A stretch of DNA of 64,000 nucleotides, from contig OX387204.1 in NCBI GenBank assembly GCA_947561715.1, positions 2,547,001 through 2,611,000 on the forward strand. Reading direction: 5' to 3'. The notes beneath the pieces were generated by a model. It did not search any database, was not told where the DNA came from, and saw nothing but the letters and a program-made list of their open reading frames with translations. The stretch is from Ascidia mentula. Taxonomy: Eukaryota > Chordata > Ascidiacea > Phlebobranchia > Ascidiidae. The first letter of the stretch is position 1; each line of letters begins with the position of its first letter. Made by a program: the position numbers and the translations under genes. Positions 1 through 64,000 of this stretch are shown in pieces.

Positions 1-775
1 ATATTTTTTCAACCATGTACAGCACTACATTTCTCCAAAATAACCTTGGTTGTATGAAGAAGAAAACAATAATTATTTGTGCCTTTATTTACAGAATTGT
101 CTGTAAACAACATGACCAGGAAAAGTAATTGGCAAATTGACACACAACACATATTTCGTACAAAAACAAGGCTTGGTGAACTTGACCAGGAAGCATCTAT
201 AAGCCAGGAACATACCAATTTTAAGCATTTGGCTGAGACCTTTCCAGGTCACAAACAAAACTTTTTTCGAGAGAACAGGTTTCTCCACTAATATTATAGG
301 GGGTAAATTGGTTTTCAAAGTTTGTCTCAGTAACAGTATAAATGTGTTACAAAAGCAATGCATCTACTGAAGCCATTTACAATAACAACCATTAGGATTG
401 TTATTTTCTTGTTTTTTATATGATGCATGTTGTGCAACTGTTGTAGGTTCGTTAACAATTACAGAAAGCAAAGCGAAATGAAAAATGACACCATGAAAGT
501 ATAGTTGCATATTTGCCAATAACCTGTCCATACATACAGGAACTCCACAACATTATTGTTGTTAACATCACACATTACAGTCACCAACTAACTTACAGTC
601 TACTATAAAACAGGTTTCAAAAATAGTGACAAAATATAATATGGACATTGGGGCTTCCAAGCACAAGATTGGGTCACAAAGTTAACTTTAGATATATCTG
701 AGAACGTGAAATGTACAGCAGAAATATATACCAACACACGTAGGCCTAAGAGTTCAAAAATAAAAAAATCCTTAC
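1..775. other. AT-rich stretch with no supported exon
   Basis: Probably intron 1 of the leftmost minus-strand gene. I see only short open frames with no family resemblance. A minus-strand AATAAA lies near 80-86 but has no gene I can attach it to. Confidence 0.4.
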
Positions 776-818
776 GTTTCTGCGAAGTTTTCGTTCTGGT
801 GGCGACTTTCTCAGCCAT
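776..818 (-). CDS. Possible first coding exon of an unidentified gene, running off the left edge
   Basis: Read on the minus strand, an ATG at 818-816 opens MAEKVATRTKTSQK and one base of the next codon, followed by a good donor (GTAAGG, 775-770). A consensus-like acceptor (TTGTCAG) ends one base before the ATG, as seen for trans-spliced messages in tunicates. A CpG-rich stretch at about 1000-1330 lies upstream and could be the promoter. I found no second exon in 1-775, so either the intron covers the rest or the call is wrong. The 14 residues are basic and do not identify a family. Confidence 0.35.
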
Positions 819-1909
819 CCTGACAACATAACACCACCGTTACTCATTTCGAATGTTGATCCTTGTCCAATTGGCCAACTTGTGTTTCAGCTAAACATAT
901 CCGCCTAATATTGGCACACTTGCTAAGATTGCTATCCCTCTATCCACTTCTACTACAGCTTGTCGACCGCCTACGCAATAACAACAAGAGCACAGCAGTT
1001 CATAAGATGGTTTCGCACACAACTAACAACTTCCACCAACACAGGAAAACAACCATATTTACGCGGTAATTCAAGCGTAACTAATGGGCAGACGCTTTGA
1101 TTTTTACCCAGCAGAAATAGAATTGCTGCCACAGTGCAAAAAGTGAAATGCCGACGTTTCGCCACGCGCGACAAACAAAAGGTGAATCAATACGTCTGTT
1201 GAAATGCGGCCACGGACGCACACAGGGAACGGAAAAACAACCTTGCGAAGAAAGAAACTGCTGAAGTTCATTGTCAACTCTTCGTGGCCACCCAGCGGCT
1301 GGTGTGTTTGTTAACGGTTTTCTTTTGCTGGCAGATACATTTGTCTTACCGCGATATTAAATACTTTTTTCATGCCCTGCCAGATAATTCTCACATTACT
1401 TCTTAAACAGGAATTTTGAATCGAATTGAGGCCTCAAACACCTTCAACCCAAACCATGCTCAAAAATGAAGCTGTATTTGTGCAAGTACAAAATATGAAT
1501 TACACAAGTGGCAGATGGTGTTTAACTTTCCAATTCACATCACTGTACATGGTTTACAGATTATATGGGAACAGAATTCATTCAAAATCACAAAACATTG
1601 TTAGGTAGTATACAAAATCATATGAAATGTGCCTCTAGATATAAAAAGTTTGTAAAGCAGCATCAGCAAATACAAAATTTAGCACCATTAATGTAATACT
1701 GAAACAGCTGAACATCATAAAGTCCATACAAAACAAAAGCACTATAAGCAAGTTTACAGCAGTTTGTCAAAATGACCAGCACTCAGTTATGACAGTTTGT
1801 ATATGATCACGATAATACGCAACACTATTGTGAAAACACAATGCAAATATGAACATTGGCTTATGAGTAGTAAATCCATGAATTGTCAAAACGTAAGTTT
1901 ATCTGGGAC
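819..1909. other. Intergenic DNA: upstream region of the left-edge gene and 3' UTR of WLS
   Basis: Bases from about 1000 to 1330 are richer in CpG than the flanks and may be a promoter for the minus-strand exon at 776-818. The AT-rich part next to 1909 should contain the WLS 3' UTR; I found no clear AATAAA on the minus strand there. No convincing coding frame. Confidence 0.45.
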
Positions 1910-4745
1910 TTAATCTTCCCTTTCCTTCTCTTGTGTCATTTGCATCAGTTGAACATGTTCAGTTGCCACTCCATTGGAACCAGTCATTTCGCTGCTGTCA
2001 TTTACTGAAACAACAATTTAGGATTTGTGCTTCTTACATTTTGTTAAGCAAGATTTTCAGAACAATCCTTTGAATGACTTCATGCAGTTACATAAATAAA
2101 CTTCGTTTTAGTTAAAATATATTTTTGCCATACTTTCATTTCATTTCTGAACATAAATTCAAATGACAAATACCTGGTTCTGTGCTTATGTAGTTCTTGT
2201 GTGATGGGGCATACAGTGACAAAACAAGGAAGACATAAATATTCCAGAGTCCATAAACACCAGTAAAGAACCCAGATGTCATGTTAAACTCATATTCCTC
2301 AGGTAAATAATGCTCCATCAATCCCTGAAGTTTCTGCATAAACCAACAATTTTAAAACACAAAAACAAAAATGTTGTAACAAAGCTGGAATTTAAGAATA
2401 TTTTAGAACACAAAGCAATTGAGTGATTTCATATCAAATCACATAACTCGTGAAGAATGACCTCTGAAAAGTATGCTACCATGATGAAACACTAATAACA
2501 TCTTTCATAAATTAACTACAAAACACTAGAAACTGAAAGATAAATACCTGTTCCAGGACGAAGAATGTCACAGTTAAACCGGCAGTCACAACAGAGAGAA
2601 TCATGAGCATACGAAACCGGTTGACAATCGAATGAAAGTGAGCAGAGCGATCAGCAGGTAGAATAAATCGTCGTTTAAAACGTATGGACCTGAACACTCT
2701 GAACACCAGGTAGCACAAGAGAAGAAAGTACAACACCCCTGCGACGCAACCCAAAACCAATAGTACAAATGCCAGATTGGGATGTTCCCACATGGTGGCA
2801 GCCGGGTTAATCAGCTGGGTCCCTCTTTCTCCAAGCTCAAAACCTAGAAAGGCAAGGCAGGAGGCTATGATACAACCAAGCTGCCACTTGTAAGATGATA
2901 GTTTGTTGCGATGAGCTTGATCCTGAAAGAATAAAGAAAAAATGCCACTTCAGTTGGTAATTTTCTCTCTGCTTCTACAGAATCAAATCAAGAAATTTTT
3001 ACTGCATAAAGGTTTGTTCCAATCAGTAAATTCTTCTTTGATTTCATAAAAAAGTTTTGTAACTTGTACAACAGTGCACGATATAAGAGTAGACTTCACA
3101 CTCACTAACCATGAGGTGTTCCCCAGTGAATATCACCCAAAAACTGAAGAGCAAAGCATAAAACATCCCCTGTCGGATGTCTGTGAAAAACAACATCCAA
3201 GATGCCTCACTGAAAATGGAGACCAGCTCCAGAGGAATATTGAGAAAAACTATTCCTAAACCAAGACTGAAAATGGCTCTGAAATGTAAATATTACACAT
3301 TTAGATTGGTATTACATAAATGCACATAATTATGTCTTTTTTACTGCTTTACTTTTCTATCAGCAAAGAGGGTCGTGCAAGAGCAAGCACTCGTCTCCAG
3401 TACCACACAAGTGGGAATATCATGATGATAAACAGGGCAACTTTCAGGCTTATCCAGACTTGAGTAAAGCCACCAGTTTGAGTAATACTCTGAAACAAAA
3501 TAGTTCATTCATTGAAGCAGGATCGTAGTTTTAATTGACCACTAGAATTAACTGACTAATAGTAGCACAATAGCTCTACATGCCCTATAGTGTGTATCAT
3601 GCCTTACCACAAACTCAATTTCAGTAACTTTTCCAATCTTCATGTTTGGAGATAAAGAAGGCTTGGCACGATTGACTGGCAAGCGTATGTTAAGCAAGTA
3701 GTACTTGTGCGGAATAGATCCAAGTTGCAGAACAAAAAGTGGGTCGCAGTTGTACATAAAACCTTGGTGGTCTTCATCTTTCTCATGTTCAAATATACAA
3801 TCCAGGGGCCTTTCCTGCGTTGAGTTCACCACAAGTTTCCATGCTTCAGGAATTTTATGTGATGATGGGTTGTTGCTGTATGCAAGACGAATGTCCATTG
3901 TTGCTGTTGCACCATCCTCTAAACATAAAATATTTTATGATCTTCTACTATAAAACATGCTACAGTTAAAAACACTTCAATAAATCGATGATAGAGTCAC
4001 ACAATGTGTTAACACTACCCCACAAACGCAACCTACCAACCGGCTGATGTGAGTCATAAGGAATCTTAAAAATTGCTAGAGTAAGCATGTACTGGAACCA
4101 GCGTATCATCTCAAACCCTCTTCTGGGAATCACCACCGAAAATACAACGTCATTCGGATCACTTGGGGTGGAGGAAGGAGTATCATCTTCCAGGTCCTGG
4201 CAAAAAAATCTTTAATATAGGCAAAATGGTGGGGACCACAATATGCTTTTAAGACCCATTATGTACAGTATCAAAGACTAATTATGAACAATTCATCAGT
4301 GAACTGTTTTATTGAAGTCGTTATATAAAATTTTGATTACCATCTTTTTACAGGTGTTTGGCAATGTCCAAGGCTCTGACTTATTTTTGATGCATGTAGT
4401 TGCAATTTGCTGTACCACCATCGTGGGGTTTGGGGCTAACACATAAGAAGCAGATATATTTGTTAATCCTTATAGTTTTATAGGTGACTAGGCCATGTTT
4501 TTGTATATTTTTTGTTCAAGTGCATACAAGTTTTTTATGTAAAATAAAAATGATTAGACTTGATAAAACCAAACAAATTTAATGCAATAATTTCATATAC
4601 AACCAAACATGTATATATATATTATATATAGTGGCGTACCAACAACACCTCCCAACACAATAAACCCAATTTCAAGAAGGATAAGTCCCAGAACCATTGC
4701 CACCAATTTCTTTGTTGAAAGGTTTTCAATTACAGCTCCAGCCAT
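1910..4745 (-). CDS. WLS: Wntless (GPR177/Evi), Wnt cargo receptor, complete
   Basis: Nine exons in transcript order: 4745-4640, 4435-4341, 4196-4037, 3918-3608, 3489-3353, 3278-3110, 2922-2548, 2333-2174, 2004-1910. All introns are GT..AG and phases match, giving 535 residues against 541 in human WLS. WLS is a multipass protein that carries lipidated Wnts from ER and Golgi to the plasma membrane. The start [13 protein letters not shown] matches the vertebrate N-terminus and leads into the first membrane helix. A lumenal domain follows ([28 protein letters not shown]). The C-terminal half is multipass and has diagnostic blocks [39 protein letters not shown] and LYAPSHKNY. The tail is hydrophilic and ends KERED. 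No damage seen. All introns are under 250 bp and CpG-poor. Start chosen by family conservation. Confidence 0.97.
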
Positions 4746-6261
4746 GATTGTTGGTGGGCCTTATTTTAAAACTGAACTTCAATTTTTAAGCCTTAAACAA
4801 TATGCTAAACAGATAAAAAAAGAGAGTAACTCTTGTACATTAATATACATGACTACATAAAAAAAATAATCTACCGGTATGGTATCCAACCTCAATATGA
4901 ATAGAGTATGACCATAACCCTCATAAAAATAAACGTAATATGACACCAATTTTCTTTCGCTTTGTCTGTGCCGTGCTTTTTTCTTCAACGTCTGGAAAAG
5001 TTACGTCTCGTCTGGCACAAATTTATTGATGCCGGATGCTTACAGTTTCATTTTCAAAAGCAAGCAACGTACGTATGCAGTATGCACTGCAGGCCCCACG
5101 AGGGAGGAGTAACACTATCAAATGAAAGGCTATGGATGTCGCGGAAGGGATTTGTAGAAGACACAAGAGATATTAGCATACATTATTCCAACTATTTTGA
5201 TACGTTTGTTGTCCAAGTAGCTTATACAACCTGTCCCTCTATAGTTACAATTTCGGATCAACATTAACTTGAACATGGGCGCCCGACTCGATAACCTTCA
5301 TGGTTTTATCGATGTCCGTGCCATTTTATTCCTTTTGTGTATTGTTCATCAGCGTAGTTATCTTTTTTTGCGCAAAAAACACATGATTTAATTTGATTTG
5401 TACATCGCGGTTTATCCCTAGTCTGTCCGGGGTCTCGACTATTTGCAGTCCCTGGTACTTACGCCAAATTTGCGTAAGATGCGTTGCTTGTTTGCCATTG
5501 CAACTTACTTTGTCGAGCAAGAACCTTCATATTTTTATGGGTTTTTGTCAAAGAGGAAACAAAAAATATTTTTGGTGTGTGGACACTTTGTAGGCTAACT
5601 GCCTGCAGTTCAAAGCGAAATCCGAAGGCTTCCAAAAACACTGACGCCAATGATGCAGCTTTGTGTAATGCACATTATGGAATACACAAACAAGTTGACG
5701 AGAAATGCGATAAATTATGATCGATTTGTCAAAAAAGCAATCATATGATACAATGGCCCATGTCCAAATTTGTCACAATGTTGAGAATTGCACTGAAGCA
5801 GAATATTAGCAAAAAAATAGCCATAGGAAATAACTTCGATTGCACACCGATGGGTTAGCCTCAAAGCATATGTTGCTCTTGCATGAGAAAAAGAGTTTGC
5901 TTGCACAGTTTTCACTATATGACATACTAGCTCTTGGCACAGAAAATTTTCATTTGGTGCACAGATTGTGTGAACATTATAGGCAGCTTTTGATTGAGTA
6001 AAGGCACTTTGGAAAAAAATGAATACAGGAACATGATTGGTTACAAATGCAAATTAAACTCATGATTTTATACACAGTAGTACAAGTCAGTGTTGTTCTT
6101 TGGGGAGTTTAAATACAGTTCTAATTCTATAATCTACGATTTACAGAAACCAAGAAAAACCCTAAACAATTGCTAATTAAATTTGTATCTATTATTGACA
6201 AAACTAAAGCTAAGCAACCATTTAAAATTTTTCAGTTCAATCTTTTTCACCGGGAACCGTC
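4746..6261. other. Intergenic: WLS upstream region and DPYS/CRMP 3' flank
   Basis: Holds the WLS 5' flank and the presumed DPYS/CRMP 3' UTR. Minus-strand AATAAA hexamers occur near 5327-5332 and 5017-5022; either could end the DPYS/CRMP transcript. The open frame at 4962-5267 (+) matches no family I recognise and lacks credible splice context. Moderate CpG at about 5280-5500. Confidence 0.4.
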
Positions 6262-11050
<4,789 letters not shown>

Positions 11051-12225
11051 GATTTAGAAAAAAATATACAAACAAAAAACAAAACGCCTGTGAATGAAAA
11101 TAAATTTAGTAGTTAAATCATTTACACAAATTAAACAACAGCAATTATCACATTTGCATGGCATACATTTACTTTAAATGCAAACCAATTAGAAAACTTT
11201 GTGGCAATTTAATGCAAGCACATAGACGAGGCAACGCATACACAACCAAATTATCAAGATCAAATAAAGTTGCAAATCAGGTTTTTAAAGGTCAAGTAAA
11301 TGCAAAATCAAAACGATCAAAAACTTGTGTCACGAATCTCAGATTGCATGCTTCAATGATTTACACAAAAAACGTTGTCTATATCAGATCCAAACGGGAC
11401 CTCAAAGATTAACAAAACATTGGGTTTGTGACAATTTGAACAAGGGTGACAACAAAAATCCGACCAAACAAGATAGATTCCATGATTTTAGTCATCAGAT
11501 AGTTGTCCCTGGGTGTGCCTTACAAAAATGGTGGTGTGAGATAAAGATCAGGATTTCCACCAGATATAAATGCATTCTTTCGAACCAGAACATATTAAAT
11601 ACCATGAGGTAGGCTAACTGTGTATCTAACAATTTTATGCGATGCAGCAAACAAATCTCCACCCATTTACCACGCGAAAATTGTGGTTGCCCGACAACAT
11701 ATGGTAACAAAACAGAGTCGATGTACAGAGAAAAACAGAGAATCTTGTCAAAATTACTCTTGATTATAGCTCACCCCTATTACTAAAAGTATACTTCGCT
11801 CAATACTTTAATGATGAGAATAATCATTGTTACATGTAAAAACAATTTGAAAAAAACTTTAAAAGTCATTATTTCCGTTTGGTTTATGTTGTGGTTTTAT
11901 GGAAATGTGACCGGTACTTGTTACGTAAAAGTAATGATTATGTCATATGTGCGTTCATGTTTTCGTAACGCTGAGCATTGTTTTCTGGAACAATCGCATT
12001 ATTTTAAATGTCGCATGTAGAACTTTCACTGTCCTTGTGCGTGTGAGGTCCGTAATAAATGAAAATTAGTCGCCTTCCAGTATTTACACTTTTATATTTG
12101 TTTAGGTCTGTACGGGTGATACTCGAACGGACGGAGGCGAAGACCATACTGTCCAGTTTAACACTAGGTTATTTGACCTTGGTGGTTTTGCATTAATAAA
12201 CCCCACTTAATAATAACAGTTGATC
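11051..12225. other. Divergent upstream region shared by DPYS/CRMP (-) and TMEM33 (+)
   Basis: A 1.2-kb gap between two head-to-head start codons. On the DPYS side an acceptor-like TTCATTCACAG ends 37 nt before the ATG. On the TMEM33 side AATAACAG ends 6 nt before the ATG, with a poor pyrimidine tract. Both fit trans-splicing or a 5' UTR intron. The open frames at 11158-11612 (+) match nothing I know. Confidence 0.45.
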
Positions 12226-13724
12226 ATGTCAGAATCAACACCAGAGCAGCAAAATGTTACTGCTGAACAAGAAGCAAGGGACAGTGGATCAATTTTGGTA
12301 TGTTTGATTTGAATGTCATCACTGGTAGGCCTATAAAAGAAATATTGTAACAACAATTTTTTGCAGCAATTCATGGCAGCTAAGAAGGTTGGCACAGCTA
12401 TGTGTATTATGCGGTGGTACACAATATTTCTCAGCATTTACTACATGTTTTTCTGCAGGTTGGGTTGCATTACAGTATTTTTTTAACCAGGCAGTTTAGT
12501 GATTGTTAAAGTTTTAACAAGAATTTTATTACTTGCAGTGCTTTCGACATGGCACAGTACTTCCAAAGGGCCATTGTCGCTAATGCTGTGGTGTGTGCTT
12601 TGAGATTACACCAAAGAGTTCCTAACTTTCGTTTTTCAAGAGAGCACCTTGCCCTTTTGCTCCTGGAAGATAGTTGCCATTATTTAATTTTCTCCATGAT
12701 TTTTCTTTCCAGTCAGCCAATAACAAGTATGTTTTTGCTCTGGCACACAAATGACACATTTATATCAATAATATTATGCACTAAACGGTGGTAACTCAAA
12801 TTAATAGTCTAACTAAATATTTTCAGTTGGTAAAGTCAATTTCACATTCAGCGAAATAATGCCATATTTTTTTTGATCAGAGTAATGTAAATGTGCCCAA
12901 GGTATATATATTTTGCTTTCAAAAATGTTACAATTATTAAGCTGAGCTTTTGACTTGTTTAATATTTATTGTAACTCTTGTTTCAGTTGCTCTGATGCCA
13001 GTAGTTGTGTTTGCGCTGCTCCATGCCAGCAGCTTCACCCGCCAAATGATTGACATGCATGGTCCCAATTCATATCCATTTGCAAGGAAAATTATCAACC
13101 ACATTGCAAAAAACCAAGCTGTTCTGTTTCGATTCACAGCTATGAATGAAATTTTATTGATGCCAACTGTGGTGATGATGCTGATAAGGTAATATTTAAT
13201 GTTCGTGTGCCAGATAATGAGTAGGCTTATATCTTTTACAAAATTGCTTTTCATTCTTCATCAAAAACAATGATATAAGTTATATAAATTATCTTGTATA
13301 TATAAATATTAATTACACAAAAAAGTATAAAATGTTTATTTTTGACAAGTTTATTGCAACATCAATATCTTAAAGTACGATTTATGAAGTCTTTCCCTTT
13401 TAACACATTTTGTTTCACAGTGGAAAGGGTTCTTTCTTTGCTCCATTTCTCTACTACAAGTTTCTGCAATACCGATATCTCTCAAAACGCAACCCCTATT
13501 CCAGGTAAGTGAATGCCCAAGGCCCACACATTCCTACTCAATTTCCACATATTTACAAAAACTTATTGCACAGAATTGTGTTTTATGAGTTGAGAATGGC
13601 AGCTGATTCCATGGCAAGAAATCCAAACTGTCCCAACTTCTTGTCATCGATGATAACAAAATGCATATCTATGTGCAGTAGATTGGCACCATATGTTGAG
13701 CGCGAACAACCGACACAGCAGTAA
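12226..13724 (+). CDS. TMEM33: TMEM33, ER/nuclear-envelope transmembrane protein, complete
   Basis: Six exons: 12226-12297, 12367-12458, 12539-12726, 12987-13188, 13421-13504, 13574-13724; 262 residues (human 247), all phases consistent. TMEM33 (Kr-h2/Pom33 family) is a multipass ER protein that binds reticulons and shapes ER and nuclear pore membranes; this role is family knowledge. Diagnostic blocks are QFMAAKKVGTAM, YFQRAIVANA, ALRLHQRVPNF, LLLEDSCHYLIFS, NEILLMP, SGKGSFFAPFLYYKFL, RYLSKRNPYSR and the C-terminal ISMCSRLAP. Hydrophobic segments sit at about 31-52, 100-120, 124-145 and 170-195. The N-terminus is acidic and glutamine-rich, as in relatives. The stop codon overlaps an AATAAA (13727-13732), but the likely poly(A) site is at about 14066. 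No damage seen. Confidence 0.96.
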
Positions 13725-14065
13725 CACAATAAACATTGTTACATTTGCTCTCTCAACAAACTTTCCTCATGGTAAAATTGCTTCTTTTCACATAAGTTTA
13801 GGAAAGTTTTTTATGTATAATTTATTACATCGCTTCTTGTCATTAGGGTGCATTACACTTTTCAGACAAGTTTTTGTTGCTTCAAAAATTGTTGTTGTTC
13901 AAATCTGTTGCCTGCCAACATCACTTTAGTAATTTTATGTTTGTATAATTATTCCTTCTTTGACTGAAAAGAAGCATTCCATGTTATGGAACTGTGATCA
14001 ATCACATGCTGCTTCACACCAAGGGATTTTGCTCATAACTCTGTCGAACCTTTTGAAAATTGTTA

Positions 14066-14075
14066 AATAAATAAA
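14066..14075 (+). terminator. Candidate TMEM33 poly(A) signals
   Basis: Two overlapping AATAAA hexamers (14066-14071 and 14070-14075) lie 340 bp past the TMEM33 stop in AT-rich DNA, giving a 3' UTR of ordinary length. Confidence 0.5.
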
Positions 14076-14698
14076 AGTTCCAGGGATTCTTTGATGGTTT
14101 TCTTTTTTTGGCGTTTTGGGATAAAGGTTGACTTGGGCAACTAATTTTTTTTCAGATTTTGAATCAAATTAAAATTAGGTTTTTATCAAGTTAATTTAGA
14201 ATTATTAAAAAACTACGGAAACAGTTAAACTAAACATTGAATAAGAAATCCATTTAAACAAGTCTATTTCAATTCATACTAAATCGGTATTGATTATGAA
14301 AATGTAGGCGATGTTGACACGTTTAAACATTTCTGGTGCCTCGTTGAAAACGTATCCGGAATGAAGAATGCCGCTGGACAAAGCAGTATTTTTTGCAAAG
14401 TCGGCAATTAGACCAGAATAAGAATTTGAGCTTGTTAATTTAGTTCAAACTAGAATTATCGGCATTTTGATCTGGGGTATAGAATTAGTTAACTAGAATC
14501 CGAGTCTGGATAGAAATTTGGAAAATATATGCCAGGAAAAAATACCTCTTGACAAAGATTTAGACAATCAACAGCAAATCAAATATTTCCACATCTTGCT
14601 AAGTCCGTTTACCACCTATTTTTTTTAAGTTTTTTTATCATAAGATTTTTTTGTTTATCGCTAGACGGCACAATTGAGCTATTATTTATCAAAGAAAC

Positions 14699-15148
14699 TA
14701 GGGATGCACCGAAAGTTCGGTTTGCCGAATTTATTCGGCCGAAACTAAGGTTTTCGCAATTATTCGGTTTCGGCCGAATATTTCTGCAAAATTCGGCCGA
14801 AACCGAAACTTTTTTACTGCATAAAACGCTGATACGCAAAGTTTAGAAAAGGTTAGAATCCTTGTTTAAACTGTAGGATTGTGTTCGTTTCATTTGTTTA
14901 TTTTCACAGAAATGATAAAAATCAAGTTATAGCAGTTGGAACAAGTCGAGGTTATTCTTTAAGCGCCAAAAAGGCTGTATGATAGGATTAGATCCAATCC
15001 AGTACATCATGTTTTGTTTAAATTTATTGCGTTGAAAGAGATGGATACCAAAATTAGTTTCGGTTTATTCGGCCGAATTAATTCGGCAACTTTTGCCGAA
15101 TATTCGGTTTCGGCCGAATATAAAAATAGCTGTTTCGGTGCATCACTA
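14699..15148. mobile_element. hAT-type MITE with intact termini and 8-bp target duplication
   Basis: The 450-bp element starts TAGGGATGCACCGAAA and ends with its near-perfect inverted copy (TTTCGGTGCATCACTA; one mismatch in 16). It is flanked by AAAGAAAC at 14691-14698 and 15149-15156, a perfect 8-bp target site duplication. TA-type ends, GATGCACCGAAA termini and an 8-bp duplication identify the hAT superfamily. Subterminal regions carry repeated inverted TTCGGCCGAA units that could bind transposase. No transposase frame is present, so it is non-autonomous. The intact duplication suggests a fairly recent insertion. Confidence 0.9.
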
Positions 15149-16047
15149 AAAGAAACGTTGGGCGGAAAAACCCTGATCTTGGCACATTGTGCCAGAAGAA
15201 CAGACTGTTAAATTACAATATGCCTGGAAGCAACTGAAACATCATACTTGGGAATTTAGTTCTCAAAAAATCCAATCACGATATTACTGCATCTAATTTT
15301 GCCCGACTATTTTTTTTACAATTTGTCAGAATTTGTGCCAAAATTTTGCTTGACTCGTTAAATGTGAGATCATTTTTCTCCCAAATGAACGTTAAAGACA
15401 AGTAATTGTTTTAGGCCTGGGTTTCATACCCTTAAACTTAATTTCAATTTCCAGGGCTTCCTTCATAACTGCAATTTAATATCGAGTGATCTTTTGCTTA
15501 TCTGTTACAGTAATTAAACGTTTAGTTGAGTGTAGTGTAAACAAATATTGTCCATATTTATTCTCATGGTCGATAAGTCCGCCTGTCAAATTTTTAAAAC
15601 TTTCTGGCCAGTGAACCGAAACGTTTGCCCACCTCTGCTGTATATCCACCATACTTCATCGCCGTTTTCCAAACATGCAAACCCCTACCATACTTTCTCA
15701 TTCAACTCTTGAACTCAAGGCCAATTTTCAGATTTAAATTCCAACGACTGGCGACGGTTGCCCTCGGATAATCTCGTTTACAACACTCAGCAGTAGAAAC
15801 AGGATACCAGCTCGTGCAATTTACCTCTCGGAAGCTACTGAAGAGAATAGCGCATCATCCCCCCAACATGTTAGAAAGGTAATTTGCGGTGGGCCTCCTT
15901 TTCTTCGGAGCCATGAACTATTTTTGACATTTATTTGTCTACAAAGCGTTGCATTCGTTTCCGCGATAACAAGACAAGGCGACGTTTGCCACTGATTATT
16001 GTTCTTGACCCTACAGCTGCAATTACTGTGGTCGATGACGCACTTGC

Positions 16048-16060
16048 GTCGCCAGGCAAC
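16048..16060. promoter_or_regulatory. RFX X-box-like site
   Basis: GTCGCCAGGCAAC is a near-palindromic match to the RFX X-box. A second partial match, GTTCCTGGCAAC, lies at 16287-16298. Motif match only. Confidence 0.3.
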
Positions 16061-19000
16061 CCCGAGAGACGCTTTGACAGCTTTACTCCTCGCGCAGAAG
16101 TTTGGTTTTTATTCCGGTCGCAAACGCATTTTCTCCACTGTCCAACAACTGTCAACAAATGTCCACGTTGAGGGAAAGGTGATATTCGCAATTCGAGTCT
16201 AAAAATATCGTGGAGAAACCGATATCGCGTGACTTGTCCCAAAACTTTGCTGTTTTCACTTCTCCTCAGGTAAATGGCTCGTAGCTGTTCCTGGCAACGG
16301 AGCAAAGAACATAGGAACATCGAAAATATTGTAATTCGCATAATGGTTGTACAATGTTGACGTGACTGGTTGGAGCTTTGCACGCTATTCTGGTGCAGCA
16401 ACAAACTATGCAGAGACTTTCACGCATATCGTGTAAATCAACAACTTCCCTGACAAAATCAAAGGCTTTGTTTCATCAAACCTAGATCATTGCATCGTAA
16501 TGCGTGTATTTAAAAGCTATAAAGACATGGACGTTTTTGTTACTGGAAAACGCCGAAAAGCTACGAAATCCATATAATTATAAATGGCGTTTAACCGACT
16601 CATAAAGGTTCCACGTTTATAAATCATTTTGGACAATGTATCGCCATGACGCTCATTAAAAAAGCAGTTATTAATTGTCATACCAGTCCCTTGCTTCATA
16701 ACATAGCGTCTGGTTAAATCGTGCAGCGACCATGAACCTCACAACAAACAGGCGCTATCGGCTTTGCTTCCACTAACTCTGTTAATTGCGTTTAACCTAT
16801 ATCTGAAGCCAACGATATGGAAATCTGTGTACGGTGTATATAGGGCCGACCGAGATAAAATGATTGGGTAAATGCATTACCGAAGGTACGCGAGACTCTA
16901 AACACAGACGCCATTACGAATGCTGTTTTTCACGTTTACAGTCCATTTGCGCTCGGAATGTTGTCTTTATTTGACAACAAGGCTTCATAGCATCTGGTGC
17001 CAAAAGTTAAGTGCGTCATTTGTGCTTGTGTTGTGAATGGTAAGAGATTGGGTTTTGTAAATTCCGAATACAGTACAACGCTTGAGTCTTTGCTGTTATG
17101 AAAATTCACGTCACAATATTGTAAGAACTTTAATGTCGTTACCACTCATTCACATTGGAAACAAAACGGCTACTTGTGAAGAAAGTTGGCGTGTTGCATC
17201 CGTTCGTACGACGACGCTATCGTACGAATAAAACTTGTCAACCGCTGGAGGCAGCATTTTACCACTTCTTGTTATTATTGAGCAGCGTTGGCTTATACGG
17301 CATCTTACCAATTTCTGGTTAAACCACTTCTTTGTCGACAAAATAAACCGTTCTGCTTTTTCTGAAGTGCTTATGTGGGCATTACCTGATAAATTTCACA
17401 AAATAGTGTTTGAGAAGTCGCTGCATGATGTCTGCATTACCATATGATACTGACTTCTTACATGTAAACATCGCAACAACGAATCTCCACTCAATTTTCT
17501 CGTTGAGGAATTTGTGTATTGTGCTCTGTCATCACAATACGACAACCGACCACCTCTATGACGTCACAGTGACCGCCGCCGCTTGGAAACAATCGTGACC
17601 GAACACAAAGAGGGGCGTTGGTCTCGAAGTATCGTCTCGGAGATCAGCAATCGTCCAAGTTTACGTTCGATAACGATCATCACCACAAGCATTTAATCCG
17701 ACCAAGCAAAGTCAGGTCGACATCGGCCGATGGGGGTAACGGGCCGTATATCGGCCGTGCGATCTGTTATAGAATATCTCGAAGAACGCCGGTGTAGATG
17801 TGGGGAGAATCGTGCGATTTGCGAGCGGTAAACCGTTGCGGCAGATTCCAAAATCTGATAAACCGTAATATCTGGCGGTTAAGCATAAACTTGGACCTGG
17901 CGCAAGCGCAAAACCGCTAACGGCGAGTAATGCATTGCAATTTCTCGGTGTTAACGTGGCCGCCAATAAAGATTTGATTGAGGACGGGCTGTCAGGAGCC
18001 AAGGCATTTTTGTCGTTCTTTCTTCAAATGCTACCTTACCATTTTAGCGGTAATCCGTTGTGCTGTTGTTGCGTAATCCCGTTCCTATATTTTGCACCTT
18101 TGTATCAATATAAAATTAATGTTAATGCGTTCGTCCACTTTCACATTTAGTAAATGCTGCTTTGGGCGCATGGGGTTTTGGAAAATATCCGCAAAAATTC
18201 ATTTGATATAAATGCAAGCTACTGAAACATGCAAATATCTTGGTATATTTATATTCGAACCTATAGGCTACATAAAACCAAGCCCTACAGGGCCAGAAAA
18301 GCTTATCCTGTCTGTTTATCGGACATCGCGGAGTCTACTGCACGTATGGCAGTCGAACTGTGTTATGATCACCCTTACAATTAGCCACAATGCATTCGTC
18401 ACACCGTATGGTAATTTACCCTGTGTGGAGATTTAAATACTAAAGATGAGTTTCCTTTGTCGATGGGTTAAGAAAGGGAATACAGCTCATTTGGCATATG
18501 ATCGGGAGATTAGACTGTCACTGTATTAGGGGCATTTGCATCCTAAAGCTAGCGAGCATCGTAAGCTGAGTAGAACATCCGTGTCGACAGCATGCAAATA
18601 TACATCGCAGTAAAACAGCCTGTACGCCGTGTGTCTCATTGTAATGTAACAATGGACTGACAAAGCAGAGGCGGCAAGTGATTGATTCAATAATGGTTTT
18701 TGAAAGAACGCATCGTGCACTTCTCAATTTTAAACGATGCACATCGGAGGATGCTGAAGGCATTTACATTTCTTTCACCTTCCCCGTGTTTTCGGGTTAG
18801 ACTTCAGTCGATCCTGTGCAGTCACCGTCGCGCGTGCGGTGACCTGCAATGCGTTAAGCTTAGGGAAATGTGCACTCTTAATTGCTCGCCAAAAAGTAAT
18901 TACCCACTGTGGGTTGGCGGGCGCTGCTACTGTAAACACCCTGTTATTGGGCTTGTATTTACGCGTCGGCTTGCAGCGCTAATTCCAGTTAGTATCAACA

Positions 19001-19491
19001 AACGTTGGGACAGTTTTCGAGCAATATTGCCGGGGCGCTTGCATTATAAACACACACCAGTCGGATTTTTGCCTCGTGGGGCGCTCTTGCGTCTCTGCGC
19101 CGCTGACGTTTGTCCGAGTGGCGCTCGGGAGAAAGGAAGAAACAAAGACGGGAGTTAAATGAGAGAGGGAGAGGGAAAGAGGCGGAGAGTGGAAAAAGAT
19201 GTGCGTTTATTGAGATTTGGTTTTGGAGAAGAGGCAATACTAACTTACTGAATTGTAGTTTATAACGCCCCTCTGCTGCTGGTTCTGTTTACGAATGTCT
19301 GCGCCCCGTCAACGGCAGGTGAAAAGCAGTCGAAAAGGCAGTGCACAAGTGTTACGTTTACGTTAAGACAACGCTCTAGTACGTGCGGTTTCAGCATTTT
19401 TTGGGGAAAAAACTCTGCGCAACGTGTTATTTTGCAGGTGGCGCACGTCGTTTTAAGGGCGTAACAACGCAGCGCCAAGCGCGGGTCAGGG

Positions 19492-19499
19492 TATATAAT
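19492..19499 (+). promoter_or_regulatory. Candidate TATA box upstream of DACH exon 1
   Basis: TATATAAT preceded by a GC-rich stretch (19441-19490), about 1 kb before the first coding exon. It could drive a transcript whose noncoding first exon splices to the acceptor at 20509-20511. Motif-based only. Confidence 0.3.
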
Positions 19500-20536
19500 T
19501 AAGACACCCGAATCAATACATTTTGGCGGTAATGCTTTAATTGCCTGTGACGATGCCCGTCCTTACAACGTCCCGAGCTGGTTGCAACACAAACCTAACC
19601 GCGTAATTCGGCCTCAAGGTTAGACTTTGATGTCGGGTCCGGACAGGGTCGATGGGTCACGGGCCTTAAGGAAGGTATTAGACATGGAAACGGACTGGGA
19701 GGCAGCCTTTGGAAAGTGTTTAATACCAGCAGGGAGGGGGAACAGGCAGGGGGCTTGCAAAGAAGAACTGTTTCCTTTCTAAGTTGCACAACAGACTGCC
19801 GTGGCATTTTTTTTACTTCCACCGCGCTCATTGTAAGTCGAGTCTTGGCAGCGGCAGGGTCATAAAATGCTCGGCTCCGACGAAGAAACAAAACTCAGCA
19901 ACTTGACTTTCTGCTTATCAGCTGTGGTTAACTGTGCCTCGTATTCACAATTTATATGTCAGTGTAAAATCAGAGGTTTCGTCCGAGGCAAAAAATAATT
20001 TACTTGCAATTATGTACTGAGTTAATTTGTGTAGAGTTAATCGTATGCAGAGTTAAAGCAAGCGCGAATGTATTTTTCAACAAGGTGGAAATCGTTAAAA
20101 GCGCCAGATCGTCATTTTGTGGCACTCATCACGGCCAACGGCGCGTTGAAAATATCCTCACAAGAGCGAGAGTACAGCGCATTAAATCTGGTCTGTTGAT
20201 TCGATTATCATTCATCCAAAACGTATAAGGCAACTCTTATAGTCGGTGCGGTCGCATTGAACAGCGGCGGTCAAATCGGTCAGACTGGGCACGCGGCTAG
20301 GTCAGGTGGAAAAGCTGTGAGCGATTTGTTCCGCTTTTCAATGTCGGATCTCCCATCCTCGGAGCCGGTTCCACGTCTTTCGTTGTCAGACTCAGTGTTT
20401 GTCGCAGGGTCCTGCGGGTAGAGCCGTTCACGGCCTGGGCATTAACTTTAAGGCTCTTTTTCGCAATTATCCTGTTGCAAATTGATCTTATTTATACTGT
20501 TTTGTTTGTAGGAACCAAGCTCTAGAAATAGTTTAA

Positions 20537-23500
20537 ATGTTGGTAATGCCTACAGGAGCGCCAATGCAGGCCAAGTGGGACTCCGCTAGTATGACGTCAC
20601 CCCAGATGCCCCCCTACAAGGTAAGAAATAATTTTACCCCTAAATTTGCAAAGCTGCTTATTTGCCAGGGCTGCATATTTGCCAGTCACGCACGTACTAA
20701 AGAGAACCTGAGCTTATAATTAGTAATATAAATTGCCTGGTCGGAATCAAGTTGCAACGCCGACGGAAGATCGGTGGCCGTTTTCCCGTTAAATCGAATT
20801 TTTTCTTCGACCGGCCATCACGCGTTGCGTAAGATTCTGTGAATTTTTGCCGCGTCTGCTGCTTATTTTTGGAGAAGTTAATCGATACACCGGCGAGGAT
20901 ATAAACTGTCAGCGACCGCATACCCAATAAATTGGAAATTTAAGTTGATTCGCACAAAGGTATTTGCATCAATATATGGAAAGACTGAGATTTTCGCACA
21001 AGCGAATTTAAATTAAAAAGATATAACATGTTTTTAGTCACAAACGTTTGCGTTTATACCGTGGTAAATTTCAAACAGTTTAAACCGGTTCCATTTTTTG
21101 TGTGTTTGTGTTAAAGAATGAAAACATGTTTACCGTGCGTGTCGATTCGAAAAGTGAATTCTGATAGTTAATTCTTATCGCCACCTGCCAATCACATACA
21201 TCGGCAAATTGTGTCTGACGAAATGGGTCAATTTGTCAACGGCCAATCTTATTGTACACACAACGAAAACTGGGTTAGTTGTCATGTCATTGCCGCCGGA
21301 ACTCCACCGCCCTTTGCGTCGTGCACTTCACCTCCAAGTCTCCGCAAAGTGAGTTATGCTCACTGGTCTGTGCATATAAACAATATCGGGGCGCGGTACC
21401 TTCTAAAGAGCAAACATTTGTTATTAACGTCGAGTGATCTTCCTTCGGCATTTTCTTTAAGAGTTTGTTTAAAACTGTGGTGGACCGGTCAAAGTATAAA
21501 CGACTACCGGGTTGACGCCTTTTGCATGTCATTGTATTTTAGAGTTGTAACCAAAAACAATTTATTTTTTATTCGGTTTAATAACATTATGACGCACCAG
21601 GTTTAAGGGATGGATTTATGGTGAAACAAGCATTGACTATTTGGCGAAAGTTGCGTTAAAATTTCCGCACTTCATTTTTACTTCTGTTAAGTGTTGTTTC
21701 CCGTGTGTTTGCTTTCCACTGAAATGTTAGTGTTAAGCGCTAAGTTTTCATCACGCTGCGAATTCGTAATACTTAACCATTGGACGTCGAAAAAACACTC
21801 TGCAAAAGTCGTCTTCTGACATATTGTCACCAGGCGGGGTCGCGCGCAAGGTCAAAAACATTTATTTACGGCGCTCGCAGCTGGAGAGCAGAAGACAAAC
21901 TCTGAAGAGCCCCACCCTTCACCCGTATTGTGACGTCACCAACACGAGTCGAATCGCTTGTTTTTTCGCGCGCGCATAAAGTTTAGCTCGACGCGCGCGA
22001 TAAGTAATCGGGATTACGATAAGCGTTGCGCCGTCAGGTAAATATTGCTGAGCGACTTGTGGCAGTTTCAAATAGCCCCTGCCTGTACCGTACTACTGCT
22101 CTATTTGCAGTCGAAAAACGCGCAACGATAACACGTGTCAACTTAGGTAACAATGCTACTTTGTTACGTATGTATATGTACTCGCGTCGCTTGGTTGAGA
22201 AACAGCGTCCTCTTGTCGCACTCTGACAGTCGCTACCTTTCGGGTTGTCCTTTAACAAAACAGCGATTTTCTTTTGTTTTCACGTGTTCCGTACGATGAT
22301 ATTCCTTGCGTGGTCCACGTGGCCGAGGCGTGTCCGAAACCAGAAGTTCCGCCTTCTCTCGAACATAAAATCACAACGGCATAAACTTCACGCTTCGCCA
22401 ATAGTCAAAACCGGTCGCAGGAATGAACTTAACTTCTCATATATTACGTTTTGATGTTATGACAACGCGAGTTTTCTGGCATTAAAAGTTATTGGAAAAG
22501 TTTCAAAATGGCGCCGGTGATGGTATTTGTGTCAAAGTCGTTGGCCGCCATTTTGGTATTTCACTTTCACCGGTTTAGCGTGTGGATGGGTAACTCGATC
22601 CCAGCTGCTGGAGCTCGAGCATCAATCTGATCCCCTTTCCTTCGTTTTGTCCAGGGGGGCTGCCGAAAATTGAGGCCTACGAGGCGTCGATGACTTGTAA
22701 TTATTTCCAAATCTATAACGTGGTCGATTTATAGCGAAGGCAAATAGATTTTCTGAAGGTTTGCGCGGGAACCGGCGACAGAATTATGTTTCCTGCTTCG
22801 CCGGGTGAAGCCGAAACGACCATGATTTATCCCCTGCACATAAACTGTTTAAGCCACGCGCACGCTTTCGCCAGACCTAAACCGAATTGTTTGCCTGCAA
22901 TGTTTGAAATTGCCGGTCTGAACTGAGCGCCACATAGCGAAGTGGAATTAACGGAGGGGCAAAGGCGCGTTCGTTCATTGCAAAATTAGCACTGCAATAT
23001 TTTTCCCACGCTTTTGAAGCCCATTTTGCGCTCGCGGGAAGTGATTGTGACATCATAAACACTTTTGTTTGGTCTCGCGCGCGGTCATGGCAGTGTCACG
23101 CCGAACCCGGCCAGCTGTGTAGCCGTAGTACGCCCGAATGCCTATTGCGACCAATTTATTCCACATCTCGGCATGAATATTCGCGTACAAGACAAATGGC
23201 CATGGACGCTTATTATGCTGCGATACCAACTGCGGCGGTTTCCTATTTAGTTTCATCGCCCACAATGAGTTATGCGTTTTTATGGTGTTGGCGTGGAAAA
23301 GCAACTTGATACGAGGAGCTTGGTGGTGCCAATTGCGGACATGCAAACGGCAAGCGAGCATTCAAAACGCATCCAATACAGATATTTCCAGCTAAATCAC
23401 AGCACGACTGAGCCATATGCGCGTGGGCGCAAGCTCTCTGTCGTTTCCGCGCCGCGTTTCTATATCTAATTGCTGTATTTGCGCAATCGTGTGCTTCAAC

Positions 23501-26500
23501 CCACTCCGAAGCGCGGATGCTTCTGTCCGAAGTCTGTCCCTTTGTCGGCAGCAGCGAATCAGATCTAATTACGTTTCCGTTCCGACCAGAACCACAATCT
23601 ATACGTTCATTCCACGTTGGAGCGCGGGCTCTTAAAATTTTACGCTTTGCCGCGTGGGCTGCGTTACAATACGATTTAGGCTCGGCTTATAGCGGAAAAC
23701 GTTTGGATTCAGTCCCGCGACAGAGAGAAGCATGCCACGTGTTCGCTCCCATGTAACGCGGCTGTGGTATTGCTGCATTCTGTGGGGAATGCTCCATAGG
23801 TGTTCCAGCAACCTAACAAGACGAAAAAGGCGCGACAGACCGTGTGGGGATGGTTAATTACGGCTGGAAGTTGTCTTGATGTTTCTGACGTTGGCGGTGC
23901 GGCTTCTGCGAATATTGTTTCACATTCGTTGCCGCTCCCCGGGTACAGCCAGGTTTTCACACAACGGCCCGCCTGCCCCCCCTGCGGCTGCAAATTAATC
24001 TAAATTACAATTTGCACGGGAAATGGAGCCAATAGGAAAAGAGAGGGGTCGTTGCCGGAGCTCGCGGGCCACGTATATATAAGGGGGGCTTGTCCCAGAG
24101 TGAAACAAATGTTGGGCAACGTTGCTGTTTTTTGGTTAATAATAGCCTGTGTTTCCTCTGTGCCTCGATATGTGGCGCCTGGGTTATTAATCCGAATTGC
24201 TGATTGGCCACGGTGATGGGAAACGATCGTCCATTTATCACGTCTACATTCGTTTTGCAACGAAAGGGGGATTGCGATGCCTTTCGCCGAGCATGCAGCC
24301 ACAGTGGTGTTGCCAGGCAACCGCCATTGACTTGTACAATGTCTCACACTTCACCCTTTCGTTAACGACTGGCGAAGGTTGCACTCATTGGTGACGAACC
24401 GACATATTTTTTTCCGTATTTTCACCAGAAACAAAAATGTCTTTTGTTTGGGCAACAGGCTATTTTGAAAACTTCCAATTTGAACAATTAGATTTTTTGC
24501 AAATGATTCTGCCAATATCATCCAAGATAGACGCAATCGGACCCATTGCACAAACGAACTGGCGTAATGTGACGTCCGCCAAGAGTGATGTACGACCAAT
24601 TTCGCTGCTGAGATGGTCGGCTTTTGCCATGTACTTCCCGCCGCGTTAACAGGCGCCAGTTCCCGTGTAAATTGAAGTCGAAGCCCGGCGCCCGTGCGGA
24701 AATTAGGAAATTAAGGATTGCAATGTTCCGAAATTACAATGGGAAACAGTTTATCTTGATAGATGAGACCATTATTATTTGCGATCACCCTTTCCAACAT
24801 ATCGTATCGGGCCGTTCGTCGGGTTATTTATTCCCTTTGTTCGGCGTTGCAAGTTTTTCTACTGGCTGTTGTTCCATAACCACCTCTTGTTGTTATTTGT
24901 TTCGCCATTAGCTCAGCGTCATTTACTTTCACAAAAACTTGGGCAAATGTTTTGGATTGTCCAGCATGTAAAATGTTGTTTGTTGCCTTCGCTGCCAAGC
25001 ATAATATTCACTTGAATCTAAATACTGCCAGATGAGGACTTCAAGTTGATTCAAAATACTGTATTCTCTACTCCAAATCATGCCATTGTTTTTAACACAA
25101 GTTAATTTAATCAAAAGCAGCTTAGCCCCTTTTAAAGAGTGTTAGTTATCAAAAACCAACGACAATTTTCTTCTTGTAGATGGAACGGCCAGCGTACAGC
25201 ACTCCACCACCTGTTGAAAATACACCTGCCAACAACGAGTGTCGAACCGTTGACTTGCGAGGAAGACAAGTGGCCAGCTTCTGTCTCAATAGAGAGGAAT
25301 ACATTTGCTTGCCGCAGGTCAGTATCCAAAGCACGTTTCTCCTCGCGTGGGTTTGAGCTCGCTGCTGCTTGGAGGTGCTTACATTTTTAAGTATAACAAG
25401 CGCCAACATGTGTAACAAAATGCGTTATTTGAGAACGGTGTATAGGCGACTTTAAAACGTAGCAACTGTTTTTTCACATTGAAAAGAAACTGTTCGTATT
25501 TTTAATTTTTCATAACCAAGAATGCTTTGTACGGCGGTCTGTTTTACATGTTACATATTCAGTCTCCAGTTGTGTGAACTGTAGCGGAAAACGTTTACAA
25601 CAAAAGAGTTGTAAACAACAGCTTTGAACCAACGATAAAAATATTCGCCAGTAAATATCAACTTACTGCGTGGGCTGTTTCGACGGAAATTTTCCACCGT
25701 CTCTAATCTATTTGTCAACACAAGGGTTTGCGACCGTCCTGATTATCGGTTGCTTTAAGCATTTAGCCAGAAGTCTTGTGTACTCGGCGGTCAGCTCGAT
25801 TATCAATTTATTTCCAACGACTATCAATCTATCAGATAAAAATTCCGCAAACTAAGTGGCTTCTTGAACACAGGCTACCTTGGTAGATGCCTTATGTTTA
25901 GAATTTAAGCGAAAAATGTTATTCATACAACTGGAATCAGCTGTTTGCTAGGTGGTACCGATAGGTCTGTTTGTTAAAATTTTAAGATGAATTTTATCGC
26001 TCTGGTTGCAAAGCTCGCATTGAACTCACATAAAACCACGGTGTAATTGAATCTTTTCACAAATTATCGACAATCTTAATCGTGAAGCGGCGACGAATAG
26101 AGAAAAACAAAAGAAAAATGCTTTGCTGATCGACCCATCGCCAATAAATGCAATCAGGAAGCAACATCTTGTTTGTCAGCAGTCGATAATAAACAATACC
26201 TTTCGCGCACTTTAATCTCGACATCGATTTTGCATCCAGCGATTTACAACCTTCGAGCCGATGTTTCAATTAACTTAGGTCGACAAATAAAACATAAACT
26301 TGGTTGTCATTACACACGCTGTAAAAACACATCTGTTTGTGTGGTGGCAAATGTGTGACGTCTGACTTGTGTTCAGGCTTTTGATCTTTTTCTCAAAAAC
26401 CTGGTTGGAGGGCTTCACACTGTCTACACCAAACTCAAACGCCTCAGCATCCATCCCGTCGTCTGCAACGTCGAACAGGTAGGAACACATATTTTTTACT

Positions 26501-29500
26501 TTGTTGGTCTTTCTGCTTCTACCACTGGTGTAGGTTGTGATCGTTTTTGTTTTATTTATTTGAATTAATCACTGAAAGAATTGCTCCAGTGACATTTAAA
26601 AAGGGTAGTTTATCATTAAAAACATTCACAAATGGTAGTAGGAATTTGTGTATCGAATTGTGTTACGATTTACAAAATAAAAGAAGAAACAATTCACAAC
26701 CGCATTACCAAGAACTGACGTGGAAGCGTCTTTATATGAAACCACAATACCCCTAGCTTTTTTTTAACCCAACCGAAATTTGGGGCGCTGGAATTTCCCT
26801 CATGAATCCACAAGACACCTTCCTCAACGAAAGGCAAAAAATATGAGAGATCACATTAATGCTGGGGGGAGTTGAGTTCTAATAAGTTTACCTTCTGTGT
26901 CGTCATATCCGCGGTAAGCCACACAATACCCTACGACGCAACACCCCCTTATAGATAAGAAAATAAATGGTTATTTCGTCACGCGAGTGGAGTTAGAACT
27001 GGCTCTCGTTTATTAAAGCTCTTATTTCCCGTCACGAATAGAATGGTTGATAGAAAAGTGAGGCCGCAAAAGTCCCCGAAATACGTTGAGAAGCAGTGAT
27101 TAACCATATAAGCTATTCAAGGAAGTAAATGAGATATTCGTCTGCGATTACGTCTTAACAACCCTTGAGCCCTTTTACTTCTGCACCTTGTTCGCATGAA
27201 AGCAAGTGGCCCCGCACGATTGTGAAAATAATTTTTTTTTGCTCCTGCTGCGAAAATTCGATGGCTTTTTAATTCTGCTGCAAAGCCTGTTTTTATTCCT
27301 TAGTTTTCAAATTGTGTACAATGTTTTGCTGGAGCCACTTGAAAATCAATTGTCTCAATCCAAACACGCGCTTCGTATCAGCGTGTTTATCGTGTAAACA
27401 TTTTTCGTGGCCAGATATAATAGTAAATGGGTATCAGATCGATTAACGAGACTGTAAGGATTTTGTGATGCGTTAATGACAGAAACAAGGCCCTGTTTGA
27501 ATCCTTAAGCCGTAAATTATTTCATGGTTTCAAAAATGTGCTGCAAGGTTTTGAAACAAGCCGCATAAACAACCAGAACGTCCGTGTCTGCCAACTTGCT
27601 GCTCCAAACACTGAGAGACAAGTTCCAGACCCCATTTCAAACAGTTTATTACCAGATAGACCTGTTTCTTGTGAGCATTCCAATTCGTTTCATCTCCCCC
27701 AAGCCTCCTGGCTTTCTTCAAGAATCTATTTCGCGTAAACAATGCGTCAATTATTGTGTCACACAGGTCAGGATTCTGCGCGGCTTGGGCGCGATCCAGC
27801 CGGGCGTAAACAGATGCAAGCTCATCACCCGCAAAGACTTCGAGATTCTCTACCAAGATTGCACTACTGCCAGGTCAGTTACAGTTTCAATAACAAAACA
27901 AAACCTTGTGTGTTTATGCCATAAAACGACTATGTACACAAGGGTACAACGGAACGTTTGTTACGTTTGTGTATTTAAACCCCCGTTTGTTTGCCACGAT
28001 TTGTTAACGGGGTGCTTACGTTTTTACTCCATCACAAACTCGCGATGCGCGTTTGCATCTCCGACCCTTCGCGATGACGTGCGCGAATTTCTAGTAACAC
28101 CTTATGTAATAAGTTAAATTTTACTGGTTGGTAGGGAATAATGCCGTGCCTTGTGTGATGTGGTTTAAATCGGATCTAGTTTGTTTATAAGTAAGTCAAA
28201 CTGTAGATAGGTCCTGGTGGTTGCTTTGTTTACATTCCGGTCCAGCGGCCGACATTTTGGTTTTAATTAAACCCACCCGAAACCGACTCTCTAATCCACG
28301 CCACCGCAGTCGCATTTATGACGTCACAAATCCCCGCCTAGCGCCAGGCGCTGCCAGATAAACAATATTTATCAAGCACGATTGTTGTTTTGGGCGTTCT
28401 CGAATTCCTGTCTCATGTCTCTGGCACGTTTCAATTTAAATGATGACGTGACATTTCAAATAAATGTGCGTCATCAAAGATCAAACTGTTGATTGTGCAG
28501 TGGTTTGTGTCTGTAATTCCGATTGATTGAGTGCAGTTGTGTTTATATGAACTGCAAGTGCCAGGGTGATCTAATGGACATCATGGTTTCTATTATAATT
28601 TCTACGCGAGTTTAGATTTAAAGCAGCAGAGGCAGACAAAGTTCCTTATATGGGAAAGTTGAATACCATGAACAATTATTCGGGGTTGTCCGAGGCCAGC
28701 GAGTCTCTGGTTTCATAGCCCGTCGAACAAACACAAACAAAAAACAAAGTTTACCCGACTTCCGTCTTTACTTGGAAACTCCTGAGTCTCTACAATGCGT
28801 TCGGTGTCATAACATTACAACATTTCCGCTCGCGTTAAGTTTGAAAAGTTCTCCGTAAAGCAAACAGCACTTCCGCCCTTGAGAAAAACCTCGTTTCCCG
28901 CATTGATATCAAAGCAAGTGATTCGAAATTCCACTAACCGCACGTTCGTAATACCCAGCCACCCGAAACGGCAATAAAAATACGAACAGAGACGTTTCAA
29001 GCTAGCTCGGAGGATGTGGCGCTCACCATCTACAGGGCACAGAAAGGCCAATAGTTTCAGCAAAGTATCAGACGTTAACTTTAGTTCGTTCACCAGAATA
29101 TAGACGTCGCGATGTCGTTCAGTAAATGACTAACAAATATTCCAAACACCCCTTACACAAACCCACGAAACATATGCAAAATAATAGGATCATGTTTTAT
29201 AAAAAACGGGGTGGGGGCGTTTGTAAATTGGATAACCAAATCAGTAAGTACGTATAGCGAGGCGCATTTGCGATGCAAATTGAAATTCACCGTGGGGTCA
29301 TCAACCTTTTTGAATAAACAAAGCGTTCTATGTTAATAAATTTTCCTGACACAGCGAAGGTTTCAAAACTGAAAATTCCTCCCCCTGTAATGAAAGCACG
29401 AATAAATCACGACCGACTTTTCAGTACCCCACGCCACAAACCGTGCGCCCCATATTCAGTAACCCCTTGCAGATTATCGGTAAGCGAAAAACAAATTTAC

Positions 29501-32500
29501 CCCCAAATGGCAACGTACTCTCTTTCGATTGTATTGACGGTGCACTGCAAGGGACATTACAATCTCGGCAATCAATATTCCGTCGTCGCTTGTCGCACGT
29601 TTAAACGACGCGCGACCATTTTTTGTCCGCGCCCATTTCGTTTTATGTTTATGAGCACCTACAAATTTATGCTTTTTGACGCGAAGGTAAACGGTTTTTC
29701 GATAATGTTAATTGATTTTAAGCCAATAATGTTTAAATTTAATACTTTCATTCAGTGGGGTCGTTGCTTGATTCAAAGCGTTAATGTGTTTTACTACAGA
29801 TCACAGGAGCTTTTTAAAACTTGGCCAAACCACTTTGCTCGATTGTTTGAGTGAGTTTAGATTGCATTAGCGTGATGACAAAACGTCACAAGGGCTATAT
29901 TTCGCGCGGTTTTGCGCAACCGGGGTTCATGTGACAATCAGTCAAATGCACAAAACAACAAACAAACTCTTCGGCAACTTCCTGTGTTCATTACAACAAG
30001 CCAGTCGTAAACACGCAACATTCACTCCCGAAAGGCCGCCAGCCCACCCTCAGAACTGCAGTCCGGGCGTTACGTCATAACGGGTGAAGATGAAACCCAT
30101 GTATCGTTTAGAAATATTCTTTTTCGTTCGACGTTTCCTCAGTGATGCCCTGCAGCAGACGAGGCCATGTCATGGCATCGATAGATCACTGTATCTCGCA
30201 TGAAGCTGTTGCGGACGCTTATTTTTCGCCGTTTCCCGTTTTGTTAGGTGGCCTTTTGCATGCGGGCCCTGTATTTAGAAAGCCACGACACGCACGACCT
30301 GAGCTCCCGGTGCTTTTTCGCGACAATGCAAGCTAGTGTTGGCAATCCATCTAGGGACCATTGCAAATTCGTGTTTCCGCTTCCGGGACTGGGCTCGCGA
30401 ATCGGCCTAACCGCTCGAAAGGGCGGCGCCCTTGCAGGTGTGAAGGTGGGTCACCAATACAGCACACTGATGTTTGCTATTGCTGCTGTTGATGTCAAGT
30501 TTAACTAATATTAAATTTGGACGAGTTAAGGCACTGCGTTTTTACACTTTGTGGCCTTTCACGTGCAAAAGGTTTTTGACATGAAAAGGCATGAAATCTG
30601 TATGGTGATGTTAAACTATTTTGGAAACAACAATTTACCATTTTGTTGGTTTCGATGTCCAATTTACCGCAACGTTTATAAGCCATGAAGTTGGTTAAAG
30701 ATGGCGGCCATAGTCTGGAGATCAAATGTTAAGGGCGCTTAATACCTCCAAAGTGCGTTATCTTGACCGTGGATCCCTATTCAGGGAAATGCCATCAGTC
30801 AAGCGCCCTTTTTCGCCTGGAGCAATTTTGGCATCCAGCCCCGCCGCTCATGGGCTATCAGCACCTACATGACCTTTCGTCTTAGCTGGAAAAACGCCTA
30901 ATTTTCGAGGTTAGCTTTAAGGTTATAAAATGAGATGCAACTTGTTCACGTACTGCCGACTGGCGTGTTGTTTGTTTGACTGCATCACGGTGACACAGAC
31001 CACGAGTTATGTTTGGATGTCTGTTTAACGCTTATCACGACAAGCCCTGCAACAAGTATAATCTCAGTTGTCGCTTGGGCGCTTGTTATTGCACGACTCT
31101 GTCTGATTGTGTGGTGCTCTTTCTTCTCTAATATTGTCCAGATGAAACTTCTTACCATATGAGGCGAGCCAGCATTTTTAAATTTGACCTTTTTTCATCT
31201 TTGTCACCAATTGACCCCCTTTCGGGAGCACCCAAACCACTAACAAGCTTCTATTACAAGATACGCAAACTCTGACACAAGTTTAAGTAAGCGACATAGT
31301 TATTTTCGAACTGTGACGTTTGTTGACGAATGTCAAACGATTTGTTACGCTTCATTGGAACCCCGCGGCATTGTGGGTAGGAACGTGAGCGGGTTATGTT
31401 TGGTGCCAGATATAAGCGGATGTAATTTACGGGATTAAACGACGACTGTTTGTGTTCCAATTAACAAACACGGTAATTTTTTTTCCCCGAAGATTCTTAA
31501 TGCAAGTTAGTTTGGCATAGAACTGTCAATTACGAGATGAACGCCTCTTTTTGCAACTTCTTTGTCATATATCTTACTTTTCTGCTTTCTGTCTAGTATT
31601 GAAGTTTTCAAGAAAAATGTTCAGAATTACTCATAGTTCCAAAAAAATTATTCCACTTGAAAAACGCAATAACAATTTGTTTTCTGCTAATCTGAAAATC
31701 CACACGTACAGCTTCAGACGAGATCGTTGCGCATATTTCTGCTATTTCCTTAAACGGATGCTAATCCCGATGCTTTTAAGCGATATAACGCAACGCTGCT
31801 TTGGAATTCAGTGGCTCGCCGCAAATATCAGGGATTTAGTCGATCCGATGGCTTTGCCGAAACCTCAGAACGATTGGAGTCAGTGGTGAAACTCCCCACA
31901 CAAAAATAAACTTGTCAAGTTAGGCGTCTCCTATCATCCGTTAAAAACCTTTGAATCAGTTCTGTAATCCACTCAAGGCTCGATTAGTTCAAAAGGCCGA
32001 AGGTCTCCTGCGTTTTTTCAAGCAATAATAATAATGTTTACTGCGTAGTTAGACTTGTTTTCCATTTTCTTGAACTTATCCATGAAATTTTGCAATCCAG
32101 TTTTGCTAAACATTGTATGTTTATGGTAAGTTTCTTTAAGTACAGAGGTATGTCCGACTATTCTTAATGCAAAATCGGTTACAATCACGGTATTGATTGG
32201 TTTTCAATAAAAACATGTCGTCCACTCCACACCACATTGCTGCCGGATTAAATCTTGATTTGATTCGCAAAAACACGCGATGACGCCTCCGCTCAACCGC
32301 AAACCTCGGCAAAAGCGAGATGAGCGCGAAGACGAAAATTTACTGCGGAGTAAAAAATGTCAAAAACTCCTCAAACTCACCCGCAGGGATTTTGAGAAGT
32401 GAGCTGGAAGGACACGCGATTATTGCACCCATTCTCAGGGGATGCTGACTTATGAATATCTCGTTATTCTTTCTGTCATGGCTTCAACCGCCGCCTCACG

Positions 32501-35500
32501 TCTATCTTGTTCAAATGGCTACATTTCTTTTTAGGATTTTGAGTTCTTTAACAAATGCAATGCATTTTGCCATGTATGTGCATAATTCTAAGAGAAAAAT
32601 GTTGACAATTTCTAGCAAATTTTTCTGAAAATAGTAAAGTATTCAAAAACATTACTTTATGTTTTGTAATAAATAATTGCTTAATTAAAAACAAATAGCG
32701 TCCAACAGTTACGTGAAAGTATGCAAAAAGCAGACTACATGATGTTTTACGATTTCTGTGGGAACTTGTTTATAGTCAATAAGATTGGCCTATTTACTTC
32801 GCATTATCGAACATAGAAAAACGCGCGCGTTTGCCTCAAAATCGCGATCCGCGTAAACTAACAAACATCGCGCGTTAAAATTGATCCTATCGCCAGGATT
32901 AGGATCCCTTCTCCCCAGGTTAGGAATCGGACGCGGGCAAAGGGGCTGCTGGCTACCCCCCTCCCCAGACAACCGGAAAACGCACAAATGTCACGATATG
33001 ATCGCGATCTCTGTTGTTTGTTGCCTGTTTACGCGAGGCAAATTGCTCCGTCGTTTCTTCGCCTTGGTTGTTTTTTGTAGCGCTTGCAAGGAGCGATGCC
33101 TAATTTTCATGCGAGAAACGACCACAATCCGTATGTAATGGCGGGAATGTGTAAATGAGCGCGTACGATCGCCTCTTTGCCTTCCTATCGCAAAGGTCTT
33201 GGCTTGCATCGCGGATAGTGTTTCTTGTTTATTGCCTCGACATGAGAACAGAGGCGCCAACAGCGCTGCGCTGCGAACAGATGGCAACTGGGACCAATCG
33301 TTAAGTTTCCCCTGCACGGTTTCTTACTTTTACTTTGTGTGTCATAATCATCCATTGTTTTAGCCAACAATCAGTGAAACGTGAGCCGGAAAATCAAGCG
33401 ACGGTTTTATGGCGAGCGCGGCGCGGATTTTCTCTTTTCTTGCGCCTGCTGTTCACATTCGTCGCCGCTCCGCAGCAATGTAGAACTTCTATCGTAAATG
33501 GGCACTGAAGGCAAACTTGAAATACATTCAAATGTTGAAACATTTTTCGCCGTAAATCCCAATCGCGGTGGTTGAATTTTATCTACGTTCTGGGACCACA
33601 AAAAATAATCTTCCCATCGTCAACACCTAATTCCTTCGTTCCACAATGAAGGGGAAAACTCTTCTGGAATCAAAAATGTTTGAAACACAAGCATGGGAGA
33701 AAGTTGTGATGTCGGTCGTTTCCACATAGTTGTGATCCGTAATCTTTCACCATCTTTCACCGGCAGATGGAATCTTTCTCGCCTCGAAACGGCATCAGAT
33801 TTTGTAACACTTTGGTTGAATGCTTTAAGACACAAAATACGCAAACCAATTTCTTCACATGCAATCCGAACTTTTATTCTCCATTTACTATCGCGCTCAT
33901 GTTGTCTCTGAGAGTTCGTAAACCAGTAACTGTACAAGTAAGTTGTTAAGTAACACCAGATTGTATAGGATATGTGTGGGAAAAGAAACAAAAAAACACG
34001 ATTTTTGTGTGCGGTTAGACCTACGACCACAATTTAATTCCACAGTTAACAGCTTCTGCGAAAAGATACCGAAACAACTAGTGCACAGTACCTAATTCTG
34101 TGTAACAAACGCTCTGCAAAAGTGCAGGTGGCATTATACCAAGTACTGGGAGAGACGTTTGATTGACAGCTTATTGTTCTTCGCTTTTGGAAACTGACGC
34201 TTTTCCTGCGACAGCTAAAATGTTGGGAAACGGGAAAAGAGGTTTGGAAAGTTAATTGGAACACCTGCCCCGAACCTTAGGTCGCGCTTCCCTTTTAAAG
34301 GGTTGCGTGGTCGTAATTGTGCCTGGTCAGGAAAATGCTTCTTATTCTAAAACTATTGTTTTTAATTCGAACCCGCATAACACGTTAGCCGTTTCCCATG
34401 TGGTGATTGGCAAAAAATCGTGAAAAGTATTTTGTTAATTTGTCTCGTGGATGGAAGAAAAAATGGGTGAAAAATTCTTGGAGCTTATGATCTTGAAATT
34501 GATGCCAGAGATATGAATTAGCTTGATAACACAGTGTAGTGACTCTGTTATTTATTTTGAGGACTTTCTACCCGCGTGGCATTTGTAAACCGGCGTCAAG
34601 TGTTGCTGTTTTCAATTGCGTTTTCGTAATGATAACATAATGTACAGGGCTGAATGATACAAGCAAGCCATCTCCATCATTTGTCGAATGATTTTTAGTA
34701 AGTTTCAAAAGCTCAACCATGGGCACCGTTTTTTTGTGATAATGCGACTTACAAATTTACTATATGAACAAAAATTGAAGCTTTTGCAAAATCAATAGTA
34801 TGACGTTATCAGTAAACCACAAAACTACCAGATGTAGAGACTATAGCCCTGTGGAGAAACATGTGTTGCTCGCGAAACCGCACGTTGTCAAGCTCGACAA
34901 CAAGAGGAAAGTATCGGCGCGCCCAAGTGAATAACATGCAAATGTCTGAATCCGGGTTAGAGTCTAGTTACCCCGATGGGACGTCCGCGAATATTGTTAC
35001 AGCAAACCAGTTAAAAAGGCCGGTTGGTCGGGGTCACGTGCATTTGATTTGATTTGCTGGGGCGAGATAAACGAGTCTCGCAGCTTTCGCGATGCGCGAC
35101 TGGCGCCGCTAATCGAATGTGCGACATTCATTAGGCCGACTCTCTTTGCGCGCGTAATTAAAGCGATTGCCTGCGCGCGGCGCCCCCTCCTTTAAGTGCA
35201 AAGTCGTGTTGTCTGTATAAAGCCGCTGTCACATCGTTCTGCCTTAATCGCCAGTGCAATTGGGCCGTTTCATCCTTTTGCAAGAAACGTACAAACAGAC
35301 AACTCCCATCAAAACACAACACACACATGCAAGGTGTATTAGGGGGGCAGGGGCGTCGGTTACGTGGCGTGGACTCTGTGCATTATGTATGCCCCGACTT
35401 TTAATGATCTCCCGCATCCCTGCTGAAATATTGACGAAGTCGGAAACGCGATGTTTCAAATGGAGCTGCAAAGTTCACTTTTCTGGCACATGCCATGTCG

Positions 35501-38500
35501 CATCCGTTGACATTTTTTTGATGGTGGAGGTGCGTTCTTCTTTAAAAACCGTTTCAAACATACATTCTCGTCAAAAAGGTTCACCATCTATTCGGGTAAC
35601 CACAACGCTGAAAACAATAACACGAGTCTCTTGTCTTGTTTGGGAAACGTCGTATCCGCGTTTCGCCATCCAGATTGACGACAACAATGCAAGGTGCTCT
35701 TCCCCCTCCAATCTATTCACTCAGTGACAGTGTTTGAACCCAGTCGCGTGGATAAGCTGAGACAACAGGGATGTGTTGGCGGGAAATTAGACCTCCTTCC
35801 GCCGCCGACCCTGATCGGTTTTTCCAATCGTTGCTTATTGTTTCCCATGCCCTCTTCTGTCGACATCCGGGTGAATTTCTCCTTTGTCAGAAATCTTTTT
35901 TGGTTTGACCATTTTCCATACGCAACACTTTATGTGAAAACATAACTTCTGCAACGTTTTGTGCGTTTGTTTTGGTTTCTCAGCGTCTGATTTGGAAGTC
36001 GTTAATCGGAGTGAAAGAGTTTTGTTCTTCAAAAAAAGGAAAGCAATGATTTGGACCAGTTCAATATATTACCGAAATCACTCGTATTACGTCTTACTTA
36101 ATATTTATATCATGATGGTCGGGGATAATATACACTTTACTGGGTCTACTGTACTAATTATGTAATTTCAGCTTCCCTCTAATTGTTTTTAACAGTGACG
36201 ACAATTGACCACGATGAGATTTATATATAGAGACAGAAACCAATTACCTTTAAATAAAACTGGCCGCGAACAGACGTGAGGCGAGAGAAATATAAACGCT
36301 ATCGATCAAATCAAATTTTTACATAGCTGTACGTATTTACGGTCGGCCAATTCTGTTGTTATTATTAACGGCGTGGAGCAACAGGAGCACAAACACGCGT
36401 GTGTGCACACACAAACAAACAATTCGAATATTTTCATTTTTGGGCGCCGTCTCTCACGCCCTCAAGCCAGAAGGCGATTAAAAGAGAAAATTGCCCCATA
36501 ATGACCATACATATTTAATGCTGCGACGAGGATTTAATATTTGTCAAATGGTTTGAACGATTCTCGATACATTGCACATATATTACGGTCCCAGACGCGG
36601 GCAAACACAGCTTTTCCGATGCCCGCTGTGCCATATGGTCCCGTTGGCTTGTCGTCTGCCTCGGCAAACATGCAACTTATAAATCATTCAGATTTTGGTT
36701 GCCTTATGATGACGAAACGGCCGATTTCCTTTATCTGTGTCGCGATTTTCGAGGTCAGATTGAATTTGCTCGCTCGTCTGTTTTCCGTTTCGTTTTGTGG
36801 CGACAATTCGGCTGATGGTCGGGGATGAAATCTTAATACGCTTCCAATCTTACGCATGCCAACCGAAACATTAAAACACCTCGAATCTGAACAACATTTT
36901 TTTGATTGCGTAATAGCGTGTCCACAATTTTTGGTTTGAAACAAAAACGCGGCGAATTACAGTGATCTTTAACTGAATAACCACACGTTTAGTCTGTTGT
37001 TTCGTCCTTGACGCGAATGCGATCTCTTACAGTGGTTGTGGAAACGCGATTTGTTGCAACCCCGAAGTTCAGACTATGGTATTGTATCGCCAGCTGTGGT
37101 ACTAAATGCTATTCTTTGGTAAAAATTGTGTAACTTTCGTGAAGAAAGACCCGTTCACGCTATAACTGTTTATCCGATGTGACAAATTACAACGAGTTCA
37201 AGAGAAAGGGGAGTGTGTGAGTGGAGAGTTGACCGCATTGTCAACGCATCGAAGCGGAATTGAGATAGAAAGAAAAGTGAGTGGTGGGGGGATGGGGAGA
37301 TCTCTTCCCCTTGTCTAATGTCGGCCAGATCGGCGCAAATTCGACATCAATTTAGCGCGATATCATCTTGACGGAGCAGACATCACTACATGACCGGGCA
37401 ACACAAATTGCCACTACTTTGTTTATAGGGGACTGCGAGACTGGCATTAATTATTAAGCAAATGGTCATAGCTCGCACGACGAGCCCCGGCGCAATAATT
37501 TAATTCGCTCGCCCCCCTCAAATGTACCCACAGTGACGTCATAGTGCAACAATACAGACACGCACCAAAATTTTGTCACTTCGATTCCCAAGGGTAACGG
37601 ACCTGTTGGCTCACTCATGCGTGAAAGGCACGTGACACCTGCCAACTGTTCCCTCTCCTGCGGCCCAAGGGAATCTTCATCGACGGCGCGCATTATGACA
37701 TCACAATTGTCACGCCTGCGTGAGCGATGGCCTTTGTTTTAAGTTTTCATCCGCGCCCGATATCGATTCTCTTTTAGGGCGTCGCAAGGTTTTTTGTTCG
37801 TCGCGCTTTCGAAATTAGATTTATTTTGAGTTTCACTTCTTTTACCGCTTTGTGGATTCGGGCGAGTTTTTATTCATCCGCCGATTTGTGGCCGCGCGAT
37901 GCGTAGAGACATCGCGTGTGCCGCGGAGCTTGAATTGAAAACTGCGCCGACCTGTCGCGAATTTGTCCGCCTGGTTTGACATTAATTCCCCGTTCGTTTC
38001 GACTTTCAAAGCAAAGGAATCGATGTTGATTGAAGTAGATGGAGCGAAAATGCAGCAAATATTTTCGCATTACGCGTTTATTCTGACAATATTTCTTTAT
38101 ATCACAAAATATTCTGAAACTTGGTTATCGTAAAAGTACTTTGTTTAAATAAAATTCACGACAGCCTTCTTGTCACTTCATGGTTCTCGTGAAACATGTA
38201 AACGCGTATAGTGGTTATTTACCTAAAAATTTATCCATTTCATTCTAACATTCACCGACGCAGGGATTATAACGAAATATTAAAAACGCCAGCATAAAAC
38301 CGGTGGGAGCCATTGGATTTTGCACCCACACCATTACTCTGCAGCTCTGCCAACGCCTTCCAACCCATTGTATTTCAGTTATGATTCCACTAACATGTTG
38401 ATGCTTGGCAGTGGGCTGTGACGTCTCACCCCTTCCTATAACATTACATTTTGCATTTCAGCCGACCTGGCCGACCACCGAAGCGTTACCCCATGCTACC

Positions 38501-41500
38501 CCCCACCGCCGACCTAATGTCCCATCACGCTAACATGAGAGGAAACAACTCAGTTACAAATGTAAGTTTCAAAGCAAAGTGGGATGATTCTTTTTTATAG
38601 GATACCAAAAGATTTTTTGTGGTTTTTCCTTTTAAACTAAATTCTTCAAGCAAACACCGAAATATTTTTACTACTTTTAGTTTGATTTTCGTTTTTTTGG
38701 GGATTCACGTTGTATAACTTTATACCATATATCGTGTTTCATTCTGTCACCTCGTGTAGTTTCTAACCAACCCAGTGACACTTGCTTTCCACCACCCACA
38801 GAGCCTGATCAACCAAAGCGATTACTACCATAAACGAATGCGATTGGATCACAGCAACGTTGATTCATCCCATAACGAGAGAAGAGGTAAAATTTTGGCT
38901 TTAATGGCTGCACCGAATATTACACAGAGCTCATATTTCTCTGCCGGGATTTCCGCCCGCGAATCAATCGGCCTCGGTTTGAAAATGAAAGGAAATAAAA
39001 GCGAGGCGTTATAGCACTGAAACGAAATTGCCCTCGCGGGGAAGTCGTTTAATAAGATTAAGGCTCCGTATGATTTATGTTGTGCCAGGCTGTTGTGCGC
39101 ATTTGCAATTACCGAGTGGTTTGGTGGGTTGGGCTGAAATTTTAAATGGAATCTTTTTTATTATTATTATTATTATTTGGGAAAGTGGAACGCAGGTTTA
39201 CAAATTTGTTGGCCCAGCGGGATACGTGAACGTATGTACACTATAAATAATGTTATATATGTAATAACATACATATATAATTTTAAAACACGTTGAATGC
39301 AATCCAAACGTGAGTATTTGCAAACGAAAACTTTTCACAGACTTTTTTGACACTGACACGTTTTGAAACCAGACACTATTACAGTTATACAGTCACCGCT
39401 AACGCTTACGGGAAATGACGACTTATTTTTTGAGAAATCCTCCGGAAGTTTGACGCAACTCTTGCGCAATGCCCATCCCCTCATTCACTGAAATACCGAC
39501 CAGTCAAAAATCTACCAACATTCTTCTACAAACAAGAATACGATATCAGTTATTCGGTTGCTTCTCATTAATCATCGTCTCGTAACGCCGAAGGTTATAT
39601 TTTTATCGCCGCTCGTCTATTCCCATTGCGCACCAACAAGTGCTGTCTGTGTGTCTTACTGCCAAAGGGTGATGCCCTGTACATTACGAAAGGTACTCAA
39701 GATAAGGTTGGGCGATAAGCGTTTAAGGAGCAACCGGCAGCTTCCGGCGTCAACTAACGAGTTTCAACTGTTATGTGGGTGATGGTTGCGGTTGTTTTCG
39801 TGTTGTCTCGATACTAAACGCTCGTGATCGCCGCACAAGCTTCTGGTCATTAGAAAGCGGAAACTTTTTTGCCTGCAAATCTGATGTCATTGCTAAAAGT
39901 TCAGTCTTTTCCCAGAAACCCACCGTAAACTGCATAGTCCCGTAATGTTCCGTGTTGAAAAATGTCAATATGGGGGCTTTGTATGCTAATGCATACTTGA
40001 TGTATGCACACACATGAGGCGAGTCGATTATCATCACTGGCTGTTGTTTTTCGGCGCGCAATGACAAACTTATTTAAAGTTTGCTTTGTTTAACGCGAGG
40101 GACCGCGCGCAAAGTTTTATCGTCTCGTAAGCGCTCAAGCAAATATGCACCGCCGTCGGTAACTGCGTCTTAATTTATATCAAATACGAGGATGGAGTCG
40201 TTAAAACCAGACCCGCCGCCAGGCGAACCCTCGATGCCCGGGGCCGTTAATTCCTGCGCTATTTGCGCCGCGATAAATTTCGTCCGATAAACGTATTTGT
40301 TGAGCGGGCGCTGATAAACGATTTCAGTAAATAATCGGCTTTCTACTTAACGCGCGAGCCTTTTTCCTCCACCACGTGGCAGTCAATTCTGGCTCGCGGC
40401 GCGCCAAACACAACGTCGAATTAACTGCCGCACTGGGCAAATCTTAGCCCAGCATTTTTCGGAGCGAGGTGCCGCGGCTTTATGACCAAATCGACCGTTA
40501 ATCAAACCCCGTGGATTCGAGGTCTGGCCGACTCTGCAGCTCCTCACTCACGCCCCTCATACACGAATGCCGTTGTTTGCGATCGACCCACGCGGGGAAT
40601 CCCCCAAATCGCGTGTCCTCAATCTGTTTCCGACGGAAACTCAGCGAAGGTTTTATGAGCTGATGACACAACGGGCGCAATGACCCGACGGATTCCATTG
40701 TCTCCCGGTGCGTCTTGGGCCATAAAGACGCCGCGCGCGCCGCGACAAATTGCCGAACGCCAAATGTGGGCGCATTGTCGTGTTTCGCGCCCGAACGCCT
40801 CCAGTGTTTCGAAATGTGTCGCCAACACGGTGTAGTGTATTGCGCTTTGTTCATATCGACGCTTTAACGCAATTGATCGCGGTTTATCACGGGGAGTTGT
40901 GACGACACAATACCGCGCGATCGACGCAATTAAATTTAATACCCCGAGTTGATGTTATTGATGAAAGTTTTGTCATTCGTCAAGAGATTTGATGTGTTTG
41001 GTGTTCCCGGCCTTTTTCCCGAGTTGGAACACAAATCATCCGAACAATCGTCGTTGATGAAAACATTGCGAAGTAGCCGAGATACCTTTTAAAGTTTATT
41101 AATCCATAATTGAAGCACGCAACCATTCCACTTTAAAGTTAATAAATCAAGGAGAAGTTTTCAAAACAACTACTCCTTTTCCCGAACGACGTAATCACCA
41201 GAAGTCTCAAATGCTCGACTGAATGAACATATCGCCCTGAGGTAAACAGCCAGACCACCGACAGTAACGTAATATGCTGCTTTCCAGCCCAAACAGTAAT
41301 ACGGGCTCTAAAAGCCGTCGAAATGTCGCCTCCGACACAATCGTCCAAATTGTCATATCGAATGAATTGTTATCATATACGTTACAAACGCATATTGGCC
41401 ACTCGGAGATATTTACGGCACCCAAAGATGCAGTTAGGGTTGCATTTGATGCGTTGAAATTACATTTTCGGTCGCAGGGAGAGAGCACTTGACACTTCTA

Positions 41501-44500
41501 ATCAGCCGACGGTATTTGTATTGACCGATCCTTGCGTTTCCAGCGACCGAAAAATGCGATATATATACTGAGCCTCGAGACGTCCGCGATTGCAATCGGA
41601 AAGTTGGCAGCTGTCTCTGGTTGTCGTTCGACCCTCGAGCCTGCGGGCTGTGCGGATTCCGAGTAAATCCGCGGCACAAATACGATTATTTGGGAGAATT
41701 TCGGACTGCTGTTTGGCTTGTTCGCACGTCCTTAAGTCCGCAAACGATTTTAAGGCCGGGATTCTGAAGACTGTTTTGTAAGATGCGCAAGTTACAATGC
41801 CGTCGCAAAATTTAAATACTCCTAATTGTATTTAAACCAGGGCGTCTGTTTTCAGCTTGCAAAACAGCCACAAATGCCTTCGCGAAAAACTCTAATTACA
41901 TACAGCTGTCACAGTTTTTGTATTATGAAAATGGGAATTTCGTCTTCCTGGGTAACTTTCCTCTTCAGATACGGAGGAGCTGAAACGTCGTGTTTTGTCT
42001 GCGTAATAAACGAGCCAAGGCGCTCATAATTGGCACGCCACAGTTACTGCGTTATGAAGTGCATACATGTGTGCGCACCGGTGTGTGTTTACCACTCTGG
42101 GCCGAAGTTGTAATGAGTTTGTTTCCGCTGCAAATACGAAATGTCGCATCAGGCAAATGTCTACGACTGCATTAGCGATTTGGATAAATGCGGCGAAAAC
42201 CGTACTGATTTATGTCAACTTGGCACCGAAACCCTGTTTTCGACTGGATTTTACCTTCGCGTGTCCTAATTGGCGAACATATGCCGGTTGGCATGGCGTC
42301 GTATCACCCATGTCTGTTCGGCAGCGATTACACGATCTGGTACATCCGACAATTATCCGGACTGGCTGCTGAAACAAAGCGGATCATATTCTCCGCCACG
42401 TTGCGACGAAAAACGAGAAGGAACAAATTATAGGGGGTCGAAGAATCGTGTTGGAATCTATCGCCCTTTTCAGTATTGAGGGAAGGGGAAGCATATTAAA
42501 TTAAGGCTCTGCCCACCCTCCTGCATGCTTGTCGACCGCGGCGTCTCGCTCTCACAGCTCATGAAATGTGTTCGCCCATGTGTGTGCTCTGTGGATTAAA
42601 TGAAACCCAAAAGCGGCGACAAAACCTTGCCAACCTTCTTGCTTTCGGCTCTGATAAAACCTACCTTTGGCGTCAATGTAGTAAGAAACAGATTAGAAGG
42701 GAAATACGTGGCGGTTTCATGGTGGATGTGTGAGCATTGGGTGCATTCTACTTGTCTGCAAAATGTGTGAATTTTTAGAAATGACTGAAAACGAGTCACT
42801 GAAGTAAAATCACGGAATGCTAATAATTTGTTTAAATTCGTTTTCAGCCAGCGGAAGCCCAGTTAAGGATGACGAAAAAAATCATTCAAGCGCTCCCGGG
42901 TTGCCAGGGGAACTGCACAACAATGCGACGGCTAACTTGGCATATCTGCAGGTGAGGCAAAACGCATTGCTCTAAACTACTTTAAGGGGTGAATTTTTAC
43001 TTATGTTGACATAAAACACCATTTGAACTATAAATTAACCACACAAAAATTATGACGTCACAGCAAGCCATACGTCATCAGTATCAGGCGGCAACGTCAG
43101 GACTTCACAACGGACTCGATCCCCAGCAGATCAACCCGGCCCTCGCGCCGTTTATGATGATGTCACATCCGGCATTGTTCTCTTCCGGAATACCCCCCAC
43201 CTCCATGGCAATGCTGAATCATATCAATCAGGTGAGATTTCTTTTTCCTGTGACAAAGAGCTCTGTTAACTTTATTCGCCGGGCCGGAACCCTTCGCAAT
43301 TCGTTTGTAATCGATTTGAAATGTCTTCCCTTTGTTTGAAGGGCATTGTATACCGTTTGCCGCCGATGTGATTTGATTTATGCGATTGTGTAAATCCACT
43401 GGGCTTGTTGCGTCCTTGGCACGATAACCTTATCTGTCTCGCAGCCAAATGGTAAACAAAAGGTTGAATAATGTTTTCGCATCTGTTAACGCCACTTTCG
43501 TAGTGGAGTGGGTGGAGAAGAGTCAAGTTTTTATCGCAATATTGCAAAGTTTGGGTGCACACCGTGAAAAATCATTGTTTTTTTCTGGACACTTTAAAGT
43601 TGAAACACGTTCTGGTCAAACAGCGAAAATATCGTAGTTTGTGTCGCCAAGACGTTTCTTGTTGTTTTCACATAAATTGAACAAAGCTTTTTCATGCAGA
43701 TTGCACAGTCGCACGCGGCTGGTGGAGCCATGTCAACGGCAGCAGCAGCTGCAGCCGCACAGCTCGTGGCTGGAGGGAATGCTTTCCACGCAAACAACTC
43801 GAACCAACAGGTGACTAAAGCTTTGTTAGGCAAAAGATAGGAATAACCTGTGTCCTCATCTGAGAGGTTTAAATTAGGATTCTGATTGTTGGTGCTATGC
43901 TGTTAACGTCTTACAGCACCATGAAAAAGGTCCATTGCCTGCATGACCTGTAGAGAACCTGCAGAATATTGGCTGAAAGGGGAAGCTTACCACGTTAATG
44001 TAAACACGGTTACATTTGTGATACATGTACATTTCGCTCCATCCAAAGTTCCAGCCAACCATAGCTATTTCCTTATTATGCTATGCAAATCATTTTCAAT
44101 TGTTGCCACTTTATTATTACCGACAATGTTCGTGATAGCTCGTATTTGTAATGTGTCATCTCTAACCGTTTATTGTGGCGCGTAAATGCACGTCAATACC
44201 CACTAAAACTAACTATACACCCGAGACGCGGCCAAACAGTCATTACACTGTTGAAACGTTTGGCAAACACGCGCGGGATTTATTAGCGTTTCCGCCCGGC
44301 ATGCAAAGCGTAATAACCAGATCTAATGGTGACGCCTTTTCTTGTCTGTCTCTTCGCAGGATGGCGGACAGGGCAGAGGATCGAGAGACAACGACAAAGA
44401 ATCTGACGGAGAGGACATGCAAGTTGGTGCCAAGTGAGTACTGTCACGACTCGACCCACGGGTTGCAAGCTGCACTATGTGTTTAACTAACGTCACGTCT

Positions 44501-47500
44501 ATTTTATCATCATCGGATGCGCTTGTGTGCTTTTGTTTGTTCGCATTCTACTCATTTCTCTATTCTCCTTAATTTTAGCACCACATTGGGCACGATTATT
44601 AGGGGAAGTAACAAAGGATGTTCACGCAACAAACCCTACATCTCCTTCATCAAACCTCTTTTTAGGGCAGGAAAGCGCTTTGTGCCTTTGCTATTTTGCA
44701 TGGAAGCGTAAACATTATATGAAAAAAATTCCATAACTACATTTCAGCTACATTAAAACTTTTCAGCACCCATCAAAATGTACAGGCGTGCTTTAATTTA
44801 CCACAGAAAATTTATAAAAAGACGTCCAAAAATGTAATTGTGTTTCTTGGTCCAAATGTCAACATTGGCTAAATACCTGGCACGTTTTGCCAACTGCTGT
44901 TACCATTTAGCGCGCTCCACCCAGTGTTCGACACCGCTAACAACGAAACCAGCTTCGAGTAAAACACGTCTACGTCGTCTACACCAGCGGTACTTGCCAT
45001 AGTTTCCATTCCATTCAGATTAGAAACTATAAAATTTAATTGTCAGCAAATAAGTGACCACCAAAAACTCCAGACCGCCTGCAGTCATACACACAATATT
45101 ATGGAAAATAATCCATAACAATATAATCGTTCTACAATGCCGCCGGGCCGACAATAGTTCATGCATTCATATTGAAGAGCCAGTAATACGATATTTCAAT
45201 GCGTCCTGGGTTTCGGGTGATTTTTTGGCACTCTGTTGGTCCGGATGTTTCGAAAGACGCTCCATTCATTTGTAGACGCGGTTTGAGCATTTAGGACTGA
45301 TTTCGAAATCGAAAGAGGTTTCTATGGTGCTATGTTTGTTATTGTATTGTCATCTGAAACGGCGCAGCGCCAAAAGTGCGCCTCTTATAGATGTTACTCG
45401 AAAACCATTGTCTTGAGAGCGGTACGAAATCCCGTCAATTTAGTTAAATATTTCAAAGCAACCGAATGAAAAAAATCTGCAAGAAAAACAGGATTGGAAA
45501 GTTTGCAAAACAAAGGTTTTCCATCGTACAAAGCAAGTTTCAGTTTTCGCGTCTTGCACAGCAATGCGAAAAAACGGATGGAATATTCGCGCCTCTTATT
45601 GTGTTTCTGCTCTTATTGTGTTACTTTTTGTGTTCGCGTTTCAATTCTCCTATTAATCGTACGCGAAGTGCGCTCGACCGGTGGGGGTTAGATGGCGTTA
45701 AAACATTAAAAACATCCAAGCGCGTGGCCTCCGGAATCAACGAATCTCTATGTTATTTTCCTTTTTTCAGATGTTTCAGCAACGCAATTATGAGCAATGG
45801 AATGGGAAGTGACGGACGAACATCCCCGTCGAGCAGCGTTGGGTCCGTGCACGAGAATAGGACGGGGAACATGAGCGATGGGAGTGGGGGTCACCCCTAT
45901 GGATCGCGGGAATCCCCTAAAACCCCAACAGGTCGGTGTAATTAACTCGCCGTCTTGATCATAAAAGACACTTGACGACTATAGTGGGTTTTTTTAACCT
46001 GTTTCGATTGGTGTGGCCGCTTGTTGAAAAACAGGCGTTTTAAGTGGACAGGCTTGTGGCAGAGACAAATTTAGTAATTAATTCAGGAATTTGGAAAGGA
46101 AAACACGCTGTCCTTGGTAACTGCTTCATAGGACCTTATGTTGGCAGTAATGACTAGCTATGTCAAAATCCCTCTTTTTCTTAATTCGTAAATGGTCTCC
46201 TACTGCATTAGCAGTCTTTATTATGTTCGCTTTGTCAAATTGATATCATTCATCCACGTTTTGGTCTTCCTTCTTTGTTGTGATAAGAAGCAATGGAAAG
46301 TATCGCAGATGTGTGAAGTAAACTACCTCCCACGAAACAGTCTGATGTTATTTTCAATACCACCCCACCAAACACCCTTGAAAGAGAGGTCGAAAACTTT
46401 ACAGCCCAAAAGATCAAGAACAGAACAAGCGCAATAACCGCGCGGAAACGTCTGACAAGCATCGCATTCCAGCTTTGAAATCGTAAAAAAATCGGGCAGT
46501 TTATAGCGTTGGCCCTGAAATCACTTGCGCGGAATGTGGCCGCGTTGAAAGACGTTTTCCACTGGACCTCGTTTCATCTCAAAGTAGGCCCCGTTCGGGA
46601 GTGCGACAAAAACTAAAGCAGTTCCACTGTTTTACGACGAAAAACCAGAAATAGATGAAGTCTGTGATCTTTTTCCCTCCCCCAAGGTCACGCGGAGTTG
46701 ATGCAGCGTCTCAATGACGTATTGTGCCACATTCGACCAATCTTGGCTGTGGTCACCTGTTTCCTCGGTCACTTTTTTGTGTTTGTAACGAAAATTTTGT
46801 TTGCTTAGGTCACTAACAAAATGACTACCATATTGCACAAAAAATGGAAGTCTAAAATGAGATTCTACGCTAACCGTTGCTCCGTTGCTCGTCGTGTAAC
46901 GAACTCTAGGGCGTCACTCTATAGTACATTTGCATGCACGAGTGGCACGTTAGTATAAAGTCATACAGGATGTTGCTAACAACATACCTTTGTACATTAA
47001 GTGCGTTTTCCGGCCGGCAATGATTGCCTTTTTAAAACTAACAAACGCAAAATGCCACAACAGCCGTTCGTATACAAAGGGATGTAGGTAATTAGAGGTC
47101 ATTTTAACTGTGTTTACGAGTTCTCACTGCATGAATTCGACTGAGCTGCAAGGGAGGCAGGGGCGGGTCGAACGAACGGAATTAACACTTCCCCCAGCAC
47201 CGCGCTCCTGCGACCTGTTGTTGATTTCTCATCTCTGGCACATGCTGCTTGTTTTCGCCGTGTATTGGCATGCAGCTCAGCCGGTTGATTTCCGACTACC
47301 GTCGCTCCCCTATTTTCCTCTCACTCTTCGTGTTCACCAGGAGGGCGTTTCCCGCTTCTGCCGCGAGACGAGCATATTGTAGCACTTCAGGCCGCCTCCC
47401 TAGCCAAAGCACATAATTATTGAAAACATCAACAATATATGAAGCTAAACGTGCGAGGAATTTCCCTTCGCTTCTTCCTTCCTTCGATGGCCATATTGCT

Positions 47501-50500
47501 GTAAATACATACTGGTGTTGTTAATAGGGGGAGTGGGGGCATGACAGAGCGGCGAGAAGGAGCTTTCTTTCTTTTATCCATTACTTCTCGTCGTTTGTGC
47601 ATTCGTATTAATCGCTTGTTTATAATTGGAGCTCACGTTTCTAGAAAGGGGAACGCCTGATGACTAAGGACACACACCGCTATTCCGCCCCATGCTGTAC
47701 CTCGCATTGCCGCGGCGGTGCAACAGATTGTTGCCTTGTTATCTGCACTGACTCACTTAACACTTGCCACCTTTTGGACACATTTGTTCATCTCTTTACT
47801 GGCTATCAGGGATGGTTGTCAACGTATTGCTCACTTTTACCATTATGTTTTTATTTAACATTTGCAACATTTTCATACTTTCTGTGAAGTCTTAAAAATA
47901 ATTCAAGAAAGTTCATGAAATCAAACAGATAGTTTATTTTTTTTGCAAATCAATTGTTTGTGTTGGAAAATTTGCCTTCAGAACTCTATTCGCACTTAAT
48001 TTCCTGCTTACTGATAATGAAAATAATTATTTGAACTAAACTACTCAATAACCTACTGTTGGTTGGGTTGTTACGAAACCATTCGACGTTTTTGTGCATG
48101 GCGATTTTGTCAAAGATTCCATTGTAACAGTCGAAAGTTTTTAGTTCACTGCGCTCGACAAACTTACCGACTGCACTGACCATATCGGGTTACGCACTCT
48201 TAGACAGTTCCATTTGTTCATTTGTTGCGGCAAAGGCAGCGTCGGGCCATTCTAAGTCCAGCAGGGGACCCTAGTCGGACCCATTACCATACCAGCCGAG
48301 ATTAGATGCGTTTACCCCACGAAATAGGGGTAAACGGCCTGCTTTTGAAGCGGCGGGACTCGTCAGGAATAACATTTCTCGCGGCTGACCTTTTCGGCGC
48401 CTAATCGCGTGGCGTAAATAATTGTATCACGTGGTCCGTCACGCTCGAGCGACGGCGACCGATAGAAAACCGAAACACGTGTTTGGAGTTTTGTTTGCTC
48501 GTGTGATTACCGACCTAACCCCTGGATCAGGTTAGCGCCGAGTAATTGAGGAGACAAGCTGCCGTTTCTTTACCGCAACACGCGCTTCCTTTTTGGCTTT
48601 GTCGTTTGGCTCCGAGTTTGTCGAAGAAACTTTTGTGCCCTGCTCCGTTTTGTGAAACGCCGGTACGAAATCTCACCAACTAAATATGAAGAAAAGACTT
48701 AAAAAATGAGAAGTGAAAAATTCCTGCACAAATGTGCATGTTATGAAACTTGCCCTTTCTGCGCTTAAAAAACACAAAAACAGCCGTTGCTCCCTACAAA
48801 ATTATAGGTTGTGAAATTCTTTGAGCAGCTCAGTCTGTTCTTTTTATTAGACCTCCGCGTTATATTTGTCTTTCTATTAACTCTCAAGGTCAAAAGGTCG
48901 TGAACAACGGAGGTCGTGATGGGTTGCTTGGAGGAGAGAGCGGAAGACAGAAGAATTCGGATGGAGATTTCTCTAATCCGGAGGAGGACGGACTCCAGAC
49001 AGCGGCCAACATGTCATCTATGCAGAACCTTCTTACCAACATCCAGGGACTCCTGAAAGTGGCGGCCGACAACGCGAACCTCCAGGAGAAACATGCGTCC
49101 TATGAGATAGGTAAATGTTGTGGAACGCACGAGCGAAGTGGTTGCGGATTATTTACAGTTTAGACGTTTACAACTTTACTTGTTTTTTCATGGATATCGA
49201 CTTATGTATATACTCTGAACAAAAAATATCAAATGAAAAAATGTAAATCCTCGCAAATTGCTTTGTACGTAAGGTTCACTAGCATCCTTTTTTAAACGAA
49301 CCCAAAATGCGCATTTTCAGCCTTTGAATATAGCGAATTTATTCACACCTATATTAGGCTAACGGCTATCAAAAGTGACGTAGCAGTTCAAAGGTCAGGG
49401 GTCCGGATTAGCCCCCGTCGAATTTGGGGCTTCAGCGTGGGGCTTAGTGCCATTAAGTCGGGGCTTGTTGCCGTTGCGCAGGTAACGAGGCAAACGCGCC
49501 TCCCTAATTCACCTCAAAAAATTACTGTTTTTTGGTATCTGTGCCCTTTGCGGTTTACCGAACGGGAAGCTGGCAAATTTTATTAAGGCCGTGCCCGTCT
49601 GAGCGTGAAATTGGCCGTGAGTTTGATAACAGATTGCATTATCCGAGACTCGGCGTGCGCCCCGCGGTTGGGGGGTTTGGAGGGGTTGGGGGTAGCGGTT
49701 GTAGTGGAACATGCGAGTGAAAAAGACTACTGTGCGCTCAAGCCCCAATTAAGCCGTATTTTCTTTCGTTTACGCAGCCGACCTGAAGTTGAAGCTTAGC
49801 CAAGAAAGACAACTACGCGAGAACGCCGAAAGGAAACTACAGGACCTCGGCCGAGCGAAAGGTAAGCACCCTCTGTAATCTGGTAATGCTAGAGGAGAAC
49901 TTACACCGCCACTCTTGCGTTCCAAACGACTTCTGTCGGGGCCAGCTTAATTGAATTTAGTCGAGCAGCGTTTTGACTTCGCGCTCTGGCGGTTTTGTGG
50001 TACGTTGCTCCAGCGAATTCTTTTATTTGTTTTTCCAACTCCCGGTGACGAATTACGTTTGTCGACGTTCGTCGCGGCGCTTTGAAATCGCGCGCTGTCG
50101 AATCGATATTCGAGAATTCCGCCACAGGATACTGCCCACTTTTTTGGGAAACGATCACGAACCGATACGATCACGTCACAATTCAATGCATCAAAATTAG
50201 ACGAACGACTCGGACGATTTGCTGAGTATTTACCCAGGGCGTGGGGGTCGATGGCGAAGGGGTCTGTTACCCCCCGGGACCAACGTACCCTTTCTTTGTG
50301 GTACAGTGTAGATTAACTTTCAAAGTTATTAACTTCAAAGTAAATACAGTGAGTATATATAGCGTCGAGCGATGTAACTCAAATTAAAGAAAATCGAATT
50401 ACACCTGTCTTAAATAATATATTCCAATTGTTGTTTTTAACGTATGACGTCGTTTTTGTCTGTGGCTGGTGTCATATCGCAGCAGCATATGAACGTGATG

Positions 50501-53500
50501 CCAGAGCGCCTTATCGCACTGTCAGCCGATATTCGCGATTCTACGATAATCGATTCACATCTCCAACTTACGATTACTTGCATCGTCGTCGCCTCGAACC
50601 ATTCTCCCCCGTTCTCGAATTGACACCAGAATGTTAACGATTTTCACCCGCATGCGCGCGTGCAGCGACTGGAAGATTGTGATCGGCGAATTCTCGAATA
50701 AATCGCGCTCCTTGTTGCACCGGGTTAACTTCAATTAAAAACCGCACATTGCAAATAGTTTGACGGGGTCATTTGTTGTCAAAACTTATTGTTTGTTTTC
50801 TTCTTGATTTGAGAAAAGTCTTGGAGCGTTCGGACTTCGTCACTTAAACTAATTTGCCGCTGTACCTTGATAGAATGAAATTACACGCTTGATTAGAACG
50901 CACCCCATGATAAGATGTTGTGGTATTTAAAATCTATTTAGTAAACAAGGCGCCGTTTTCTGCATAACAGTGGTAATATCGCCACTAGTTCTTGTAACAA
51001 CCAATATTTCGGCATTGAAATCACTCAACACGCTTTAAACGAAAGTTGAACAAAATTTCAATGGTTGAATGATTTTTGTCGGGGAGTTTTCAGCACGACG
51101 AACCTGATGTCTTGCCTGACTTTTAATTAAACATCACTATGAAGAGAACCGGAATTGCTGTAAGCGCCTCATTGTTTAGGTTTACGCGAAAACGTACAGA
51201 ACAATCGTGACGCAATTCGACATTTGTTTGTTGCTCTCGCGCCTCCAAGTGTTGCCGCGACTTCCGATTTTGATAATTATCGCCGAACGATTTGGTATCG
51301 GACAAAGCTGTTAGATTGTCTTACGTTTATGCTTCTGGGGTCACGTTCGTCGGCACAGCTCGTGCTGAAAAAACCGCGTTGCGGGAATACACGTACGGAA
51401 GGATATTTTGTGTTATAGTTAATGCATGGATGACGCGGCGACTTTTTTTGAAACGAAGGGCTTTGAAACGTGAAAAAATCCGCACACATGTGAATTTCCT
51501 GTTGATTTTTGTCTAAATTGAAAACATTAATCACGAAAATATTGCTATATTACCCGAAAACATAGAAGAAGCAATTCATAAACGACACAGAAACGTGTGA
51601 AACGTTGCCGAAAGAATTTCACTCAACCCAAACGCAACACTCCGACACAATGGAGATACTCTGCAACAGAATCCAACATCATTCGTTTAAGGCAAGGCCG
51701 CAAAAAGCATAAACGTGTTTGTGCAAAACGTCTTCTCCCACATCGTGTTTCGACCGACACAAAACGAAATGAGAAACGGCGGCGTCAATTAATTAATCAT
51801 ATTGGCTCTCCGTGCTACAAGCAAGCGATAAATATTTAAGTGGGTCCGTCGCGAATCTCCCGTCAGCTAATCTGACAACCTACCTCTGTTTCCCATTTGC
51901 GGTAACGTCGATCCGCATTTTACCCTTACCCGCAGTTTGGACGTTTCAAGGATCGACATTTTTCTGACACAAATGGAACTTTCTATTCGGGTAAAAGACA
52001 GAAAACCTAATCCCCTGTTTTAATGGAGAAATTGTTGTAGTTTTCAGGATAAAACATTCCATGTTTTCGAAGCGACCAGAAATAAGTTTTACAAACACGT
52101 ATTTCGAATAAATGGCCAGTGTGCAACATAACGGAACATCAACTAAAACCCTTTCCGTTTCCGTGGCAACCGCGCCTTATTTAATTATACGTATATTTGT
52201 AAACGCTCGGCTGCGTTCAGACTCGCCTCGTGTTATGGGTATAAATGCTATAGTTTTGGCAACCCAATTTCCTGAAAATGTGCTGACATTTCGAAATCTA
52301 AACATAAACCACACTCATCTCGCATGGAATGTATCGCGAAATTACGTTCTATTTCCCTTTTTCGGTCGAATCGTGGATTACAAAGGGCACTGGACTAAAA
52401 AGGGGGTGCATCCAAGTTGGATCAAATCGACTAAAAAACCTGTGTACGGGAACAAGGGAAGAATGTGAAAAAAGCTCCTGCACCGATGTATCTTACACAC
52501 TGTATGGGTTTAAGTTCAAAGGAAAATGGGGCAAAATTTTAATTTAGACGAGCACGCAAGTATTTTTGTGAGACTGCATTCAACTGCATATTAAGTTGTA
52601 CTGAACTTCGTCCATGGAAATCTCAAGTAAACAACAAACAAAAACGCCTTTACGTCACTCAAATAAAATAGAAATCATATCGAAATTACAGTGATCAAGA
52701 GCAGTGTGTTTGGGGGGGAGGGAGGGGGGGAGTCATTAGTCGAACATCGCACCGCGAAACGTTCCGCTCGACTCAAATCGATAAATATTTAATTTCCGTA
52801 CAAATCGTACAGCGAATGGGGGACGGGGTCGGCGTTCTCGAACCTATTGTCAAGTTTTGGCCGAGCGAATGTCGCCGCAGTCATCCTCGCTCCAATGTCT
52901 CGCGTAGACGAGCGGAAAACCGGAATTACCGTCTGCGTAAATTCGCTGTGCCGGATGTCCCAAAAGTTGGCAAACAGCGTAGGCGAAATCAATGTCGTTT
53001 GAGGACTGACAAGACAGCTTGGTGCAATCCTCATTGCTCGGCGCACTTTAATGCCCTAGAATTGCCTTGGCCCTGGAAATAAAGCGGTCGATTGCGGGGG
53101 AAAACCCATCTATTACAATCGCTTGACGTTGATTACGTCATGCCAAGCCAGTTTCGAGTCCGCACAAGCAAATGTCTTTCGGGGGATGCATCGTAATGAA
53201 AGCATTAAATATATTTTGAAGTATTCGTAAACAACATAAAGTGCAGATAAAATGTTGAGTTGTACTAAGTTGTGCAAACAAATATTCGACGACGCAAAAC
53301 AACACTCCCGGTCAGATCAAACACCAAAGAAGTTTTTACAATTTCGCAAGTCACGATTTCAAGTTTTTCCGCTTGATTTGAAAGTTCCAGAACGGGCGTC
53401 TTCACATAAATCGCTTCTCGCGTTCGAATCAACGCAACCACACAAAACATTGCAAGAATTCGAGAATTTATGTATGTTTGTCCCCGCGTTTACGCGCAGT

Positions 53501-55628
53501 TCTGTGATTGGTCCACACTATCACGTGTCTTTTGTCGATTAGGAGATGAAATAATTCTCTCGGCGAAATCGCTTCGTGTTGCCGGATTGCAAATATTTTC
53601 ACCCTCAGTTATGAACAAAAAATTGCTTTCCATATATCAACGAAAAATAACTAAAACGTACATAAGTTTTATAGAACCTAAACGTTCTTTTCTTTTGTGA
53701 ATTTGTATTTCATTTACATCACGAGTTCCCAACGGTAACTGATGAGATGTTTGTTTTTCACAGCCGACAGTGACAGCGATTTGCACCATGAGCGCAAGGA
53801 AAACAAACGACTTCAAGCGAAGCTTCTTAACATGCAGCGCATGCTGGGTCATGACGTAAACGGTAGGCAGGATTTCGCCAAATATTTGGGATTTACCGCA
53901 GGGAGAAAGTGGCGACACCTTTGTAACAACAGCGGCATTCTTCTAGAAATTTCGGCTGCTTCTTGTTAGCGGATTTCTAGGTTTCTTTTGCAACGAACAT
54001 CAAATTCCTTTTTGTAAACACTTGCCGTAGAGAAATGCCGTTAAACATGTCTGTGCAGCAAATAAAACTTGTTTGCCACTTCCCCCCTTTTAAGGTTATC
54101 TCAGTTAATCTTTGCTACAAAGGCAAATAACAATCAATTAAATTTGCAATCAATGCGCTTTTTACCTAAATCAATTAAATTTTTAACAAAATTAGGTTGG
54201 TTAAAAAAATCTGGTTTACAAAAGCTGTTTAAAGACCTGAAAGTATTTTATTGTCATTACGCAGACAATACTGAGGTGGTTGGTCAACCATCGCCGCGCA
54301 GTTCTATTTCGTCACCTCGCACTGCCCATGAAAACCAACTCGACAACTCCACGACGCCCACTAGCGAGTCGTCGCCTACCGCCGGATACCCAACAGCGAC
54401 ATCTTACGATGGTTCAGTGTTTACCGGTCGTATTTCTGCCGTACAAACCAATGGTAAATATTTATTTTTATAACCTAATAAAATACAGATGGCCACTGTT
54501 TCGACCTAAAAGGTCTCATCAGTGCAGCTGGTGTGACTATCAGACGACTTTGCTGACCAAACGGCCAAGCAAAAACTTCCACTTTGTGGTGACTATACAG
54601 TCACCGTCATCCGTTGGGCACCAAACTAGGTGCAACCTTACGGAGCAAACAAGGTGGAAACACTACGGCCAAGCAAGCTCAACCAATAGTGCCGTCAGGC
54701 CCCGTTATTGGCTCCACATTGCTAATAAAATATGTCCCCCATATATATTTGATGCTAATGCTGTAAAGAATCAATGGACTTTTAATAGGTTTTATTACTA
54801 CGCTACACCATAACCCACTTAAAACAAAAGCTTACATTCGCACATAGCTGCATTTTCGCCAAAATTTTATTTTTCAGCCAACCAAAACAAATTGTATTTT
54901 ATTTTCAGCCAATCAGAGAACCACTCCATCTCCACAGGGCGAGCTTGGCGGACTCACAAGTGCCAGCAATGCAAATAACAGCAACAACTACACGTCAGAT
55001 GAACAGCCGAGTCCCGAATTCGTTCGTCGTAGCATAATTCCAGGTGCGTGTTCCGCTACAGTGGTTAAATTAAACCTGTGTCATTAAGCTTGGGTACGTC
55101 TATATAAACTTTACTGGACGAATTACTAGGTTGTGGATATACAACCGCTTTAAGTATGACGTGGATATCTTTGGAGGTTTTGAGAGTAGATGCGAAAATC
55201 CAAGAACCTAAATTTCAACGTGTACTTTGTTTTCAGAAGGAAGAACCCCCGACCTTGCCATTGACCTTGGTATGGGAAGACAAGAGCGCTCTGATCACAT
55301 GGCTTTGCAAGGTGGGCAAACTCTATATTACGAAGAATTTACCACACGTTGGGTGCTTAAAATTGCTTTGTATTCGCGTTAGAGCGTGGATCCACAAACA
55401 GATTTGTTATCTGAAAAGTTGGCATATGAAGTTGGTGATGTAACCGAAGCCATAACTGTTTTACTAAAATAGAGCTGTAAACACCAAACTTTATGCATAA
55501 AAGGTTTGTAATTTTTTTTTCAATTTTAGCCGATGCAAGACTCTACTTCAAAAATTCTCTGCTCTACCAACCTTCGGCCTCCCAATAAAACTCAACTAGA
55601 AAAGCATCTTCTTTGCTGTCTTAGCTAA
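20537..55628 (+). CDS. DACH: Dachshund (DACH) Ski/Sno-family transcription cofactor, complete
   Basis: Eighteen coding exons: 20537-20620, 25180-25317, 26377-26478, 27767-27873, 38462-38561, 38802-38886, 42848-42951, 43064-43231, 43700-43810, 44360-44433, 45771-45931, 48889-49110, 49778-49861, 53764-53862, 54265-54453, 54909-55043, 55237-55311, 55531-55628; about 711 residues, phases consistent. An in-frame TAA abuts the ATG, fixing the start. DACH is a nuclear cofactor of the Pax-Six-Eya network. The DACHbox-N/Ski-Sno domain spans residues about 38-150 (VENTPANNECRTVDLRG, CNVEQVRILRGLGAIQPG). SRPGRPPKR follows, then a low-complexity middle with seven alanines (310-316). Box-C (NLLTNIQGLLKVAADNA, about 457-473) leads into coiled coil to about 546. 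Exons 15-17 add Ser/Pro-rich sequence before the conserved end motif DARLYFK. The last 25 or so residues are less certain: an out-of-frame TAA lies at 55586. Confidence 0.96.
24074..24084 (+). promoter_or_regulatory. Candidate internal TATA box in DACH intron 1
   Basis: TATATATAAGG directly after a GC-rich stretch and 1.1 kb before exon 2, whose first codon is an in-frame ATG. A short-N-terminus DACH transcript could start about 30 bp downstream. Motif and context only. Confidence 0.35.
24309..24321. promoter_or_regulatory. Perfect palindromic RFX X-box
   Basis: GTTGCCAGGCAAC: two perfect inverted GTTGCC half-sites around one base, the high-affinity form of an RFX X-box. It lies 225 bp after the intron 1 TATA motif. 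Confidence 0.4.
25180..27873 (+). other. DACH: DACH exons 2-4: DACHbox-N DNA-binding domain
   Basis: These three exons encode residues 29-144, nearly the whole Ski/Sno/Dac winged-helix-like domain. Almost every residue of AFDLFLKNLVGGLHTVYTKL and of the VRILRGLGAIQPGVNRCKL block matches vertebrate DACH1/2. Exon 2 begins with an in-frame ATG exactly at its acceptor (25180), so a transcript starting in intron 1 could encode a protein lacking only the 28 residues of exon 1. Confidence 0.9.
25318..27766 (+). other. DACH introns 2 and 3 (around exon 3)
   Basis: Introns 25318-26376 and 26479-27766 flank exon 3 (26377-26478). I see no further exon, repeat or recognised site. Both are less CpG-dense than intron 4. 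Confidence 0.5.
28441..28476. repeat. 36-nt inverted repeat with ATF/CREB half-sites
   Basis: Arms TGATGACG (28441-28448) and CGTCATCA (28469-28476) pair over 8 bp. Inner arms ACATTT and AAATGT pair over 6 bp, with a 5-nt loop and one small bulge. Each outer arm contains TGACG. Confidence 0.7.
35172..35222 (+). promoter_or_regulatory. Candidate internal promoter in DACH intron 4
   Basis: A GC-rich block (GCGCGCGGCGCCCCCTCC, 35173-35190) is followed 25 bp later by TATAAAG (35216-35222). A transcript starting here would lack the DACHbox-N exons. I see no matching first exon. Confidence 0.25.
39158..39175 (+). repeat. (TTA)6 microsatellite
   Basis: Six tandem TTA units in DACH intron 6. Confidence 0.85.
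39253..39280. repeat. AT-rich perfect inverted repeat
   Basis: TTATATATGT (39253-39262) and ACATATATAA (39271-39280) are exact inverted copies around an 8-nt loop; probably simple-sequence DNA. Confidence 0.6.
43232..45770 (+). other. DACH introns 8-10 with small exons 9 and 10
   Basis: Introns 43232-43699, 43811-44359 and 44434-45770. No other feature supported; the second half of intron 10 is AT-richer than its neighbours. Confidence 0.5.
45932..48888 (+). other. DACH intron 11 (3.0 kb)
   Basis: No exon or repeat recognised. CpG-dense at about 48200-48660, AT-rich at 47880-48060. Confidence 0.5.
48889..49861 (+). other. DACH: DACH exons 12-13: DACHbox-C and coiled-coil start
   Basis: Exon 12 ends with the box-C core LLTNIQGLLKVAADNANLQEK. 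Exon 13 is a charged heptad-like helix (LKLSQERQLRENAERKLQ), and exon 14 (53764-53862) continues it with KENKRLQAKLLNMQRML. In the family this part mediates Eya and co-repressor contacts. Confidence 0.88.
49385..49397 (+). promoter_or_regulatory. DR1 nuclear-receptor-like site in DACH intron 12
   Basis: AGTTCAAAGGTCA is a direct repeat of AGTTCA and AGGTCA with one-base spacing, matching the HNF4/RXR DR1 consensus. Motif only. Confidence 0.3.
52157..52170. promoter_or_regulatory. RFX X-box-like site in DACH intron 13
   Basis: GTTTCCGTGGCAAC has two inverted half-sites separated by two bases, within the X-box spacing range. Confidence 0.3.
52712..52730 (+). other. G-quadruplex-capable tract
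   Basis: Seven G, A, three G, A, seven G: enough for four G3 runs with one-base loops on the sense strand of the DACH pre-mRNA. Confidence 0.6.
54484..54535 (-). ncRNA. Hammerhead self-cleaving ribozyme core (type I)
   Basis: Reading the minus strand: stem I strand AGCTGCA (54529-54523), CTGATGA core (54522-54516), stem II GACC / GGTC with loop TTTTA (54515-54503), GAAA (54502-54499), stem III CAG / CTG with a 7-nt loop (54498-54486), then T and A (54485, 54484) as U16.1 and H17. Every conserved core position is canonical. The 3' strand of stem I (TGCAGCT) is at 54852-54846, giving 7 bp, then an internal loop and four more pairs (54535-54532 with 54844-54841). DACH transcripts carry only the complement, so the ribozyme cannot act in the host pre-mRNA. 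Confidence 0.85.
54484..54852 (-). mobile_element. Retrozyme-like element: 369-nt insertion ending at hammerhead cleavage sites
   Basis: Lies antisense in DACH intron 15 (54454-54908) and makes up about 80% of it. On the minus strand it begins TGCAGCTATGTGCG at 54852 and ends at 54484 directly after CTGTA, the predicted hammerhead cleavage site. The first bases pair with the stem I strand lying just before CTGATGA near the other end, so the ribozyme is complete only if the two ends are joined. That is expected of a copy made from a self-cleaved monomer RNA. The body is noncoding with other foldable parts: an 18-nt hairpin at 54588-54605 (7-bp stem), GCACC/GGTGC at 54618-54633, and a 12-nt direct repeat ACGGCCAAGCAA (54561, 54665). 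No target duplication seen. Retrozymes of similar size are known in metazoans; family membership here is inference. Confidence 0.75.
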
Positions 55629-56565
55629 GAACGTCTCAAAAAATTCCTTTCCGTGTCGGGGTCGTAATTTCTGTGTGCTTTTTATTTATTGTCTGTATCT
55701 ATGTATTTTTTGCGTTTGTACGATTTCCATTCCCCGAAGGAAGTTTATAAAACCAATTTCCCCGCCTAATATTTCGTTGAAGTTGCAGTGATTTCTATGT
55801 AATTTATCTTTGTACTTCTATTACTACCGTCGTTGCATCTACGTCACAGCCCACGACCGTTGCGCATGCGCACAAGACCTTAATTTCGCGCTTCGTCGCA
55901 CGCGATTTGCTATGTTTGCCGAATCTACGCTTGCCATTTGACCGTAATTGAACTTGTGTTTTCAAATTGTTTTTTTGTGAAGCGAAGCTGCGGGAGACGA
56001 GCTTGTAGTTTTATCGTTTGTTCGTTTTGTTTTCCTGCTCCCTTTCCGCGCCACAAGTACGTGTCCATGGCTCGTTTCCATGTAAACGGTATTGTTTGCG
56101 GGGAATCACCTCACCTTGACAGTCATACCTCATCAGGGCGGGAGTTTGTCACAGGGCGAATCAAAATTTACTTTTTTCACGATTCGTTCCAAATTTGTGC
56201 CCCTTTGTTGCTTGAACAAACAAATCCTATTATGACACAACAAGAACATAACATAATGCAAGTGGAGTTTTGGCTCGCCCTGTGTTTGTACTGTTCGCTG
56301 AATTTGCCAAAACGACTTCGAACTCGCGTGGAATCCCTGTTTCGCGGAGAATGAAAAGTTCGCGCGAAGTGCAATAATATGGGAACCCAAACTAACTTTT
56401 TTGTACGACGTTTTGTCTTTTTTTACTCGCGCGAAATCGAATTGGAAACACTGCCAAAAAACGTCACAAAACAACCTACAAATATTCTGTACTCAAGAAC
56501 CGCCGAATGTTGCTCGCGAATTTTTTCTTATTGCTTTCTTTTAAAGGCCCGACGCCGCCAGACGC

Positions 56566-56573
56566 TGTACATA
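56566..56573 (+). promoter_or_regulatory. Pumilio (PUF) response element 1 in DACH 3' UTR
   Basis: TGTACATA matches the UGUANAUA PUF consensus; it is part of a 12-nt sequence repeated 54 nt downstream. Confidence 0.5.
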
Positions 56574-56619
56574 TGATCTGCTCTATGGCACGCCCTGGCC
56601 ACAATAGTAATTAAATCGT

Positions 56620-56627
56620 TGTACATA
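56620..56627 (+). promoter_or_regulatory. Pumilio (PUF) response element 2 in DACH 3' UTR
   Basis: Second TGTACATA, again followed by TGAT. Paired PUF sites at this spacing are typical of regulated messages. Confidence 0.5.
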
Positions 56628-56747
56628 TGATGCGGAGACCGTTCGGAATTCTCCGTTCGTGTAATTGTTTGCTGCTGTATATTCCTCTTTTTCCCGCCCC
56701 CACCCCTGTCGTGTACCACGTGATCGAATACGTTGTTTTGAGTTTAC

Positions 56748-56753
56748 AATAAA
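56748..56753 (+). terminator. Candidate DACH poly(A) signal
   Basis: AATAAA 1.1 kb after the stop, followed by GT-rich sequence (CATTTGTGTCATGC). Another AATAAA at 55584 lies inside the last coding exon. Confidence 0.5.
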
Positions 56754-56770
56754 GCGGAGAAGCTTTGCAA

Positions 56771-59164
56771 GTTGCAGCGCATTTGTGTCATGCTGAAAGG
56801 TTGTTGGAGCTTTGAATGTAACACCCAGGCCCCTGAAAAGGGGTTCAATGTAATATAGTCTAGGGAGCTCATGAATATAAGGACTTCTTTTCCGTAAGGG
56901 TTTGGTACCCCCTACAATTGAATGTTGACTCAAAAAACTGGCCTTGCTTTATTTGTTTCTTTCTCTCCCAAGGCCCCTGGTATAACAGCTATAGGATTCC
57001 TACTGTATATCTGAAAAGACTCCAAAAAAACCGTCCTGCTGTACAGTTGTATAAACCAATTAATCAGTGCAAATGGTCATGCTCTTCACAAAAACAATCA
57101 GCTCCTCGTGGAGTCGTAGCGTGAAGTATTCCATGTACGTATTGTATGCGGACAGAATAGGTGTGTCCACTTTATGCGATGTGCAAACTGACGTGCAACC
57201 AGTATAAAACCGCAGGTGAAGTATGTTTGGAAAGCGTGTGCCACTGCAATTTACCTGAAACAAACGCAATTATCATTTTAGTAGCAATTGCAGACCAATT
57301 ACCTGGGGCAGAAATGCCGCAAAATCCTCTACAACCAATCAGCAAGCGGCGCTCGGCAAATTACCTTATCAGCGAAGTATGTACCGTGAACTTGTGGTAT
57401 TTGTTAAACCAACTTGTGCGGCGGAGCAACAGATTGCGTGCCATTGGCCTTGAGTCAGAGGAAACAATACGTTTCAGAAGCTTTGATTTTTGGGTCGGGC
57501 CAGCGAAAAACAAAAAGTTAATTGGGAGTGGTCAGATATTTGGGATTTTTAGGTTTTACTATATATCAATATACGCTGACATTTTGATAATATAACTGCA
57601 CCTAAACATGGATAGTGATGTAATATAATTCAGGTCGGTCTATAAATGTTTAGGGCTTCACGTGGTGTTGTTTTAACATGCTGCCTAATGCCAGTCGCGA
57701 CCATCGCACGAAAAGCATATGTTTAATATTTTATACCATAGTAACTGACAGAATGTCATTTAATTGGTTAAAAAGAGACATTTATTAAGTAGGCCTATAT
57801 CTTACCGCGAGATGGCGCTGTCGAGTCGCAAAAGTTTGCCGAGGCGGCAGCAGAAGTTTTTTTTGCGCGTAAAGCGGCTCGAAACGGCAATGATAAAATT
57901 ACACAAACTCCAAATATTTTTACTGACGTTTTTCTGAGAGTTTTCTATTTTGTTTTGCCCCCCCAAAAAAGTAATGAAAAAGTACCAGGGAAAAAAAAGC
58001 AATGTCCACTGTAAAGTTCTTGTTCGAGAAATATGTGTTCATAAACCAGACTGATGTTTCTAAAAGATATTTATGTTTTGTTAATGAGGCCTAAATAAAC
58101 ACCTAAATATAGTCTCCCAACGGTCCATCACTATCTTTGTATGGGCCATCTTACTCTATGAAGTTATATGTTTGGTTTACAATGCGCCCACCTAAAAACA
58201 GTCTTCCACCGGCCGTCACTACGACCTGTAACAACAACAGGACAATTGCACTGACGCCGGTCAATAAGTTGCGCCACAGAATTACAAGACGATGTCGCCA
58301 AGAAGATTGTGACGTAACACTGTTGTCACCGCGACCAGTCGCTTAATTTTATCGAGCGCTGGGACGACGATGGTTTTTGCGTGTAGAAAACAACGTCATA
58401 AGATTATTTCGCGTAGGCATTTACAGCAACATGTATTATTTTAAATGTAAACAAATACATTACAGTGCGCTGTGTCCATGCCCTATGTCATAATACTGTG
58501 TGCTGTGCCCTTCGGTGTGAATACATAATTTTTCAAAATAGTTTGTAATAACCTTCGTTTAGCAAATAAACGGAACATTACAGTTAGCCTGGCCAACATA
58601 TTTTTTCTTGAAAAGAGTCGCTTATCTTTCACGACTACGTGTTTTAGCGGCTGACGTAGAACTTACTTTGGAGGTGAATTTTCCTGCAAAATAATGATTT
58701 CGTGAAAACATTTTGACACTAGTTTTTGCAGTTTGATTTACGCATCGCTTGTCTTTCTAAAACACCAAAACACAACTTTTGCCAGTCTTCGTTGGGCAAC
58801 CGGCGTACAATTTTTTGTCCGGTTCTACCAAACAGTCACCGTTTAAATCGGGCGTAGTTTTGTCTCCTAGGCACGCGTGCCGGACAAAAGCCCATTGGGT
58901 CGATACATGAGTCACAATCGGTTGGTGGGCGTCGTCCCACACGTGTGTACGCAAGGTGGAGGGACTCGGGTGCGCATTGGCGAGTGTGTGTGCGTGCATG
59001 GGGCCATGACGCCGAGCACGCGTTTTCCTCATCGATGCGCGTCCGACCGTGTGTACGGTTTGCCTCAGACAGTTAAAGTAGGAAAAGGCTGGCCGCTGCA
59101 GCTGAGTCGATTTTAGCGCGGCCCAAGAAGAGATATAACGGTTATTTCAGACGATTGTATAAGC
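56771..59164. other. Intergenic between DACH and TMEM131
   Basis: No supported gene. The 144-codon plus frame at 57161-57595 is the longest but matches nothing I recognise. CpG-rich DNA at about 58860-59130 is the likely TMEM131 promoter. An acceptor-like TTATTTCAG ends at 59150, 14 nt before the TMEM131 ATG. Confidence 0.45.
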
Positions 59165-62100
59165 ATGGCTACCGCCAAGTCAAGAAAAGAGCAAGCTAAA
59201 CAAGATTACAAAGCAAGATACTGCCGCTGTGTTGTGACTGTACTGCAGTTCGTCGCGTTTTGCCAGAACGTTTCCAACATAGCCGCTCAAGGTAATATGC
59301 TAGTGATGCTATACGTGTTTTCGTTTGGTGAACGTCCATTATCGTGACTGCCTTTATTCAGATGTTAAACAACACTTAAAACAAAACACAGTTTGGGCCT
59401 GCTCCAAAACACTGTTTTGATCCAATAACAAAGAACTGCACGCTTGATTACAAGCAATTGCAGGTTGTGTATATGTCCCACAGACGTGTATACATAATAA
59501 CTCAATTCGACGAATGTAAGAACAGTCATACACCCATGTCTAATAGTATGTTTTTTTTTACAGTACCACTGTACAACTCTTTCCTATGCTTAGGATTAAG
59601 CAGAAAAAGCTAAACTTATTAAATAATAACAAGGAAGTGAGTTGTCCAGTACTTGCTTACCTCATTTTCCAGAAAAACAGATAACAATGGCTAATGATAA
59701 GATATAAATATGCAAAACTCAATGAAAATTAAAATATTTGCTTTGTGTTGCATAAGTGTTCCGTTATAGCTCGAGGGCATAAATGGTAAATAATTAATCT
59801 TGCAACTAAATAAAATATAAAACCCCCAGCAAATAACACTGAGGGTCCATAGTAAAACATTTTTTTGAGCATTTTCATTTCACAAACCTGCTATTGTCCC
59901 ACCTTTGTAAATTCTTTAACAAACAATGTATTAAATCCTACAAGATATTTTATTTTGGAAGGGTTTGTGTATAGCATAAAAACAGTTGCCTTAATCACGT
60001 CAAATTTAACACAATAACATCTTCTGTTGCATCTTTTGATTAGTGTTTAATTGTCAAGTATTCATAAAGCACACTTGCTAAAATGTCAAAGGTGTTGTAG
60101 TTTGTATTATTTTAATTAATTATTTTATTTAGTCTCCTATTAATGCCCCCTTTTATTACCCTTTTTATGGCATAAGTCGAAGCACCAGAAAACCAATTTA
60201 AAATTGTAATTAATAATTTTAATTGTGGTCTAATTGTCAGGTTAATTGGAACTAAGTTTTGAAATTAATGTTTTTCGTATTACTGCTTTATGTAAGGTTT
60301 ATGCAGCTAAAATGTAATTCTAACATGTGCCCTGCATTTTTTATTGTGATACTTTATATGGATATTATCTTAGCCACATGTACCAAATTCTTACCATTGA
60401 CTTTATTCAGATACCATACTAAATTTTGTAAAAATTATTGAAGTTTACCTACTCTGTCCAATTTCAAACCTCGGTCAGCTGATGTAAGTTAGTTGTCTCC
60501 TGGTACACCCTGGGCAACTTTATTTTTGTGGTTTTCATTTCAGTACCTTGGGGTTGGTTTCCCAGCGCTTCAGCTGTTAGTTTTAATGGGCGTGTTATCC
60601 CATGTGTTTGTGCTGTGATTTAAAGCAGTTGCCCTACTACATGTTACTGTCTAGAGTGTCATCTGCATTTGTATTTGCCTTACATCATAGGTAATGCAAC
60701 AAACAGCTGTGACCAAACTTGACTGCAGTATGATCAATGCGTATAAATCACACAAAACAAGCTATTTTGAATATTAAAGATCGGCAATAATTTGTCAGAC
60801 AAACTATGTCATGTATTTTGATGGTGCTTGTTCCAATCTATTCATGGTTTTTTTATATGAACTACTGTACATATTTTCTTTACAATTGTACTGTATAAGT
60901 CCAAAAGCAATTTAAAGCTTAACAGTAATAGCACATATAAAGCAGACTATAACGACGCAATACAAGGACTGTTTTTGTTGATATTATACTTTCTGTATAT
61001 ATTGACAATTTGTGTTTTAGGGTATTTGAACTCAAATGTACAAGGCCATGAAGCCAGTCAAGATCCAGCGATGTTCGCAAGACAGGTACCAACTTAGCTT
61101 CATTGTTTTATAACTGGTAACTGCTTGTTTAAAATCAACTTATTTGGACAAATGTGATGTATATTGCTGGTGCTATGTGTGCATATTGTCTGGTAAATAT
61201 TACCAGTTGTTTGTTTACCAGCTATGATTACTAAACACACTTTAACAGGAAAACCATATGTCATGTCATGTTTTATTATTTGTTGTGTGTGCAGCGTTTT
61301 TAAGAATTCAATTTGTGTATAGTATACATGCAGTATCTTTGGTTTATTCTTTAATCTTTCTTTTCAGTCACAAAGTATTGATCCAGAGAACTTTGGTGAA
61401 ATGTAAGTGCTTGTGCTGTATGTTACTTGCATCAACAGATATAAATGAAAATATATTTTTCAGACCTTTTTTATCATCACACAATCGAATACAATTCGAT
61501 CCACCCTACCTTGATTTTGGATCGCAGTAAGTGCTTGTTCGACAAGACCCGAATCGAACATATTGTTTTAAATTTGTAATTGATAAATTGGCATTTGATG
61601 AATTGTCGGCATCCTTATAGTTAGTTTAACATATGACTGGAAAAATTTTAACCAGCCAATGAGTGATTACTAAAAACTTTGCCTCCCTGCTGAAATGCTT
61701 TCGCATTTCTGAGAAAAAAAGCAGGCGTTTGCTAATGAGTTGATTGTTTACAAACAACAGCACAAACTTGCAAGTTCCTAAAGTAGCTGAACTTGAGCTT
61801 GTTGCATAGTGTTACTGCATTTTTTTCAGACCAGTGGGAATACCAGTAACGAGACTGGTGTACATTTGCAACCCGAGCGAAACCAAACTACTCGAGCTTA
61901 TTTCAATTTCTGCGCGAACTTCACATTTTCACTCTTCGTTTTTTGACGAAAAGGTACATTTATGTAAAAGATATTGGCCATCAAATTGAAGGAACAAGTT
62001 TTATTTGTTTACATGTTACACTCTGTGCAGATTGTATATGCAAAAGCCAACACATCATTTGAAGTTGTGTTCCTAGCGCGTGTAATTGGGAATGTTGAAA

Positions 62101-63441
62101 ACACATTATTTATAAACACAGCGATAGGCACATTTTCATATCAAGTAAGTGACTTGTTTTTCTTTTAAGTTGGCACAAGGCCTATTTTCGGTGTAACAAA
62201 ACCGAATTCCTGAGGCAAACAATTGGTCAGAGCTTATTAAAACTGCTTCACACAGTATCGTGTTACCAAGCACTATTGTTGTTGTACCTAGTTAATGAAG
62301 CCCTTATTGTTATATCCTGAAACTGTTTAAACCCATTAGGTACGATAAAACCTTACTTTGTGAAACCACATCAGTGGAGAAAAATGCATTTGCTCAAACT
62401 CATGCATAAAACAACAGGAGATGTTTACTAACAGATTTTGCAAAGCATAATTGGGTATTCTAAATTACAATTAGGTGTGCATTTGGAAGCAACGCATAAT
62501 GCATGTTTTTATCAATGCTACAACTTTTGTCCTTACCTGTGGTTAGAGTAAAGCATGTACTTTAATCCTTGCACATCATTTAGGTTTTTGGTGTGGGTAA
62601 TGCAAACCCATACCGACTACGACCTTACCTAAATGCCAAGGTCTCATTAAACAGCACATTTTCACCATTAATCAGTATGCACAACCCCACTGGGACACCT
62701 TTGCAGGTAGGTGTATGTTGGAAATAATTCAATACCAAATCTAGTTTACTGAATACTATTTGTTATCAATATTTCAACAGTTGTGGTATAAAGCCTTTTC
62801 ATAGTAACTGCACTTAAAACATCACAAATCTTTGCACAAACATTTTTGTTTGCCAGGTAACCGAAATATATACGTCAAGCGGGTACCTGCACTTACAGTT
62901 ACCCACCGGTCATTATGAGACTGAGAAGAAGGCATGGGTATGTTGCATTCCTTGTGCATTCAACTTAAAACCCTGTGCACCCTTTTGTACAATTGCAATT
63001 AACAATTAGCTTTGTAGCTTGCAGTGTTCAGGAGATTTTGTGTGTAAATGTGCCTGACGACTGCTTTGCTCAATTGTGCACTGGGTGTCCTTACTCAAAG
63101 TCATAGGGTTGGAAATCCTATACACTTGTTTACTATGGCTTGCCATGTGGGCTTTCGTTTGTTATGGTAGCTTTATTAAAGTTTGTGGCCATTTTCAGCT
63201 ATTTTACCAGTTACTTTTCCTGTTATTGATACATAAATGTGACTAAGAGTTTGCTTTTAATAATAGCGTATGAATCATTTTGTTCACCAGGAAATTCCTC
63301 CTTATGAAACGAAACCTTTGATGAGGGCAAGTTTCCTAGGTCGTGTGGCTGACAATCACACAGCGTACATAAGGATTAAAACCAACAACACAGACACCAC
63401 ACAGTACTTAATCCTCCCTGTGGAAGTTGAAGTTTCATCAA
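59165..63441 (+). CDS. TMEM131: TMEM131, N-terminal part; continues past the right edge
   Basis: Nine exons in the window: 59165-59291, 61021-61085, 61368-61402, 61464-61526, 61830-61953, 62031-62144, 62584-62706, 62857-62937, 63291-63441; 294 residues, phases consistent, ending in phase 1. TMEM131 is an ER membrane protein whose lumenal PapD-like domain binds procollagen and whose tail recruits TRAPP for secretion (family knowledge). A hydrophobic segment at about residues 22-42 (CVVTVLQFVAFCQNVSNIAA) looks like a signal peptide. The PapD-like region follows: IQFDPPYLDFGSQPVGIPV, ISARTSHFHSSFF, VVFLARVIGNVENTLFINT, VFGVGNANPYRLRPYL, LHLQLPTG, EIPPYETKPLMRASF and YLILPVEVEVSS, all close to vertebrate TMEM131/TMEM131L. 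The transmembrane helix and tail lie outside the window. One gene stands for both vertebrate paralogues as far as can be seen. Confidence 0.93.
59292..61020 (+). other. TMEM131 intron 1 (1.7 kb)
   Basis: AT-rich, CpG-poor, no exon or repeat recognised. Confidence 0.5.
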
Positions 63442-64000
63442 GTAAGTTGTGAAACACTACTTCCTAATGTAACAGCATATGGTTTTCATGTTTGTGCTTG
63501 AAAGTTCTTTGCACAGACATTTTTTGTACCAAGTTTGCACAAAGACTGACTTGATACTTTTCTAAAAGCATAAGATTGTTTTATTTTTGTGCTTTTGTTT
63601 CTTTGATACGTCTTCACCATAGTAAAATTAAAAAACGCTTCATAAAGGTTGAAGTATTCCTTTTAAAGACCTTGGTGTTTAAAAGACAATTGGTAATTTG
63701 CTTGTAAGTGGGTATTTGCCTGAACACACAAGAGCTTGTGATCAAAATGAATTGAGTGCATCTCTCTGAGTGTATGTAGTGCTCTTTAAGAGACAACCAT
63801 CAATGATTGGCATTCTTAATATCCAACACTCCAAATTTTAATGTGCCAAATGTGCACAATCTCTATTGAATTAAAAAATGACAAATTCCAGTATTACAGC
63901 CCCACAAAAACAGTCTTAATTAATTTCCACATTGATTTTAACCCTCTGTCAACACTCTAGCTTTGTTTGGAAAACAATAAAGTAGGACCTGCTCGGGCCT
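63442..64000 (+). other. Start of TMEM131 intron 9
   Basis: No further TMEM131 exon found. The acceptor-like CTCTAG at 63960 leads into an early in-frame stop in the required phase, so it is not used as a coding exon. Confidence 0.45.

Follow-up and report, generated by a model that had tools for sequence, protein, structure and literature searches.

A truncated hammerhead retrozyme in a DACH-like gene of Ascidia mentula and its probable insertion by a Penelope-like enzyme

Introduction

Which enzyme spreads the retrozymes of animals is a long-standing question. Metazoan non-LTR retrozymes are described as short non-coding tandem units of about 170–400 bp with a type I hammerhead and target site duplications (TSDs) longer than 4 bp; in the available text of this description their GC content is given as below 50%, in the legend of Figure 1 as below 45%, and the main text, as available, mentions no tunicate, ascidian, urochordate or Ciona (PMC7229834). 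The same source, as far as available, names Penelope-like elements (PLEs) as a strong candidate for retrozyme mobilisation, arguing from type I hammerheads and tandem copies in both kinds of element and from their co-existence (Cervera & de la Pena 2020, PMC7229834). Among tunicates, Didemnum vexillum also has type I hammerhead loci; nine are listed in the available part of PMC8704543 without element, TSD or retrozyme context.

Two PLE systems are close enough for comparison, each known to us from part of its source. The PLE of Anolis cleaves both DNA strands and extends them (Frangieh et al. 2024, PMC11167929), and in Anolis Poseidon/PAc two adjacent internal start sites of reverse transcription bound a 30–40-bp tail, with a hammerhead upstream of them (PMC11167929). 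Penelope elements of Adineta vaga have inverted pLTRs, a 3' tail on one of the two and short TSDs, and in one case a PLE of this species acts in trans on another sequence (PMC3846280). Here we describe a retrozyme family of the Ascidia mentula genome that resembles these PLEs in how its copies are built. Type I tandem units with a 12-nt TSD also set it apart from the plant LTR retrozyme with its type III hammerhead, LTRs and 4-bp TSD.

Results

The window, the 64-kb stretch of DNA analysed here, contains a broken copy of a small hammerhead-bearing mobile element. The whole insertion comprises 236 nt (54486–54721, minus strand) and lies between exact 11-nt duplications, CTAATAAAATA as read on the plus strand, at 54475–54485 and 54722–54732. 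Its main part is 91–100% identical to dispersed genomic copies (40 of 2,006 candidates scored). An earlier note on this locus had reported a hammerhead core on the minus strand, and every element of it was found at 54486–54522: CTGATGA (54522–54516), stem II GACC/GGTC, GAAA and the 3-bp stem III CAG/CTG. The 5' strand of stem I, AGCTGCA, follows at 54523–54529 on the same strand; its partner TGCAGCT is absent from the window copy. Since flanking intron comes after the cut here and not TGCAGCTTATACAC as in tandem copies, stem I is left without its 3' strand and the copy without a substrate strand, so that the ribozyme is predicted to be dead and the copy should be unable to self-cleave.

Most of the insertion is a 5'-truncated long arm (54486–54705, minus strand) that covers monomer positions 63 to 282 of 284, its 3' end lying 1–2 nt before the hammerhead cut site. 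It meets a short inverted arm of 17 nt (54705–54721, plus strand), identical to monomer positions 24–40, which stops at the tailed one of two end sites defined below, site B. Base 54705 is compatible with either arm. The GC content of the copy is 50.8%. The insertion is antisense to its host gene, which looks like DACH, as had been proposed: Ski_Sno/DHD matches lie on the plus strand of the window at about 25.2–27.9 kb.

The earlier note had taken 369 nt for a genomic copy of one self-cleaved circle, running from cut site to cut site. In its favour, a TGCAGCT at 54846–54852 is complementary to stem I and the other end of the 369-nt unit lies 1–2 nt away from the cut; this latter border is what stands of the near-perfect ends, while the outer one at 54852 is intron. 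The 11-nt TSD encloses 54486–54721 only, and the stretch 54733–54852 (minus strand) is intron outside both element and TSD with a single genomic match. More broadly, the first 148 nt of the 369-nt unit have one match in the genome, whereas the last ~249 nt have many copies (40 of 2,006 candidates scored). Tandem monomers measure 283–286 nt and have a different sequence after TGCAGCT. Many further copies do exist, as the note had anticipated, but among the 40 of 2,006 candidates scored none reaches 54852; they end elsewhere and continue differently. The supposed stem I partner is a chance 7-nt match in the intron: the 64-kb window contains TGCAGCT seven times per strand, so about 4% is expected for a chance occurrence within some 400 bases. 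The 369-nt unit is refuted by where the TSD lies and by its outer part matching just once in the genome, and we give the reading as a copied circle practically no credence.

The element belongs to a large family, in line with the suggested type I hammerhead of a small retrozyme-like retroelement. A genome-wide search for the core motif (25-nt pattern, at most 2 mismatches) gave 2,376 matches, compared to 0 for its reversed control; the fetched loci hold 30 distinct complete hammerheads, again with 0 in the reversed control, with a 3-bp stem III and a stem I of mostly 7 bp. Tandem units of 283–286 bp give a monomer of ~284 nt; the GC content of one monomer is 47.5%. On the repeated unit the longest stop-free runs are 73 and 81 codons and there is no long frame, which indicates that it is non-coding. 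Judged by its type I hammerhead, tandem non-coding units and TSDs longer than 4 bp, the family is a metazoan non-LTR retrozyme. A covariance search, proposed earlier as a check, did not bear the hammerhead out at threshold: no Rfam hammerhead model matched at its gathering score, the best result being 33.0 of 56.3 bits (RF03152, locus L073) and that of the window 20.6 of 48.5 bits (RF00008). For RF00163, 73 of 27,659 candidates across the genome were scored, and, as the model was silent in every control genome, this result is uninformative. The stems are nearly invariant across the family, and this variation is too low for a test of covariation.

Insertion anatomy was analysed in 59 insertions, after removal of loci representing the same insertion (L005, L042, L059–L065, L069) and of look-alike duplicates recognised by arm pattern (L047, L052, L053). 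Two inverted arms with their 3' ends outward are present in 41 of the 59. TSDs were found in 43 of the 59 compared to 6 of 346 mispaired flanks; their modal length is 12 nt (18 insertions), followed by 13 nt (10 insertions). The 16 insertions without TSD at score 9, L017 included, were left unclassed, and L030, whose 12-nt TSD was recognised by eye but escaped the automatic test, stands outside the 43. This two-armed, one-tail anatomy is absent from PMC7229834 in the part available.

The outer 3' ends cluster at two sites, A (monomer positions 9–19) and B (36–49), whereas the inner 5' ends are variable; in the predicted fold of one monomer A and B flank a hairpin. The outer ends of the 43 TSD-supported insertions are A and B in 28, A and a 5' end in 10, B and a 5' end in 3 and other in 2, with A plus A and B plus B in none (the short inverted B arm of L001, L002, L016 and L021 being unclassed in this count). 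Wherever both arm ends of a TSD-supported insertion could be classed as A or B, one was A and the other B (28/28). L017 has two A ends within a palindromic flank. The 3' border of the window copy near the cut is found in 1 of the 43, the usual ends lying past the cut at 9–19 and 36–49. Tandem and inverted arrays might also be expected if recombination or a DNA transposase had spread satellite or foldback DNA. Such a DNA-level origin is very hard to reconcile with arms that differ in outer ends and lengths, and are thus not terminal inverted repeats, and with variable inner but clustered outer ends; we regard it as highly improbable. Foldback self-priming was rejected as the origin of the inverted arms, which end at different sites and either of which can be the longer (L036).

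At common variants, opposite arms of an insertion agree in 165 of 167 comparisons, against 150.3 expected and a maximum of 159 in 5,000 permutations (L017 excluded). Rare variants are mostly unshared (3 of 45 between arms, one of these in L017, compared to 42 of 7,431 between insertions). This recount supersedes a first same-template comparison, which was distorted by junction overlaps and by a multi-base deletion counted per base. The superseded comparison had given a Wilcoxon P of 0.048, with 11 of 15 insertions closer and L004 and L014 far against.

The target flank is GTTT-like and occurs on either side of the site. TT occupies positions +2,+3 in 54 of 86 half-sites compared to a background of 0.116 (A sides 27/38, B sides 15/32), and G is found at +1 in 43% of half-sites. 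Its symmetry is not strict: 16 of 43 insertions have TT at both flanks.

PLEs of the same genome encode RVT_1 and GIY-YIG. The retrozyme, judged by its unit, is not a PLE, as it encodes neither reverse transcriptase nor GIY-YIG endonuclease. Minimal PLE hammerheads were reportedly described by Lunse et al. in 2017; the local PLE families carry such motifs of their own (pairing judged by eye), and the retrozyme differs from them in having a stem III of 3 bp and a stem I of mostly 7 bp. The hammerhead pattern is present in five of seven GIY-YIG 3' flanks (L076, L077, L078, L081, L082) and was not found in those of L079 and L080, neither of which is classed as a PLE. All 12 PLE insertions with a clear TSD, of 12–15 nt, combine one tailed with one untailed arm; the pairs were chosen for inverted GIY-YIG matches and are uninformative on how frequent two-armed PLEs are. 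As a control, at least 12 nt are shared in 10 of 10 true pairs compared to 1 of 90 mispaired ones. The pair L092/L093, with ends at 630 and 588, also obeys the one-tail rule but stands outside the 12, because it sits in a 138-nt tandem repeat that leaves its 13-nt shared word unclear as a TSD. One arm, in L089, ends at 515, far before the usual untailed site.

Between the retrozyme and PLE loci L073–L082 no sequence similarity was detected except for a retrozyme copy within L073, and the PLE 3' ends examined gave no sequence match and have the layout alone in common with it; in this layout the A–B gap may be likened to the PLE "tail". The retrozyme target flank is found at 6 of 10 half-sites of PLE family 2 and 0 of 8 of family 3 (Fisher P 0.013; small samples), although the likeness to family 2 was spotted by eye in a set of copies, two of which belong to these 10. 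Six single family 2 3' ends were omitted from this count as ambiguous, the other end being found only for L081 (L104).

Discussion

The window copy is very probably a truncated, non-autonomous hammerhead retrozyme of ~284 nt, inserted by a PLE-like enzyme that primed on both sides of a staggered break. Tandem genomic copies would be transcribed, and the type I hammerhead would cut the transcript into units, which are perhaps circularised. A PLE-like enzyme with reverse transcriptase and GIY-YIG would bind the RNA near the hairpin directly 3' of the hammerhead, and its endonuclease would make a staggered cut with a spacing of 12–13 nt, favouring targets whose two flanks, read outward, are GTTT-like. 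Each of the two cut ends would then prime reverse transcription on the retrozyme RNA, one at A (9–19) and the other at B (36–49) with the hairpin between them, and each primer would copy around or along repeated RNA to give tandem units. Head-to-head joining of the two cDNAs would leave inverted arms with outward 3' ends and exactly one tailed end.

LINE twin priming can yield inverted 5' junctions as well as TSDs, and both are seen here. Mobilisation by a LINE-type enzyme through ordinary twin priming is nevertheless quite unlikely given the two fixed internal start sites, the one tail per insertion, the missing single fixed 3' end, the same features in local PLEs and a target flanked by GTTT-like sequence on either side. 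Of the enzymes considered, a PLE is the most likely inserter of retrozymes in this genome.

Most arms begin past the cut and read across the cut junction; the template must therefore have been a circle or an uncut multimer. The same dual-primed insertion could proceed from an uncleaved linear multimeric transcript, the hammerhead having no role in it. As far as the available text of PMC11167929 goes, this agrees with Anolis, where hammerhead mutants left in vitro insertion unaffected and unprocessed RNA is named the dominant substrate. Monomeric circles and linear forms reported for metazoan retrozyme RNA (PMC7229834, in part) speak against it, and so does the window copy, whose arm expected to end at A stops at the cut as if the template had been a cleaved linear RNA, but neither point is decisive. 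We consider the uncleaved multimer a serious contender, somewhat below an even chance.

Going further, animal retrozymes might be stand-alone RNA parasites: a circular hammerhead RNA that would imitate the PLE tail and be inserted by one particular PLE family, family 2. Its dimer would cut a near-symmetric AAAC-N12-GTTT and hold one RNA, and the ends would prime always at A and always at B, each copying around the circle. We propose this tentatively and with somewhat less than even confidence, which was lowered slightly on account of the target flank, found on both sides in no more than 16 of 43 insertions.

PLEs are already favoured in print, and the insertion signature adds direct genomic support. 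The link between PLEs and retrozymes becomes testable through what they share, namely a single tail in each insertion, TSDs of similar length and a flank in common with one PLE family. The A/B rule suggests that each of the two DNA ends has its own fixed priming site on the RNA, and it bears on the PLE mechanism in general. As in Adineta vaga Penelope, arms are inverted with a tail on one; the TSDs there are 8–10 bp compared to mostly 12–13 nt here, and the inverted junctions are explained by self-priming, unlike the dual priming proposed for the retrozyme (PMC3846280, available part). The layout of hammerhead and start sites is that of Anolis Poseidon/PAc. The Anolis PLE differs in its cut motif, ATT compared to the GTTT-like flank, and the available text reports no difference in start sites between strands (PMC11167929), whereas each retrozyme insertion uses one of each.

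The copy in the DACH-like gene

Insertions of the retrozyme family in Ascidia mentula carry the mark of Penelope-like elements (PLEs), and this family, rather than the copy in the window, is the interesting part. The proposal that PLEs act as mobilisers of animal retrozymes has been in print before (PMC7229834) and was repeated in a 2024 review (PMC11722881); the mark on the insertions turns a guess about the retrozyme mover into a testable claim. The copy in the window, which is part of chromosome 8, is an ordinary member of the family and probably dead as a ribozyme. According to the earlier note, the cut site of a complete hammerhead defined both ends of a 369-nt unit (54484..54852) in a DACH intron. 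The hammerhead core is indeed present on the minus strand, and the DACH-like host gene, to which the copy is antisense, is supported by Ski_Sno/DHD matches on the plus strand. The borders were wrongly placed: an exact 11-nt target-site duplication (TSD; CTAATAAAATA) at 54475-54485 and 54722-54732 brackets 54486-54721 only, which is therefore the insertion (236 nt), and the first 148 nt of the 369-nt unit have a single genomic match. The proposed search for other copies in the genome gave at least 108 matches to the unit (40 scored of 2,006 candidates). Among those scored, the window's own match is the only one to begin before position 121 of the unit, and no other copy shares the unit's outer border. 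The supposed stem I partner TGCAGCT at 54846-54852 falls outside the insertion, and this 7-mer occurs seven times per strand within the 64-kb window. Since the intron follows directly after the cut site, the window copy is without the substrate strand of stem I.

Anatomy of the retrozyme insertions

Tandem units of the family measure 283-286 nt, with CTGTC and TGCAGCTTATACAC on the two sides of the junction. Allowing up to two mismatches, a 25-nt core has 2,376 genomic copies, and the reversed control none. One monomer has a GC content of 47.5% and no long frame. The element agrees with the metazoan retrozymes described by Cervera and de la Pena, for which GC contents of below 50% (text) and below 45% (legend of Figure 1) are given; a tunicate term was sought in the main text of that paper and none was found (PMC7229834).

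We analyzed 59 distinct insertions, 40 from homology search and 19 from the first 30 motif matches on chromosome 1. The arms lie inverted to each other: the 3' ends face outward and the 5' ends meet centrally at variable positions. In 41 of the 59 insertions (10/19 in the motif-only draw) a 3' end forms each outer border. TSDs, most commonly of 12 nt (18/43), were detected in 43/59 insertions compared to 6/346 mispaired flanks. Counted along the monomer of about 284 nt, the outer 3' ends form two groups: untailed A at 9-19 (38 ends) and tailed B at 36-49 (32 ends). Among the 43 TSD-supported insertions, 28 combine A with B and none has A+A or B+B; 13 pair A or B with a 5' end and two, the window copy and locus L024, have an unusual end. 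Under independent equal choice, 28 mixed pairs out of 28 have a probability of 4e-9. The 11 motif-drawn insertions with TSD comprise seven A+B and four with one 5' end. Four insertions outside the two-armed class of this count (L001, L002, L016 and L021, the window copy being one of them) also possess a short inverted B arm, whose 16-21 nt stayed unaligned in the end classing, yet match the monomer. In the window copy this arm comprises 17 nt identical to monomer positions 24-40, and the long arm extends to position 282 of the 284-nt monomer, leaving 1-2 nt to the cut, as if the template had been a cleaved linear RNA. This copy (54486) is the sole one of the 43 with a long arm ending at the hammerhead cut site. 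An exception is locus L017, which has two A ends, an inverted palindrome as flanks and no TSD, and was therefore left unclassed; the arrangement (about 961-1540) may be an inverted duplication or an assembly artefact.

Common variants agree between opposite arms of one insertion in 165 of 167 cases (permutation mean 150.3, maximum 159). Differences per kb rise from 5.5 within an arm to 7.0 for opposite arms and 14.7 for different insertions, the latter counted in L001-L041 only. Only 3/45 rare variants, one of them in L017, are common to both arms, but sharing between insertions is lower (42/7,431). It is therefore likely that the two arms were copied from the same RNA, or from RNAs of a single source, and acquired further mutations afterwards. 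The template would have been either a circle or an uncut multimer.

Read outward, the flank outside the TSD has the consensus GTTT, with G at 43% at +1, a base biased by the maximal-repeat definition, and T at 77%, 79% and 50% at +2 to +4, positions free of that bias. TT at +2,+3 is found in 54/86 half-sites versus 11.6% in surrounding DNA, in 27/38 A and 15/32 B sides, and on both sides of 16/43 insertions. Folding one monomer (L007) as a circle at minimum energy predicted pairing of 19-24 with 46-51; relative to this predicted hairpin, A would fall just 5' and B to the 3' side.

Penelope-like elements of the same genome

At least 121 GIY-YIG matches exist in the genome (150 scored of 382 candidates), often in close minus-then-plus pairs and thus with 3' ends outward. 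Locus L073 encodes RVT_1 and GIY-YIG within a 4.8-kb palindrome. Loci L074+L075 (chromosome 4, 6133000-6148400) form an autonomous PLE array of tandem and inverted units, each of 2,870 nt and with 99.95-100% identity, about two in minus and 2.6 in plus orientation. The array looks as if copied from both sides off one circular or multimeric RNA. L073 and this array each have a 12-nt TSD and one longer, tailed arm. Nine of ten further inverted PLE pairs have a clear TSD of 12-14 nt and a tail on one arm but not the other; in one of these nine, the arm without tail (L089) stops unusually early. The remaining pair (L092, L093) lies within a 138-nt-period tandem repeat and has the same one-tail end pattern. 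A further case outside the pair selection, L104/L081, has a 15-nt repeat. The one-tail rule holds in 12/12 PLE insertions with clear TSD, and in the ten pairs a word of at least 12 nt shared by both arms is found near the ends in 10/10 compared to 1/90 mispaired arms.

For the PLE of Anolis, cutting and extension of both strands have been described, as has reverse transcription from two adjacent internal sites bounding a genomic tail. That study reports start sites that do not apparently differ between strands, whereas each classed Ascidia insertion has one of each (PMC11167929). In Adineta, too, one inverted repeat is described as tailed (PMC3846280). Among the papers listed in searches of the open-access literature, which mostly leaves out subscription papers, we found none that describes a retrozyme in a tunicate or the PLE signature at retrozyme insertions. 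Hammerheads as such are already in print for tunicates: Didemnum vexillum has nine loci of type I (PMC8704543).

Three PLE families each have a different minimal hammerhead (pairing judged by eye), located 53 and 61 nt upstream of A in the two families measured. At the PLE 3' ends in L073-L099 its stem III is, again by eye, palindromic (AGCU or ACGU). The TT flank is present in 6/10 half-sites of family 2, including two of the four copies in which it was first spotted by eye, versus 0/8 in family 3 (P 0.013) and 0/4 in two family-1 insertions. Family 2 is thus the best candidate for the partner of the retrozyme, judged from few half-sites that were in part chosen post hoc. Two tandem tRNA genes lie near a PLE 3' end (L077, 1073-1220), and a retrozyme of a second subfamily, whose stem III is longer, adjoins the PLE palindrome in L073 (at 5793-6001).
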